DNA of 64,000 nt from Thermosipho affectus (GTDB lineage: Bacteria > Thermotogota > Thermotogae > Thermotogales > Fervidobacteriaceae). Within the stretch, counting starts at the first letter, position 1, and every line of letters starts with the position of its first letter. The notes beneath the pieces were generated by a model. The model saw nothing but the letters and a program-made list of their open reading frames with translations, was not told the origin of the DNA and ran no database searches. Positions 1-64,000 of the stretch are shown one piece after another. Both the position numbers and the translations under genes were made by a program. The stretch lies in contig NZ_LBFC01000022.1 of assembly GCF_001990485.1 (NCBI RefSeq), positions 186,001 through 250,000 of the forward strand, written 5' to 3'.

Positions 1-74
1 AATAGAAATAAACATACGTTGATTTTAGGATTTTTGGATCGAAGCAAAGACGTAATTTTGAGTAAATAAACAAC

Positions 75-150
75 TGGTGGCGAGGGACGGAATCGAACCG
101 TCGACACGTGGATTTTCAGTCCACTGCTCTACCAACTGAGCTACCTCGCC
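75..150 (-). tRNA. tRNA-Phe (GAA)
   Basis: A complete cloverleaf of 76 nt reads on the minus strand. The acceptor stem pairs GGCGAGG with CCTCGCC, followed by discriminator A and an encoded CCA. The anticodon loop CTGAAAA presents GAA between a 5-bp GTGGA/TCCAC stem, so it reads Phe codons. The T loop TTCGATT is canonical. It is the last of three tRNAs transcribed leftward from one promoter. The 74 bases between it and the window edge show nothing I can assign. Confidence 0.96.
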
Positions 151-166
151 ACCATTATAACTAATA

Positions 167-241
167 TGGTGGGTGCGGCAGGACTTGAACCTACGACCTC
201 CTGCTTGTAAGGCAGGCGCTCTCCCACTGAGCTACGCACCC
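167..241 (-). tRNA. tRNA-Val (TAC)
   Basis: A 75-nt cloverleaf on the minus strand. Acceptor stem GGGTGCG pairs with CGCACCC, then discriminator A and encoded CCA. The anticodon loop CTTACAA in a CCTGC/GCAGG stem gives anticodon TAC, read as valine GTA/GTG. It is the middle gene of the three-tRNA cluster, 16 nt upstream of tRNA-Phe in transcription order. Confidence 0.96.
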
Positions 242-247
242 ATTTCC

Positions 248-323
248 TGGCGCCCCCAACGGGATTCGAACCCGTGCCTCTGGCTTGAAAGGCCAGTGTC
301 CTAGACCGCTAGACGATGGGGGC
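248..323 (-). tRNA. tRNA-Glu (TTC)
   Basis: A 76-nt cloverleaf on the minus strand. Acceptor GCCCCCA pairs with TGGGGGC, discriminator G, encoded CCA. The anticodon loop CTTTCAA in a CTGGC/GCCAG stem gives TTC (Glu). It is the first tRNA of the cluster, about 30 nt downstream of the predicted transcription start. Confidence 0.96.
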
Positions 324-358
324 ATTTCTTATTTGTTTTTCAAAATCGACCGTAATCA

Positions 359-387
359 ATGATATCAAAAATTATTTTCTTTGTCAA
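359..387 (-). promoter_or_regulatory. Promoter of the tRNA-Glu/Val/Phe operon
   Basis: On the minus strand a perfect -35 TTGACA (387-382) is followed by exactly 17 nt and a -10 TATCAT (364-359), with a TGA just before the -10. This is the closest match to the vegetative sigma consensus in the window, as expected for stable-RNA genes. Start of transcription should fall near 352. It diverges from flhA, whose promoter lies near 469. Confidence 0.85.
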
Positions 388-468
388 CTGTTATTTTTGT
401 AACTTTTATCTGACAGGTGAAAAAATATGGTGTTAACTAAAATTCGTGTGTTATATATATTAAAAATA

Positions 469-477
469 TGGTAAAAT
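469..477 (+). promoter_or_regulatory. Extended -10 promoter of the flagellar operon
   Basis: TGGTAAAAT fits an extended -10 element (TG-N-TAAAAT) 30 nt before flhA. No good -35 is visible at 17 nt. I saw no sigma-28 (FliA) consensus here, so the operon is probably read by the housekeeping sigma factor. Confidence 0.5.
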
Positions 478-507
478 ATATAAAGAAAGCTTTTTAGAGG
501 TGATTTA

Positions 508-2556
508 ATGAATAAAGGTGCTGATGTAATTGTTGCAATAATGGTTGCGGCTATTGTTTTATTGATGGTTTTACCGATACCTGGTTTTTTACTGGATTTT
601 TTCCAACTTTTGAATATTTCCCTTTCATTAGTTATTTTATTTTCTACAATGTATATAAGAAAAGCTCTAGAACTTTCATCTTTTCCTACAATTCTTTTGG
701 TTGTCACATTATTTAGGCTCGGACTCAATGTTGCGTCAACAAGGCTTATACTACTGCAAGGTCCAAAATTTTCAGGTAAAGTTATTCGGGCATTTGGAGA
801 TTTTGTTGTAGGTGGAAATTACGTTGTAGGACTTGTAGTATTTCTAATTTTAGTTATCATCCAATTTATTGTCATTACAAGAGGTTCGGAAAGAATTGCA
901 GAAGTAGCAGCAAGGTTTACTTTAGATGCAATGCCTGGTAAACAAATGAGTGTTGATGCTGACTTAAACGCAGGATTGATAACAGAAGAAGAAGCAAGAA
1001 AGAGGAGAGAAGAGATAAGGAGAGAAGCAGATTTTTATGGTGCTATGGATGGAGCCTCTAAATTTGTTAGAGGGGATGCAATTGCAAGTATTATTATTGT
1101 TCTTGTAAACATAATTGGTGGATTAATTATAGGTATTCTTACTCATAAAATGACAATTAATGAAGCTGCACAAACATTTACACTTTTTACAGTTGGTGAT
1201 GGACTTGTAACACAAATCCCAGCATTAATGGTTTCAACTGCAACTGGTATTTTAGTTTCTCGGGCTGCTTCTGAAGATAACTTAGGAAATGAACTTATTA
1301 AGGAACTTGGAAGTGAAAAGAAAGTAATAATTTTAACAGGAACAATATTAATGTTTTTGGGAATATTTACTCCTATACCACTTACTGCTGTGCTTATTGG
1401 TTTACTATTTTTAATTACTGGAATATTAATTAAAGGTAATCAAGAACCAGAACTTCAAACTACAGAGTATAGTGGTGAAATGTACACGGAAAAAAGTTTA
1501 GGGCCTGTACTTTCTACTCCGCAAGAAGTTTCGGAAATACTTCAAACTGATACAGTAGAAATAGAAATAGGATATGGGTTAATTCCACTTGCAGATACTT
1601 CTCAAGGTGGAGATTTACTTGAAAGGGTTACGATGGTAAGAAAACAGCTGGCATATGAATTAGGGCTTGTTGTTTCGCCAATACGGGTACGTGATAGTGT
1701 TTTATTAAATTCAAATGAATACGCCATATTTATTAGAGGAGCGGAAGTGGCAAAGTATGAGCTATTACCCAATAGATTACTTGCAATTAATCCGGGTACT
1801 GTGATAGAAAAAATACCTGGAATTGAAACCAAAGAACCTGCTTTTGGATTACAAGCATTTTGGATTGATGAGAGTAAAAAAGAAGAAGCAAGTAGATTGG
1901 GATATACCGTTGTTGATCCACCGACGGTTTTTGCAACTCATTTAACAGAAGTTTTAAAGCGGCATGCTCATGAACTGTTGGGAAGCAAAGAGTTTGATTT
2001 ATTAATTGAAGGTTTGAGAAACAAGTTTGACAAATTAGTTGATGATCTGTTCAATTTGCTAAAACCTGCTGAGATAAAGAAAATATTGCAGAGATTATTA
2101 AAAGAAGGAATATCAATAAGGAATTTGCCGTTAATTTTCGAGACATTACTTGAGTATGGAGAATACACCAAAGATATAGTATATCTAACGGAAAAAGTAC
2201 GGAAATCGTTAAGAAGACAGATAATTACACCTTTAATTGCACAAGATAACATATTACATGCTGTTGCACTTGATAATAACTTGGAGAAGAATCTAATAAA
2301 CTTGGTAAAAGAAATAGACGGTGAAAGATATCTTGATCTAAATCCAGAAATTATGAGAGAACTAATTGAAAGCATTTCGAGAAATCTAGAAACTCTTATG
2401 AAAAAAGGTTATAACCCTATTCTCATAACATCTTCATCGTTAAGACCTTTAATTGCTGATTTAATTATTAAGTTCATTCCAGGGATATTTGTGATCTCGT
2501 ATGAAGAAATACCAGAAAATGTAACTATGCAAATTGAAGGAGTGATAAAACTATGA
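508..2556 (+). CDS. flhA: Flagellar export gate protein FlhA
   Basis: FlhA forms the nonameric ring of the flagellar type III export apparatus in the inner membrane; its cytoplasmic ring docks chaperone-substrate complexes. The 682-aa length is normal for the family. About the first 320 residues hold the predicted eight membrane helices and the conserved cytoplasmic FHIPEP loop, with the stretch around DAMPGKQMSVDADLNAG. The rest is the soluble C-terminal domain, ending near the conserved NVTMQIEGVI. ATG at 508 follows AGAGGTGAT. It opens an operon of flagellar placement and chemotaxis genes, with flhF overlapping by 4 nt (ATGA). Confidence 0.97.
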   Translation: MNKGADVIVAIMVAAIVLLMVLPIPGFLLDFFQLLNISLSLVILFSTMYIRKALELSSFPTILLVVTLFRLGLNVASTRLILLQGPKFSGKVIRAFGDFVVGGNYVVGLVVFLILVIIQFIVITRGSERIAEVAARFTLDAMPGKQMSVDADLNAGLITEEEARKRREEIRREADFYGAMDGASKFVRGDAIASIIIVLVNIIGGLIIGILTHKMTINEAAQTFTLFTVGDGLVTQIPALMVSTATGILVSRAASEDNLGNELIKELGSEKKVIILTGTILMFLGIFTPIPLTAVLIGLLFLITGILIKGNQEPELQTTEYSGEMYTEKSLGPVLSTPQEVSEILQTDTVEIEIGYGLIPLADTSQGGDLLERVTMVRKQLAYELGLVVSPIRVRDSVLLNSNEYAIFIRGAEVAKYELLPNRLLAINPGTVIEKIPGIETKEPAFGLQAFWIDESKKEEASRLGYTVVDPPTVFATHLTEVLKRHAHELLGSKEFDLLIEGLRNKFDKLVDDLFNLLKPAEIKKILQRLLKEGISIRNLPLIFETLLEYGEYTKDIVYLTEKVRKSLRRQIITPLIAQDNILHAVALDNNLEKNLINLVKEIDGERYLDLNPEIMRELIESISRNLETLMKKGYNPILITSSSLRPLIADLIIKFIPGIFVISYEEIPENVTMQIEGVIKL

Positions 2557-3674
2557 TTGTAAAAAAATATTTAGTTAAAGATATCAAAGAAGCTTTAGAA
2601 AAAATCAAAATAGAATTGGGAAAAGATGCTGTAATCCTTGGAACAAGGAAAATAAAAAAAGGGGGATTTTTGGGTATTGGAGCAAAAACTTATCTTGAAG
2701 TTACAGCTGCCGTTGAAGAAAATGAACTGAAGCAAAATCAAGAAAGTAAAAACCAACAAATTTATCAACTTCAAGAAATCCTCTCTAAAAATTCCCAAAA
2801 AAAAGATTCCGATGATTTAGATGAAATAAAGAAAATGATGTATGAATTAAAATCTATGGTCTCAAGGCAAAGATCCGATAATGAACCTGAATGGATTATA
2901 AACTTGAGAAAAGCGTTGAATTTTCATGATGTTAACCAGGAAATCATTGAAAAGGTAATAGAATATATTAGGATAAAATATGGAAATATAGATTTCAATG
3001 ATGAAAATACAAGATTTGTATTATCGGAAATATTTCTTCCTTTTATAAAGACGGAAACTCCAGATATACTTGGCAAAGTTATGTTTGTAGGACCAACTGG
3101 TGTTGGGAAAACAACAACACTTGCAAAACTTGCGGCAAAAATGTCTATAAATGAAAACAAAAAGGTAGGAATTCTCACGTTAGATACTTATAGAATTGCC
3201 GCCACAGAACAGCTTAAAACTTATGCTACTTTAATGGACATACCTATGAGAGTTGCATACACACCTAAAGAGGCAAGAATAGAACTTGAAGCAATGTCCG
3301 ATTTTGATGTTGTCTTTATAGATACTGCAGGGCGAAGTCAAAAAAACGAATTGCAAATGAATGAAATAAAAGCTATGTCTGAGATCATATCACCAGATTA
3401 TAAATTTTTAGTTGTGGGGATGCAATATAGAAGTAGTGATCTTGAACTTATAGCTAAAAAATTTTCCGAAATTTCACCAACTCATATAATATTAACAAAG
3501 ATGGATGAGACGTCTTCTTTAGGACATTTTCTAAACACAAGTCATTTTATAAACAAACCTATAATTTATATTACAAATGGACAACGTGTACCAGATGACA
3601 TAATCGAAGCAAGTAACAAAGAACTCTCCATTTTATTGTCTAGAGAGGTGCTAAAATATGTTAAATCAAGCTAG
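2553..3674 (+). CDS. flhF: Flagellar biosynthesis GTPase FlhF (SRP family)
   Basis: FlhF is an SRP-type GTPase that marks where flagella are built. The 373-aa protein has the family order: an N-terminal basic B domain (about 1-120), then an N domain and a G domain. In the G domain I see the P-loop GPTGVGKTTT, the DTAGR motif and the guanine-specificity motif TKMD. Its start overlaps the flhA stop (ATGA), which suggests translational coupling. FlhG, its GTPase activator, follows with a 17-nt overlap. Confidence 0.95.
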   Translation: MIVKKYLVKDIKEALEKIKIELGKDAVILGTRKIKKGGFLGIGAKTYLEVTAAVEENELKQNQESKNQQIYQLQEILSKNSQKKDSDDLDEIKKMMYELKSMVSRQRSDNEPEWIINLRKALNFHDVNQEIIEKVIEYIRIKYGNIDFNDENTRFVLSEIFLPFIKTETPDILGKVMFVGPTGVGKTTTLAKLAAKMSINENKKVGILTLDTYRIAATEQLKTYATLMDIPMRVAYTPKEARIELEAMSDFDVVFIDTAGRSQKNELQMNEIKAMSEIISPDYKFLVVGMQYRSSDLELIAKKFSEISPTHIILTKMDETSSLGHFLNTSHFINKPIIYITNGQRVPDDIIEASNKELSILLSREVLKYVKSS

Positions 3675-4494
3675 AAATCTGTTAAATCTTGGAAATGTTA
3701 TCCTTGTTGGTAGTGGAAAGGGCGGAGTAGGTAAAACACTAATAACTGTTAATTTGTCTATTATACTTAAAACTTTGGGATTTAAAGTATTAATTTTTGA
3801 CTTAGATGTAGGATTTACAAATTCAGATGTTTTACTAAATGTTCATCCAAAATTTTCATTAAGTGACCTTATAATGAAAAAATGCGAAAAAAAAGATGTA
3901 ATTTATCCAACAGAGTATGGTGTTGATCTTGTAAATGTTGGAAATGACCTTGAAACTATCTTCTTATTTAACGAAAATAATGTAAAAGAATTTTATATAA
4001 ATTTTGCTCAAATTGCGCAGAATTATGATTTTATTTTAATTGATCTACCACCAGGTTATAACGACAATTTTGCTCCATTTTTTAATTGTGCAAATAGTAC
4101 GTTAGTTATTACAACAACTCAACCAACATCATTGGTTAATTCGTATACGTTTGTAAAAATATTAATTCACAAAGGTGTTCCATCAAACAACATACATCTT
4201 GTGGGAAATCTTATTGAACAATACAGAGATTCACTTCAAAATCTGAATAGATTTTCTGCAGTACTTGAGAAGTTTACAGGAGAAAAAATAGGTTCATTAA
4301 CACTAATAAAGAAACATCCAACTGTGGAAAAAAGTGTATACGATAGAAAACCATTTGTAATAGATAGTCCCAAAATACAACCCACCTTTGCTTTATACAG
4401 AATTGCTTCGATATTGACAAAAAAAGAAATCCCTCAAAAAGAAACAATATTAGAAAAATTATTAGCATTCTTTAAGGGAGTGAAACAAAGTTGA
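3658..4494 (+). CDS. flhG: MinD-like ATPase FlhG (YlxH/FleN)
   Basis: A ParA/MinD-family ATPase that limits flagellar number by stimulating FlhF. The deviant Walker A motif GSGKGGVGKT sits near residue 20, and DLDVGFTNSD and IDLPPGYN follow as switch regions. The N-terminal NQARNLL resembles the DQAxxLR activator helix of known FlhG proteins, though the first residue is N. 278 aa is a normal length. It is translationally nested with flhF upstream and with a TTG-started PilZ gene downstream. Confidence 0.93.
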   Translation: MLNQARNLLNLGNVILVGSGKGGVGKTLITVNLSIILKTLGFKVLIFDLDVGFTNSDVLLNVHPKFSLSDLIMKKCEKKDVIYPTEYGVDLVNVGNDLETIFLFNENNVKEFYINFAQIAQNYDFILIDLPPGYNDNFAPFFNCANSTLVITTTQPTSLVNSYTFVKILIHKGVPSNNIHLVGNLIEQYRDSLQNLNRFSAVLEKFTGEKIGSLTLIKKHPTVEKSVYDRKPFVIDSPKIQPTFALYRIASILTKKEIPQKETILEKLLAFFKGVKQS

Positions 4495-5036
4495 CAATAA
4501 TAGAATATATAAATAAAAATTTAAGTGGTATATATTTAATTGTTAAAGATAGTGAAAAACGAGAATATCAAGTAAGATTGATAGCTATCAAAAAGAATGG
4601 AATAATAGAAATAGAAAGTATTGAATTGTTTACTATAGGTAAGAGATTGTTGTTAAATATTCCAGTTAAGGAAGCACTATTAGCACTAGTAGGTGAAATA
4701 ATAGATAATGAAGAAAAAAGATATTTTTTAAAAACAGATGAAAAAATAGGTGTGATTCAAAGAAGAAAAGAAAAAAGATTTCCCTTTTTCAAACGTGGGA
4801 AGTGTAATAATGAAAAACTTGTGATTGTAGATGTCTCAAAATCTGGACTTCAATTTTTTTCAGAAAATGATTTGGAATTGGAGAAAGAAGTTGAAATACT
4901 AATTGATGAATATAAAATTAAAATTACTCCCATATGGAAAATTTTCGAAGAAGAAATATACAGAATAGGAGGGAAGGTCTCAAAAGAATCTATTAATAAC
5001 TGGCAAACAATAATCAAAAATAATGAAAGGGTGTAG
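4491..5036 (+). CDS. PilZ-domain protein, first of two
   Basis: A 181-aa protein laid out like YcgR/DgrA-type flagellar brakes: an N-terminal beta domain of about 85 residues, then a C-terminal PilZ domain. Both cyclic-di-GMP contacts are present, RxxxR at R92-R96 and DxSxxG at D114-V-S-K-S-G119, so ligand binding is plausible. The start is TTG at 4491, overlapping the flhG stop as TTGA and preceded by AAGGGAG. By family analogy it may slow or reset the flagellar motor when cyclic-di-GMP rises. That role is inferred. Confidence 0.8.
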   Translation: MTIIEYINKNLSGIYLIVKDSEKREYQVRLIAIKKNGIIEIESIELFTIGKRLLLNIPVKEALLALVGEIIDNEEKRYFLKTDEKIGVIQRRKEKRFPFFKRGKCNNEKLVIVDVSKSGLQFFSENDLELEKEVEILIDEYKIKITPIWKIFEEEIYRIGGKVSKESINNWQTIIKNNERV

Positions 5037-5038
5037 AT

Positions 5039-5701
5039 ATGTCATACGTAACAAAGACTCCTTCTATTAAGGCTTTAAGAATAGGGCTACCTGGCATAAT
5101 AGAAATTACAATGGTTAAAGAATTGGAAGGAACATATAAAACTTCAATTTCTGATATTGATTTTAGTAAAAATTTAATTTTTTTTTCTATTCCTACTTAC
5201 AAGGGACGTTTTATACCGGTTCCTAAAGGAACAAGAATGAATGTAAAAGTATTTGATAGAAGTTCTATGTATTCTTTTTCTACTGTATCATTAGGTGTTC
5301 TGAAAAAAGATAATTTGTATTTTATTCCTGCACCAATTCCAGAATATGTAAACAAAACTGAAAGAAGAAGATTCAAGAGAATTCCGTTATTTTTGTATGG
5401 AACATTTAAAATGTCGCCTGAGCAAGATACAGAATCTATTCAATTTATGACAAAAGACTTTAGCGCCGGAGGAGTAAAATTAATAACAAATGTAATTTTA
5501 AAATTAAGTGATATAATATATATAAACTTAAAATTAGATGAAAATCTTAAACTTGAAAACCAAAAATCTAAAGTAGTGAGAATAGATAAAAAAACAGAAG
5601 ATGGATTTCAGTATGGTGCAGAATTTATAGATGTGCCTGTTAACCTTGAAAACAAACTTGTAAGGTTTGTTTTTCAAAGAGAATTAAAAACGAAGAAATA
5701 G
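5039..5701 (+). CDS. PilZ-domain protein, second of two (YcgR-like)
   Basis: A 220-aa protein with an N-terminal YcgR-like domain (about 1-105) and a PilZ domain carrying RxxxR at R110-R114 and DFSAGG at 140-145. It begins 2 nt after the preceding PilZ gene and follows AAAGGGTG. The two PilZ proteins share architecture but little sequence, so they are probably ancient paralogues with separate partners. They lie between flhG and cheC, which points to motor or chemotaxis control. Confidence 0.85.
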   Translation: MSYVTKTPSIKALRIGLPGIIEITMVKELEGTYKTSISDIDFSKNLIFFSIPTYKGRFIPVPKGTRMNVKVFDRSSMYSFSTVSLGVLKKDNLYFIPAPIPEYVNKTERRRFKRIPLFLYGTFKMSPEQDTESIQFMTKDFSAGGVKLITNVILKLSDIIYINLKLDENLKLENQKSKVVRIDKKTEDGFQYGAEFIDVPVNLENKLVRFVFQRELKTKK

Positions 5702-5713
5702 GAGGGAAGAAAA

Positions 5714-6331
5714 ATGCTTGAAAAATTAAGTGAAAAACAATTGGATCTTTTAAACGAAATAGGTAATATTGGCACAGGTAATGCAGCTACTGCACTTTCT
5801 ATGATGGTTGGAAGAAAGGTTGAAATTTCTGTACCTGCTACAAGAGTATTACCTATTTCCAATATTCCATTTATTTTTGAAAAGCCTGAGGAAATTGTTT
5901 GTGCTGTGAAAATGAGAATGAAAGAAGATGTTGAAGGTGAGATTTTATTAATTCTTAATTCTACAACTGTAAAAGAAATCGCAAGACTTTTAACAGGCAT
6001 GGAAATAGAGGACATTACAACATTAAATGAATTTTCAATATCCATGTTAAAAGAAATAGGAAATATAATGTGCGGTTCCTATGTAACCGCATTGTCTGGT
6101 TTTACTAATTTTTTCATCAATCCTGAACCACCTGAAATAGCGGTGGATATGATTAGTGCTATACTATCAGAAGTATCCATTTCTGTTACACAAACAGAAG
6201 ATTATATACTATTGATAGAAACTACTATTGAAATAGAAGGGATAGATAAAAAACTAACAGGTTATTTATTATTATTACCTAATGAAGAATCGTTAAAAAA
6301 GATACTTGAAAAATTGGGGATGTGGAATTAA
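5714..6331 (+). CDS. cheC: CheY-P phosphatase CheC
   Basis: CheC removes phosphate from CheY-P and binds CheD in the adaptation system known from Bacillus and Thermotoga. The 205-aa protein has the tandem pseudo-symmetric fold. Two phosphatase motifs with E and N three residues apart are visible, LNEIGNIGTGNAATAL near residue 15 and LKEIGNIMCGSYVTAL near residue 115, so both sites look intact. It follows AGGAGGGAAG and overlaps the cheD start by one base. Confidence 0.95.
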   Translation: MLEKLSEKQLDLLNEIGNIGTGNAATALSMMVGRKVEISVPATRVLPISNIPFIFEKPEEIVCAVKMRMKEDVEGEILLILNSTTVKEIARLLTGMEIEDITTLNEFSISMLKEIGNIMCGSYVTALSGFTNFFINPEPPEIAVDMISAILSEVSISVTQTEDYILLIETTIEIEGIDKKLTGYLLLLPNEESLKKILEKLGMWN

Positions 6332-6813
6332 TGTCACAAAAGTCCAAAAAAATAATTGGTATTGGTGAATATGCAGTAGGAGATAAAAATACAATACTTG
6401 TTACTCTGGGTTTAGGTTCATGTGTTGGAGTTTGTATAAGAGACAAGTCAAAACTAGTAGGTGGTATGGTGCATGTAATGTTACCTGATAGTGGAGGAAA
6501 AGAAGTTGCAAAACCCGGAAAATATGCTGACACAGGTATAAAGATTGTAGTTGAAGAACTTAAAAAAATTGGTGGAAGAAATTTTGAAGCTAAAATTGCA
6601 GGTGGAGCTGCAATGTTTAACAATTCAGCAATGAATGTTGGTCAAAGAAATGTTGAAGCGGTAAAAAGTATGTTAAGAAAATTGGGAATTAAAATTGTTT
6701 CCGAAGATACCGGTGGAAATAGGGCAAGAAGTATAGAATACGATGTTGAATCTGGAAAACTAATGATTAGAAAGGTAAAAACAGGAGAAAGTGTGGAGGT
6801 AATAGAAATTTGA
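6331..6813 (+). CDS. cheD: Chemoreceptor glutamine deamidase CheD
   Basis: CheD deamidates receptor glutamines and is held by CheC in a feedback loop. Starting at ATG 6331 the protein is 160 aa, close to the family size. The catalytic triad is recognisable as T25, C31 (in GLGSCVG) and H48 (in GGMVHVMLP), with the same spacing as in the Thermotoga enzyme. An in-frame GTG at 6322 would add three residues, but the GGGGA at 6316 is better placed for the ATG. The stop overlaps the fliA start as TTGA. Confidence 0.94.
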   Translation: MSQKSKKIIGIGEYAVGDKNTILVTLGLGSCVGVCIRDKSKLVGGMVHVMLPDSGGKEVAKPGKYADTGIKIVVEELKKIGGRNFEAKIAGGAAMFNNSAMNVGQRNVEAVKSMLRKLGIKIVSEDTGGNRARSIEYDVESGKLMIRKVKTGESVEVIEI

Positions 6814-7487
6814 TAGATAAAGATAAAATAGTTTTAGAATACCTGCCATATGTAAGGAGAATAGCTTACGATTTAAAAAAAAATTTACCCCATAACGTTG
6901 AAGTAGATGATTTAATACAAGAAGGTCTTATAGGCTTGCTTCAAGCAGTGGAAAGGTTTGATCCAAAAAAAGGGTCAAAATTAAGATCATATTTATTAAC
7001 AAGGGTAAAAGGTGCTATGTACGACTATCTTAGAAAAATTGACTGGATGCCCAAAAATTTGAGACATGAAGTTAAAATTGTCGAAAATGCAATTTCAAAA
7101 ACTGAGAATTCTGGAAATAAAATTGATTTTGAAGAACTTTCAAAACTTACTAATCTCCCATTGGAAAATGTGAGAAGAGCATATAACGAAATGGTAAGAA
7201 AGCAATTTTTAATGCTTGATGATTATTTGATTGAAGATATTGAAATAAAAGAAACTATTTCTTCTGATGACAATCCTGAAGAAAATGCATTAAAAGAGAT
7301 TATAAAGGAGGAATTAATAAAGGCGATAAGTAAATTGAGCGAAAAAGAACAATTGGTATTAAGCTTAAGGTATGAACAAGAACTTTCACTCAAAGAAATA
7401 GGGAAAGTCCTTGATTTGACTGAATCAAGAGTTTCTCAGATACTCAGTTCAACGATTTTGAAGCTAAAGAAGATGTTGGGGGGATAA
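6810..7487 (+). CDS. fliA: Flagellar sigma factor FliA (sigma-28)
   Basis: A sigma-70 family factor of 225 aa with region 2 (DLIQEGLIGLLQAVERFD and RVKGAMYDYLRK), a region 3 helix, and a region 4 helix-turn-helix (LSLKEIGKVLDLTESRVSQI). The size and absence of region 1 fit FliA, which reads late flagellar promoters. TTG at 6810 follows GTGGAGGT and overlaps the cheD stop. I found no anti-sigma FlgM gene beside it. Confidence 0.93.
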   Translation: MIDKDKIVLEYLPYVRRIAYDLKKNLPHNVEVDDLIQEGLIGLLQAVERFDPKKGSKLRSYLLTRVKGAMYDYLRKIDWMPKNLRHEVKIVENAISKTENSGNKIDFEELSKLTNLPLENVRRAYNEMVRKQFLMLDDYLIEDIEIKETISSDDNPEENALKEIIKEELIKAISKLSEKEQLVLSLRYEQELSLKEIGKVLDLTESRVSQILSSTILKLKKMLGG

Positions 7488-7490
7488 ATA

Positions 7491-7793
7491 ATGGAACCTA
7501 TTGAGCTTCATCCAATTTATTTAAGAAGTAGCTTAGAAAAGTCAAATCAATTTAGTCATCTACAAAACTATTCTAACTTAGCTTCTGAAATATCTGCTCA
7601 ACAACTAAATGAGAGGATAAAGAGAGAACGTTCATCCCCAAAAAGTATAGAAAAATCATCCGGAAAACAAATTAAAGATTCAATGGAAAGTAAAAGTGAC
7701 AATAAAAGAAACTTTTATAATAAAAAAGGAAATAAAAAGAAAAATCAAATCGTTGTGGAAAATAGTTCGCATATATTGGATGTGAGAATTTGA
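7491..7793 (+). CDS. Small charged protein of unknown function
   Basis: A 100-aa, highly basic protein of low complexity (many K, S, N, R), starting at ATG 7491 just 3 nt after fliA behind GGGGGGA. It has no signal peptide or membrane helix and I recognise no domain. The lysine-rich middle (about 40-85) looks disordered and the ends look more ordered. Position suggests membership of the flagellar operon; function is unknown. Confidence 0.6.
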   Translation: MEPIELHPIYLRSSLEKSNQFSHLQNYSNLASEISAQQLNERIKRERSSPKSIEKSSGKQIKDSMESKSDNKRNFYNKKGNKKKNQIVVENSSHILDVRI

Positions 7794-8227
7794 TAGGATA
7801 TTTTTCTGTAAAAAAAATTAACGAAAAATATTTAGGGGGAATTCTTGTAGTTGATGAAAGAGGTATACCAGTTGAATTTAAATATACCGAGCCTATAACC
7901 CCCACACCTTTACAAAAAATTATTTATGGTTCTTCCTTAGAAGAATATCTGAGTGTGGAAATTATTGGAAAAAATCTTGTAGAGAAGCTTGAAAACAAAC
8001 CAGAGCTTATTCTTGTTAATGATCCTTCTCTTACATTTAAGGAAAATATTGTGCTGCTTCTTGAAACAAAATCATCCTTTAATGTAGAGTTGAATAATAG
8101 ATATTTCAAAGTTACACCTTTTAATGAAACAATTAAGGATAAATTATTGCAAATTTCTGAAAAAATAGATATTACCGAACCTTTTTCAAGACTTGAAAAG
8201 GCGCTGAATTACATATGCGAATCATAA
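7790..8227 (+). CDS. Unknown protein in the flagellar operon
   Basis: A 145-aa soluble protein with no motif I recognise. The N-terminal half reads like an alternating beta structure (GGILVVDERGIPVEFKYTEP), the C-terminal half is mixed. TTG at 7790 overlaps the preceding stop as TTGA. The gene overlaps the next by 13 nt. The tight coupling with its neighbours argues that the group of three unknowns is expressed together. Confidence 0.65.
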   Translation: MIGYFSVKKINEKYLGGILVVDERGIPVEFKYTEPITPTPLQKIIYGSSLEEYLSVEIIGKNLVEKLENKPELILVNDPSLTFKENIVLLLETKSSFNVELNNRYFKVTPFNETIKDKLLQISEKIDITEPFSRLEKALNYICES

Positions 8228-8892
8228 AAAATATAGTAGAAACCTTAAAACAAGAATTGGGATTTATTAAAATTTATAAAGTAGAGAATAATATTAAAGT
8301 GCTGGTAAAATCGGAGAAATCTAGTTTACAAACAAATACTTTTGATGAAACATTGAAAATAAAAATAAATAACAAGGAATTTAATATAACACCAAATGTT
8401 GTATCATTTTTTGATTTAAATGAGATTACAATGGTAAAAAACATTCTTATTGAAGCTAGTGAGGTAAACATTAAAAGCTTATTTCCAAAAGCAATTGAAA
8501 TTAAAGAAAATCCAGTTTTTTTAAATTTAGGTGACAAAAAGGTTAAGGACCAAAGACTTAAAATCATAATAAGAGTAAAAAAAGTAGAAAGAATAGTTCC
8601 GAAGGTACACTCAAAAATTTTACCTTCCTTATTAAGATTGGCAATTTATCCATCAAAAGTTGTGGAAAAAGATAAGATCTTAAATATACTAAAAAAATAT
8701 ATTCAAACTTATAAAACAAGTGAAATAAGGTTTATAGGCTTTTTTAAAAATGTTCCTTTGGGGAAAGCAGAAAAAATTTTTATTTCAGATGAAAAAATTA
8801 GTGTGCTTATAAACAGTAAAAGAAAAGATTTTTTTGCAGATATTGTAATTTTTAAAATAAATGATATGTATAAAATGGAGGTAATCAAATGA
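8215..8892 (+). CDS. Unknown protein in the flagellar operon
   Basis: A 225-aa, lysine- and isoleucine-rich protein without membrane segments. The first 90 residues have a pattern of short strands that could be a GAF- or PAS-like sensor fold, but no diagnostic motif supports that. ATG at 8215 lies inside the previous gene. Its stop overlaps the ATG of the next reading frame (ATGA at 8889). Confidence 0.65.
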   Translation: MRIIKNIVETLKQELGFIKIYKVENNIKVLVKSEKSSLQTNTFDETLKIKINNKEFNITPNVVSFFDLNEITMVKNILIEASEVNIKSLFPKAIEIKENPVFLNLGDKKVKDQRLKIIIRVKKVERIVPKVHSKILPSLLRLAIYPSKVVEKDKILNILKKYIQTYKTSEIRFIGFFKNVPLGKAEKIFISDEKISVLINSKRKDFFADIVIFKINDMYKMEVIK

Positions 8893-9044
8893 TATACGAT
8901 CCAGAAATATATACAAGACTAATCGAACTTAAAGGAAAGAGAAAAGTAATATTTGGAATTTTAAAATCTATTGAAAAAATTAATGAAAGTAAATATAAAA
9001 TACTAATTAGAAATCTTGAAAATGAAGGTTTAAAAAAAAATTAA
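8889..9044 (+). CDS. N-terminal part of a frameshifted NYN-type nuclease gene
   Basis: A 51-codon frame starting MIYDPEIYTRLIELKGKR and ending just after an A9 run. Its ATG overlaps the previous stop (ATGA) and follows ATGGAGGT, so it is a well-formed translation start. The downstream frame at 9062 has no ribosome binding site of its own, and reading across the A9 run with a -1 shift gives one continuous protein of 305 aa. I therefore take this as the first exon-like part of one gene, broken by recoding, mutation or a base-calling error. Confidence 0.65.
   Translation: MIYDPEIYTRLIELKGKRKVIFGILKSIEKINESKYKILIRNLENEGLKKN
9029..9040 (+). other. Slippery run at the frameshift point
   Basis: The sequence T-TTA-AAA-AAA-AA holds two overlapping heptamers of the X-XXY-YYZ type (T TTA AAA and A AAA AAA) in the upstream reading frame. 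A stop in the downstream frame at 9023-9025 and the stop of the upstream frame at 9042-9044 confine any shift to this window. A-tracts of this length also promote RNA polymerase slippage. Confidence 0.55.
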
Positions 9045-9061
9045 AAAATACAGATCTTGAT

Positions 9062-9805
9062 TTGTTTTCACAATATACATATCAACTTATCCATGGAAAA
9101 GGAAGTCTTTTCAAGAGAATTAAACTTTTTGAAGAATTAGGAATTAAAAGTAATGAAATTGCAGAAATTCTGTTTTGGGCAAATCCTTATAAGTTCCCAT
9201 TTCCAATGTTAAATGAGGAATACACAAAAGATTTTATCGAAAAAAGGGGGAAAATATTATCTAAGTTAAAACTTAAAGATTTTTTAGAATTATATGCACA
9301 TGAAACAGTTAAAGAACAAACCTTTTTAAAAGATATAGTATTTGAAATAAATGAAATAACGTTTTTTGATTTAAAAAAAGTTAATTGGGTAAAAGATTTA
9401 GTACGTGAACTTGATCCAATATCCAAAGAAAAAATTAAAGAACTTTCAAAAATACATCCTTATTTACTAAGGGCTATTTTTGTTAAACCAGAGTGTCCTG
9501 TAATACTAGACGGGAATAACATTGCACATTGGACTTTTCCGGCAAATATAAATAACATTATTGATGTTTTTGATAAGCTTTCAACAACCAAAAAATTTTA
9601 TTTTCCGTTTTACATAGTCTTCGATAGAAATGCCAAATATATGTTTAAAAATAATGAAATTTTAAAATTTCAAAATGTGTATTTTTATTCTCCAGCGGAT
9701 GAAATGATTCTGACGCTTGCAAAAAAATTAAAAGCCAAGATTATTTCAAAAGACAAATTTAGAGATTGGGATAAGAATATAAAAAAACATATTTTAAAAA
9801 TCTAA
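9062..9805 (+). CDS. NYN/PIN-like ribonuclease domain protein, main part
   Basis: The C-terminal 100 residues look like a NYN (Zc3h12a-like) nuclease: VILDGNNIAHW with the first acidic residue D150, the strand IVFDRN with a second Asp, then YFYSPADEMILTLAKKL and an IISKDKFRDW segment, which is the usual order of acidic residues in PIN-fold metal nucleases. The upstream 145 residues are helical and unassigned. TTG at 9062 is the earliest start codon in this frame but lacks a Shine-Dalgarno sequence; the frame is open back to 9026. A full-length product from 8889 would be 305 aa. The gene converges with the TolB-like gene and overlaps it by 12 nt. Confidence 0.7.
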   Translation: MFSQYTYQLIHGKGSLFKRIKLFEELGIKSNEIAEILFWANPYKFPFPMLNEEYTKDFIEKRGKILSKLKLKDFLELYAHETVKEQTFLKDIVFEINEITFFDLKKVNWVKDLVRELDPISKEKIKELSKIHPYLLRAIFVKPECPVILDGNNIAHWTFPANINNIIDVFDKLSTTKKFYFPFYIVFDRNAKYMFKNNEILKFQNVYFYSPADEMILTLAKKLKAKIISKDKFRDWDKNIKKHILKI

Positions 9806-10942
9806 TTTTTTTACAAATATATCGGGTTCTTCATTATCTTTATATACAGAGAAAAACAATAATCCATCTGCGACTGTCGGATAGAAAACGTCGTAATTTA
9901 TATCTTTAGTTAAACACGTAATACTAGATGTTTTTAAGTCTTTCATCCAAATTCTGTAAGTTCCATCACGATTGGAGGTAAAAATTAACTTTTCTTTATA
10001 AATAACTGGATCATGTTCGTTGTAAAATGTATCCTCTACTTTTTCATTTTTTCCATTTACATATTTATATATTCCAAAATTAGCTCCATTAAGAGAAGTA
10101 TAATAAATTTCTGTTCCACTTGCAAATGGTGTAAAAACCATATCTCCATATGTTTTTAGCTCTTTGTATTTTGCTTTTTTTAAATCATATATCATCATTA
10201 AATTTCCCTTTTCTAAGTCCTGAATATATATAATTTTATCATTACCGTACCATACAGGTGTATAAGAAGACAACTTGCCAGATGAGATTTTCTTGATTTT
10301 TTTTGAATAATTAGAAGAAAACGGCATTATATATATATTCCAGTTTCCATGTAACGAACCTTGAAAAATTATTTGTTTTAAATCATTTGAAAACTTAGGA
10401 TAGTATTCGCTACTTCCCCAAATGGGGAGTATATTCATCTGTTCATTTAAAATGTCAATATACGCAATATTTCTATTTCCTCCTAGCCTATCAGTTATAA
10501 ATAAAAACTTTCCATCTTTAAAATCTCCATACTCATCTACTCCTGGATGAAATGTTAAATGAAGATAATTATTAAATTCCCTTGTTCTTAGTTTGTGAAA
10601 AGAAATTTTTTCTAAAGGATAATAGATAATTTCCTTTAAAAATGTATTATAACTTTTATAACCTTTGAATGAGAAGCGACTACTTATTTTATAATTTCCG
10701 TCTTTGTAAGTAGCTATATAAATATCATTTGTTGCATCATATGTTAAATATAAATTTACAAAATAATCTGCAGAAGCATAATTATCCAAAAAAAGTACTT
10801 TGTAATCTTTATAATTATTTAAAAGATTACTTGCGTCCAATAAAATTTGATAAGTTTCTGTGCTATAATGGGTGATTACTCCAACTGTATAGGAAAAAAG
10901 ATTTGTAGTTATTATCAAAATTAATAACAATAATTTTTTCAT
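9794..10942 (-). CDS. Exported TolB-like beta-propeller protein
   Basis: A 382-aa protein with a clear signal peptide (MKKLLLLILIITTNLFS). The body contains repeated propeller blades of the TolB/PD40 kind, for example FLFITDRLGGNRNIAYIDI, IIFQGSLHGNWNIYIMP and LIFTSNRDGTYRIWMKDL. An N-terminal segment of about 120 residues precedes the propeller. No Pal or TolA gene is nearby, so a cell-envelope role is only general. Its ATG overlaps the cca stop as ATGA. It closes a long minus-strand operon, with no terminator visible before it meets the convergent NYN gene. Confidence 0.8.
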   Translation of the reverse strand: MKKLLLLILIITTNLFSYTVGVITHYSTETYQILLDASNLLNNYKDYKVLFLDNYASADYFVNLYLTYDATNDIYIATYKDGNYKISSRFSFKGYKSYNTFLKEIIYYPLEKISFHKLRTREFNNYLHLTFHPGVDEYGDFKDGKFLFITDRLGGNRNIAYIDILNEQMNILPIWGSSEYYPKFSNDLKQIIFQGSLHGNWNIYIMPFSSNYSKKIKKISSGKLSSYTPVWYGNDKIIYIQDLEKGNLMMIYDLKKAKYKELKTYGDMVFTPFASGTEIYYTSLNGANFGIYKYVNGKNEKVEDTFYNEHDPVIYKEKLIFTSNRDGTYRIWMKDLKTSSITCLTKDINYDVFYPTVADGLLFFSVYKDNEEPDIFVKKLDF

Positions 10943-13521
10943 TCAATTGTCCCTCCCAGTAGTTCCTTTAATTTCTCCATTTCATTAATATTTGGATTAT
11001 CTAATTTATAACAAAAAATACTGTTCATAATTTTACCAATTTCTGGACTAGATTTAATATTAAATTTGTCTTTTAAAATGTTTCCTTTGATGTTGAGTTT
11101 AGTACTAAAAACCCTTTCAAGATATTTTTTAAAATATTCCCTTGAATTATTATCATCCAAATAAGCCATAATATGTGTTGCTGTTTCAAAAATTGGCTTT
11201 CCAATAACTTTATAGATATCAGAAAATTTAATCCTTGTTTTTATCATTTCAATAACAGGTATTAACCTTCTTTCAGTTTTTTTTAGCTCGTCAACGAATT
11301 TTTTTGGAATTCCATATCTTTCCTCAACATTTTTTAAAGATTCCATATCGTAAAACTCAAGTAGTATTCTTAAAAATGCGTAAAAAATATTTCTTTTGGT
11401 GTAAATATTTTTTAATAAATCAAAAGATACAAGCATGTTTTTCAATTTTTTTTCCATAGTTGTTGTAAAATATGTTTTTGGAAAAATATGCATTAAAATT
11501 TTTAATTCAGCTAGCCTTTTTATACCTTTTACTGGATCTTTTTCTTTAATGATTTTTTCCAGTTCTTGCCTTATGCGTTGGCCTGTTACTTTTTCTAAGT
11601 AGTTTCCTTCTAACGTCTCTTTCAAAATTTCCAATGTTTCATCTTCAATTTTAAAATCAAATCTTTGTTCAAATCTTACTGCTCTTATTATCCTAGTTGG
11701 ATCTTCAATAAAACTCAATTTGTGTAAAACTCTGATAATTTTATTTTCTAAATCTTTTCTAGAACCAAAAAAATCATATAATGTGCCAAACTCGCCGGAA
11801 TTTAATTTTATTGCCATGGCATTTATCGTGAAATCTCTTCTGTATAAATCTTTCTTTATAGTACTTACATCTACTTTTGGTAATTCTGCAGGTTTATCAT
11901 AATATTCTGTTCGTGCAGTTGCAATATCTATTCTAAACCCATCTTTAAAAAATAACGAAGCAGTCAAAAATTTTTCATGTTCTACCATCTTTACACCTAG
12001 TTGTTTACTAGCATAACGTGCAAATTCTATACCATTTCCTTCAACCACTAAATCTATATCAAAATTTTTTATTCCTAGGAATAGATCCCTTACAAAACCG
12101 CCAACAACATACACGGGTGTTTTATTATCATCTCCATATGTTCCTAGAAGTCTCAAGAGATTTAAAACTTTATTTGGAATATTTTTGATCATAATGGATT
12201 TAGCATCTTCAAAAAAGTCTATATTTACTTTTTTATTTTTTGCTTTTTCTATATCTGCATTCAATAAATCTGTTCTAGTAATTATTCCTACTAAAATATT
12301 ATTTTTATTTAAAACTGGAATTCTTCCAATATCATTTTCTAACATTATCTTTTTTACCTTTAATATGGACTCATCTTCATACACAGTAATCAATTTTGTG
12401 TTCATTATTGATTTTACTGGTCTATTTGAAAGCCCATGTCTTATTGCTTTATCAACTGCCTTCCTAGTTACTATTCCAACTAATTTATTTCCTTCAATTA
12501 TTGGAAATCCACCATGTCCTGTTAAATTCATTAATTCGTTAACCTTGCCAATAGTTTCATGGCTAAGTACAGTTCTCACTAGTGAAGTCATTATGTCTTT
12601 TGCTTTTCTGGAACTTTCAATTGCTTGAGAAAGCACATGTTTTAATTTATAAATAACTTCATCAATAGAAACATTTTGTAAAGTTGCAGAACCAGCTTTA
12701 AAATGTCCTCCACCACCAAAGGCTTCCATTAATTTCTTTATATTTACTTCTTCACTTTTAGTTCTACCAACAATGAATATTTTTTTCCCCATTCTGACAA
12801 CGGATATTAAGGTATCATAATTTTCAAATTCCCAAAGTTTCGTAGTTATTATATTTAAACCGCCAATGAACTTTTCTATCTCAGCACTGGCTATTGCTAT
12901 TTCATTATTATCTAATTTAACTATTTCAATATTTTCACCTAACATGTGCATTAAATTTTTTTGTTCTGTATTAATCTCCAAATTGGTAAATTCTTGTATA
13001 TATTCCAACATTGCGCCTTTTTCTAGTAAAAATTTTGCAGCTTCTAAGTCTTCTGGTTTAGTGGTATCGTACAAGAAATTTCCCGTATCTTCATATATTG
13101 CAATGGCAAATAATGTTGCTTCATTTTCATTTATTTCTATGTTTTTTTCCTTAATTTGCAGTACAAAATAAGTAGTTATAGAACCTATCTCGAAAACATC
13201 AATATCCAATTTTTTCTCATGAATTTTAATTGCAGGGTGGTGATCATAAACTTTTATTTTTGAGGATAATTTAAGTTTTTCTTTAATTTTATTCCCAACT
13301 CTATCTAAAGTCCCTGTATCTACCACTACTAATTTTTCAATATCTTCGTCAATTGATTTTTCATTAATATACTCAAAGTCAAATAAGCGTAAAAATTCTT
13401 CCAAATTTTGTTGGAATCTTCCACTAACAACTAACTTAAAATCTGGATTTAATTTTTTAAATGCATATGCTGCGGCAAATCCATCAAAATCCGGTGATTT
13501 GTGTGGTGTAACAACTTTCAA
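10939..13521 (-). CDS. cca: CCA-adding tRNA nucleotidyltransferase with DHH and CBS domains
   Basis: An 860-aa multidomain protein. Residues 1-300 are a DHH/DHHA1 phosphoesterase (PHKSPDFDG, VVDTGTLDR, YDHHPA, GGGGHFKAG). Residues about 305-430 hold two CBS repeats. From about 455 a class II nucleotidyltransferase follows, with YVVGGFVRD, DIDLVVEG, RRDFTINAMA and the nucleotide-selecting EDPTR. This architecture is what I recall for the Thermotoga maritima CCA enzyme. It repairs or completes tRNA 3' ends; the DHH part could degrade short RNA. TTG at 13521 overlaps the upstream stop (TTGA). The EDxxR form fits a CCA- rather than A-only enzyme. Confidence 0.93.
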   Translation of the reverse strand: MKVVTPHKSPDFDGFAAAYAFKKLNPDFKLVVSGRFQQNLEEFLRLFDFEYINEKSIDEDIEKLVVVDTGTLDRVGNKIKEKLKLSSKIKVYDHHPAIKIHEKKLDIDVFEIGSITTYFVLQIKEKNIEINENEATLFAIAIYEDTGNFLYDTTKPEDLEAAKFLLEKGAMLEYIQEFTNLEINTEQKNLMHMLGENIEIVKLDNNEIAIASAEIEKFIGGLNIITTKLWEFENYDTLISVVRMGKKIFIVGRTKSEEVNIKKLMEAFGGGGHFKAGSATLQNVSIDEVIYKLKHVLSQAIESSRKAKDIMTSLVRTVLSHETIGKVNELMNLTGHGGFPIIEGNKLVGIVTRKAVDKAIRHGLSNRPVKSIMNTKLITVYEDESILKVKKIMLENDIGRIPVLNKNNILVGIITRTDLLNADIEKAKNKKVNIDFFEDAKSIMIKNIPNKVLNLLRLLGTYGDDNKTPVYVVGGFVRDLFLGIKNFDIDLVVEGNGIEFARYASKQLGVKMVEHEKFLTASLFFKDGFRIDIATARTEYYDKPAELPKVDVSTIKKDLYRRDFTINAMAIKLNSGEFGTLYDFFGSRKDLENKIIRVLHKLSFIEDPTRIIRAVRFEQRFDFKIEDETLEILKETLEGNYLEKVTGQRIRQELEKIIKEKDPVKGIKRLAELKILMHIFPKTYFTTTMEKKLKNMLVSFDLLKNIYTKRNIFYAFLRILLEFYDMESLKNVEERYGIPKKFVDELKKTERRLIPVIEMIKTRIKFSDIYKVIGKPIFETATHIMAYLDDNNSREYFKKYLERVFSTKLNIKGNILKDKFNIKSSPEIGKIMNSIFCYKLDNPNINEMEKLKELLGGTIE

Positions 13522-14693
13522 AATATCACTTCCCGACTCTTTAGCATATTTACAGTGGAAGTAATTATCTCAATATCTTTTCCCACATTCAAAACAGCGT
13601 AAAATAGTTCATTTTTTTTATGAAATACTCTACCTTTTATTTTTTCCACAACAGGTTTCCAAGAACCGCAATTAATGTAAAATTTAGGAGAATTTGACGC
13701 AGTAAAAACCTTGAAATTATGTTTGTGAATGTGTCCCATTACTATTCCATCAACCTTTCCAATATCATTTTGAAAGTCATATCCCACCATATATTTACCT
13801 AAATCCAATTTTTCACTTAGAATTTTTTTTGCTTTTTTAGATAAATAATCTGTCTTTTTTAAAGTTCTAAAATGCATCACCATACGGATAATAAACTCTC
13901 CAAATTTTATTCCTCCAAAATCATTTAAAAACACCTTTGAAAATTTACTCCAAAATGGATAGTTTACTTTCATCCATTTTTTTGCCTCTGATGTTTTCAT
14001 CATATTCAAAAATTCATCGATCCAAAATTTTAGTAAATCTATTCCCAAATCGTATTTTTTGGAGATAACGTTAAACCAATCAAATAAATCAAGCGTTGGT
14101 CTTACGTTGTCATAATCTTTTACTATTTGTTTTGGAAGATCAATTTTTGAATCAAAATTTTTCATCATGTACTTTACAATATATTCACCAAGCGGTGGAA
14201 CCAACTCCCCAGTATTAGAATTTACTGAAAATCTATTTACTGGATCAAATTGATTGCCATGAATAACAAGTAGTTTCAACCTTTCATCGTAATAATAAGG
14301 TTTAATGTATAAATTGGGAATTTTTTCCAATAATCTTTCGGATAATTTTTTGTTTTTCAATAAATAGTAATCATGATTACCAACAATATAATATATCTTT
14401 CCATTTTTTCCTATCTTTCTTAATGCAGAAAAAACAAAAGGATGATTTTTTTCATATTCATCGATTATATTTTCTGGAATTGATTTTATAGCTTTTTCGT
14501 AATTAGATAAATCTATTTCTAAAGTTAATTTACTTTCAACAAATTCAAAAACATCTCCTACAATAAAAAGGGAAATGTTAGAATTATCTGAAAAATCTTT
14601 TAACAGTTTTTCAAAATAATAATCTTGCTCAAAATCGTCTTTTTCTTTACCATCACCAACGTGCAAATCACTTAAAAACAAATATTTTTCCAT
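13518..14693 (-). CDS. Calcineurin-like metallophosphoesterase
   Basis: A 391-aa member of the metallophos superfamily with all signature blocks: SDLHVGDG near the N-terminus, VGDVFEF, VGNHDYY, HGNQFDP and GHIHKHNF. The HGNQFD block and the overall layout resemble LpxH/YbbF-type and UDP-sugar phosphatases, but the protein is longer, with a helical insertion about 170-290, and the substrate is unknown. It lies between rnz and cca, so a role in nucleic-acid metabolism is possible but not shown. ATG at 14693 follows AAGGTG. Confidence 0.85.
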   Translation of the reverse strand: MEKYLFLSDLHVGDGKEKDDFEQDYYFEKLLKDFSDNSNISLFIVGDVFEFVESKLTLEIDLSNYEKAIKSIPENIIDEYEKNHPFVFSALRKIGKNGKIYYIVGNHDYYLLKNKKLSERLLEKIPNLYIKPYYYDERLKLLVIHGNQFDPVNRFSVNSNTGELVPPLGEYIVKYMMKNFDSKIDLPKQIVKDYDNVRPTLDLFDWFNVISKKYDLGIDLLKFWIDEFLNMMKTSEAKKWMKVNYPFWSKFSKVFLNDFGGIKFGEFIIRMVMHFRTLKKTDYLSKKAKKILSEKLDLGKYMVGYDFQNDIGKVDGIVMGHIHKHNFKVFTASNSPKFYINCGSWKPVVEKIKGRVFHKKNELFYAVLNVGKDIEIITSTVNMLKSREVIF

Positions 14694-14703
14694 ATATACA
14701 CCT

Positions 14704-15540
14704 TCATAATCTAAATATTTTTTCGGGTTTTACAAGATAAATTTCCATATTTAAATTATTTACATACTCTTCCAAATACTTTTCCGGTCTTCTACCGTAT
14801 CTTCCTGAAATGTGGTATAAAATTAATTTTTTTACATTGGTGTCTTTCACAAGTTCTAAAACATCTTCTAAAACAGCATGATTTTTATACTTTCTATCTT
14901 CTTTTTTGAGAAAAGTACATTCGTGAAATAGTATCTCCGTATCTTTTATATCTTCTTTTTTCAGAAGATATGTGTCTCCAGAAACTGTTAATATTTTCTT
15001 TTCAAAATTTTCCGAAATATAATCTCCACCATATTTTTTTGCAAGTTCTGCTAATTTAGATTGTTCAAATTCTTGAAATTCTCTTTTTAATTTTTTTCTT
15101 ACTTCAAAGATATGATATCCGAAACTTTTTTCACTATATGTATGTGTCACTCTAAATGGTACTATATATTTTTTAGGGCTCTTTTCCCTTAAAATTATTT
15201 TTTCACCTTCTTCTAAAGGAAATATACCCAATTTAAATTTTAAGTCAGAATTCATCTTTTTAATAAATTCTAAATATTCTTTTATTCCTTTATTTCCCTT
15301 TGGATAATAAATATTTAATGTCTTTTCTCTATCTCCCATCGCATTATTTCTTGTGTTAATCAAAGACCATAATCCGGATATATGATCCACATGACCATGG
15401 GTCAAAAAAATGTGTTTTATAGCATAGATTTTATTATTTAGGAGCGTAGAAACAGACTCTCCTGAATCAAAAAGTATCCGTTCAGGAGAATAATAAATCC
15501 AAGTTGTATATAAAGCTTTGGAATAAGCGATTATATTCAA
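14704..15540 (-). CDS. rnz: Ribonuclease Z, Thermotoga type
   Basis: A 278-aa metallo-beta-lactamase fold nuclease. The zinc motif HGHVDH lies near residue 50, followed by GYHIFEVR, a SGDT block, HECTF and a C-terminal YHIS motif. It matches closely, from memory, the Thermotoga maritima RNase Z, which lacks the usual long exosite and cuts tRNA precursors after the CCA. That fits the CCA-encoding tRNAs at 75-323. TTG at 15540 overlaps the rplI stop (TTGA) and follows AGGAGGG. Confidence 0.94.
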
Positions 15541-15992
15541 TTTTTACCCTCCTGAACAACTTCAACTTTAATTTTTCCAGAAACCCCTTCTGGAAATTTT
15601 ATTAAAATATCGTAAATTCCAACATTTTTTATAGGTTTGTCTAATATTATATGCTTTTTATCTATTTTTATACCCGAAAATTTTAAAATAGCATCCGCAA
15701 TATCTGAACTAGTTAAAGCGCCAAATAACTTACCACTTTCTCCTGCTTTTACCAGAATTTTATAGAAATACTTTTGTAAATTTTTTAAAATTTCTTCATT
15801 TTCTTTCTTTTTCCTTGCTTTTTCTTCTTCTGCTTTTTTTCTTTCGTCTTCTAATCTTTTTAAAACTTTTGGAGTTGCTTCAAGAGCCAATCCCTTTGGT
15901 ATAAGAAAATTTCTTGCATATCCATCTGAAACATTTTTAATTTCTCCCTTTTTCCCAATTTTTGGAACATCTCTTAACAAGACTACTTTCAT
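15537..15992 (-). CDS. rplI: 50S ribosomal protein L9
   Basis: A 151-aa L9: N-terminal domain [36 protein letters not shown], long charged connecting helix (about 45-75), and a C-terminal rRNA-binding domain. The spacing and length are standard. The start is ATG 15992 after GGAGGTG. It is not with rpsF/ssb/rpsR as in many bacteria but next to rnz. Confidence 0.97.
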
Positions 15993-15998
15993 AAAATT

Positions 15999-16784
15999 TC
16001 ACCTCCGAAAATCTTTCATTACTATTCTGTCGTTCCCCGAATAATCTTTTATAACAGTCCAATCTTTTTTCCTGAAAAATTCTCCTTGATCATGACCTAT
16101 TTCCATTACTACAATTTTATCAGAAAAATCATACAAATCTAAGAATTTTCTGTAAAAATCTAGTCCATCTTCACCTGAAAACAAAGCTTCTTTTGGTTCA
16201 TAGTGTACTTCCGAAGAAAGAATTGCGTCTTTTCTTACATAAGGTGGATTAGATACAATAAGTTCAATTTCACTAAATTTTTTGTTGAAAGGCTCAAGAT
16301 ATTTTCCCTTTTGTATTTTTAACCTTTTTTCAAGGTTGTACCTTTTTAAGTTTATGGTTGCTACTTTTATTGCCTTATCAGATATGTCAGTTGCATAACC
16401 AATACAATTTGTGTTTAAAAGAATTGAAATAATTAACGCACCACTTCCAACACCAACTTCTGCAATCTTTTTTATTTTATTTTTTTCTATTATATCGATT
16501 GCAATCTCTGCTAAAAGTTCAGTTTCAGGTCTTGGAATTAAAACTCCTTCTTCAATATAAAATTTGTATTTGAAAAATTCCTTTTCTTTAACTATATAAG
16601 CTAAGGGATAACCTTTTAATCTCAAATTTATCCATTTTTCAAATTCAGTTCCATCAAATTCATACTCTGGATGTGCGATAAGATATTCTTTTGATTTTTT
16701 GGTAAAATATTTCAATAGAATATAGGCTTCCAATTCTGGAAGCCTTTTTTTTCTAAAGATATCAATTACGTCTAAAACCTTCAT
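15999..16784 (-). CDS. prmC: Release factor glutamine methyltransferase PrmC (HemK)
   Basis: A 261-aa SAM-dependent methyltransferase that methylates the GGQ glutamine of peptide release factors. The N-terminal helical substrate domain (1-75) is followed by a Rossmann fold with AEVGVGSGALII and the catalytic NPPY. It overlaps the preceding DUF59 gene (ATGA), an arrangement I also recall from Thermotoga maritima. A 9-bp hairpin at 16724-16745 within the first codons is described separately. Confidence 0.94.
   Translation of the reverse strand: MKVLDVIDIFRKKRLPELEAYILLKYFTKKSKEYLIAHPEYEFDGTEFEKWINLRLKGYPLAYIVKEKEFFKYKFYIEEGVLIPRPETELLAEIAIDIIEKNKIKKIAEVGVGSGALIISILLNTNCIGYATDISDKAIKVATINLKRYNLEKRLKIQKGKYLEPFNKKFSEIELIVSNPPYVRKDAILSSEVHYEPKEALFSGEDGLDFYRKFLDLYDFSDKIVVMEIGHDQGEFFRKKDWTVIKDYSGNDRIVMKDFRR
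16724..16752 (+). terminator. Terminator-like hairpin antisense to prmC
   Basis: AGGCTTCCA (16724-16732) pairs perfectly with TGGAAGCCT (16737-16745) around a 4-nt loop, and T8 follows on the plus strand. It would stop transcription running against the long minus-strand operon. On the coding strand it is only a hairpin without a U tract. It may be chance within codons for KRLPELEA. Confidence 0.35.
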
Positions 16785-17086
16785 ATACCAAGTTGTGACC
16801 TGACGTTTGGATCTACCCTTTCAGGTGTCCAAGGTGGGTCAAAGGTCAATTCCACTTTTACATCATTTACCCCATCTAATTCTCTTAATTTTGCTTCTGC
16901 ATCTTGCAAAATCATACCGGCGAGTGGACACATTGGTGTTGTCATAGTCATCAATACAAATATATTGTTTTTGTCATCCACTTTAACTTCATATACTAAT
17001 CCCAAAGAAACAACGTCTAAACCTATTTCAAAATCAATAACCTCTTTAAGCTTATTCCAAACCATTTCTTCAGTTATATTTGCCAT
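16781..17086 (-). CDS. DUF59/MIP18 family protein (SufT-like)
   Basis: A 101-aa single-domain DUF59 protein. The conserved core DVVSLGLVYEV, the segment MTMTTPMCPLAGMI with the near-invariant Cys, and LTFDPPWTPERV at the end are all present. Members help assemble or carry Fe-S clusters. I use ATG 17086, 8 nt after GGAG; an in-frame GTG at 17095 overlaps the Shine-Dalgarno. It overlaps prmC at the 3' end. Confidence 0.9.
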   Translation of the reverse strand: MANITEEMVWNKLKEVIDFEIGLDVVSLGLVYEVKVDDKNNIFVLMTMTTPMCPLAGMILQDAEAKLRELDGVNDVKVELTFDPPWTPERVDPNVRSQLGI

Positions 17087-17091
17087 GCTTT

Positions 17092-18381
17092 TCACTCCTT
17101 ATCCAATTTTTCAATTAAATTTGAAAATTCATTTGCTACATGGTTAATTTCATCGAATTCAGGACCTTCAACTAAAATCCTAATAACTGGTTCTGTACCA
17201 GATGGTCTAATAATAACTCTACAATTCTTTGTTTCTTTCATAAGATCAAAAACGCTCTTGTTTTTATAAACTTCTTTATTTTTTACTTCTACGTTTATCA
17301 TAACTTGTGGATAATCAGGCACCAATTTTGATAACTCAGATAAAGTACTTTGTTGCCATACAAGATGAGACAAAACCTCCAATGTTGTTATTAATCCGTC
17401 ACCAGTTGTGTTTCTATCTTTATAAATTATATGCCCACTTCTTTCTCCGCCTAAAACGTAATTATTTTTTAACATTTCTTCTAAGACATATCTATCTCCA
17501 ACTTTGGTTCTTACAGTATTAATTTTATTGTTTTTTAAAAATTCTTCAACTCCCATATTTGAAAGTATTGTTAACACAACTGTGTCATTTGCCAATCTTT
17601 GTTCGCTTTTCAATTTGAGTGCTGTAACGCCTAAAATTTTATCGCCGTGAAATTCATTTCCATTTTCATCTACAAATATACATCTATCTCCATCACCATC
17701 ATACAAAACCGAAATTTTACCACCTGTAATATATTTTTTAACCGCTTCAGGATGTGTAGAACCACATTCTTTGTTTATGTTAAACCCATCTGGTTTATCA
17801 TTAATTACTTCTACTTTTGCTCCAAAAAATTCTAAAATTTTAGGATTTAAATCATATGTGGCACCATTTGCTACATCAACTATTAATTTTATCCCTCGTA
17901 AATCTAAACCTTCGTATGTCTTTTTTATGTATTCAAAATATTCTTCATGCGCAAAACTGTAGTTTATTACTCTTCCAATATTTTTATAATTACAATATTT
18001 TATATTTTCCATTTCAAATTCTATTCTTTCTTCAATTTCATCTGGAAGCTTATAACCTTTCATTAAAACTTTTAAACCATTGTACTTTGGTGGATTATGT
18101 GAAGCGGAAATCATAACACCAGCGGCATTTTCTATTCTAGTAATAAGTGCAAGAGCAGGAGTTGGTAAAATTCCGCATTTATACGCATCTACACCAGCAG
18201 ATGTAATTCCTGCAACCAAAGCTTCTTCTAACATATCACCAGATGCCCTTGTATCTTTTGCGATAAATATTTTTTTATCTACCATATTTCCCAATACATT
18301 TCCTAATTTGAATGCAAGTTCTGGAGTCAAGAATTCATTTACAACTCCTCTGATTCCATCGGTCCCAAAAAGTTTCACCAT
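17092..18381 (-). CDS. glmM: Phosphoglucosamine mutase
   Basis: Converts glucosamine-6-phosphate to glucosamine-1-phosphate for UDP-GlcNAc and peptidoglycan. The 429-aa protein has the alpha-D-phosphohexomutase layout: FGTDGIRG at the N-terminus, the phosphoserine loop [15 protein letters not shown] near residue 95, the metal loop DGDGDR, the sugar loop GERSGH, and [10 protein letters not shown] at the C-terminus. Start ATG 18381 overlaps the pyrR stop by one base. Confidence 0.96.
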
Positions 18382-18905
18382 TACGCCTCCTTATTGAAAA
18401 TATATACTGCATCTTCGTCGTCAATTTCTTTTATTTTTACTTTTACTATTTCCCTATCCTTCGAGCTAGGAATGTTTTTTCCTACATAATCAGGTCTTAT
18501 TGGAAATTCTCTATGTCCTCTATCTACAAGAACGGATAATTGTATAAGTTTTGGTCTTCCTCTATGTGTTACTGCATCCATAGCTGCTCTTGCTGTTCTA
18601 CCGGTAAATAACACATCATCTACTAGTATAACTATTTTATCTTTTACATCAAAGTTTATTTCACTTTTATCTATGTTTGTTTTTTTATCATCATCTCTAA
18701 ATGGTCCTACATCTAATCCTCCTACATTTACCTCAACATTTTCTATTTTCTTTATATTTTCAGCTATTCTTTTAGCTAGATAATATCCTCTTGTAAATAT
18801 ACCAATTAAAACAATATCCTTTGCGCCTTTATTTTTTTCAAGTATTTCATGCGAAATTCTCATTAGGGACCTTCTAATATCGTCTTTTTCCAAAATTTTT
18901 TTCAT
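18381..18905 (-). CDS. pyrR: PyrR, pyr regulator / uracil phosphoribosyltransferase
   Basis: A 174-aa PRTase-fold protein. The PRPP motif [16 protein letters not shown] is complete, and the basic [11 protein letters not shown]-type segment matches PyrR proteins that bind pyr mRNA. No pyrimidine synthesis genes are adjacent and no PyrR-binding leader is visible around it, so any regulated targets lie elsewhere. ATG 18905 follows GAGGTGGGG inside the tail of the upstream gene. Confidence 0.93.
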
Positions 18906-21385
<2,480 letters not shown>

Positions 21386-21409
21386 AAGAAACTCCCCCTT
21401 TTTTAATTT

Positions 21410-21679
21410 TTATTTGAAATTATAATGTTTTTTTACTGGAACTTTTACTCTCCAGATGCAAGATAATCCCTTTGGAAATTCAACGAGATCACCTTTTCCA
21501 ATTTTGTAAACTTTGCCATCTTTTGTTTCAACTTCGACTTCCCCTTCTAAAAAATAACAAATTTCTGTTTCATCATAGTACCAATCAAATTCAGAAATCT
21601 CCTTTGTCCAAATAGGCCATTGGAAAACATTTAACTCTTCTAATTCTTTTTTGGAAGGCCTTTTTATTTTTACTTCCAT
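21410..21679 (-). CDS. Small cupin protein (TM1112-like)
   Basis: An 89-aa single cupin barrel. Residues WPIWTKEISEFDWYYDETEICYFLEGEVEV and GDLVEFPKGLSC correspond to the two cupin motifs, and the sequence closely matches Thermotoga maritima TM1112 as I remember it. It lacks a full set of metal-binding histidines. Function is unknown. It is the first gene of the long minus-strand operon, behind GGAGGTGAG and an extended -10. Confidence 0.85.
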   Translation of the reverse strand: MEVKIKRPSKKELEELNVFQWPIWTKEISEFDWYYDETEICYFLEGEVEVETKDGKVYKIGKGDLVEFPKGLSCIWRVKVPVKKHYNFK

Positions 21680-21698
21680 CTATCTCACCTCCGAAAAT

Positions 21699-21707
21699 AT
21701 TATATCA
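21699..21707 (-). promoter_or_regulatory. Extended -10 promoter of the cupin-tgt-glmM-cca operon
   Basis: TGATATAAT on the minus strand, 20 nt before the cupin ATG, fits an extended -10. No consensus -35 is apparent. It is the only good promoter I see for the 13 genes running to 9794, whose junctions are all overlaps or short gaps. Confidence 0.55.
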
Positions 21708-21809
21708 TATGTAGTCTAATTTTCTTGACGAAGATAAATAAAAATGAAAATGTTAAAAAATAAAATGGGAGACGATAAAATTTAAGTCATTACCATGTGG
21801 AGCTCTATT

Positions 21810-22538
21810 TTAAAGTAGATATCTTATTGATGAAATTACTATCATTACAAATACTATTAACCTTACAAATTTTGTACTACTTTTTAGTGCAGTAGTTGTT
21901 CCAAGCTTTGCACCAATCATTGTTCCAAATGCTAGAATTGTGCCCTTTAATATATCTATCTTTCCATTTAGTAAAAATATGAGAAATGAGAAAGAAGTAT
22001 AACATAAGACTATAAATACTTTCAGAGCATTTGCTTTTATAATATTATTCCCTTCTATGAAGATTAGACTTGTAATTAGAAAGAAACCAACACCTGCTTG
22101 TATAAATCCACCATAAAAGCCTATTATTAGAAAGATTAAAAAACTTAAAGGATAGTTTTTTTTAACTTTTTTTCCTTCTTCCCAAACTTTTGGTTTGTAT
22201 AAGATAAAAACACTCATTATAAAAAAAATAATTCCAATTATTTTTTCTAGAATGTGTTTATCTATATTTAACACGGTGAAAGTTCCAAAGATAGCACCTA
22301 TTGTAGTTGGAATGGAAAGTAACAAACCCTCTTTAACTGAAAAGGCCTTGTTTTTCTTAAAATTTGTAGTTGCAATTATATTCTGCAAAAGTATGCCTAT
22401 TCTGTTTGTGCCATTAGCTACTGAAATATCTAGCCCAAGAAGTGTAAGGATAGGTAGTGTTAGCATAGAGCCACCACCTGCAAGAACATTTACAAAACCT
22501 GCACCAATACCTGACAAAAAAAGTAGTATATACAGCAT
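21810..22538 (-). CDS. TauE/SafE family permease
   Basis: A 242-aa membrane protein with about eight predicted helices and the internal repeat typical of TauE/SafE anion exporters: GxGxGFVNVLAGGGSMLTLPIL near the start and GFIQAGVGFFLI in the middle. Members move sulfite, sulfonates or similar anions; the substrate here is unknown. I start at ATG 22538, 5 nt after GGAGGGA; the frame is open further upstream but that extension belongs to a decayed gene. No terminator or following partner is evident. Confidence 0.85.
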   Translation of the reverse strand: MLYILLFLSGIGAGFVNVLAGGGSMLTLPILTLLGLDISVANGTNRIGILLQNIIATTNFKKNKAFSVKEGLLLSIPTTIGAIFGTFTVLNIDKHILEKIIGIIFFIMSVFILYKPKVWEEGKKVKKNYPLSFLIFLIIGFYGGFIQAGVGFFLITSLIFIEGNNIIKANALKVFIVLCYTSFSFLIFLLNGKIDILKGTILAFGTMIGAKLGTTTALKSSTKFVRLIVFVMIVISSIRYLL

Positions 22539-22589
22539 TATAATCCCTCCTTTGATAGATCCACGAATAAAATTCTTCAAAAAGCTGCT

Positions 22590-22870
22590 TTTATTCTTTT
22601 CAAATCCAAGTGATGCAGATTGAATAGAAGTAATGTGTTTTGTATAATTTTTTTGGATTCAAAATTAACAAATCAGTGCCTGAATTGTCGAAAGATCTTA
22701 TTATTGTTCTTTTTTTCTTGTACTGTTGAAAGTTTGATAGTTAAAATTTAGGAAATAACTTTTTCAAGAACAAACCCTCTAAATCTGTCGTCTAAAGAAC
22801 GACCAAAAATATGATTATTGATAACACTAAATTCTTTTTGGAAAATGGTATGTTATTTCATTTTCATTTT
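22590..22870 (-). pseudogene. Decayed M42 aminopeptidase remnant
   Basis: Reading the minus strand across this otherwise empty stretch gives, in shifting frames, peptides FSVINNHIFGRSLDDRF, then GFVLEKVIS, a stop, then LTIKLSTVQEKK. The first fits the metal-binding GRALDDR block of M42 (CelM/PepA-type) peptidases and the second fits their TVQEEVG block, in the right order and at about the right distance. Stops and frame changes rule out function. Beyond the two blocks the match is weak. Confidence 0.5.
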
Positions 22871-22957
22871 TTTTAAATCTGTATCAACTTTAAGGTAATT
22901 ATACGATATTTTGTTTGTAATACAAAATATTTTTTGAATTCTTCATATTTTATTTCA

Positions 22958-22966
22958 TGGTATAAT
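22958..22966 (+). promoter_or_regulatory. Extended -10 promoter of the ricT-lon-argS-fliD run
   Basis: TGGTATAAT, a perfect extended -10, lies 29 nt before the ricT ATG, with AAAGGAGGA at 22981. No -35 at normal spacing. The same nonamer recurs at the 54.9 kb divergent promoter. Confidence 0.7.
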
Positions 22967-22995
22967 TATTTGAGAGAAAAAAAGGAGGAATAAAT

Positions 22996-23880
22996 ATGGG
23001 ATTAGTTGCAGAAGTATATGGTGTGGAATTGATGCCTATTGGTCCGATAATTTATTATACAGATAATGGGGAAGATATAAAGCTTGGTGACAAAGTAGTT
23101 GTAATGAGTGAATTTGGTTTAGATTATGGAATTGTGCGAATTGGCAAAAGACAAATGAGTATAGATGAAATAGGATACGACTTAAAACCAATATTTAGAA
23201 AGGCAACTTCTGAAGATTTGGTAAAAATAGAGGAAAACAGAAAAATTGCCGATGAAGCTATTAATGTTACTAAGAAATTGGTAAAAAAGCATGGATTAAA
23301 TATGAAAATACTTGATGCAAGATTGATGCTGGATGATTCAAGATTGGTTATTTATTTTAGTTCAAAAAATAGGGTAGACTTTAGAGAACTTGTAAAGGAT
23401 ATTGCAAAAGAGTTTAAGACGAGAATTGAGTTGAGGCAAGTAGGTGCGAGAGATGAAATGAAATTTGTTAAAGGACTTGGATTGTGTGGAAAAAAAGCTT
23501 GTTGTACGTACTGGTTGAGGAATTTTGATAGTATTACGTTAAAACATGCCAAAAAACAACAAATGATGATTAATACTGCCAAAATAACAGGTCCTTGTGG
23601 TAGATTACTATGTTGTTTGAAATTTGAATATGATTTTTATATCGATGCATTGAAAAATATACCAGATGAAGGAAGTACTATTAAGTATGAAGGAAAAGAT
23701 GCAAAAGTAATAACGGTTAATGTATTTTTATCGAGGGTGACTATATATACAAGGGATGGAGAAACTGTTGCTTTGCCTTTTGAATATTTTAGAGGTGATA
23801 AAGATGTGGAAAGTACTAATTTGGATGGGAACTCTTCTGATAATGATTGGAATAATAGCAATGATTTTAGAGAAGATTAA
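22996..23880 (+). CDS. ricT: PSP1 domain protein RicT (YaaT-like)
   Basis: A 294-aa protein with the PSP1 C-terminal domain. The conserved cysteine pairs GLGLCGKKACC and GPCGRLLCC are present; in Bacillus these residues hold Fe-S clusters in the RicT-RicF-RicA complex that tunes RNase Y. The last 25 residues are Asn/Asp-rich and probably disordered, and their DNA is shared with the next gene in another frame. Start ATG 22996 after AAAGGAGGA. Confidence 0.9.
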   Translation: MGLVAEVYGVELMPIGPIIYYTDNGEDIKLGDKVVVMSEFGLDYGIVRIGKRQMSIDEIGYDLKPIFRKATSEDLVKIEENRKIADEAINVTKKLVKKHGLNMKILDARLMLDDSRLVIYFSSKNRVDFRELVKDIAKEFKTRIELRQVGARDEMKFVKGLGLCGKKACCTYWLRNFDSITLKHAKKQQMMINTAKITGPCGRLLCCLKFEYDFYIDALKNIPDEGSTIKYEGKDAKVITVNVFLSRVTIYTRDGETVALPFEYFRGDKDVESTNLDGNSSDNDWNNSNDFRED

Positions 23881-24007
23881 AATATTTCCATTACCTGGAG
23901 ATATTGTTATAAAGAAAGGTAATTTTGTGATAATTATTCCTATAACTTCTATGATTTTATTTAGTTTAGTGCTGACTCTTATGTTAAATCTTATCTTTAA
24001 AAGGTGA
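23804..24007 (+). CDS. DUF2905 family small membrane protein
   Basis: A 67-aa protein with two membrane helices flanking the hallmark segment FPLPGDIVIKKGNF, which identifies DUF2905. I choose ATG 23804, behind AGAGGTGA; it lies 77 nt inside the end of ricT in a different frame. The longer open frame to 23756 has no ribosome binding site. Function of the family is unknown. Confidence 0.85.
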   Translation: MWKVLIWMGTLLIMIGIIAMILEKIKIFPLPGDIVIKKGNFVIIIPITSMILFSLVLTLMLNLIFKR

Positions 24008-24011
24008 TATT

Positions 24012-24482
24012 GTGAAGATAGAAAATGTATCATTAGAGGATTTAAAAAGTTTAACTAAAATAATTTCCAAAAATATTGATGATTTAAATTTTATATATTT
24101 AAATGGAGATTTGGGTTCAGGAAAAACCACTTTTACGAAGTATTTATGTTACTATCTTGGAGTGGATTGGTTACAAGTGAGTAGTCCCACATTTTCTATA
24201 ATTAACGTTTATGAAGGAAAAAGAACAATTTATCATGTGGATCTTTATAGAATATCTGATTTTGACGAAGTTTTTTACGTATTAGAAGAGAATTTTGAAG
24301 ATAAAGAAGGAATTTTTATAATAGAATGGAGTGATTTATTTAAGGATTATTTTACTGAAGAAGGGCTTAAAATAAACTTTTATCATAGGGATGAAAAGAC
24401 AAGAGATCTTGAATTTTTTACTGACTTGGAGAAACTAACTATTAGTCTAAGGAGGTGGATGAATGAAAGAAAAAAAGTTTGA
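24012..24482 (+). CDS. tsaE: tRNA t6A biosynthesis ATPase TsaE
   Basis: TsaE works with TsaB, TsaC and TsaD to make N6-threonylcarbamoyl-adenosine 37. The 156-aa protein has the P-loop GDLGSGKTT near residue 38, the SPTFSIINVY segment and the HVDLYRI motif, all diagnostic. GTG at 24012 follows AAGGTGAT. It overlaps lon by 20 nt. The TsaB/TsaD partners are not in this window. Confidence 0.93.
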   Translation: MKIENVSLEDLKSLTKIISKNIDDLNFIYLNGDLGSGKTTFTKYLCYYLGVDWLQVSSPTFSIINVYEGKRTIYHVDLYRISDFDEVFYVLEENFEDKEGIFIIEWSDLFKDYFTEEGLKINFYHRDEKTRDLEFFTDLEKLTISLRRWMNERKKV

Positions 24483-26835
24483 GAAGTTAGAACAGAAGGT
24501 TGCAAAATTAAATGAGGAAGAAATAGAAATTCCGGGAGAGTTACCCGTCATTGCAATGAGAAGTAATGTTGTTGTATATCCAAATACTGTTGTACCATTT
24601 TATGTAGGGCGTGAAAAGTCGTTATATGCTTTAGAGGATTCAATGGAAAATTACAATCAATTGTTGTTTGTAGTTAATCAGAAAGATCCAAAGATTGAAG
24701 AACCCAAAGAGATTGATTTATTTAAAATTGGAACAGTTGTAAAAATAATGCAAATTGGTAAACTTCCAGATGGAACTTTTAAGGTTTTGGTAGAGGGAAT
24801 TTCGCGGGCGGAATGGATTAAATCAATTGAAAAAAAATACTTTAAATTTAAGATAAAGCTTTTAAAATCAAAATATCGGAAGACAAAAAAATTAATTGCT
24901 TTAATGAGAGTTGTGAGAGATGAAATGCAAAAATACATACAATATTCTAGAAAGCTCCCCACAGAAGCTTTAATGTTTTTGGAGGATATGGAAGATCCCG
25001 ATGTATTTGCAGATTTAGCTGCATCAATTTGCCCTGGAAGTTTAGAAGAAAAGCAAGAATTACTTGAAATATTACATCCGGCAAGACGTTTAGAGAAAAT
25101 TTTGGAATTAATATCTAAAGAAACGGAATTACTTGAAATAGAACACCAATTAGATCAAAAGGTAAAGAAAAGAATTGAAAAATCGCAAAAAGAATACTTT
25201 TTAAGAGAAAAACTAAGGGTTATTAGAGAAGAGCTTGGTGGAGAAGAAGATGCTGAAATTAGGGAATTAGAAGAAAAAATAGAAAATGATGATTTGCCGG
25301 ATTATGTTAAAGAAAAAGCAAGATTTGAATTGAAAAGACTTGAAAAGATGTCTCCCTATTCACCTGAAGCAAATGTTATAAGGAATTATTTAGATTGGAT
25401 TTTAAATTTACCTTGGAATAAAAAGACAGAGGAATTATCTGATTTGAAGATTGCTAAAAATGTTTTGGAAAAGCATCATTTTGGTCTTGAAGAACCCAAG
25501 CAAAGAATTTTGGAATTTTTGGCTACACGTAGTGTTTCAAAGTCGATGAAAGCACCTATTATTTGTTTTGTTGGGCCACCAGGTGTGGGGAAAACTTCTT
25601 TGGGACGTTCTATTGCAGAGGCTTTGGGAAGGAAATTTTTAAGGATGTCTTTAGGAGGTTTAAGAGATGAAGCAGAAATTAGAGGCCACAGACGGACTTA
25701 TGTTGGGGCATTACCTGGAAGAATTATTCAACTTATTAGAAAAGCAGGTGTTAAAAATCCGGTATTGTTATTAGATGAAATTGATAAAATGGGAATAAGT
25801 TTTCAAGGTGATCCTGCATCTGCATTGCTTGAGGTCTTGGATCCAGAGCAGAATAAAGATTTTGTTGATCTATATCTGGAATTACCTTTTGATTTGTCAG
25901 AGGTTTTATTCATTACTACAGCAAATACTTTATACAATATACCAGAACCACTAAAAGATAGAATGGAAATTATTGAAATTCCAAGTTATACTAACGTTGA
26001 AAAATTTCATATAGCAAAAGATTATATTCTCCCTAAAATATTCAATGAGTTAAATTTTGAAAGAAAAAAGATAGTATTTAGGAATGATTCAATTAAGCAA
26101 ATTATTTTAGAATATACGCTTGAACCTGGAGTTAGGGAACTTGAACGAAAGTTGAGGACTATTGTTAGAAAATCTATTTTGGAAATTGTGGAAGGGAAAG
26201 AAAAAGTAATCATAACTACCAAAAAAGTAAAGGATTACCTTGGGGCTCCAAGGATAAAAGAAGAAAACAGATTAAAAAAACCAACAATTGGTGTATCAAC
26301 TGGACTTGCTTGGACGGCATATGGCGGGACGACTTTGTTTATAGAAAGCATATTATTTCCGGGAAAGGGAAGATTAATATTAACAGGTAAATTGGGAGAA
26401 GTGATGAAAGAATCCGCACAAATTGCCTTTAGTTTAGTGAAAAAGCTTTGTGGAGAGGAGTTTACAGAATTTTTTGAAAAGAATGATATACATATCCATG
26501 TTCCAGAAGGTGCAGTGCCAAAAGATGGACCAAGTGCAGGCGTTACTTTGGTAACTAGTTTGTTCTCATCTGTTAAGAAAGTTCCTGTTGATAACAATAT
26601 TGCAATGACGGGTGAAATAACATTGAGGGGAAGAGTTTTGCCCGTTGGAGGAATAAAGGAAAAAGTTTTAGCTGCGTATAGAAAAGGAATAAAGAAAATT
26701 ATTTTACCATATCAAAATAGATATGATATTGAAAAAATACCAGGAGAAGTTAGAAAAGATATCAAATTTGTTTTCGTAAATACAATTGACGAAGTGTTAA
26801 GGGAGGCATTGATTTGTGAAGATAAAGAGTGTTGA
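24463..26835 (+). CDS. lon: ATP-dependent protease Lon
   Basis: A 790-aa LonA protease. The N-terminal substrate-binding domain (LPVIAMRSNVVVYPNTVVPF) is followed by a coiled coil, the AAA+ module with GPPGVGKTS and VLLLDEIDKM, and the peptidase with catalytic S691 in PKDGPSAG and K734 in GGIKEK. The length is normal. ATG 24463 follows AGGAGGTGG. It degrades misfolded and regulatory proteins in the cytoplasm. Confidence 0.97.
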   Translation: MKEKKFEKLEQKVAKLNEEEIEIPGELPVIAMRSNVVVYPNTVVPFYVGREKSLYALEDSMENYNQLLFVVNQKDPKIEEPKEIDLFKIGTVVKIMQIGKLPDGTFKVLVEGISRAEWIKSIEKKYFKFKIKLLKSKYRKTKKLIALMRVVRDEMQKYIQYSRKLPTEALMFLEDMEDPDVFADLAASICPGSLEEKQELLEILHPARRLEKILELISKETELLEIEHQLDQKVKKRIEKSQKEYFLREKLRVIREELGGEEDAEIRELEEKIENDDLPDYVKEKARFELKRLEKMSPYSPEANVIRNYLDWILNLPWNKKTEELSDLKIAKNVLEKHHFGLEEPKQRILEFLATRSVSKSMKAPIICFVGPPGVGKTSLGRSIAEALGRKFLRMSLGGLRDEAEIRGHRRTYVGALPGRIIQLIRKAGVKNPVLLLDEIDKMGISFQGDPASALLEVLDPEQNKDFVDLYLELPFDLSEVLFITTANTLYNIPEPLKDRMEIIEIPSYTNVEKFHIAKDYILPKIFNELNFERKKIVFRNDSIKQIILEYTLEPGVRELERKLRTIVRKSILEIVEGKEKVIITTKKVKDYLGAPRIKEENRLKKPTIGVSTGLAWTAYGGTTLFIESILFPGKGRLILTGKLGEVMKESAQIAFSLVKKLCGEEFTEFFEKNDIHIHVPEGAVPKDGPSAGVTLVTSLFSSVKKVPVDNNIAMTGEITLRGRVLPVGGIKEKVLAAYRKGIKKIILPYQNRYDIEKIPGEVRKDIKFVFVNTIDEVLREALICEDKEC

Positions 26836-27406
26836 ATTGGTAAAAACTATATATAGTAAAAAAGAAAGATATCCTGAGCCGTTAAATGGTGAGTTTGTTT
26901 TTGTTGGAAGATCGAATGTGGGAAAGTCAACTTTATTGAATACATTAACAGAGAGAAACATTGCAAAGACAAGTAAAAAGCCAGGAAAAACTGCTTCTGT
27001 TAATTTTTATAAAATAAATGATTTACTTTATTTTGTAGATTTACCTGGTTATGGTTTTGCCAAAGTTTCTGAAAAAGAAAGACTTAGGTGGAAGCAAATA
27101 ATAGAATTTTATTTTGAAAGTAGATTTTGGAATATAAAGATGATTTTTTTGCTTGTTGATGGAAGACATGAATTGCAAAAAAACGATGAAATGATGATTG
27201 ATTGGTTAAAAGAAATGGATTTACCTTTTTCCATTGTTTTGACTAAAATAGACAAGTTAAAGATGTCTGAAAAATCTAAAATGATTAGGTATTACAGAAA
27301 TTTATTTGGTGAAAACTATATTGTTATACCTTATTCAGCTGTGACTAAAGAAGGGGTATCGGAAATTTTAAAATTAGTTGAGGATCTTGGAGGTGCAAAG
27401 GTTTGA
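26816..27406 (+). CDS. engB: Ribosome biogenesis GTPase EngB (YsxC)
   Basis: A 196-aa Era-like GTPase needed for 50S subunit assembly. G motifs in order: GRSNVGKSTL, a T in the KPGKT switch, DLPGYG, TKIDK, and the SA near the end (PYSAVTKEG). GTG 26816 overlaps the end of lon by 20 nt and follows GGGAGG. The stop overlaps the argS start (TTGA). Confidence 0.95.
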   Translation: MKIKSVELVKTIYSKKERYPEPLNGEFVFVGRSNVGKSTLLNTLTERNIAKTSKKPGKTASVNFYKINDLLYFVDLPGYGFAKVSEKERLRWKQIIEFYFESRFWNIKMIFLLVDGRHELQKNDEMMIDWLKEMDLPFSIVLTKIDKLKMSEKSKMIRYYRNLFGENYIVIPYSAVTKEGVSEILKLVEDLGGAKV

Positions 27407-29034
27407 TACGAGATATAATTGATGAAAAAATAAAAAGTATACTTTTGGAAGAAGGTTTTGATTATTCTTATAACATAGAAATTCCAGATGAACGATTTGG
27501 GGATTTTTCAACGAATGTAGCTTTAATTGGAGCTAAGTATTTCAGGAAACCCCCTCTTGAGATAGCAAAGATATTCGTTGCAAAATTGGAAAGTGATCCT
27601 TTATTCTTAGAAGTTAATATTGCTGGGCCGGGTTTTATAAATTTTAGAATTTCAAAGGCATTTTATATCAGTATTTTGGAAGAGATGTTAAAAAAGGGTA
27701 CAAATTATTGGAGGCCAAAACCAAAACAATTGAAAGTACAGCTGGAATATGGTAGTGCAAATCCTACAGGTCCCTTTACTGTAGGGCATGGAAGGCAGCT
27801 AGTGATAGGTGATGTTCTAGGTAATGTTTTGGAGTTTTTGGGGTATGATGTTGAAAAAGAAATGTATTTAAATGATGCAGGAAGACAAATAAGACTTTTG
27901 GCGCGTTCTTTATGGGTGAGGTACAATGAGTTATTCGGAAAAGAATATGATTTACCTGAGGATGGTTATAAAGGTACGTATTTAATGGATATTGCAAGAA
28001 GTTTGAGTGAAAGGGAAGGAAATAAGTTTGTAGATAAATGGGATGAGAAAGTGGAGAAGTTTTTCATGGAGGAAGCCGTATCTAGTATATTAGATAGTAT
28101 GGAGAGGACACTTAACAAAATAGGTTGTAAATTTGATAGTAAAATAAAGGAAAGTTTTGTAATAGAAAAAGGATATGTTGACAGGGTATTGGAAATTTTT
28201 AAAGTGAAAAATTTAGTATATGAAAAGGATAACGCGCTTTGGTTTAAAGTGTCAAAGTTTCTCAACGAAGACGATAAAGTTTTAATTAGGAGTGATGGTA
28301 CTTATACTTATTTTTTGACGGATATTGCGTATCATTTGTATAAATTTGAGAGAGAATATAACAAAGTTTATGATATTTTTGGCAGTGACCATCATGGGCA
28401 TATTCCTAGAATGAAAGCTGCTATGAGCGCTCTTGATATTTCTAATGAATTTTTAAATTTCATACTTCATCAATTTGTTACTTTAAAACGTGGAAAAGAA
28501 GTTGTAAAAATGAGTACGAGGGCAGGTAATTTTGTAACTTTGGAAGAACTTTTAGATGAAGCAGGAAAAGATGCCACAAGATATTTCTTTGTTATGAATG
28601 ATGTAAATACACATTTAGTTTTCGATTTAGAACTTGCAAAGTCTAAAACTAATGAAAATCCCGTGTATTATGTACAATATGCATATGCGAGGATAAATAG
28701 CATTTTTGAGAAAGCCTATGAAAAAGGGATAAAAGGCGATTATTTGGATAATATAGAACTTTTGGAAAATCCGGAAGAAATGAGTATAATTAAATTGTTG
28801 GATGAATTTGTTAATTCCCTTAAACAAGTTGAAGAAAAATTATCACCTCACTTTTTAACAAATTATATTTATTTAGTTTCCGAAAAATTCCACAGTTATT
28901 ATTCAAAATATAAAATAATTGATGAAACAAATATCCCTCTGAGTTTGGCAAGATTAGGTTTACTGAGTGTTATTAAAAATGTTTATGAGATAGTGTTCAA
29001 TCTTTTGGGAGTTAAAGCACCAGAAAGAATGTAG
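27403..29034 (+). CDS. argS: Arginyl-tRNA synthetase
   Basis: A 543-aa class I synthetase with the N-terminal ArgRS domain, the HIGH-like FTVGHGRQ after NPTGP, and a KMSKS-like KMSTRAG, then the DALR anticodon-binding domain. TTG 27403 follows GGAGGTG and overlaps the engB stop. The length is typical. Confidence 0.97.
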   Translation: MIRDIIDEKIKSILLEEGFDYSYNIEIPDERFGDFSTNVALIGAKYFRKPPLEIAKIFVAKLESDPLFLEVNIAGPGFINFRISKAFYISILEEMLKKGTNYWRPKPKQLKVQLEYGSANPTGPFTVGHGRQLVIGDVLGNVLEFLGYDVEKEMYLNDAGRQIRLLARSLWVRYNELFGKEYDLPEDGYKGTYLMDIARSLSEREGNKFVDKWDEKVEKFFMEEAVSSILDSMERTLNKIGCKFDSKIKESFVIEKGYVDRVLEIFKVKNLVYEKDNALWFKVSKFLNEDDKVLIRSDGTYTYFLTDIAYHLYKFEREYNKVYDIFGSDHHGHIPRMKAAMSALDISNEFLNFILHQFVTLKRGKEVVKMSTRAGNFVTLEELLDEAGKDATRYFFVMNDVNTHLVFDLELAKSKTNENPVYYVQYAYARINSIFEKAYEKGIKGDYLDNIELLENPEEMSIIKLLDEFVNSLKQVEEKLSPHFLTNYIYLVSEKFHSYYSKYKIIDETNIPLSLARLGLLSVIKNVYEIVFNLLGVKAPERM

Positions 29035-29045
29035 AAGGTGAGAAT

Positions 29046-30440
29046 TTGAATATTGATACGTTATTTTCTAGTTTTATTCATGAAATAGGGAAGGCAAAAA
29101 CTGAGGAAGAAGTTTATAGAACACTTTTAAAATCATTAAAGGCAATGTTAAAGTATAACGGTGCTTTAGTTTTAAAGCAAAATGAAGTGGTCTTTTTTGA
29201 TCCAGAAGTGTTTGATATTTCAAAATATTCTGATTATATGGCCTGGATTGAAGAAAGATTATTGCCTTCGTTTTTTTTGGAATCAGATGAATTTATTGGA
29301 ATAATTCCCATAGTTAAACAAGGGAAAATGTTGGGAAGTATAATTGTAAGAACTAATAAAGAACCTAATAACGAATTAATGGTTTTTTTACAAATTTTTT
29401 CTTTTTTAACGGGAATTACTTTAGAAAATTTGGTATTAATTGAAAAAATAAAGAATTCTGAAAAATTTATGTTTGAGGTTTTAAATTCTATTAGCGAAGG
29501 TATTTTTGTTTTGGATGAAAAAGGTGAACTAGAGTTTTCAAACAAGCTTGGTAAAGAAATAATAGAGAAGTATGATATAAAGGATTATTTTAAATTTTTA
29601 ATTTTAGATGATGCAAATATACATTCTAAGGAATTTGGTGAAAATTATTTTACCATTGTAAAAACAAAATTTGATTTTTTAGGTAGTACCAAGTATATTA
29701 TCACTTTCAACAATGTTACATATGAAATGGAATTGGAAAAACTAAAACAATTAGATAAGATGAAGACGGAATTTGTTGCAAATATTTCTCACGAGCTTCG
29801 AACTCCTCTATCTGCTGTAAAGGCGTATACCGAGACCTTATTGAATATGGAGGTTGATCCTGAAAGTCAAAAAGAATTCCTTTCTATTATATACGAACAA
29901 AGTGAGAGACTAGAGGCTCTATTAAATGACTTGTTGGACTTTACATTAATAGAATCAGGTACAATGGAGTTAGAATATAGTGAGTTTAATATTTGTGAGG
30001 TTTTACAAAGTGTCTTGGAGAAGGTATCTCCATTTGCAGAAAAATTTAGGGTAAAATTAGAACATAGTTGTAGTGAAGTTACTGTATTTGCGGATAGAAA
30101 AAGAATTTTTCAGGTGGTGTACAATTTACTTGATAATGCGATAAAGTTCAACGATAAAGAGAAAGATGAAAGATTTGCAAAGGTTAACATAAAAAATGAA
30201 GACAATGAATTAATTATTGAAGTGGAGGATAACGGTATAGGAATTTCTAAAGAAGAGAAAAATAAAATTTTTGAGAAGTTTTACAAAGGGGATAGAAGTT
30301 TAACTTATGAAGTTTCTGGTACCGGGTTAGGTCTTGCAATTGTAAAAGAAATTGTAAGATTGCACAGAGGAAATATTGATGTAGAATCTGAAGTAAAGAA
30401 GGGGACAAGATTTATAGTGAGAATTCCATTGGGGAAGTGA
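29046..30440 (+). CDS. Sensor histidine kinase (GAF-like, PAS, HisKA)
   Basis: A 464-aa kinase with no obvious membrane helices. Residues 1-130 look GAF-like, 140-225 PAS (SISEGIFVLDEKGELEFSN), then HisKA with the phospho-accepting H249 in NISHELRTPL and a HATPase with N box NLLDNAIKF, DNGIGIS and GTGLGLAI. It is therefore probably a cytoplasmic sensor. No response regulator is adjacent; the OmpR-type regulator at 50600-51259 is 20 kb away and could be its partner, which is only a guess. TTG 29046 follows AAGGTGAG. Confidence 0.9.
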   Translation: MNIDTLFSSFIHEIGKAKTEEEVYRTLLKSLKAMLKYNGALVLKQNEVVFFDPEVFDISKYSDYMAWIEERLLPSFFLESDEFIGIIPIVKQGKMLGSIIVRTNKEPNNELMVFLQIFSFLTGITLENLVLIEKIKNSEKFMFEVLNSISEGIFVLDEKGELEFSNKLGKEIIEKYDIKDYFKFLILDDANIHSKEFGENYFTIVKTKFDFLGSTKYIITFNNVTYEMELEKLKQLDKMKTEFVANISHELRTPLSAVKAYTETLLNMEVDPESQKEFLSIIYEQSERLEALLNDLLDFTLIESGTMELEYSEFNICEVLQSVLEKVSPFAEKFRVKLEHSCSEVTVFADRKRIFQVVYNLLDNAIKFNDKEKDERFAKVNIKNEDNELIIEVEDNGIGISKEEKNKIFEKFYKGDRSLTYEVSGTGLGLAIVKEIVRLHRGNIDVESEVKKGTRFIVRIPLGK

Positions 30441-30444
30441 GTAA

Positions 30445-31302
30445 ATGTTGGTAAAATTTATAAAAGAAATAGAAGAAATTCCAACGCCAGATTTTCAAGT
30501 TCAGCAGATAATAAATATAGCATCTAATCCGGATTCGTCTATAAAAGATCTTGAAAAGGCTATTTCAATGGATGCTTCGTTATCTCTAAAAGTTTTAAAA
30601 TTGGTAAATTCTGCGTATTATGGGCTTCCAAGAAAAATAACAAAGATAAGCGAAGCTGTAATGATTTTAGGATTTAAAACTGTAAGAAATTTGGCGTTGT
30701 CGATTTTTACGTATTCTTCTTTAAATAAAGGGGCTTCAAATGTTGATAAGAAGAAACTTTGGCAACATTTTATGTCAACTGCTATAATTTCAGAGGTGGT
30801 TTCAAAAATTATCGGTTATCCTGAACAGGAAGAAGCGTTTATGGCGGGGCTTTTGCATGATATTGGAAAAATTGTATTAGATATTGCATTTCCAAAATAT
30901 ATTACTAGTTTGGTTGAAAAATCAAAGTCTAATAAGGTGTGTTTTTACACTTTGGAAAAGAAGTTAGGTGAAGAGACTCATGGTGAACTTGGGGCGTTTT
31001 TAATTGAGCAATGGAAGCTTCCAGAACTGTTTCAAATAGTTTCTCTTTACCATGATGAACCAGAAAATAACGATCAAGAAGCTTTTGATACGATTTTATA
31101 CATTGTACATCTTGCAAATTATTTTTCGAATTTGATGTACAATGGATATTCTGGTTCATATTGTGAACCTACATTATCTGCCAAAACATTTAAAGTTTTA
31201 GGTATAAAACCGTCGGATTTGATTGATATCTCAATTAAAATAAGAAACGCTTTGGCAAAAGCGAAAGCTCTTTTAGAAGGAGGAGAAGAAAATGAATCCT
31301 GA
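30445..31302 (+). CDS. HDOD domain signalling protein
   Basis: A 285-aa HDOD protein: IPTPDFQVQQIINIASNP and the following DASLSLKVLKLVNSAYYG and ISEAVMILGFKTVRNL blocks are typical. Unlike many HDOD proteins it keeps an HDIGK motif in the middle, so some metal binding is possible. These proteins act in signalling, often near chemotaxis or cyclic-di-GMP systems. It follows the histidine kinase by 4 nt, so the two may form one pathway. Confidence 0.85.
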   Translation: MLVKFIKEIEEIPTPDFQVQQIINIASNPDSSIKDLEKAISMDASLSLKVLKLVNSAYYGLPRKITKISEAVMILGFKTVRNLALSIFTYSSLNKGASNVDKKKLWQHFMSTAIISEVVSKIIGYPEQEEAFMAGLLHDIGKIVLDIAFPKYITSLVEKSKSNKVCFYTLEKKLGEETHGELGAFLIEQWKLPELFQIVSLYHDEPENNDQEAFDTILYIVHLANYFSNLMYNGYSGSYCEPTLSAKTFKVLGIKPSDLIDISIKIRNALAKAKALLEGGEENES

Positions 31303-31672
31303 GTATAGAAATATGAAAATAGAAAATCGTATAAGAGAACTTATTTCTGAAGGGTTACGAAAAATTAAGGTTCCGGAGTTTGATGCAATAAGAAGTTACA
31401 TAGTAATTTCAAGGGTTATTATTTCAAAAGATAAAAAATATGCAGATGTTTATGTAAGTTATATTGGTAGTGCGGAAGATAGAAAAAAGGCAGTTGAGCT
31501 TTTGGTAAAATATAAAGGTTTCTTTAGAAAATATATTGCAAAAAATCTAAGAATCTATACTACACCAGAGCTTAGATTCAAAGAAGATATAGGGATAGAA
31601 GAAAGTGTAAAAATAAATAAACTTTTAGATGAAATTTCATCTAAAAATAATGAAAATACTTCCGATAATTAA
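31292..31672 (+). CDS. rbfA: Ribosome-binding factor A
   Basis: A 126-aa KH-type protein that helps mature the 30S subunit at low or changing temperature. The N-terminal RIRELISEGLRKI, the central DKKYADVYVSYIG and the TTPELRFKED block are diagnostic. ATG 31292 lies in the end of the HDOD gene behind AGGAGGAG. Its usual partners nusA and infB are absent here. Confidence 0.93.
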   Translation: MNPEYRNMKIENRIRELISEGLRKIKVPEFDAIRSYIVISRVIISKDKKYADVYVSYIGSAEDRKKAVELLVKYKGFFRKYIAKNLRIYTTPELRFKEDIGIEESVKINKLLDEISSKNNENTSDN

Positions 31673-31702
31673 TATAGGTAGCTTTTTTTAGGAGGGATAA
31701 CC

Positions 31703-32041
31703 ATGGATGGTGTTAAAGGGGTGAGTAATGGCAAAATAGAAATTTTTGAAAATAACCTAAAAAATCCAAATTTAGATCAAAAAAAAGCGATAGATCAACA
31801 AAATAGAAATGTTGATTTGAATGCCGTTGCGAAAGAGTTTAAAGAAAATTTGGAAAAATTAAAGAAAATTTTTAGAGGTGAAGCGGAATTTAATATTGAC
31901 AAGGATACAGGGATGATAGTTGTGAAAATAAAAGATAAGGATACGGGGGAAATTATTAGACAAATTCCTCCAGAGGTTGCTTTGAGACTTGCAAAGAATC
32001 TTGAAGAATTGATTGGTGTTATATTTGATGAAAGAGCTTAA
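31703..32041 (+). CDS. flaG: Flagellar protein FlaG
   Basis: A 112-aa FlaG family protein: a disordered N-terminus, then LKKIFRGEAEFNIDKDTGMIVVKIKDKDTGEIIRQIPPE, which is the family core. Its role is in filament length or capping in other species. ATG 31703 after GGAGGGA. It is followed by fliD, the usual order. Confidence 0.88.
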   Translation: MDGVKGVSNGKIEIFENNLKNPNLDQKKAIDQQNRNVDLNAVAKEFKENLEKLKKIFRGEAEFNIDKDTGMIVVKIKDKDTGEIIRQIPPEVALRLAKNLEELIGVIFDERA

Positions 32042-32053
32042 GGAGGTAATATT

Positions 32054-33829
32054 ATGGATTATAGTTCTATTGCTCAGAATATTAACTATAGATATACCTC
32101 CAATGCTCCAATGTTTCAATTTGGTGGTTTATCTTCTGGGTTAGATACAGCTTCTATAATTGATAAAATAATGGAAGTAGAATCCCGGCCTTTAAATAGG
32201 CTTAATGAAAAATTTAAGGTTTTAGATTATCAACAGAAAGCATATAATAATGTTTCTGATAAATTGCGAGATTTTATGAATTATTTAACAGATTTTAAGT
32301 TACAATCTAATCTAATTCCAAAGAGTGCAACGGTTTCTGATGCAACGGTTTTAGCAGCTGATGCTAGCGCTACTGTTTTGGATGGTAATTATTCTATTTC
32401 TATTGATAAATTGGCTTCAAGAAGCATTTATAATGGTGGAAAAGTTGGTGTTGATATAACTTCCACAGATACGTATTCTAGTTTAAACCATAAATATGTA
32501 CCACAAGATTCGACATTAGTTTTAACTGTTAATAATACAGATGTAAATATTAGTATATCTTCAACGGATACGATCAATGATATTGTAAATAAAATTTCAA
32601 ATGCTTTTACAACTGCGGGTGCTTCTGCAACCGTTGCTTTTAATGATGTAGAAAATAAATTAGTGATACAATCTTCTGATATTTTTTCAATTTCACAATC
32701 AAGTGGTAACTTTTTAAATGTTTTTAAATTAGATGATGCAAATTTGATAAACAATTCGGGAACTTATACGTTGCAAAGTTCGGGAGATATTGGTACATAT
32801 TCAACAAGTAAAACTTTAGCAGATTTAGGAATATCGGGAAGTGGAACTTTTACAATAAATGATGTTTCAATCTCTTATTCAGATACTGACACAATTTTTG
32901 ATCTAATTTCAAGAATTAACAATAATGTTAGTGATGTTACAGCATCGTATGATGAGAATAATAACAAAATAGTTATAACAGCAAATGAAATGGGTGATGT
33001 TATTATAAATATATCTGGAGCACCTTCTGGGCTTGGGCTTGATACTGGGACATTTACATTGGGAGATATAGCCCATGCAACATTAACAACTGATTCTGGT
33101 CTAACTTATGACCTTTATTCTGATAATAATACATTTACTTACAATGGTTTAGAATTTACTGCATACAATTTAGGAAATGTAACTATAAGTGTTAATACTG
33201 ATACAGATGCTATAGTGGAAAAAGTTAAAGAATTTGTCGATAAATGGAATGAAATGACTGATTATCTATACACTAAATTAACTGAAGATAAGGTTAAAGG
33301 TAAAGATGAAAGTGAAATGTCTGAAGAAGAAAAGATACAAGGTTACTTAAAAAATGATCAATATTTAAGAAGAATTTTTGACAAAATGAGAGGATTTTTA
33401 TATGATTCGTACAATGGTAATTATTTATGGGAACTTGGAATAACTTCAGGAGATAGCGGTATAGGTTTTGAAAATACGATGAAAGGTCATATTGAATTAG
33501 ATGAAGATAAATTAAAAGAGTATATTTCGAAAAATGGTGTAGATTCTGTTTGGAAATTTTTTGGAGGTTCTGAAACAAGTTTTGCAAGTCAAGTGAAAGA
33601 TTATCTTTATGATTTAACAAAATTCAATGGAGAAATAGATCAAGTTGCAGGAGTAAGTGGAAGGTTAGGGAGAGAAAAGAGAGTCCTTGCAAAAGAAATG
33701 GCAAATTGGATTGAAATTTTGCAGAAAAAAGAACAAGATTTGTGGGCGAAATTCTCTGCAATGGAAGAAGCACTTGCAAAATTAAATTCTCAAGGTATGT
33801 ATATTGCACAGGCACTTTCAAAAAGATGA
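32054..33829 (+). CDS. fliD: Flagellar filament cap protein FliD
   Basis: A 591-aa FliD. The N-terminal GGLSSGLDTASIIDKIMEVE motif and the C-terminal coiled region (LAKEMANWIEILQKKEQDLWAKFSAMEEALAKLNSQ) define the family. The middle is a Ser/Thr/Asp-rich beta region. FliD caps the growing filament and helps flagellin fold. No fliS follows. Transcription ends at the strong hairpin at 33918. Confidence 0.93.
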   Translation: MDYSSIAQNINYRYTSNAPMFQFGGLSSGLDTASIIDKIMEVESRPLNRLNEKFKVLDYQQKAYNNVSDKLRDFMNYLTDFKLQSNLIPKSATVSDATVLAADASATVLDGNYSISIDKLASRSIYNGGKVGVDITSTDTYSSLNHKYVPQDSTLVLTVNNTDVNISISSTDTINDIVNKISNAFTTAGASATVAFNDVENKLVIQSSDIFSISQSSGNFLNVFKLDDANLINNSGTYTLQSSGDIGTYSTSKTLADLGISGSGTFTINDVSISYSDTDTIFDLISRINNNVSDVTASYDENNNKIVITANEMGDVIINISGAPSGLGLDTGTFTLGDIAHATLTTDSGLTYDLYSDNNTFTYNGLEFTAYNLGNVTISVNTDTDAIVEKVKEFVDKWNEMTDYLYTKLTEDKVKGKDESEMSEEEKIQGYLKNDQYLRRIFDKMRGFLYDSYNGNYLWELGITSGDSGIGFENTMKGHIELDEDKLKEYISKNGVDSVWKFFGGSETSFASQVKDYLYDLTKFNGEIDQVAGVSGRLGREKRVLAKEMANWIEILQKKEQDLWAKFSAMEEALAKLNSQGMYIAQALSKR

Positions 33830-33857
33830 AAAAGCAGATGAGATAGACTTGCTTTCG

Positions 33858-33895
33858 AAAATATGATAAACAAAAAAAATATGATAAACAAAAAA
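33858..33895. repeat. Tandem 18-bp repeat, two copies
   Basis: AATATGATAAAC followed by A-tract occurs at 33860 and again at 33878, an exact 18-bp period. It lies between the fliD stop and the terminator. It is followed by a 10-bp AT-only inverted repeat (33891-33912). No function is evident. Confidence 0.7.
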
Positions 33896-33917
33896 TTAAT
33901 TTATTAATTTTTGAATG

Positions 33918-33953
33918 ACATGGCTTCAGTATACCACTGAAGCCATGTTTTTA
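33918..33953 (+). terminator. Rho-independent terminator after fliD
   Basis: A perfect 13-bp stem, ACATGGCTTCAGT (33918-33930) with ACTGAAGCCATGT (33936-33948), 5-nt loop, then TTTTT. It closes the ricT-to-fliD transcription unit. Confidence 0.92.
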
Positions 33954-33954
33954 G

Positions 33955-34371
33955 TCTTTGAGGATAGAATCGTTAAAATACGAACTCTTTTTATATTTGT
34001 AAAAATTCATTTCAAAGTTATGAGCCTCAAATAATTGTATTTTATCTATATCATTGAACATATCTGATACGTATGATTTGATTTTCAAAAAATATCTCCA
34101 ACTATTTTCGAGTAATAATCTTGCAAGTGCTATTTTTATTTTTTCTCTGCCAGAAATATTGCTTTTATTGCTTCCAAGAACTATGTCAAGTTTTTTTATT
34201 TTGTATAAACTTTTTCAAACCTGCCAAATCTTTTCTTTGTATTGTGATATATACTTTAAAACAAGTCTTATAAAAGTTGTTTTTCCTTCTTCACTTGAAC
34301 ATACAATAGCCACTTTATCATCATGTGTTATTTCAAAATTAAGATGTCTAATATTTTTCTTTTTTAAATGA
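33955..34371 (-). pseudogene. Decayed ABC-transporter ATPase
   Basis: On the minus strand one frame reads NIRHLNFEITHDDKVAIVC, SSEEGKTTFIRLV, an in-frame TGA at 34217-34215, then LDIVLGSNKSNISGREKIKIALARLLLENS. These correspond to the N-terminal beta strand, a damaged Walker A and the LSGGQ signature of ABC-exporter ATPases (SxxEGKTT and NISGREK replace the consensus). Roughly 50 residues between them are missing, and Walker B is absent. It is a clear gene remnant. The short plus-strand open frame over the same DNA is not a gene. Confidence 0.75.
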
Positions 34372-34374
34372 AAC

Positions 34375-34520
34375 AATACTTAGTATAATTTTTTGTGCTT
34401 CCATATGTCAGGTGACTAGTATAATTATCAACATTTAAAGTTTCAAAGCCAAGTTTTTAATAAATTTTAAATGATTTATAAAGTGCTCTAATTGGACCTT
34501 AAACTAACTCTACTTAGATT
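34375..34520 (-). pseudogene. Possible GNAT acetyltransferase C-terminal remnant
   Basis: The minus strand reads GPIRALYKSFKIY, a stop, then KLGFETLNVDNYTSHLTYG and a stop near 34375. The IYxKLGFET pattern is what the last helix and strand of GNAT acetyltransferases look like. The stops show it is dead if it ever was one. Evidence is a short motif only. Confidence 0.3.
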
Positions 34521-34626
34521 AATACATAAGAAAAGAAACAATGATTTGTTTTAAATTTTAAAATAAAGTCTAATAACTTATTCTTTTAGTTTAGGAAGAG
34601 ATAAAATTTTTGCTATTTATTTACCA

Positions 34627-34678
34627 AAAAAAAGCACCCCCTCGTTGGTTTTGTTTACCACCTAGGGGGTGTTTTTTA
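34627..34678 (-). terminator. Bidirectional terminator after the VWA lipoprotein gene
   Basis: CACCCCCT (34635-34642) pairs with AGGGGGTG (34664-34671), with an inner TGGT/ACCA stem. A-rich sequence precedes it and T6 follows, so it works on both strands. On the minus strand it lies about 50 nt past the lipoprotein stop. Confidence 0.85.
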
Positions 34679-34726
34679 TTGTTTCATTTTTGGATTTACC
34701 GCAAGTTGAAGACCTTTTTTATAATT

Positions 34727-35773
34727 TTAATAATTTACATTTTCAAGTTTTTTGTAACCTTTGAGGTTTTCGTGATCTATAAATACTTCTATTGTATGCG
34801 TTGCATTTGGAGAATCACTTTCGAATGCAATTATCCAGCTTGAAGAAATGTATTCTAAAAGACCTATATTTGTCAAATCAACATTGCCAGATGAATCGGT
34901 ATAGTTTACAATTCCTCCTGTTTTTTCTATGATTTCCCTTGGATCTTCAGGATTGCTAAAATCAGTATCGGTAATATTATAATAATATGTTGGCACAAAA
35001 GCACCGTGTACTGTTACGTATCCTGTTATAGCATCGATTACTTCGCTTTTATTGTATAAAGTTTCACCTTCGGCATCTCCAGGATATGATTCTGATTTAT
35101 AATGTGCAGATGCATCTGTAATGAGTATTATAATTTTTTGAGAAGAAGTTCTCCAAGATGCGTTATTAAATGCATACATGATACCTGCGTATGGATTTTC
35201 AGGGAAATCTCCTCCACCGTATGCAGATAAACTAGAAACAAAATTTTTAGCGCTACTTGCATCTGAAAGATCCAACCAGGCGGGTGATACCGTTATATTT
35301 TTAGAAGGTGCAGCATCATCAAATGGAACAATTCCTATTCTTGCATCTAAGCCACTTGCTTCTAGAGTGATAATCAAATTTTGAATGCTGTTTTTAACCC
35401 CTTCAATTGCGTTATACATGCTTCCTGTTGTGTCTAATACAATCATTATATCAATTTGTGTTCTTTTTTCAGATTCTTTAAATAAAAGAAATCCTTGAGC
35501 TTTATTGTCTTCGAAGACTTTTATTTCGCTATCAGAAAGATTTGAAATATCGGGAACACTTAATTTTAACCTTACATAATCTGGAACGGAAAGTGGTACT
35601 AAAAACGGTGTTTTGTCAGTTGTAAGGTATAACGTAAGATCAGTGTACAAACTTGTTGAAGGTTTAAGCACTCCTTCTGGATCTTTCGGAATTAATTTGG
35701 GCAACGTTGGAATGTTAACACATCCAAATATGAATATTAAGATTATAAATGATAAAAGTATAATTTTTTTCAT
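34727..35773 (-). CDS. VWA-domain lipoprotein
   Basis: A 348-aa protein with a lipoprotein signal (MKKIILLSFIILIFIFGC, lipidation at C18) and a von Willebrand A domain from about 100. The MIDAS motif is DTTGSM, followed by a conserved Thr and Asp (IGIVPFDD; LITDAS). It probably binds a protein partner at the cell surface in a metal-dependent way. It begins behind GGAGGGAT, 13 nt after the small envelope gene, and the pair likely form an operon. Confidence 0.82.
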   Translation of the reverse strand: MKKIILLSFIILIFIFGCVNIPTLPKLIPKDPEGVLKPSTSLYTDLTLYLTTDKTPFLVPLSVPDYVRLKLSVPDISNLSDSEIKVFEDNKAQGFLLFKESEKRTQIDIMIVLDTTGSMYNAIEGVKNSIQNLIITLEASGLDARIGIVPFDDAAPSKNITVSPAWLDLSDASSAKNFVSSLSAYGGGDFPENPYAGIMYAFNNASWRTSSQKIIILITDASAHYKSESYPGDAEGETLYNKSEVIDAITGYVTVHGAFVPTYYYNITDTDFSNPEDPREIIEKTGGIVNYTDSSGNVDLTNIGLLEYISSSWIIAFESDSPNATHTIEVFIDHENLKGYKKLENVNY

Positions 35774-35786
35774 AATTATCCCTCCT

Positions 35787-36272
35787 TTAGAATGTAAGAC
35801 CTATACCAAGATTTAGGGTATAGATTCCGGTGCTTAAAAATTGAAGATTAAATGTAGTAATTGCTTCGAGTGATAGCGTTATTGGTGCTCCAGTTTTTAA
35901 TCCCAATTTTCCATGGAATATTTCTTGCGAATAAAGTCCAATTTCTGTGTTTTGTAGATTTACAATAAGAATTGGTGCAACTCCAACGTAAATAGAAGTG
36001 CTAGAGATTTTTAGATTAAAAAGCAAGTATGGATCAAATTCAACTAATTTTATTTCTGAGAAATTGGTGTTTTCTAAATCCAAATTAGTTCCTGAGAGTG
36101 GATAGTAAATGTTTAAGGAAAAACCTATAATGCTTGAGTAAGTGCCTAATTCTGCTCCTAAAACAAATCGGTTTTTTCCACTCATTTCTTTTCCAATGCT
36201 TGCTCCTAAAAACATGGAAAAATAAATACTCGAAAACAAGAAAAGAAGTATCAATAATGTTATTCTTTTCAT
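35787..36272 (-). CDS. Small envelope beta-barrel-like protein
   Basis: A 161-aa protein with a signal peptide (MKRITLLILLFLFSSIYFS), repeated amphipathic strands and a C-terminal Phe (NLGIGLTF), consistent with a small outer-membrane protein. I use ATG 36272, 8 nt after GGAGG; the longer GTG start at 36281 overlaps that site. It is paired with the VWA lipoprotein. No family recognised. Confidence 0.7.
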   Translation of the reverse strand: MKRITLLILLFLFSSIYFSMFLGASIGKEMSGKNRFVLGAELGTYSSIIGFSLNIYYPLSGTNLDLENTNFSEIKLVEFDPYLLFNLKISSTSIYVGVAPILIVNLQNTEIGLYSQEIFHGKLGLKTGAPITLSLEAITTFNLQFLSTGIYTLNLGIGLTF

Positions 36273-36461
36273 TTTAATCACCTCCTAAATATATCATATC
36301 ACTTTACTATATAAAAATAATATAACATTAATTGGTTATATTAAGTTATTTGATGTAATAATACTATGTTAAATTAATAATTCTTTGTTTTTCGAAGTAT
36401 AGTATTAATTTTTGGACATTTGTGTTAGAATAATATTAGAAAAAATTTGGAGGGGAATAAT

Positions 36462-37484
36462 ATGAAGAGTATTTTGGACTTTAAGTATGATAAATTGGTT
36501 GGAGAATTTAAAAAGATAAATTTAGAAAGATATAGGGTGGATCAAGTTTTGGATTGGATTTATAAGAAAAAAATTTTTGATTTTAACGATATGACAAATC
36601 TTTCTAAGGAACACCGAAGGATACTTTCAGAAAGATTTACAATAGATATTCCAGAACTATTAGATATGCAGGTTTCTAAAATTGATAAAACTACAAAGTT
36701 TCTGTGGAAATTAAAAGATGGTAACACAATTGAGTCTGTTGCGTTATTTCATTCAGGTAGGGTTACTTCTTGTATATCTACGCAAGTAGGATGTCCGGTA
36801 AAATGTAGTTTTTGTGCAACGGGACAAAGTGGTTTTGTGAGAAATTTAACTGTTGGTGAAATTGTAGGTCAAATTTTGGCTATTGAATTGAATAGAAAAG
36901 TTAAAGTGGGAAATGTAGTTTATATGGGAATGGGTGAACCACTATTAAATTTTGGAAATGTGCTGGATAGTATTAAAATATTAAATCACAAAAAGATGTT
37001 GAATATAGGGATTAGAAGAATTACTATTTCTACCGTTGGAATTCCAGAAAAAATCGTAGAACTTGCAAAATCAGGTTTAGACGTGAAATTGGCATTATCT
37101 TTACATGCACCCACAGATTTTAAAAGAGATCAGATAATTCCGTTAAATAAAAAATACAGTGTTGAAGAGTTAATATATGCATTAAAAAAGTATCAAGAAA
37201 TCACAGGTAATAGAATTACAATTGAGTATATTTTAATAAGAGAGTTTAATGATTATCCAGATGATGCTGTTAAATTAGCAGAATTATTAAGAAGATTGAG
37301 TGTATTTGTCAATCTCATTCCGGTTAATCCAGTAAATCCTGAATTTCATAGGCCAAGCAAATGGGCAATTGAGAGGTTTAAAGAGGTATTAGAGAAAAAT
37401 GGTATAGAGTGTGAAATTAGGCAAGAAAAAGGTACAGATATAGATGCTGCTTGTGGACAATTAAGAAGGAGGAATATAAAATAA
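36462..37484 (+). CDS. rlmN: Dual-specificity RNA methyltransferase RlmN
   Basis: A radical SAM enzyme that makes 2-methyladenosine at 23S A2503 and tRNA A37. The 340-aa protein has CPVKCSFCATG (CxxxCxxC cluster site), the GMGEPLLNF SAM motif and the C-terminal segment with the catalytic Cys (DIDAACGQL). ATG 36462 follows GGAGGGG; a TTG at 36447 is in frame but upstream of the site. The stop overlaps the next gene's ATA start. Confidence 0.95.
   Translation: MKSILDFKYDKLVGEFKKINLERYRVDQVLDWIYKKKIFDFNDMTNLSKEHRRILSERFTIDIPELLDMQVSKIDKTTKFLWKLKDGNTIESVALFHSGRVTSCISTQVGCPVKCSFCATGQSGFVRNLTVGEIVGQILAIELNRKVKVGNVVYMGMGEPLLNFGNVLDSIKILNHKKMLNIGIRRITISTVGIPEKIVELAKSGLDVKLALSLHAPTDFKRDQIIPLNKKYSVEELIYALKKYQEITGNRITIEYILIREFNDYPDDAVKLAELLRRLSVFVNLIPVNPVNPEFHRPSKWAIERFKEVLEKNGIECEIRQEKGTDIDAACGQLRRRNIK
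37466..37472 (+). promoter_or_regulatory. Strong ribosome binding site pointing at an ATA start
   Basis: AAGGAGG lies 8 nt before an in-frame ATA at 37481 and is within rlmN. The only in-frame ATG/GTG/TTG nearby are TTG 37451 (upstream of the site) and TTG 37499 (26 nt downstream). The ATA overlaps the rlmN stop as ATAA, mirroring the ATGA and TTGA couplings used across this window. Confidence 0.6.
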
Positions 37485-37966
37485 GGTTTTTAAAATCTTT
37501 GATAATATTTTTATTTGGAATCTATTTTGGGGCGTTGGCATTTATAGGTATAAATTATTATTTCCAAAGAACAAATTTCTTGACGTTTTCAATTGATGAG
37601 TTGAATGGTAAAAAAATTGAAGATATAGAAAAAGATCTAAGTAGTTCTGGATTTAAGGTGGAGTTTTTTAACAAAGGACAAATTGTTGATATTATTCCAA
37701 AGTTTAGTGTGTTAAAAAAGGGAAGAACTATAAAAATAATATTGAGAGATGAAAAATTTAAATTACCTAATTTGTATGGTGTTTTTTATCTTGAAGGTAT
37801 AAGCTTTTTGAAAAAACGTGGAGTTGATGTTGAAATAGTAAAAATAAAATTTCCTGGCCCAGATGGAAGGATATTGGCATCTTACCCAAGTTTTGGAAGT
37901 GAGATTTCTGAGAATTCCAAAATAAGATTATTAGTTGATTTTGGTGAAACAGGAGGTATGGAATGA
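37481..37966 (+). CDS. Membrane-anchored PASTA protein without kinase domain
   Basis: From ATA 37481 the protein is 161 aa: a short cytoplasmic end, one membrane helix (about 5-28), then two PASTA repeats. The first runs from SIDELNGKKIEDIEKDL to KKGRTIKIILRD, the second from LPNLYGVFYLEG to NSKIRLLVDFG. PASTA domains bind peptidoglycan or muropeptides and normally form the outer part of PrkC/Stk kinases or PBPs. Here there is no enzymatic domain. Its position between rlmN and rsgA matches the place of PrpC-PrkC in Firmicutes. The TTG at 37451 is the alternative start. Confidence 0.75.
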   Translation: MRFLKSLIIFLFGIYFGALAFIGINYYFQRTNFLTFSIDELNGKKIEDIEKDLSSSGFKVEFFNKGQIVDIIPKFSVLKKGRTIKIILRDEKFKLPNLYGVFYLEGISFLKKRGVDVEIVKIKFPGPDGRILASYPSFGSEISENSKIRLLVDFGETGGME

Positions 37967-38829
37967 GAAAAAAAGGTTTGGTATTAAAATTTATGTCAAA
38001 TATGGCGTTGGTTGAAGATATAGAAACAGGGAAAGTATTTATTTGTAAGCTTAGGGGAAAATTTAAGGAACAAGGAATTAGGCCGATAGTTGGTGATTTT
38101 GTAGAATATCGCCATATAGTAGGTAATGAAGGGATTGTAGAAAACATTTTAAATAGGAAGAACGAATTAAAACGTCCGAGGGTTGCAAATATTGATCAAG
38201 TAGTGATTGTTACTTCTTTAAAAAGACCTGAAGTGCCTCTAAAAATATTGGATAGGTACTTAGTTTTGGTAGAAAATGTAAAAATACCCGCTGTCATTGT
38301 TTTAAATAAATGTGATTTGTTAAGTAGAGAGGAAATTGATGTGTTTTTAAGTATTTATAGTAAAATGTATCCTGTTTTTTTGGTGAGTGCTAAAAATAGA
38401 ATGGGAATTGATAAGCTTGTAGAAGTCTTTAAAGATAAAGTGTCTACTATGGCAGGTATGTCTGGGGTAGGAAAGAGTAGTATATTAAACGCTATTAATC
38501 CTGGTTTATCGTTAAAAGTAGGTGAAATTTCAAAAAAGTTAGATAGAGGTAAACATACAACTACTGTTATTGAATTGTTGAAATTTGATTTTGGTGGATG
38601 GATTGCCGATACACCTGGATTTGCCAGTTTAGATATTAGTGAAGTTGAAAGTGAAGAACTTAAAAATTATTTCCCGGAATTTAGTAATTTTTTATGTTTG
38701 TATCCTGATTGTAATCATATACACGAACCAGAATGTGGAATCAAAAGAGCAGTTGAAGATGGATTAATTGCAAAGTCACGATATGAAAGTTATTTTGAAA
38801 TGTTTCATGAGCTTTTGGAGGGAAATTAA
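37963..38829 (+). CDS. rsgA: Ribosome small-subunit GTPase RsgA (YjeQ)
   Basis: A circularly permuted GTPase acting late in 30S assembly. The 288-aa protein has an OB fold, then NKCD, SGVGKSS and DTPGF in permuted order, and a zinc knuckle CLYPDCNHIHEPECGIKRAV. ATG 37963 overlaps the PASTA gene stop by 4 nt after GGAGG. Confidence 0.95.
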   Translation: MRKKGLVLKFMSNMALVEDIETGKVFICKLRGKFKEQGIRPIVGDFVEYRHIVGNEGIVENILNRKNELKRPRVANIDQVVIVTSLKRPEVPLKILDRYLVLVENVKIPAVIVLNKCDLLSREEIDVFLSIYSKMYPVFLVSAKNRMGIDKLVEVFKDKVSTMAGMSGVGKSSILNAINPGLSLKVGEISKKLDRGKHTTTVIELLKFDFGGWIADTPGFASLDISEVESEELKNYFPEFSNFLCLYPDCNHIHEPECGIKRAVEDGLIAKSRYESYFEMFHELLEGN

Positions 38830-40503
38830 ATGTTTTTACCCACTACAAAATATGATATGGAAAAATTAGGGTGGAAATATTTAGATATAATATTAATTAC
38901 GGGGGATGCCTATATTGATCATCCCTCAATAGGTGTTTCTTTGTTGGGGCGTTATCTTGTTTCAAAGGGATTTAAAGTAGGGATTATTGGGCAACCTGAC
39001 GTAAAGGATGATAGAGATGTGACGAGGTTGGGAAGACCTCGTTTATTTTTTGGGATAACCGGTGGAAATGTTGATTCAATGGTTGCAAATTATACGGCAT
39101 CTATGAAGAAAAGAAAAAAAGATGATTATACTCCAGAAAAACTTGGCAATAAAAGACCAGATAGGGCGGTAATAGTGTATTCAAATTTAGTTAGAAGGTT
39201 TTTTAAGGGCATGCCAATTGTAATCGGTGGTATTGAAGCAAGTTTAAGAAGATTTGCACATTATGACTGGTGGTCTGATAAACTTAGAAAATCTATATTG
39301 TTAGATGCAAAAGCGGATCTTTTGGTATACGGAATGGGCGAAAAGGCGATTTTGGAGATTGCAAAGTGTTTGCAAAAATATGGGGATACAAGTAAATGTA
39401 ACGATATCAGGGGGGTAGTTTGGTGGACGTCAAAAAGGGTTGAAAAAGCAATTGAAATTTCCTCTTATGAGGAAATATTGAATGATAAATTGAAATATAA
39501 TGAGGCATTTAAAAAGATTAGTTTTTTAACTGATCCAAATAGGGATATTTTAATTGTTCAAAAGCAAGACAATAGATATGTTGTGCAAAATCCACCTCAG
39601 TTTCCTTTAGATAGAAATGAATTTGATAATTTGTATTTGTTACCTTTTGAAAGGGAAGTTCATCCTTTTTATTTAAAGAATGGGAAGGTCAAAGCTATTG
39701 AAACAGTTAGATTTTCCATTACTACTGTTAGAGGTTGTTATGGTATGTGTGCATTTTGCGCACTAACCCAGCATCAAACAACGCATGTTATTTCTAGAAG
39801 TAAAGAGTCAATTTTGGAAGAGGTGAAGATTTTAAGAAAAATGAAAAATTTTAGGGGAACAATTTTTGATGTTGGTGGTCCTACAGCAAATATGTATGGA
39901 GCTCAGTGTAATATTCGTGCTTTAAAAGGACAGTGTAATAGATTTTGTCTTTTTAAGGAACCTTGTAAAAACTCATTAGTTGATCATAGTAAATTGTTGG
40001 ATTTGTTATATACTATAAAAGAGGTAGATGGAGTGAAAAATGTTTTTATTTCATCTGGAATAAGACATGATTTGGTTTTGGAAGATAAAAAATACGGTGA
40101 AATTTTTATTAGAGAGCTTCCAAAATTCACCCCCGGGCAATTGAAGCTGGCACCGGAACACTCTCATGAAAATGTTTTAAAGATTATGAGAAAACCGAAT
40201 ATTAATAAGTTTTTGGAATTTAAAAGGAAATATGAAAGTAACTCCAAGAAAAAATATGTAGTTGCTTATTTTATTGTTGGTCATCCTGGAGAATCTTTTA
40301 AAGAAAATAGTCATTTGAAAAGATTTATTAGAGAAAAATTGGGATATAGACCTCAGCAAATTCAAATCTTTACACCTACACCTGGTACCTTAAGCACGGC
40401 TATATATTTTACTGGTGTTGATCCGTATACAAATGAAAAAATATTTGTTGAAAGGAAATTGAGTAAACGTAATCAGATGAAGAAAAATATTATTCACATG
40501 TGA
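38830..40503 (+). CDS. YgiQ family radical SAM protein
   Basis: A 557-aa member of the YgiQ family. The N-terminal YIDHPSIGVSLLGRYL and IGGIEASLRRFAHYD blocks belong to the cobalamin-binding-like domain, and TTVRGCYGMCAFCALTQHQ is the CxxxCxxC cluster site. The reaction is unknown. The C-terminus is shorter than in proteobacterial YgiQ, which carry an extra tail. ATG follows the rsgA stop immediately, behind GGAGGG. Confidence 0.9.
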   Translation: MFLPTTKYDMEKLGWKYLDIILITGDAYIDHPSIGVSLLGRYLVSKGFKVGIIGQPDVKDDRDVTRLGRPRLFFGITGGNVDSMVANYTASMKKRKKDDYTPEKLGNKRPDRAVIVYSNLVRRFFKGMPIVIGGIEASLRRFAHYDWWSDKLRKSILLDAKADLLVYGMGEKAILEIAKCLQKYGDTSKCNDIRGVVWWTSKRVEKAIEISSYEEILNDKLKYNEAFKKISFLTDPNRDILIVQKQDNRYVVQNPPQFPLDRNEFDNLYLLPFEREVHPFYLKNGKVKAIETVRFSITTVRGCYGMCAFCALTQHQTTHVISRSKESILEEVKILRKMKNFRGTIFDVGGPTANMYGAQCNIRALKGQCNRFCLFKEPCKNSLVDHSKLLDLLYTIKEVDGVKNVFISSGIRHDLVLEDKKYGEIFIRELPKFTPGQLKLAPEHSHENVLKIMRKPNINKFLEFKRKYESNSKKKYVVAYFIVGHPGESFKENSHLKRFIREKLGYRPQQIQIFTPTPGTLSTAIYFTGVDPYTNEKIFVERKLSKRNQMKKNIIHM

Positions 40504-40532
40504 TATAATCTTTTATGGAGGTGGGTTATAGA

Positions 40533-41825
40533 ATGGAAGATCCTTTAAGTTATTTTTGGTCATTTATATTTTTGATATTTTTGTTGTATTTGTCGTCTGT
40601 TTTTTCCGCTTCAGAAACAGCTTTAACATCTGTAAGTAGATTGAAATTAAGGGAGTCTTTGAGAAAAGGTGATATGAAAGAGGAAGAAAATGAATTACAT
40701 CTTTTTAATAAGTTACTTACCGTTATTTTGATTATGAATAATTTGGTAAATATTTTGGCTTCATCCGTTGCAACTTTGTTGGTTGTTGGTCTATTTGAAA
40801 ATATACTTCCGAGTAGTGTTTCTGCGCTTTTAAGTACTTTAGTCTTAACCTTTTTTATACTTATCTTTGGTGAAATTACTCCTAAGATATACGCACGACA
40901 AAACAATGAGAAAATTTTTAATAAGATGATTAAAGTGCTTTTATTCCTTTCAAAAGTTTTTTCTCCTATAATTAAAATGTTAGTGGGAATTTCAAATTTT
41001 GTTATAAAGTTAATTGGTGGAAAATTGGTAGAAGAAGCGCCATTTATTACAACTGAAGATATTTTAATGTATGTGGAAGTTGGAATGGAAGAAGGAACTT
41101 TACGCCATGAGGAAAGTTTTATGTTAAAAAGGACTTTGGAAATGGAAGAGTCAATGGTTAAAGAAATTATGATTCCCCGAGTGGATATCATAGCAATTGA
41201 GGAATCTGAGACATTGGATAAAGTAATGGAGATTATAAAGGAAGAAGAATATTCAAGAATTCCTGTTTATAAAGAAACTATAGATAATATTGTGGGAATT
41301 TGTTATGCAAAGGATGTTCTTGTTTTTATTAGTGAGAGAGGAACGGATGTTTCAACCAAAGTAAAAGTAAAAGAACTTATGAGGGAACCTTTGTTTGTTC
41401 CAGAAACAATGAAAGTTTCTGAACTTTTGAAAATTTTTAAGGAACAAAAAATACATATGGCAATAGTGGTAGATGAGTATGGAGGAACAGCAGGTCTTGT
41501 AACGATGGAAGATATATTGGAAGAAATTTTTGGTGAAATAATGGATGAATATGATCAAAATGAAAATATTGGTATAAAAAGGCTTGAAAATGGGGCATAT
41601 ATAGTTGATGCGACAGTGCCAATAAATGATTTGGAAAGGGAATTGGGTGTTGACTTTCCTGAAACGGATTACGAAACACTGGCCGGTTATATATTAGAGC
41701 ATCTTCAAAGAATTCCAAAGGTTGGTGAAGAAATTCTTATCGATGGTTTTTCGTTTAAGATTATTGCAGCATCTAAGAACCGAATTGAAAAAGTTTTAGT
41801 AAAGGTGGTGGAAAAAAATGAGTAA
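40533..41825 (+). CDS. CNNM/CorC-type membrane protein with CBS domains
   Basis: A 430-aa protein with an N-terminal DUF21 transmembrane domain (about 1-195), two CBS repeats (about 210-330; MIPRVDIIAIEE and MREPLFVPETMKV) and a C-terminal CorC_HlyC domain (RLENGAYIVDATVPINDLEREL). Family members export magnesium or control its transport. I use ATG 40533, 8 nt after GGAGGTGGG; the upstream ATG at 40515 is part of that site. Confidence 0.9.
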   Translation: MEDPLSYFWSFIFLIFLLYLSSVFSASETALTSVSRLKLRESLRKGDMKEEENELHLFNKLLTVILIMNNLVNILASSVATLLVVGLFENILPSSVSALLSTLVLTFFILIFGEITPKIYARQNNEKIFNKMIKVLLFLSKVFSPIIKMLVGISNFVIKLIGGKLVEEAPFITTEDILMYVEVGMEEGTLRHEESFMLKRTLEMEESMVKEIMIPRVDIIAIEESETLDKVMEIIKEEEYSRIPVYKETIDNIVGICYAKDVLVFISERGTDVSTKVKVKELMREPLFVPETMKVSELLKIFKEQKIHMAIVVDEYGGTAGLVTMEDILEEIFGEIMDEYDQNENIGIKRLENGAYIVDATVPINDLERELGVDFPETDYETLAGYILEHLQRIPKVGEEILIDGFSFKIIAASKNRIEKVLVKVVEKNE

Positions 41826-42207
41826 TAAGTTAATTGCATTGGCAAAAGATGCAATGAAAAGAGCTTATGCACCTTATTCCAGTTTTAAGGTAGGAGCGGC
41901 ACTGTTGACAAAAACTGGTAAAGTCTTTACGGGTTCAAATGTGGAAAACGCTTCTTATGGATTAACGTGTTGCGCTGAGCGTATAGCCATTTTTAAAGCT
42001 GTAAGTGAAGGTGAAAAAGAATTTGATACATTAGTTGTAGTTGGAGATACAGAAGATCCAATATCACCATGTGGTGCTTGTAGACAGGTTATGGCTGAAT
42101 TTGGAGACTTCAAAGTTATTTTAGTTGGAAAAAATGGTGCAGTAAAGGAAACAACTGTGGGGGAATTGTTGCCCGATTATTTTAAAAAGGAGCATTTGAA
42201 CAAATGA
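41818..42207 (+). CDS. cdd: Cytidine deaminase
   Basis: A 129-aa tetrameric-type cytidine deaminase for pyrimidine salvage. Zinc ligands and catalytic Glu are in TCCAERIA and SPCGACRQV. The N-terminal APYSSFKVGAAL is also typical. The start overlaps the CorC-type gene by 8 nt and follows GGTGG. The stop overlaps recN (ATGA). Confidence 0.95.
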   Translation: MSNKLIALAKDAMKRAYAPYSSFKVGAALLTKTGKVFTGSNVENASYGLTCCAERIAIFKAVSEGEKEFDTLVVVGDTEDPISPCGACRQVMAEFGDFKVILVGKNGAVKETTVGELLPDYFKKEHLNK

Positions 42208-43727
42208 ACAGGGCACAGATTGTCTCCGTGCATTTACATGATTATTTGTATTTTAGAGATATTGATATATTTTTTGATTCAGGACTGAATGTTATAACTG
42301 GGGAGACTGGTGTTGGAAAAAGTTTAATATTAGATGTATTTGGGATTTTGTTGGGGATTGCTAATGGAAGAGTGGATAGTTATAACGCAGAGATGGTAAT
42401 GGATATTCCTGTAGATTATCCTGAATATGACGTTTTTTCCGGAGAGAATGTTTTTTCTATAACAAAGAAAGGGAATAGAACTGTTTTTAAAATTAATGGG
42501 AAAGTTTTTCCAAAAAAGATTGTAAGTAAATTACTCTCGGAATTTATAACTTTGCACAGACAAAATTCACATATAAAGATTTTAGAACCAAATTTTATTT
42601 TAAATTTTCTAGATGAAACTTCAAATAATTTTGAAGATTTGAAGAAATATAGAGAGTATTTTGAAAGATATAAAAAAATTCGAAAATTATTAACCGAAGA
42701 ATCGTTAAGTGATTTAAGGGAAAACTTGGCGGAATTAGAAGAAAAAATAATTGAAATTGAAAAGATTAGTCCCTCAATAGAAGAAGAAGAGAAGTTGAAG
42801 AGAGAATATGATATTGCTTTGAAAGCACAAGAAACTATTGAAAAGTATAATTATATATTAAATTCAAGTGAGGAAATTACGGAAAAGCTCTGGGAAATAA
42901 AAAAGATGTTGAATGAAAAACATGAAGAATCTTTGAATACCGCGTTAGATATAATAGAAACTTTAAAGTTGGATTTGCAGAAAGAAATTGATGAAATAGA
43001 AAGCTACGATATAAAGGAACTGGAAGAAAGAATATGGGATTATAACCTTTTAAAGAGAAAGTATGGACCTACAATAGAAGATGTAATAGATAATTATGAG
43101 AACTTTATAAAAGATTCTAAAAAATTAAAAGAAAGAATTAAAATTTTAGAAAATTCAAATAATGAACTTGAGCAAGTTTTAAATAAAATGAGGAAATATG
43201 CAAGTTTGTTGTCGGAAAGTAGAAAAAATGCTGCAAAGAAAGTTTTGGAAAGGTTTTATAGACATTCAAGAGATTTGAATTTGTCTTTTGAATTGAAATT
43301 TCAATTTGAAAATGTGGATTTTAATTATTTTGGAATGGATAAAGTAGAATTACTCGGTAGTGCAATAAAGGGAGAAAAATTAAAACCGGTAAAGAATATA
43401 GCATCGGGTGGAGAGTTGTCAAGACTTATGCTTGCTTTGGAACTTTCCGTTGTTTCAGATGGGATTTTGATTTTTGACGAAATTGATGCGGGAATTAGTG
43501 GTATTACTGGGAATAAACTTGCAGAAAAGTTGAAAGAAGTTTCTAAAAATTATCAAGTAATTGTAGTGACGCACTTACCACAAGTTGCAATTAAGGCTGA
43601 TAAACACTTTGTTGTGAATAAAACAGATAACGGAGGGAAAGTTTGTGAATTGGATGAAGAAAAAAGAGCGCAAGAGATAAAAAGAATGTTAGGTTCCGAT
43701 GCTGTTTTAAAGTTTATTGAGGAGTGA
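42204..43727 (+). CDS. recN: DNA repair protein RecN
   Basis: An SMC-like ATPase for double-strand break repair. The 507-aa protein has Walker A GETGVGKSLILD near residue 35, a coiled coil (about 150-350), signature ASGGELSRLMLALEL and Walker B ILIFDEIDAGISG. It is about 40-50 residues shorter than most RecN, mainly in the coiled coil and the region after Walker A. Confidence 0.93.
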   Translation: MNRAQIVSVHLHDYLYFRDIDIFFDSGLNVITGETGVGKSLILDVFGILLGIANGRVDSYNAEMVMDIPVDYPEYDVFSGENVFSITKKGNRTVFKINGKVFPKKIVSKLLSEFITLHRQNSHIKILEPNFILNFLDETSNNFEDLKKYREYFERYKKIRKLLTEESLSDLRENLAELEEKIIEIEKISPSIEEEEKLKREYDIALKAQETIEKYNYILNSSEEITEKLWEIKKMLNEKHEESLNTALDIIETLKLDLQKEIDEIESYDIKELEERIWDYNLLKRKYGPTIEDVIDNYENFIKDSKKLKERIKILENSNNELEQVLNKMRKYASLLSESRKNAAKKVLERFYRHSRDLNLSFELKFQFENVDFNYFGMDKVELLGSAIKGEKLKPVKNIASGGELSRLMLALELSVVSDGILIFDEIDAGISGITGNKLAEKLKEVSKNYQVIVVTHLPQVAIKADKHFVVNKTDNGGKVCELDEEKRAQEIKRMLGSDAVLKFIEE

Positions 43728-43732
43728 TGTTC

Positions 43733-46529
<2,797 letters not shown>

Positions 46530-46533
<4 letters not shown>

Positions 46534-46547
46534 GGCTTATGCCTCAC
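46530..46547. terminator. Hairpin across the converging stops
   Basis: GTGAGGC and GCCTCAC form a 7-bp stem with a TTAT loop over both stop codons (46533 and 46537). T-rich but imperfect tracts follow on both sides. It probably serves as a weak shared terminator. Confidence 0.5.
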
Positions 46548-48651
46548 TTATTTCAAAATCAATCTGCATTCTAGTTTTGTTAGCATTTACAACTTTTGCC
46601 CTTAATTTATCTCCTATTTTGTACACTTTTCCTGTATGTTGACCAATTAAGATACTTTTTTCGGGATCATATAAGAAATAATCATCCAGTGTAGAAACAT
46701 GAATTAATCCTGATATGTTTTTATCTATTATTTCTACGAACATTCCAAATTTTGTGACGGAAGTTACAACTACATCGAAAACTTCACCAATGTGATTTGA
46801 TATATAGTCAATTTTTTTCAAGGCAATATAATCCCACTCAGCTTCATCTGCTATTCTCTCTCTTTTACTTGAATGTATGGCAACTTTTGATAGCTTCTCA
46901 TTTAATTTTTTGAGTTGCTTTTTTGATATTTTTTTGTTGTCAGTTAAGAATTTTTTAATAAGTCTGTGGACAATAAGATCTGGATATCTCCTTATCGGAG
47001 AGGTAAAATGTGTGTATGCATATGAGGCAAGTCCAAAATGTCCAATGTTTGTAGCTGAATAGATTGCACGTTTCATTGAACGGACAAGGAGTTTTTCTAT
47101 ACTCCCCCTTAATGGATGTCCTTCGGTTTTTTCGAGTAATGTTTGTAATACTTTGGGTTGTATCTTTTTTGGAACTTTAAATTCTATCCCTAAAGCTGCT
47201 AAATAATTTTTTAATTGGATAATTGTATCTGGATCAGGTTGTTCATGTACTCTATATACAAATGGCAAATCAAGATGATGAAAAATTTCTGCGATGGTTT
47301 CATTTGCTTTTATCATAAATTCTTCTATGATAACTTCTGCTTCTCCCCTTTTCCTTGGGATAATATCGACTGCGTGCCCTTTTTCATCTAGAATAATCTT
47401 AACTTCTCCACCTTCTATGTCTAAAATTGCCCCTCTTTCTTTTCGAGCTTTTCTTAAAATATCTTTTAATTCTTTCATTAGCAATAATTCTTTTCTTAAG
47501 TCTCCAATTTTTTTTATTGCTTCTTCTTTTCCTTCGAAAAGAGCGTTTACATCGTCGTATACAAGTCTTCTATTGCTTCTTATTACTCCTTTTGTAACTT
47601 CAAAATCAACTACTTTACCATCTTTGTTGATTTCCATTGTTAACGACATTACCAAACGATCTTCGCCTTGGACCAAACTACAAATTCCATGTGATAATTT
47701 AAAAGGTAACATTGGAATGACTCTATCTATTAAATAAATACTTGTTCCGCGTTTAAACGCTTCTTTGTCTAGAAAGCTATCTTCTTTTACATAGTGTGAA
47801 ACATCTGCAATATGTACTCCAAGTAGGTAGTTTCCATTTTTTAATTTTTTTACACTTACAGCATCATCAAAATCCTTTGCATCTGGTCCATCAATTGTTA
47901 CTACTAATTCATTTCTAAAATCTTTTCTATTTTTAATGTCTCTTGAAAAGACTTTATCAGGAATTTTTGATGCTTCTTGCATAACTTCGTTTGGAAAAGA
48001 TATATTTATGTCATGTTTTACGATTACAGTTGGAAAATCAGTTGCAGGATCATCGGCATAACCTAATACTTCTACAATTTTTGCAACGGGATTTTTCGTA
48101 GGGGTAGGATATTTTAAAATCTTCCCTACTACTTTTTGACCAGGTTTTGCATTATTAAAAAATTCTATGGGGATATAAAAATCATATTGAATTTTTGGAT
48201 CATCTGGGATTAAAAATGCAGCTCTTCCAATAGGTTGAAATGTTCCCACTACCTTTTTTAACCCGTGATCAATTATTTTTATTACTCTTCCTTCAGGTAT
48301 GTCATACCATTTTCCCTCTATTTCTACTATTACCTTGTCTTTATGTATAGCTCTCCCTGCTTTTTCGGCGGGAATAGCAATTTCTTCTCCGGATTCTGTC
48401 CAAACAAATGCCATTGTACCATTTCTTGTGAATTCTATAGTACCAATGACCATATTTTTGCTTATTGGTTTGTATCTTCCTTTACTGTCTTTGAATAATT
48501 TTCCTTCGTATAAAAGATCATTTAGTATTTTTCTTAGTTCTTTTTTTTCTGTTTTATTTTTTAAGCCTAGTGCTTTATATAATTCTTTTTGAAGCATAGG
48601 TTTATAATTTTTTGAATTTATAAAATTTAATACTTTTCTTTTGGTAATCAT
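46537..48651 (-). CDS. rnr: Ribonuclease R
   Basis: A 704-aa 3'-5' exoribonuclease of the RNB family. N-terminal winged helix (1-70), cold-shock domains, RNB core with DGPDAKDFDDAVS, and a C-terminal S1 domain (GEVFDVVVTSVTKFGMFVEI). It degrades structured RNA and tRNA/rRNA rejects. ATG 48651 follows GGAG. Last gene of the minus operon. Confidence 0.95.
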   Translation of the reverse strand: MITKRKVLNFINSKNYKPMLQKELYKALGLKNKTEKKELRKILNDLLYEGKLFKDSKGRYKPISKNMVIGTIEFTRNGTMAFVWTESGEEIAIPAEKAGRAIHKDKVIVEIEGKWYDIPEGRVIKIIDHGLKKVVGTFQPIGRAAFLIPDDPKIQYDFYIPIEFFNNAKPGQKVVGKILKYPTPTKNPVAKIVEVLGYADDPATDFPTVIVKHDINISFPNEVMQEASKIPDKVFSRDIKNRKDFRNELVVTIDGPDAKDFDDAVSVKKLKNGNYLLGVHIADVSHYVKEDSFLDKEAFKRGTSIYLIDRVIPMLPFKLSHGICSLVQGEDRLVMSLTMEINKDGKVVDFEVTKGVIRSNRRLVYDDVNALFEGKEEAIKKIGDLRKELLLMKELKDILRKARKERGAILDIEGGEVKIILDEKGHAVDIIPRKRGEAEVIIEEFMIKANETIAEIFHHLDLPFVYRVHEQPDPDTIIQLKNYLAALGIEFKVPKKIQPKVLQTLLEKTEGHPLRGSIEKLLVRSMKRAIYSATNIGHFGLASYAYTHFTSPIRRYPDLIVHRLIKKFLTDNKKISKKQLKKLNEKLSKVAIHSSKRERIADEAEWDYIALKKIDYISNHIGEVFDVVVTSVTKFGMFVEIIDKNISGLIHVSTLDDYFLYDPEKSILIGQHTGKVYKIGDKLRAKVVNANKTRMQIDFEISEA

Positions 48652-48655
48652 TTCT

Positions 48656-49906
48656 TCACTCCTTTATCTTTCTAATGATTGAAACATAAAATGGTGTTAG
48701 AGTTTCATCTGGATAAAATAGCGCTCCATAGCCATCCCATATATATTTTATACCAAATTGTTCTAATTGGTTTCTTATATCCAAAAATTCACCGAGAGAT
48801 TTTAGTTGATTTACAGTATTTTTGTTTTCCTCGATAGTTACTGTACATGTAGAATAAACCATTAATCCATGTTTTTTTAGATTTTTCCATAAATTTGATA
48901 TGATCTTTTGTTGAATTTTGGAAAGTTTCTGGAAATTTTCCTTAGATTGTCTTCTTAAAACCTCTGGATTTCTTCTTGCTGTTCCTAGACTGCTGCAGGG
49001 TACATCAACAAAGATTTTATCAAAAAAGTCATTTAATTTTATTTTTTGAGCATCGTAATTTAAGATTTTTTTTGGTTTTAAATTTAATCTTTTGAATTGT
49101 TCTTCTAGGATTTTTATCCTTTCTTTTTCGATATCGTTTACATATAAGTTTACATCTTGCAGTTCTAAAATATGTGTGGCTTTTCCACCTGGAGCAGCAC
49201 ATGCATCTAAAACATATTCATCTTTTTTGAAGTCTACAAGTAAAGGTATTATCTGTGATGATTCACTTTGATATGTAATTAGACCTTTTTTGTATTCTTC
49301 AAATTCCCATGGATTTTTTTCAATTTTTTCAAAGACTATTCCTACAGGAGAATGGGAGGTAAATGATGAATTGCTTATTTTTATATTGTCTCTTTCTATC
49401 TTTTTAATATTTACCCTTGCAGTAGTTTTGAGGGGTTTTTGATTTAATTCTAACATTTTAATTATATAATCTATTGGCAAAAAGCTTTTCCAATATTCAA
49501 CTAACCATTTTGGATGGGAGAATTTTAAGTGTATTTCTTTTGGTTCTATATATCCAATTTTTGATATTTTTCTTAAAACAGCATTGACAAGTCCTTTGAA
49601 TGACTTTTTTTCAACCAAATCCACCATTTCATTTACAATTAAATAATTTGGTTTATTTGTGAATAATATTTGAAAAGTTCCCATTCTTAAGATAGTTCGA
49701 ATTGACGGAGGTATCTCTTTGTTTTTCAAAAAAGAATTTATTATCCAATCTAGATAATCTTGATATCTTAAAACGCCAAATATCAAGTTTTTAAAAAAAG
49801 CTTTCTCCTCCACATAGGAGAAAGCACTATAAAATTCAGTGGAGAATATTCCCGACTTAAACTTTTTTCTTAATAGTCTGTATGCAATGATTAAATCACT
49901 TTTCAA
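48656..49906 (-). CDS. rsmB: 16S rRNA m5C967 methyltransferase RsmB
   Basis: A 416-aa protein with an N-terminal NusB-like RNA-binding domain (1-135) and a methyltransferase domain: DACAAPGGKATHI for SAM, VDVPCSSLGTARRNPE with a catalytic Cys, and YSTCTV with the second Cys. TTG 49906 overlaps the YugP-type gene stop (TTGA) and follows GGAGGAAAC. Confidence 0.94.
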   Translation of the reverse strand: MKSDLIIAYRLLRKKFKSGIFSTEFYSAFSYVEEKAFFKNLIFGVLRYQDYLDWIINSFLKNKEIPPSIRTILRMGTFQILFTNKPNYLIVNEMVDLVEKKSFKGLVNAVLRKISKIGYIEPKEIHLKFSHPKWLVEYWKSFLPIDYIIKMLELNQKPLKTTARVNIKKIERDNIKISNSSFTSHSPVGIVFEKIEKNPWEFEEYKKGLITYQSESSQIIPLLVDFKKDEYVLDACAAPGGKATHILELQDVNLYVNDIEKERIKILEEQFKRLNLKPKKILNYDAQKIKLNDFFDKIFVDVPCSSLGTARRNPEVLRRQSKENFQKLSKIQQKIISNLWKNLKKHGLMVYSTCTVTIEENKNTVNQLKSLGEFLDIRNQLEQFGIKYIWDGYGALFYPDETLTPFYVSIIRKIKE

Positions 49907-50595
49907 TCTCTGTTTCCTCCTAGAAATCCTGCAATTAGTAACATTCTTAGAAGTTGTAAAAATGCCATTAACGTACTTGCAACATAAGTCATAGCTGCTG
50001 CACCTAGTACACTTTTTACACCAGATAGTTCATTTTTTGGCATCATTAAGTTGCTTTCCAAAATCTTAACGGCCCTTCTGCTTGCGTCAAATTCTACAGG
50101 AAGAGTAATTAATGAGAATATAACCGCTAATGAGAATAAGAGAATTCCAATTCTTACCAATGCCATATTCATAAAGATAAATCCAAGTATAAATAAGATC
50201 CATGAAAGATTTGAAGAAAAGGATACAACTGGAGCAATACTATTTCTCAAAATTAATGGCACATATTTTCTTGCGTGTTGGATTGCATGACCAATTTCAT
50301 GTGCAACTACTCCGAGTGCAGCTACAGAATTTGAATTGTATGTGGCATCGGATAGTCTAACAACTTTTTTTATTGGATCATAGTGATCTGTTAAATTTCC
50401 AGGAACTCTTTCTACTTTTACATTATAAATCCCTGAAGATTCCAACATAAATTTTGCAAGTTCAGCACCTGTCATATTTAGGCTAGATGGAATTCTAGAG
50501 TATTTTGAAAATCTTTCTTGAACGTACATTTGCGCAATAAGTGCCAAAAGGATACCAGGTATTAGAATTATAAAGGTTGGGTCAAAGAAAAACAC
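49903..50595 (-). CDS. YugP-family zinc metallopeptidase
   Basis: A 230-aa membrane-embedded protease with an N-terminal helix, the zinc site HEIGHAIQH near residue 96, two more hydrophobic helices (about 130-165) and EFDASRRA providing a third ligand. Function is unknown; it often sits next to rsmB in Clostridia, as it does here. GTG 50595 follows GGAGGTG. Confidence 0.88.
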   Translation of the reverse strand: MFFFDPTFIILIPGILLALIAQMYVQERFSKYSRIPSSLNMTGAELAKFMLESSGIYNVKVERVPGNLTDHYDPIKKVVRLSDATYNSNSVAALGVVAHEIGHAIQHARKYVPLILRNSIAPVVSFSSNLSWILFILGFIFMNMALVRIGILLFSLAVIFSLITLPVEFDASRRAVKILESNLMMPKNELSGVKSVLGAAAMTYVASTLMAFLQLLRMLLIAGFLGGNRD

Positions 50596-50599
50596 CTTT

Positions 50600-51259
50600 T
50601 CACCTCCAATTTATTGTATAGCCCACTCCTCTAATAGTTTTTATTAAATCCGGTGATATTTTTTTTCTTAGATAGTTTATATATACTTCAACTATATTTT
50701 CAGAACCTTCATACGAAATTCCCCAAACTGCGTTTAAAATTTCTTCTTTTGAAACTGTCCTATTTGAATTTTTAACAAGATAAAAAAGTAAATCAAACTC
50801 TGTTTTAGAAAGATTTACAGGTTTTGATTTGTGTAATACTTCTCGTTTTTGTAAGTTTATTTTTAGTTCTCCTATTTTAATTTCTTTTTCAAAAGTTATT
50901 CCTTTTCTCCTTGCAAGTGCTTTGGTTCTTGCAAACAATTCTTCAAAATCGAAAGGTTTTACTACATAATCGTCTGCACCACTTTCAAATCCTTCTAATT
51001 TATCTTTTTTTTGAGAAAGAGCTGTTAGCATTATTATACCAGCTGTTGGATCCATTTTTCTTATTTTTTTGGCAACTTCTGTACCATCTATATCTGGCAG
51101 CATAACATCCAAAATTACGACATCAGGTTTGAATTTATCATACAAAAGTATGGCATCTTCACCAAATTCACAAGTTTTAACTGTACAATTTTCGTGTTTA
51201 TATTCTAATTCTAATAATCTTCTTAATTTCTCATCATCTTCAACTATTAATATCTTCAT
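50600..51259 (-). CDS. OmpR-family response regulator
   Basis: A 219-aa regulator. The receiver has the acidic pocket EDD (7-9), phospho-accepting D51 in ILDVMLPD, and K near KPFDFEELF; the C-terminal winged helix is LSKTEFDLLFYL to YINYLRKKI with RGVGYT. I use ATG 51259, behind GAGGTG; the frame is open to 51295 but lies in the upstream gene. No kinase is adjacent, so it is an orphan here. Confidence 0.92.
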   Translation of the reverse strand: MKILIVEDDEKLRRLLELEYKHENCTVKTCEFGEDAILLYDKFKPDVVILDVMLPDIDGTEVAKKIRKMDPTAGIIMLTALSQKKDKLEGFESGADDYVVKPFDFEELFARTKALARRKGITFEKEIKIGELKINLQKREVLHKSKPVNLSKTEFDLLFYLVKNSNRTVSKEEILNAVWGISYEGSENIVEVYINYLRKKISPDLIKTIRGVGYTINWR

Positions 51260-51956
51260 TTTTTCTAAACACCTCGTATAATAATATTCCAGCACTTACA
51301 GATACATTTAAAGATTCTACTTTATTTTTCATGGGAATTGAAATCAAATCGTCGCATTTATTTTTTACATTTTCTCTAATGCCACTTCCTTCGTTTCCCA
51401 ATACTAAAGCTACGGGTTTTTTTAGATCTACTTTATGATACGCTTTTCCTTCCATTGCAGCACCATATACCCATACACCTAACTTTTTTATTTTTTCTAT
51501 AAATCTTGAAAGGTTTGTTACTTGAACTATATTTGTTTTAAATATTGTTCCTACAGAAACTTTCACAACAGCTGGTGTTACCTTTACTGAGTTGTTTTTT
51601 GGTATTACTATTGCATCAACACCAGTTGCAACAGAAGTCCTAATGATTGCACCAAAATTATGTGGATCTTGTATTTGATCTAGAATAACAATAAATGGGT
51701 TGGTTATTTCTTCGATTATTAATTCATCTTTATATTCAAACTTCCCAATGTCGATTACAACCCCTTGGTGTTTTTTTTCATTTGAAATCCTTTCTAGTAT
51801 TTTATCATTAGCTATTGTATATGGCATGTTTCTTTGTTTGACACTTTCGATTAATTTTTCTAAATCTCTTGATTTTGAATTTGAAAAGTAAACCATTTTT
51901 ACAGATACATCATTTTCCAATATTTCTTTTAGAACATTTCTACCATATACTTTCAC
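51240..51956 (-). CDS. rlmB: TrmH/SpoU-family 23S rRNA methyltransferase (RlmB-type)
   Basis: A 238-aa SPOUT enzyme. N-terminal L30e-like RNA-binding part (VYGRNVLKEIL), then three SpoU motifs: DQIQDPHNFGAIIRT, LVLGNEGSGI and IPMKNKVESLNVSVSAGI. It probably methylates 23S G2251; another target is possible. GTG 51956 follows AAGGAG and overlaps the mazG stop (GTGA). Confidence 0.88.
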   Translation of the reverse strand: MKVYGRNVLKEILENDVSVKMVYFSNSKSRDLEKLIESVKQRNMPYTIANDKILERISNEKKHQGVVIDIGKFEYKDELIIEEITNPFIVILDQIQDPHNFGAIIRTSVATGVDAIVIPKNNSVKVTPAVVKVSVGTIFKTNIVQVTNLSRFIEKIKKLGVWVYGAAMEGKAYHKVDLKKPVALVLGNEGSGIRENVKNKCDDLISIPMKNKVESLNVSVSAGILLYEVFRKNEDINS

Positions 51957-52708
51957 TTTTTTGACTCCTTCCAATATTGTTCTAGTTCGTTAATTGATAG
52001 ATCTTCCATTTTTCCTCCATCCTTTTCGATTAATTCTTCCATCTTTTTAAACCTATTTACAAATTTTTGTGTTGCGTTTCTTAATGAGACTTCTGGATCA
52101 ACTTTTAAAAATCTTGAAAGATTTACTATTGAAAATAATAAATCACCAAATTCTTCTTCTATTTCATTTGCGTTTTTGGAGTTTTTAAGTTCTTCAAGTT
52201 CTTCGTATACTTTTTCGTATACATCTTCTATGTTATCCCAGTCAAAACCAATGTTTGCAGCGTTTTCTTGTATTCTTCTTGCAAGCGAAAGGGCAGGAAG
52301 TGATTTGTTTACTTTTCCAATTTTTGAGAAGTGTTTTTCTCCCTTTTCAAGTGCTTTTATTTTTTCCCAGCGTTCATATGAAAAATCTTTTTCGTTTCCA
52401 AAGACATGTGGATGTCTTCTAATTAATTTGTTAATCAAAGTGTTGATTATATCTTCGATTGTAAACTCTTTTTTTTCTTTTCCAATTTGTGCATGAAAGA
52501 TTACTTGTAAGAGAATATCCCCTAATTCCTCAACCATATTTTTGTAATTTTGATTTTTAACTTCTTTAACAAATTCATAGGTTTCTTCGATTAAATACGG
52601 AATTATCGATTCATGAGTCTGTTTTCTATCCCACGAACAACCATTTTCTCCCCTAAGGGTTTCCATAATTTGGAGTAATTCTTCAAACTTTTCACCTATT
52701 TTTCCCAT
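51953..52708 (-). CDS. mazG: Nucleoside triphosphate pyrophosphohydrolase MazG
   Basis: A 251-aa protein with two MazG folds. The first has CSWDRKQTHESI and EELGDILLQVIFHA, the second EEFGDLLFSIVNLSRF. The ExxE-ExxD metal sites are visible in both. It removes non-canonical or excess NTPs. ATG 52708 follows GGGAGG; the longer frame to 52732 is in the preceding gene. Confidence 0.94.
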   Translation of the reverse strand: MGKIGEKFEELLQIMETLRGENGCSWDRKQTHESIIPYLIEETYEFVKEVKNQNYKNMVEELGDILLQVIFHAQIGKEKKEFTIEDIINTLINKLIRRHPHVFGNEKDFSYERWEKIKALEKGEKHFSKIGKVNKSLPALSLARRIQENAANIGFDWDNIEDVYEKVYEELEELKNSKNANEIEEEFGDLLFSIVNLSRFLKVDPEVSLRNATQKFVNRFKKMEELIEKDGGKMEDLSINELEQYWKESKK

Positions 52709-53666
52709 AATTACCTCCCAAAATGTATTCAACCCAATATCTTTTTATAAACAAAAGAGAAGGAATAGCTATTAGGATTCCTATGAATCCAAGTATATCC
52801 CCAAAAATGAGCAGAGAAATTATTAATATAAACCAATGTATGTTAAAATTCTCGCTTTGGATTTTTGGGGCAAATACCCAACTTTCCAATTGATTTGCCA
52901 ATACCAAAATTAAGATACTAATTATTATACCTTTTATACCTAATGATGAATATCCAAGCATTAACATGGGAATTGATACAATTACAACTCCTAGAAACGG
53001 TATAAAATCCGTTATAAATGAAATTACTCCAAGAAAAAACGCTCCCTTAATTTTAAAGACCCATGCAAGAATTCCAACTATAAGTCCTACAAGCATTGCA
53101 ATAATTACCTGTCCACTTACAAATTTTTCAAAGTCTTTGTAAAATTTCTTTATAAAATTGTATCCTTTTTCTGGATCTTTTATGAAAAAATTTTTTACGC
53201 GTTTTTTTAAATATTCTTTTAAATTTGCAACTGCAACTGTGGTGGTTGTTATTAAAATTACCATTGTTATTAAAGATGGAGTAAAACTGATGATTTTATT
53301 AAAAATATTTAACGCGAAATTTGAAATTTGTCGATTAGAGTTGTTTATAAAATCTAGGAGCCATTTCGGAAGTGTTGTATTGTTTGGAATAGAAAGTTTG
53401 GTTAATTCTGAAAATATTTTTTTCCCTTCTAAGAAGATTATTGGAAAAAAATTTATAGAAGAGTAAAAAATCAAAGATAAGAGTAATGAGTATGAGATAA
53501 CCTTTGAAAGTTTTGGATTCAACTTTCTTGAAAGATATTTTGCAGGAACGTCAAGTACAATAGAAATATAAAAACCAATTACTACTGCTCCTAAAACAAA
53601 TGGTGAAATTTTTAATATGATTAGGAATATAACAAAATAAAATAAGAGTATAAAACTATCTAACAT
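52692..53666 (-). CDS. AI-2E family (PerM/YtvI) membrane transporter
   Basis: A 324-aa protein with about eight membrane helices. The region FVSGQVIIAMLVGLIVGI and the later GKDILGFIGILIAIP type segments place it in the AI-2E permease family. The substrate is unknown; the AI-2 label is historical. ATG 53666 behind GGTGA is preferred over ATG 53678. It overlaps the 404-aa gene. Confidence 0.85.
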   Translation of the reverse strand: MLDSFILLFYFVIFLIILKISPFVLGAVVIGFYISIVLDVPAKYLSRKLNPKLSKVISYSLLLSLIFYSSINFFPIIFLEGKKIFSELTKLSIPNNTTLPKWLLDFINNSNRQISNFALNIFNKIISFTPSLITMVILITTTTVAVANLKEYLKKRVKNFFIKDPEKGYNFIKKFYKDFEKFVSGQVIIAMLVGLIVGILAWVFKIKGAFFLGVISFITDFIPFLGVVIVSIPMLMLGYSSLGIKGIIISILILVLANQLESWVFAPKIQSENFNIHWFILIISLLIFGDILGFIGILIAIPSLLFIKRYWVEYILGGNYGKNR

Positions 53667-54870
53667 CTTTTTCACCATCTTTTTTTTTGAATTTGTTAAG
53701 AAATTTATTGATAATTGATTCTTTTTGATTTATTTTAGAGACATGTGTAAATTTATTTTGCTTATCTTTTAAAAATTTGACAAATAGGTTTAAGATTGCT
53801 CGATTAGCATCTACTTCTGGATATAGTATTCTTCCAATACCTTCGATTGCATTTTCTAAAGTAATGTCAATGTTAGATAAAATTTCTTTTTTTAATACAA
53901 GAGTTCTGTTTTTGACATGATACTTTTTATTCTTTGTTTCCAACATATTTGTTGATATTTTTATTTCTAATTCTACTGCTAAGTCTTTGAGTAGGTTTTC
54001 GACTATTTTTAAGTTTTCTTTTTCTACATCGGTTAGCTGATCTTTATTTATGTAAGCAAATTCAAAATTTTTTGAGTATTTTTCAAGAAAAACATTAATA
54101 GTGTTTATATTTTTTCCTAAAAAATCTTTTTCACTTTCTACTATATCTTTTATATTTTGCGAAATATAAACTGGTTTATAGCCACTTTCAATTGCCGTAT
54201 CTATTAAGTAATAATATTTTACATAGTCACTCTTTGTTATAAACAAGTATTTGTTGAGGGCATTAAGCAATTTTACCGCGTGTAATTGTACATCTTTCCA
54301 GTTTATCTCATCATGTGCTTGCCCTCCATCAAGTTTTTCCAAATCTTTTGCAAGATACATTGCAATTTCCGCTTTTTCACAATTTAATAAGATAGTCTTT
54401 ATCTTATGAACATACGCTGTTCTTTTAAATGGCAATTCTAATTTTTCGATTTTTTTTATAATAGTTTTTGTTGGTTTTTTTATATTATAGCTAAATAGAA
54501 AATTCTTTTCTGTGGCAACTAAAAAGCCGTTTATATAAATTTTTGAATTGTTATTTTCGTTTAGAAAGACCTCACCTTCGTTGTTTGACTCTAGTACCGT
54601 TACGTTATTTAAAAACATAGATTTTAACTTGTCGAGCGATTCATCTGGAATATTATAAAATAAAATTGTTGCATTTTCAATTACAGGGGAATCAATCTTA
54701 TTATCTGCTTTTAATATTTTAAAATCGACATCTTTAAGAAATTTAGTAACTATGCGATCTGCAGAGAATAGTATTTCATTTTTGTTAAATTTAATTTTGT
54801 ATTTTGAGATTATAGCAAGGTTTGCAAGTGAGAATACAAGCGACTTTTCTGTTTTGGAAAAATCAAACAT
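53656..54870 (-). CDS. Unusual 404-aa protein, possibly a degenerate GHKL/metallopeptidase relative
   Basis: A soluble 404-aa, Lys/Asn-rich protein. The segment SKIYINGFLVATEKNFLFSYNI and the later PFKRTAYVHKIKTILLN resemble a conserved patch I recall from GHKL-ATPase proteins whose C-terminus carries a HExxH peptidase. In the equivalent place here, after VLKKEILSNIDITLENA, the sequence reads IEGIGRILYPEVDAN, so the expected HE-x-x-H is gone. The ATP-binding N/G1 boxes are not evident either. ATG 54870 follows GGGGGGAT. It heads the operon ending with rnr. The relationship is from memory and uncertain. Confidence 0.6.
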   Translation of the reverse strand: MFDFSKTEKSLVFSLANLAIISKYKIKFNKNEILFSADRIVTKFLKDVDFKILKADNKIDSPVIENATILFYNIPDESLDKLKSMFLNNVTVLESNNEGEVFLNENNNSKIYINGFLVATEKNFLFSYNIKKPTKTIIKKIEKLELPFKRTAYVHKIKTILLNCEKAEIAMYLAKDLEKLDGGQAHDEINWKDVQLHAVKLLNALNKYLFITKSDYVKYYYLIDTAIESGYKPVYISQNIKDIVESEKDFLGKNINTINVFLEKYSKNFEFAYINKDQLTDVEKENLKIVENLLKDLAVELEIKISTNMLETKNKKYHVKNRTLVLKKEILSNIDITLENAIEGIGRILYPEVDANRAILNLFVKFLKDKQNKFTHVSKINQKESIINKFLNKFKKKDGEKDVR

Positions 54871-54895
54871 AAAATCCCCCCTAGATTCAAAATAA

Positions 54896-54904
54896 ATTAT
54901 ACCA
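54896..54904 (-). promoter_or_regulatory. Extended -10 promoter of the 404-aa-to-rnr operon
   Basis: TGGTATAAT on the minus strand, left arm of a perfect 9-bp inverted repeat. Start of transcription near 54889, about 20 nt before the ATG. Confidence 0.7.
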
Positions 54905-54910
54905 TAACTG

Positions 54911-54919
54911 TGGTATAAT
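54911..54919 (+). promoter_or_regulatory. Extended -10 promoter of the outer-envelope protein gene
   Basis: TGGTATAAT, right arm of the inverted repeat, back to back with the minus-strand promoter 6 nt away. The -35 zone of each lies in the -10 of the other. Confidence 0.7.
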
Positions 54920-54951
54920 AAAATTACGAAGAATTATGTGGAGGTGATATT

Positions 54952-56130
54952 ATGAGAAAATTTTTAATTACGTTATTAATTTTTACGTTTACATTGTTTG
55001 TATTTTCAAATATTCCCCTTAGTATCGGTACAATTGAAAAAAATAATGAAAAGTATTTTGTGTATGAATTAACCCCTGAATTTTCTTTTGGAACTTTAAC
55101 TTTGGGAATTGGATTTACAGCTTATGCCACTGATGTAGTTTATGGAGAGCTTTATTATGGAATTCCTTCTTCTACACCGAGTACTAACATAATTAATGCA
55201 TTTGTTTTAAATACTCTGGGAATAAAAACGGATAATTTTGGGTTTAGGTACGGTTTAGTTAAACCTACTACTTTGGCTTTAGGATTTAATATGAGGAAGT
55301 ACATTAACAGAAATACTAGGGCATTTGATTTAAAATTTAATTTATCTAATTTTGGGCTTTATACACATATACCATACGAGATTACTAAATTTGTACCTTT
55401 TGAAGTTTTACAATCTGATAGTGTATTTTTTGGTGACTTTGTGTATAAAGCAGGATTTGTGGAATTACAAGTATATGGTATAACTGACACTGAAGCAACG
55501 GATACTTTTGTAATTGACAATTCTACACCTGTTAAATATGCGGGTGGTGTTGCGATATACGTACCATTAGTTAATGTTGTAAAATTGGGAGTTGAATTTG
55601 CTTTACAATCGGATGAAAGCTTTTCTTCTATAGGAAATGGTGTCTTTGTAGGAGTTTATGGAGATTTTGGAGTTTTAGAACCAGTTGGTGGAGTATATTA
55701 TTTTAGAAATGGCTATGTTCCATTTTTGTTTGATAGAAACTATAACTATTTAAAATCAAATCAAAGTTTAAATGGTTTAGAAAACGTTGATGATAAATCT
55801 GGATATTTGGTAGGGATGTCAGTGGATTTGATGCCGTATGGTAATGGTGAGTTTTACGTTTATGGTGCTTTAGATGGTGTTACACCAGTTGCTGAAGGAA
55901 ATGTAAGAATTATATTACCGGAAATAGCTAGCTTTCCAGGATTGTTTATTGATGGATATTATTACGATTCCACACCATTTGAGAATGGTTTCTTAGATGA
56001 AAATACAGAAGTGTATTTAAAAATTTCATATCCTATACTCGGTGAAAGTTTCGTTGCAGGGATTGTTTATAGCTGGGAAGAAAACCAATGGGCAAAGAGT
56101 TTGTTTATAGGTGGATTGACGACGTTTTAA
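54952..56130 (+). CDS. Predicted outer-membrane beta-barrel protein
   Basis: A 392-aa protein with a signal peptide (MRKFLITLLIFTFTLFVFS) and many alternating aromatic/Gly strands; it ends in SLFIGGLTTF, a typical barrel C-terminus. No family recognised. ATG 54952 follows GGAGGTGAT. It is monocistronic, ending in a strong terminator. A toga protein is plausible. Confidence 0.72.
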   Translation: MRKFLITLLIFTFTLFVFSNIPLSIGTIEKNNEKYFVYELTPEFSFGTLTLGIGFTAYATDVVYGELYYGIPSSTPSTNIINAFVLNTLGIKTDNFGFRYGLVKPTTLALGFNMRKYINRNTRAFDLKFNLSNFGLYTHIPYEITKFVPFEVLQSDSVFFGDFVYKAGFVELQVYGITDTEATDTFVIDNSTPVKYAGGVAIYVPLVNVVKLGVEFALQSDESFSSIGNGVFVGVYGDFGVLEPVGGVYYFRNGYVPFLFDRNYNYLKSNQSLNGLENVDDKSGYLVGMSVDLMPYGNGEFYVYGALDGVTPVAEGNVRIILPEIASFPGLFIDGYYYDSTPFENGFLDENTEVYLKISYPILGESFVAGIVYSWEENQWAKSLFIGGLTTF

Positions 56131-56131
56131 G

Positions 56132-56167
56132 AAAAAGACCTCTCTGATAAATCAGAGAGGTCTTTTT
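56132..56167. terminator. Bidirectional terminator with 17-bp perfect stem
   Basis: The arms 56132-56148 and 56151-56167 are exact complements around an AA, with GACCTCTCTGAT at the core and A5 / T7 tracts at the ends. It ends the plus-strand barrel gene and, from the other side, the MMPL gene, whose stop codon lies inside the stem. Confidence 0.93.
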
Positions 56168-58176
56168 TTATTTTTTGTGAAATTTAATAGAAATGGCTGT
56201 ATTATCAGTGTAAAGTAAAGACCGGTAGATATACCAAGTATTAACAATAACGCTATTGATTTGAAGAGTTTTAAAGAAGAGAAAAGTAGAACAGAAAATC
56301 CCAGTATCAATCCTATACCATTTGCAAGAATTGGAGGGCCGACGTTTATTATCGATTGTTTTGAAGATTTTGTTAAACTTCTGTCATTTGCAAGATGTAT
56401 CGAATAGTCTATAACTAAGCCCATTAAAATACTAGAGGTTATGGATGTTGAGATATCCAGGTTAATTTTAAAGATTGCCATGAAGATAAAATTGAAAATT
56501 GTGGTGAAGCTTATTGGGATTATTACACTTAAGGTTATTTTGATTGATTTAAAAGTAATTAAAATCATGAGAAAGATTATGATACTTGCAAATAAGATAG
56601 TCTGTAATTGTGCATTTAATATACTGTTATTTATATCATGCCATATTAAAGAAGAACCGGCCACATAGAAGTTATCATAAGGTATGTATTTTTTTATTAA
56701 TTTGACTACTTTGTCGACGTTGTTATAACCATCTTGATTTAAGTAGATTAATAATCTGATCTTATTTTTATTGGCAATGTAATATTTTAAAACGGGATTT
56801 GTCTTTGAAAAATTGTATAATAGTGGTATAGGAATATTGAATGGAAAATTGACATTGGAGATAAGTTCAGACTTTTCAAGTTCTCTTGTAAATTTCTTTA
56901 ATTTTGTATTATCAGAGGCAAGGAATACTTTTTCATTTTCTATGACCAATGATATAGGTTCTCTAAAGTTAAAAACATTTTGCATAATTTTTGTTGCTTT
57001 TCCAAGTTGTGAGTTTTCTGAAAAATACGATAACATGTCAGATTTTATTGAGATATTTTTAAGAATTAATGGGGAAAATATTATTAAAACAACAAAAGTT
57101 ATTAGAGAGAAAATAGCAACTTTGTCTCCCAAGTATTTTATACCAAATTTTTCAGGTTCTTTTTTTCCGAGTGATAGAATTAATGGTGAAAGTTCAAAAA
57201 TTATTATTACATTTATTGCAAGCCCTATAGAGACCAAAACACCTAGTTCTTTAAAAGATTCAATCTTTACAAAAATGAAAGATAAGAATCCAGCAGCGGT
57301 TGTTAACATTGAAAACAGAATAGGAGCTAAAATATGAGATTTTGTCTTTTTGAAATCCTTGTTTTTGTAAAAAGAATTATAATAGTGTAAACCATACCCG
57401 GAACCTATTATTAAAAGAAATGAAAAAATCATTACGGTTAACGTATTTAGAGGTCTTCCCGTGAGGAAGAGCATAGCAATTGTTATTAACGTAGAAAGTA
57501 TGGGAGATAAAAGTATAAATAGTGAAGATTTAAATGATTTTGTTTGGTAGTAAAAAAACAATAGTATTAAAGAGAACATTATAACAGGATAGAAATACAT
57601 TTGTTTTAGTAATTCTTTAAAGAGATAGCTATCAATAACTGGTTCCCCAAATAAATAAAAGTTTTTAAAGTAATTTGTTACTATGTTTTCAATTTTTGAG
57701 ATATCTTTTCTTGAATCTACATTTGGTCTGAAAATTACGTTAATTATGCAGTATTTTCCATCTTTGCTTATTAAATTTTGTGCCATTTTGTCTTTTAGAA
57801 TATCTTTTTGTAGAGTGTTATTTTTTACATAGTTTTGTGATGAAAAATTTGCTTTTGGAATATTTGTAGGACTTAAGATTGTAGTTATGTTTTTCATTTT
57901 TAAGAGAGCTTTTTCTAACTTTATTAATTTTGTTGTTTGTTCACTGTTAAAAAATGTTTTTTCAGAATAAAGTATAACAAAGATTGTGTTGCCATCGTTA
58001 AAGTCTTTGCCAAGTCTTATGAAATTTTTAATGTTTACATTGTTTATTTCTTCTATATTTTGTCCATGTTTAAAACCAGGAAGAAATACTTCTGGGCCTG
58101 TATATACCTTTCCTTTAGAGATTATTATTAAGATAGATAGTAAAATAACGATAGAAAAAATTATAAGTTTTTTCAT
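56152..58176 (-). CDS. MMPL/RND-family exporter
   Basis: A 674-aa protein with two repeats, each a first helix, a large extracytoplasmic loop and five or six helices (about 190-330 and 500-665). GSGYGLHYYN and GLVIDYSIHLAND are the GDxxD-like motifs of helix 4 in each half, the second better kept. Members export lipids or hydrophobic compounds; the substrate is unknown. Its ATG overlaps the YkgJ-type stop (ATGA). The last residues are encoded in the terminator stem. Confidence 0.87.
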   Translation of the reverse strand: MKKLIIFSIVILLSILIIISKGKVYTGPEVFLPGFKHGQNIEEINNVNIKNFIRLGKDFNDGNTIFVILYSEKTFFNSEQTTKLIKLEKALLKMKNITTILSPTNIPKANFSSQNYVKNNTLQKDILKDKMAQNLISKDGKYCIINVIFRPNVDSRKDISKIENIVTNYFKNFYLFGEPVIDSYLFKELLKQMYFYPVIMFSLILLFFYYQTKSFKSSLFILLSPILSTLITIAMLFLTGRPLNTLTVMIFSFLLIIGSGYGLHYYNSFYKNKDFKKTKSHILAPILFSMLTTAAGFLSFIFVKIESFKELGVLVSIGLAINVIIIFELSPLILSLGKKEPEKFGIKYLGDKVAIFSLITFVVLIIFSPLILKNISIKSDMLSYFSENSQLGKATKIMQNVFNFREPISLVIENEKVFLASDNTKLKKFTRELEKSELISNVNFPFNIPIPLLYNFSKTNPVLKYYIANKNKIRLLIYLNQDGYNNVDKVVKLIKKYIPYDNFYVAGSSLIWHDINNSILNAQLQTILFASIIIFLMILITFKSIKITLSVIIPISFTTIFNFIFMAIFKINLDISTSITSSILMGLVIDYSIHLANDRSLTKSSKQSIINVGPPILANGIGLILGFSVLLFSSLKLFKSIALLLILGISTGLYFTLIIQPFLLNFTKNKKRPL

Positions 58177-58610
58177 AATTTATCACCTTCAAATTTTTCC
58201 GCTTCAACAGCAGCATTAATTAAAATATCATGAAATTTTTTCCATTCATTTATGACTTTTTGTTTTTTTAGATGTTGGACACATTTTTCATTTTCCTTTG
58301 GTTCTAAAAGTAAACATCCACTGGGGCGTTTTTCTTTTGTAAGTTTACATCCTCTTTCCGTTAAAAAAGTGCATTCGCCTGATATGGAATGATCAAAAAC
58401 TTGAAATTCTTTTCCTTTTATAGAAGGCCTTACAAAATATTCCTCTTTTTTCTCCCAATCTATACACCAATTTCCGGATTTGAAAGCATCAATTAGATTT
58501 TTGTAAATTTCTTCTTTTGTATTACCAAAATCATTTGGAAGGGCAAGTCCTGGATAATTCTTGCAACATTTACCTTTGCATTTACTACAAATTTCAAAAT
58601 TAATATACAT
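58173..58610 (-). CDS. YkgJ-type CxxCxxCC protein
   Basis: A 145-aa protein with a cysteine cluster at the N-terminus (CSKCKGKCCKNYPG), CTFLTERGC in the middle and SGCLLLEP, which is the pattern of the putative zinc or Fe-S YkgJ family. Function unknown. ATG 58610 follows AGGTGAAAG; the GTG at 58619 is too close to it. Overlaps dnaE. Confidence 0.8.
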   Translation of the reverse strand: MYINFEICSKCKGKCCKNYPGLALPNDFGNTKEEIYKNLIDAFKSGNWCIDWEKKEEYFVRPSIKGKEFQVFDHSISGECTFLTERGCKLTKEKRPSGCLLLEPKENEKCVQHLKKQKVINEWKKFHDILINAAVEAEKFEGDKL

Positions 58611-61074
58611 CTCTTTCACCTTCTATCATTATTTTATAATCGTCAAAGAGAGGTCTTGCACCTTTTATTTTTAGATTATTATTTTTAACGTAGAGGTATT
58701 CATTGGTGTTTCCTTTTTCTAAAAAGTTTTTTGGTGGAAGATTGTTTACACTGTAAGTTACTTTTCTATAACCTGGAATTATTTTTAATTCTCTATCATA
58801 TATCAACGTGTAAATTCCATCGGGAATATTTATTTTAATTGTAGAAATACCATCACTTGCATATCCGGCGATTGATTTAACATTAATTGCTAATTTTTGA
58901 TCTCTTGAAAAAGCTATTGAAAGCGGGGCAAGTTGGTTTTCTAATTCGTTATCTGTAAATGGTTTTGAAATACAAAATCCCAAAGTATTGTATTCCATAT
59001 CGCAGCGTTCCCATGCTTTTTCTTCTTTTATTTCTTCACTAATCTTTTTACCAAATAGTTTATTAGATAATTCCAAAATTTTTTCATTTATTCCATTCCT
59101 AATTTCTTTTAATTTAAATAAAAGTTCCCTTCTATTATTTGAAAGATAATCAAAACTTCCAACTTTGATTAAGGATTCAATTACCGAGTAATTTAAATTT
59201 GGATTTTTTTGAATAAACTCTTCTAAGGAATTGTATGGAGAGTTTTTAAGTATTTTTCTTTCAAGATTTTCGTTTATACCTTTTATTAAAAATAAGGGGA
59301 TATAAAAAGTATTTTCATCTTTTCTATTTTCGATATTAGGGGAAGAAATTTTGAATCCCCTTGATTGAATTTCAAAAATTATTTTTTCTATTTTTGAAGT
59401 ATCGTATTTTAAAAGTATTGTATAAAATTCTTTTGGATAGTGTTTTTTGAAATATGAAAGATAATACGATATATGAGAATATGCAACGGCGTGAGATTTG
59501 TTAAATGCATATTCTGAAAATTCTAAAATAATTTCAACTAATTCGTTTACTTCATTTTCGGAGAATTTTTTTAGAAGGTTATTTCTAAATTTTTCCATTA
59601 AAGGTTTCATTATGTTTTTATCTTTTTTTGAAACTGCTTTTCTCAAAATATCTGCTTCTTCGTCGGAAAATTCCGCGTAGTTTTTTGCAATTTTCATTAT
59701 TTGTTCTTGAAATATCAATATTCCATATGTCTCATCAAGTATATCTAATTTGCCTTTTTGATTTTTCCATTTGGCACTTGCCAATTTTTTATCTAGATTA
59801 GATTTTAAAGGTCCGGGCCTGTTAAGGGAAATAACTATTGAAAGTTCGTTTATGGATTTTGGTTTAATCAATCTAATAATTTTTTTTGCGATATTACTTT
59901 CAAGTTGAAAAATTCCGTTGGTATAGCCTTTAGATATGAATTTGAACGTTTCACTATCCAATTTTGGTTTTCCAAGTACATTTTCAAGTTCAGAAAGAAT
60001 TGTCAAAGTTTTTAAGCCTAGAATATCAAATTTTATATATCCAATTTTTTGTAAAGAGTCCATATCCCATTCAATTATATTATCTTTTATTGGAAGTTTT
60101 AAGGGTGATGTAGATATAATTATGCCTGCAGCGTGAATACTTTTGTGAATGGGTAACCCCAAAAGGTCATTTAGTTCTAAATAAGACACATTGGTTTCGA
60201 ATGCAATTTTTTTTAGTGTTTTTAATCCGATATTAGAGAACGTACTTATGTGGTACACATATTTGAATTCTTTTTTAAGTAGTTCTATAAGTTTTTTCCG
60301 TTTTTCATCTTCAACATCTAAATCTATATCCGGTGGTTCTTTTCTTCCTATGTTTAGAAATCTTTCAAATAACAGATTGTATTTTAGAGGGTCAATTTTT
60401 GTTATTCCGAGCATGTACGACAGCAAAGAGCCTACAGCACTTCCCCTTCCAGGACCAATTTTAATGTTATTTTTTTTTGCAATATTTGTTATTTTGTGGA
60501 CTGTGTAGAAGTAATCTAAGAAATTTTTGGCTTTTATGATTTCTAACTCATATTTTAACCTTTCTTTATATGCGGGATTGTTGATTTTTTCCAGGTTTAT
60601 AAAATTTGATGGTGCTTTTGGAAGTGTTTGAAAAGATGTAATTTTATAATCTGAAACATCTAAATTGCAATAAATTTTTTTTAATACACCTTTTTCAACG
60701 GGTGAGATACCCAAGAATTTAGAAAATGTTTCATAGACCTTTCTTTTTCCGGGCAAGTAATATGCAAAGTAAACTTGATCTTTATCTATGTAATTAAGAT
60801 CTAATTTTTGAAAAGAATTGTTGGAATATGCATTAAATAACGAATACAACTCATCCGTGTTTTTCGCATAAAATACCTTGTCATTGTATGGATATGCAAT
60901 TATAGGTTTAATGTGGTATTTTTTGCAAGTTTCTATAAATTTTACAGTTGCATGAAAGTTATTATCACACAACACCAAAACCTTTGCCTCTTGACTTGAA
61001 GCATATCTTACAGTGTCTTCAATTTTCAGAATAGATCCTTTAAAAGAATAAGGAGAAACTATTGCGGTGATCAT
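58600..61074 (-). CDS. dnaE: DNA polymerase III alpha subunit, short DnaE type
   Basis: An 824-aa C-family polymerase. The first 100 residues look like a cut-down PHP domain (YSFKGSILKIEDTVRYA, KYHIKPIIAY) without the metal-binding His. The palm has GPGRGSAVGSLLSY and PDIDLDVED with two catalytic Asp, and HAAGIIIS follows. The C-terminal region ends soon after EYNTLGFCISKPF, with a small beta domain. Thermotogae carry such a DnaE beside PolC; this one is likely the error-prone or lagging-strand partner. Confidence 0.9.
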   Translation of the reverse strand: MITAIVSPYSFKGSILKIEDTVRYASSQEAKVLVLCDNNFHATVKFIETCKKYHIKPIIAYPYNDKVFYAKNTDELYSLFNAYSNNSFQKLDLNYIDKDQVYFAYYLPGKRKVYETFSKFLGISPVEKGVLKKIYCNLDVSDYKITSFQTLPKAPSNFINLEKINNPAYKERLKYELEIIKAKNFLDYFYTVHKITNIAKKNNIKIGPGRGSAVGSLLSYMLGITKIDPLKYNLLFERFLNIGRKEPPDIDLDVEDEKRKKLIELLKKEFKYVYHISTFSNIGLKTLKKIAFETNVSYLELNDLLGLPIHKSIHAAGIIISTSPLKLPIKDNIIEWDMDSLQKIGYIKFDILGLKTLTILSELENVLGKPKLDSETFKFISKGYTNGIFQLESNIAKKIIRLIKPKSINELSIVISLNRPGPLKSNLDKKLASAKWKNQKGKLDILDETYGILIFQEQIMKIAKNYAEFSDEEADILRKAVSKKDKNIMKPLMEKFRNNLLKKFSENEVNELVEIILEFSEYAFNKSHAVAYSHISYYLSYFKKHYPKEFYTILLKYDTSKIEKIIFEIQSRGFKISSPNIENRKDENTFYIPLFLIKGINENLERKILKNSPYNSLEEFIQKNPNLNYSVIESLIKVGSFDYLSNNRRELLFKLKEIRNGINEKILELSNKLFGKKISEEIKEEKAWERCDMEYNTLGFCISKPFTDNELENQLAPLSIAFSRDQKLAINVKSIAGYASDGISTIKINIPDGIYTLIYDRELKIIPGYRKVTYSVNNLPPKNFLEKGNTNEYLYVKNNNLKIKGARPLFDDYKIMIEGERDVY

Positions 61075-61715
61075 TTTCCCCTTAATTGGCTGCTCAGATT
61101 TTCAAGATCAGGATTTTTGAAAATACCATAACCCATTATTAAAATATTCGCACCAGCGGATACTACAACGTCGGCATTTGAGGAGTTTACCCCACCATCT
61201 ACTGCAATTGAATAGTTCATTCCGTATTTTTGTTTCCAGTTGTTTAGAGTTTTAATTTTTTCAATAGATTTTGCTATAAATTTTTGACCGGAAAACCCTG
61301 GGTTTACACTCATTACCAGTACGCCATCCACATAAGGAATAACTTCTTCTATTAATACAAGGGGAGTTCCTGGATTTAGTGTGACAAAGGCCTCGATGTT
61401 ATTTTCTTTTATTTTTGTAATTGCCCTATGGATGTGTACAGTGCTTTCAATGTGGACTGTGATTCTTTGAATATCGAAATCTAATAGTTTATCAATGTGA
61501 AATTCTGGATTTGTAACCATTAAATGTACGTCTATGGGTAAATCCGTAATATTTTTAACTGCTTTGATCAATGGAAAACCAAAGGTTAAATTTGGAACAA
61601 AATGACCGTCCATAACGTCTATATGGAGTTCGTCAATGTAATTTTCCACTCTTTTTATTTCAGACTTCAAATTTAAAAAATCTGCCGCAAGGATTGAACC
61701 ACTTAATTTAGTCAT
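61071..61715 (-). CDS. rpe: Ribulose-phosphate 3-epimerase
   Basis: A 214-aa TIM barrel of the pentose phosphate pathway. SGSILAADFLNL at the start, LHIDVMDGHFVPNLTFG with catalytic Asp and His, VLVMSVNPGFSGQKF and AVDGGVNSSN are all in place. ATG 61715 follows GGGGGAATG. It heads the operon with dnaE; in Firmicutes rpe follows rsgA instead. Confidence 0.97.
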   Translation of the reverse strand: MTKLSGSILAADFLNLKSEIKRVENYIDELHIDVMDGHFVPNLTFGFPLIKAVKNITDLPIDVHLMVTNPEFHIDKLLDFDIQRITVHIESTVHIHRAITKIKENNIEAFVTLNPGTPLVLIEEVIPYVDGVLVMSVNPGFSGQKFIAKSIEKIKTLNNWKQKYGMNYSIAVDGGVNSSNADVVVSAGANILIMGYGIFKNPDLENLSSQLRGK

Positions 61716-61739
61716 TTTTCATTCCCCCTAACAAATTTA

Positions 61740-61748
61740 TGTTATAAT
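61740..61748 (+). promoter_or_regulatory. Extended -10 promoter of punA
   Basis: TGTTATAAT, with a start of transcription near 61755, inside the opposite promoter. It gives a 5' leader of about 20 nt before GTG 61775, with AGGAGG in it. Confidence 0.65.
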
Positions 61749-61749
61749 A

Positions 61750-61758
61750 ATTATAACA
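61750..61758 (-). promoter_or_regulatory. Extended -10 promoter of rpe
   Basis: TGTTATAAT on the minus strand, the right arm of a perfect inverted repeat (61739-61759). The predicted start near 61743 lies in the other promoter's -10. Confidence 0.65.
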
Positions 61759-61774
61759 TGAGGAGGTGGAAATA

Positions 61775-62572
61775 GTGAAGGAAAAAATTTTGCAAACAGT
61801 TGAATATATTAGAGCAAAAGTTGATTTTAAACCGGATATAGGATTAATTTTAGGATCCGGTCTTGGTTTTTTAGCGGATAAAATAGAAGATTCAAATGAA
61901 ATAGCATATGAAGAAATTCCGAATTTTCCACATTCTACGGTTGCAGGTCATGAAGGAAAATTGGTTTTTGGTAAATTATCTGGGAAACGTGTAGTTGTAC
62001 TAAAGGGAAGGTTCCATTTGTATGAAGGATGGTCTCCTGAAGTAATAAAATTTGTGATTTATGTTTTAAACAAATTAGGTGTAAAAAAATTAATAATTAC
62101 AAACGCAGCAGGAGGAATAAATAAGTTATTAAAACCTGGAGATATTGTTTTGGTAAAAGATATTATTAATTTCCAATTTAAAAATCCGTTGCGTGGTCCA
62201 AATTACGAAGAGTTTGGCCCGAGATTTCCAGATATGTCGACTATTTTAGATAAAGAATGGACTGAAAGGTTAAAAGAAAGTTTTGATTTGCCACAAGGAG
62301 TTTATATGGCCGTTTTAGGCCCAAGCTATGAAACACCCGCCGAGATAAGGGCGTTTAGAAAATTAGGGGCTGATGTAGTGGGAATGTCAACGGTTCCTGA
62401 AATAATTGCTGCAAAGCACTGTGGAATAGATTGTCTTGTGTTGTCTTGTGTAACAAATATGGCAGCAGGTGTTTTGGATCAGCCATTATCACATAAAGAA
62501 GTTGTAGAAGTTGCAAATAGAGTAAAAGATAAATTCTCAAAAATAGTTTTAAAGTCTTTGGAGGTGGCTTGA
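61775..62572 (+). CDS. punA: Purine nucleoside phosphorylase
   Basis: A 265-aa family II (trimeric) phosphorylase for inosine and guanosine. ILGSGLGFLAD at the phosphate site, LKGRFHLYEG, TNAAGGI, GPSYETPAE with the catalytic Glu, and VGMSTVPEIIAA are diagnostic. I choose GTG 61775, 8 nt after AGGAGG; an in-frame GTG at 61766 overlaps the site. Confidence 0.95.
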   Translation: MKEKILQTVEYIRAKVDFKPDIGLILGSGLGFLADKIEDSNEIAYEEIPNFPHSTVAGHEGKLVFGKLSGKRVVVLKGRFHLYEGWSPEVIKFVIYVLNKLGVKKLIITNAAGGINKLLKPGDIVLVKDIINFQFKNPLRGPNYEEFGPRFPDMSTILDKEWTERLKESFDLPQGVYMAVLGPSYETPAEIRAFRKLGADVVGMSTVPEIIAAKHCGIDCLVLSCVTNMAAGVLDQPLSHKEVVEVANRVKDKFSKIVLKSLEVA

Positions 62573-63556
62573 TTGGTTGCAAATGAGTTTTTGAATATTG
62601 TTGGAACCTTAAATGAAGCAAAAAAAATAGTTGTAATTGGTCATATAATGCCAGATGGTGATGATATAAGCTCAGTGTTATCTCTTTCATTAGGGCTAAA
62701 AAAATTAGGGAAAGAAATTCTATCTTCAATTGATTGGAAAATTCCAGGTTATTTTCACGAGATTGATGAAGTAAAACATATTAGAAATTATGATGAAATA
62801 GATGTATATGGGTTTAATCCAGATGTTATAGTAGTAGTTGATGCCTCTAGTCCAGATAGAGTTGGAAGATTTTCAGAAGTGTTAAAAGATTTTAAAGTCA
62901 TAGTTATTGATCATCATGCTACTAACACTTATTTTGGAGATATAAATTGGGTGGATCCTACTTTTGGAGCTACAGCCCAAATGGTTTTAAGGATTAACAA
63001 AGAACTTCAAGTTGAATATGATGAAAGACTTGCATTAGTAAATTTAATGGGAATAGAAACTGATACGGGATTTTTTAAATATTCAAATGCAGATGAAAGA
63101 GTTTTTAATGATGCGGCATATTTGATCTCACTAGGCGCAAGACCAGATGTTATTGCAAGAATGATATTGGAAAACAAAAGGCTTGAACAGTTTAAATTAT
63201 TATCTAGAATGATTGATAATTTAAAATTAGAATGTGATGGGAAAATTGCATATTCATTTTTATCAAAAGAAGATTATGAAGAGTTTAATTGTACAGATGA
63301 AGATAGTGGAGGATTTGTAAGCGAGATTAGAGCTATTAAAGGAGTAGAAATTGCCATATTTTTCTATGAATATGTAAAGGGAGAAGTTCATATAAGTTTT
63401 CGGTCGAAAGAGTGGTTTGATGTAAGCAAGATTGCGTTTTCTCTGGGGGGAGGAGGCCATCCAAGGGCGGCTGGTGTGACCATAAATGGGAATATAGAAG
63501 ATATAATTAAGGAGGTAATTAAGTTAACTAAGGCTACTTTTTCAGCGCAAAGGTAG
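62573..63556 (+). CDS. nrnA: DHH phosphoesterase, NrnA-like nanoRNase
   Basis: A 327-aa protein with DHH motifs IGHIMPDGDDI, VVVDASSPDRVG, VIDHHATN, a conserved ETDTGFFKYSN block and a DHHA1 domain with GGGGHPRAAGV. It degrades very short RNA or pAp; the first motif has H-x-x-P-D-x-D. It may also accept cyclic dinucleotides. TTG 62573 follows GGAGGTGG, right behind the punA stop. Confidence 0.9.
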   Translation: MVANEFLNIVGTLNEAKKIVVIGHIMPDGDDISSVLSLSLGLKKLGKEILSSIDWKIPGYFHEIDEVKHIRNYDEIDVYGFNPDVIVVVDASSPDRVGRFSEVLKDFKVIVIDHHATNTYFGDINWVDPTFGATAQMVLRINKELQVEYDERLALVNLMGIETDTGFFKYSNADERVFNDAAYLISLGARPDVIARMILENKRLEQFKLLSRMIDNLKLECDGKIAYSFLSKEDYEEFNCTDEDSGGFVSEIRAIKGVEIAIFFYEYVKGEVHISFRSKEWFDVSKIAFSLGGGGHPRAAGVTINGNIEDIIKEVIKLTKATFSAQR

Positions 63557-63582
63557 CCAAGTAAGTTTCAAGGGGGAAATAT

Positions 63583-64000
63583 ATGAAAATTTTAAAATTT
63601 TTTAGGAAGACTTATAATGGAGAGGAATATATCATTGAAGAAGAAGGAAATATAAAAAGAATGAAAGTTATAGACAAAGATTTAGTTGGAAATTTTATGG
63701 AATTTTCCAACTATTTGAGTTTGTTAAATTATGTAATGGGTTTTTTAAAGCCTGAAAGATACGAAATAGAAAATGAAAAGGTAGTTTTGTATTTTGCATA
63801 TAACAACGAGCAACCCGTTGAAATTGAAAAACTCTCTTTAAGCTCTAAGAGAGCACTTTTTTTGATTTTGCTAAATTTGCTTCAAGAAATTTATCATATA
63901 CCAAATTTATTTTTTCCAATTTTTTCTGTTGACGATATTTTGTTACAGGAAAATACTTTTGTTGTACAGCCACCAATTTGGTTATCCAGAAACATGGTTC
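63583..64000 (+). CDS. Unidentified protein, cut by the window edge
   Basis: An open frame from ATG 63583, behind AGGGGGAA, runs 139 codons to the last base without a stop. The visible part starts MKILKFFRKTYNGEEY and has one hydrophobic helix (LFLILLNLLQEIYHI). The later FSVDDILLQENTFVVQPPIWL faintly recalls the catalytic-loop region of protein-kinase-like folds, but no diagnostic residues are clear. Function unknown. Confidence 0.6.
   Translation, partial: MKILKFFRKTYNGEEYIIEEEGNIKRMKVIDKDLVGNFMEFSNYLSLLNYVMGFLKPERYEIENEKVVLYFAYNNEQPVEIEKLSLSSKRALFLILLNLLQEIYHIPNLFFPIFSVDDILLQENTFVVQPPIWLSRNMV

Follow-up and report, generated by a model that had tools for sequence, protein, structure and literature searches.

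A probable young frame break at an A9 tract in a conserved NYN-type gene of Thermosipho affectus, with plausible rescue by poly(A) slippage

A gene that is conserved across the Thermotogales, and is predicted to code for a protein of roughly 305 amino acids with a C-terminal NYN-like RNase domain, is split in Thermosipho affectus into two reading frames at a run of nine A residues. The explanation that we favor, and to which we give an even chance as a whole, is that a conserved gene has here suffered a genuine frameshift, recent and confined to one lineage, whose effect is partly made good by poly(A) slippage. Its parts differ in firmness: the break is probably real; we infer that the A9 stands in the DNA and is not a consensus error; rescue of expression by slippage is plausible. 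The locus lies in a 64,000-nt window (positions 186,001 to 250,000 of contig NZ_LBFC01000022.1, the whole stretch of DNA that was analyzed); the genome assembly has 27 contigs and totals 1,771,018 bases.

The favored explanation would unfold as follows. A single base lost recently in the line leading to T. affectus would have generated the A9 tract and with it the stop codon. RNA polymerase would add an A to part of the mRNA at A9 or, by an alternative route, ribosomes would slip by -1 there; slippage would rejoin the frames just where the orthologues have them joined. Since poly(A) runs of such length slip, T. affectus most likely continues to make the full-length protein, in smaller amounts. 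The frame breaks at a homopolymer of at least nine A or T residues, and inserting one base brings the conserved protein back into register, gap-free with the congeners. The type of event is already known; it is not a new mechanism. If the break is real and rescued, this free-living thermophile would provide a clean natural case in which poly(A) slippage lets a gene outlast a frameshift, and the conserved pgk/tim shift site of the genome would serve as internal control; if it is an error, the annotation of an order-wide conserved gene that reads as broken stands to be corrected.

Two frames and one predicted nuclease

Table 1. Features of the split gene, in window coordinates
Feature	Position	Strand	Remarks
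Shine-Dalgarno sequence GGAGG	8877..8881	+	7 nt 5' of ATG 8889; from sequence
Upstream frame, 51 aa	8889..9044	+	ATG 8889; last codon AAT 9039-9041; TAA 9042-9044
Downstream frame, 259 aa	9026..9805	+	rest of the protein; one step back from the upstream frame
Three overlapping in-frame heptamers	9029..9041	+	fit X-XXY-YYZ; from sequence
A9 tract	9032..9040	+	one further A would open the frame; in congeners the run is broken by a G
C-terminal NYN-like (Zc3h12a-type) predicted RNase domain	9497..9805	+	left boundary approximate; PF11977 and PDB profile matches

The upstream frame (Table 1) is the helical N-terminal part of the NYN-type protein, cut off by a TAA that starts two bases after the end of the A9 tract. 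At the position equivalent to its Shine-Dalgarno sequence, the genome of a congener, G003, carries TTGGAGGTAATTAAATG. No start codon in the downstream frame is preceded by a ribosome binding site: close to the 5' end of the frame the sole common one is TTG 9062, which is without a Shine-Dalgarno sequence, and the next is ATG 9206. The frames overlap in the 16 nt before the stop (9026-9041), and the heptamers are T TTA AAA (9029-9035), A AAA AAA (9032-9038) and A AAA AAT (9035-9041). One added A or a -1 shift yields a protein of 305 aa, precisely as long as its G003 orthologue, with the peptide NEGLKKKLKNTD across the join. An initial, sequence-only reading of this DNA had described the same layout, namely a 51-codon frame with a proper start running into A9 and ending at 9044, a second frame open from 9026 without a ribosome binding site, a 16-nt overlap, and a 305-aa product of an extra A or a -1 shift; all of this holds, and only its count of two X-XXY-YYZ heptamers falls short of the three in frame.

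The protein is made up of a helical N-terminal part and, by profile comparison, a predicted C-terminal NYN-like RNase domain. The window protein scores 22.1 bits against PF11977, for which the Pfam cut-off is 23. The same family gives a weak match in all five members of a first alignment, and is found at E<=0.01 in 17 of 18 homologues (best 7.6e-07); a profile of these 18 matches the PDB structures of ZC3H12A and KHNYN at about 1e-5. The acidic residues D162, D200, D225 and D243 (P0001 numbering) are conserved, and D208, D246, D271 and D289 (G003 numbering) are invariant in the 18 homologues. The likeness to the Zc3h12a/KHNYN-type NYN RNases thus consists in profile matches that are weak but recur, covering the second half of the domain, and in the conserved Asp residues; the differences are a window protein that falls under the Pfam cut-off and a long helical N-terminal part. 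In a low-confidence AlphaFold model of an intact orthologue (mean pLDDT 65, and about 50 in the C-terminal domain), the N-terminal part, the first 200 residues, is predicted to be all-helical and the C-terminal part alpha/beta. A match to a toxin OB-fold Pfam family (E 0.0024, in one of the 18 homologues and below cut-off) was set aside as chance.

Orthologues and the ancestral state

The downstream frame is matched in 40 of 41 Thermotogales genomes, its own included (39 others), and none of these orthologues has an internal stop inside the match (among the most distant ones, a few are partial). Each of the three congeners has a single open frame of 305-306 aa. Identity to the intact G003 orthologue is 62% for the upstream piece (against its residues 1-50) and 68% for the downstream piece. 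Both pieces align to the congeners without a gap at the join (NLENEGLKK before it and KLKNTDLDLF after it, against NLENKELKKKLKKTKIDLF). An alignment scan for relatives matched only Thermosipho and Thermotogae metagenome bins, all of them unbroken; other T. affectus genomes, for which PMC6211235 (Table 1) gives the accessions CP007223, CP007121, LBEX00000000 and LBEY00000000, were not found in the collections searched. Strains 1063 and 1070 of the species have been sequenced with PacBio plus MiSeq. Since the congeners align over the join without a gap, the fusion is, on this comparison, the ancestral state and the split the derived one. The proposal that both frames belong to one 305-aa NYN-type protein is therefore borne out by all close orthologues, in which the join is in register. 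The test that had been attached to it, that homologues with one open frame would signify a simple error, does not settle the matter: the homologues do have one frame, which makes the break a derived one without making it an error.

At the junction, G003 reads TTA AAA AAG AAA CTA, and G002 and G001 read CTA AAA GAA AAA TTA; A9 at the join is absent from these congeners, whose run a G interrupts. Removal of a single G from the G003 junction (TTAAAAAAGAAACTA) or from the G002 junction (CTAAAAGAAAAATTA) gives A9 directly. One event suffices, so the break may stem from a single deletion, without an A10 intermediate. Since the congeners are without A9 and read in one frame, programmed frameshifting conserved across the genus is excluded.

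Weighing error, decay, programmed shift and restart

The complete G003 genome (1,915,238 bases) was compared with 931 kb of T. affectus (about 53% of the genome) by tblastn in both directions. Among the 1,130 G003 reading frames matched, only the NYN gene is broken inside the gene at a homopolymer, and the 18 other mid-gene sense tracts of A9 or longer in this sample are all in frame, so that an assembly littered with homopolymer errors is unlikely. (Other frameshift candidates from the same comparison were rejected by position or sequence: reading extended 5' of true starts, a tRNA-like stretch, and a family matching several similar copies.) The T. affectus ik275mar genome (LBFC00000000) is an Illumina MiSeq assembly (PMC6211235, Table 1), of a chemistry that gives few homopolymer indels. 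These facts speak against the possibility that the A9 is a consensus error and that the true sequence is A10 with one open frame. Such an A10 would also be unusual, given the depletion of A10+ described below, and would be the sole mid-gene A10+ in the sampled coding sequence, in which two others turned up, no more than 8 and 33 nt away from gene ends. An error is nevertheless what one might suspect when all close relatives are unbroken and the break sits in a homopolymer; the sequence would be the same if a true A10 had been read as A9, and three contigs of the assembly (C6, C7 and C9) have ends that coincide with A runs of at least nine or lie no more than about 30 nt from them, perhaps homopolymer assembly breaks. 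We consider it unlikely, with enough in its favor to be taken seriously: the base-calling error that the sequence-only reading had named as the dull alternative is, for a MiSeq assembly, less probable than was thought there, and keeps a minor share of the probability.

In the T. affectus gene, no second lesion was found. With G002 as outgroup, T. affectus and G003 have 2 and 7 unique substitutions, respectively, in the upstream part and 22 and 23 in the downstream part; with either G001 or G002 as outgroup, T. affectus has no excess. (Ka/Ks was dropped as a means of dating the break, Ks being near saturation.) Lacking both a second lesion and an excess of substitutions, the gene is, on this evidence, not long free of constraint: either the break is recent, or it is rescued, or it is an error. 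True decay, meaning a real frameshift with negligible rescue and hence a young pseudogene, draws on the lineage-specificity of the break and on the fact that genes do decay in these lineages, as the broken flagellar fliF genes of G003, G002 and G007 attest; furthermore, the lack of acceleration is equally to be expected of a very young unrescued break. A gene that is kept in 40 of 41 genomes, has no second lesion and no rate acceleration, and is broken at a slippage-prone length of A makes decay improbable all the same.

The fliF breaks differ from one another. In G003 (T. melanesiensis-like; C1:501937-503539) the gene is split about 25 codons in by an A9 with one A too many, in G002 (C2:291328-292929) by an in-frame TAA, and in G007 (C1:325357-326959) by a mid-gene frameshift near residue 160; fliF is intact in T. 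affectus and G001, and no break was detected in G006, G010 or G012. Breaks in several genomes suggest repeated loss of flagella in the family.

It is quite doubtful that T. affectus has evolved a programmed frameshift, by RNA polymerase slippage or ribosomal -1 shifting, that sets the dose of the nuclease. The three in-frame heptamers adjoining the stop codon, the A9 tract itself and, in the same genome, the conserved pgk/tim frameshift site with its A10 invite the thought, but the shift site is absent from all congeners, which need no shift, and the heptamers are commonplace: T TTA AAA, A AAA AAA and A AAA AAT have 567, 715 and 515 in-frame copies, respectively, genome-wide (in about 277,000 codons), and were for that reason rejected as evidence by themselves. 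Furthermore, the 51-aa product would end after the first N-terminal helices, with nothing of the nuclease. At the shift site, predicted folding is no better than in shuffled controls (z about 0.2-0.8), and there is no strong internal Shine-Dalgarno sequence, only a weak GAAGG adjoining the tract. Slippage at A9, which had been proposed as something that could set nuclease dose, is plausible as rescue and unsupported as an evolved control, there being no tract in congeners, no stable stimulatory structure and no strong internal Shine-Dalgarno sequence. That the A9 is fixed across T. affectus strains, with slippage setting the amount of full-length predicted NYN nuclease, is a long shot; it would mean that, in a genus with poly(A) frameshifting already in use at pgk/tim, an unbroken gene had lately come under dose control at the level of the species. 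Least probable is two-protein expression, in which translation stops at 9044 and restarts at TTG 9062, 17 nt past the stop, to make a 247-aa protein that keeps the whole NYN (catalytic) domain, because this TTG is without a Shine-Dalgarno sequence and is an internal residue in congeners, and the conserved N-terminal helices would be lost.

Poly(A) slippage elsewhere and in this genome

The favored explanation, a young break partly rescued by slippage, has its closest counterparts in the frame-broken genes of the endosymbionts Buchnera and Blochmannia, in which, by the account in PMC5009743 (its reference 244), RNA polymerase slippage at poly(A) corrects 12-50% of transcripts. As far as that account extends, the likeness consists in an AT-rich genome and a one-base break at poly(A) in a gene that is otherwise intact and conserved; the differences are that corrected transcripts have been seen in RNA in those endosymbionts, and that T. 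affectus is free-living, with only one such break in 931 kb. In Citrobacter rodentium tssM, transcriptional slippage at A11 (about 20%) likewise acts on a poly(A) tract shortly before a stop, an added A giving the full-length protein, but the tract is A11 instead of A9, both products are needed, and the mechanism has been shown by mass spectrometry (PMC4256274). Thermus thermophilus dnaX offers slippage at a sense-strand A9 in the gene of a thermophile; its site has a known functional role, and its unshifted frame is full length, so that slippage shortens the product, whereas in the NYN gene slippage would lengthen it (PMC1088944). Rescue at A9 could be small, since poly(A) reporters were rescued poorly by E. 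coli RNA polymerase in one study (PMC6260861).

A second poly(A) frame junction is found outside the window, at G000:C22:46840-46849, where an A10 lies at the end of pgk with tim overlapping. The TIM frame begins inside the A10 and lacks a start codon; to be joined, it requires one extra A or a -1 shift, the same direction as in the NYN gene. The A10 is identical in G003 (C1:1272454-1272463). The missing start codon implies, on sequence grounds, that a PGK-TIM fusion is made by -1 shift or slippage in Thermosipho. TIM is a separate 253-aa frame in all four Thermosipho genomes, and lies inside single frames of 654-708 aa in five further genomes of the order, G010, G012, G014, G031 and G039. The PGK-TIM fusion protein of Thermotoga maritima is reportedly made by frameshift, a finding credited to Schurig et al. 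in 1995. The PGK-TIM junction of Thermosipho resembles the NYN gene in its poly(A) tract and shift direction, within the same order and genome; the difference is that its frame split is common to all four Thermosipho genomes, whereas the NYN break is confined to one lineage.

Within the window, A9 occurs 5 times against 48 expected from dinucleotide shuffles. In coding sequence (821 coding segments of the 931-kb T. affectus sample, measured against synonymous-codon shuffles), A6, A7 and A8 are not depleted (1.10x, 1.19x and 0.95x), and depletion sets in sharply at exactly nine (A9, 0.24x; A10+, 0.04x). Nine is the length at which selection shows in a large share of bacterial genomes, and sharp depletion of this kind has served to infer the slippage-prone length in bacteria (PMC1088944); as a sign of slippage-prone length it is indirect, since replication slippage yields the same pattern. 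T runs are also depleted from nine (T9, 0.18x; T10+, 0x). One gene of T. affectus (G000:C18:131204-131362) has three in-frame A9 tracts inside 160 bases, which is unusual given the depletion.
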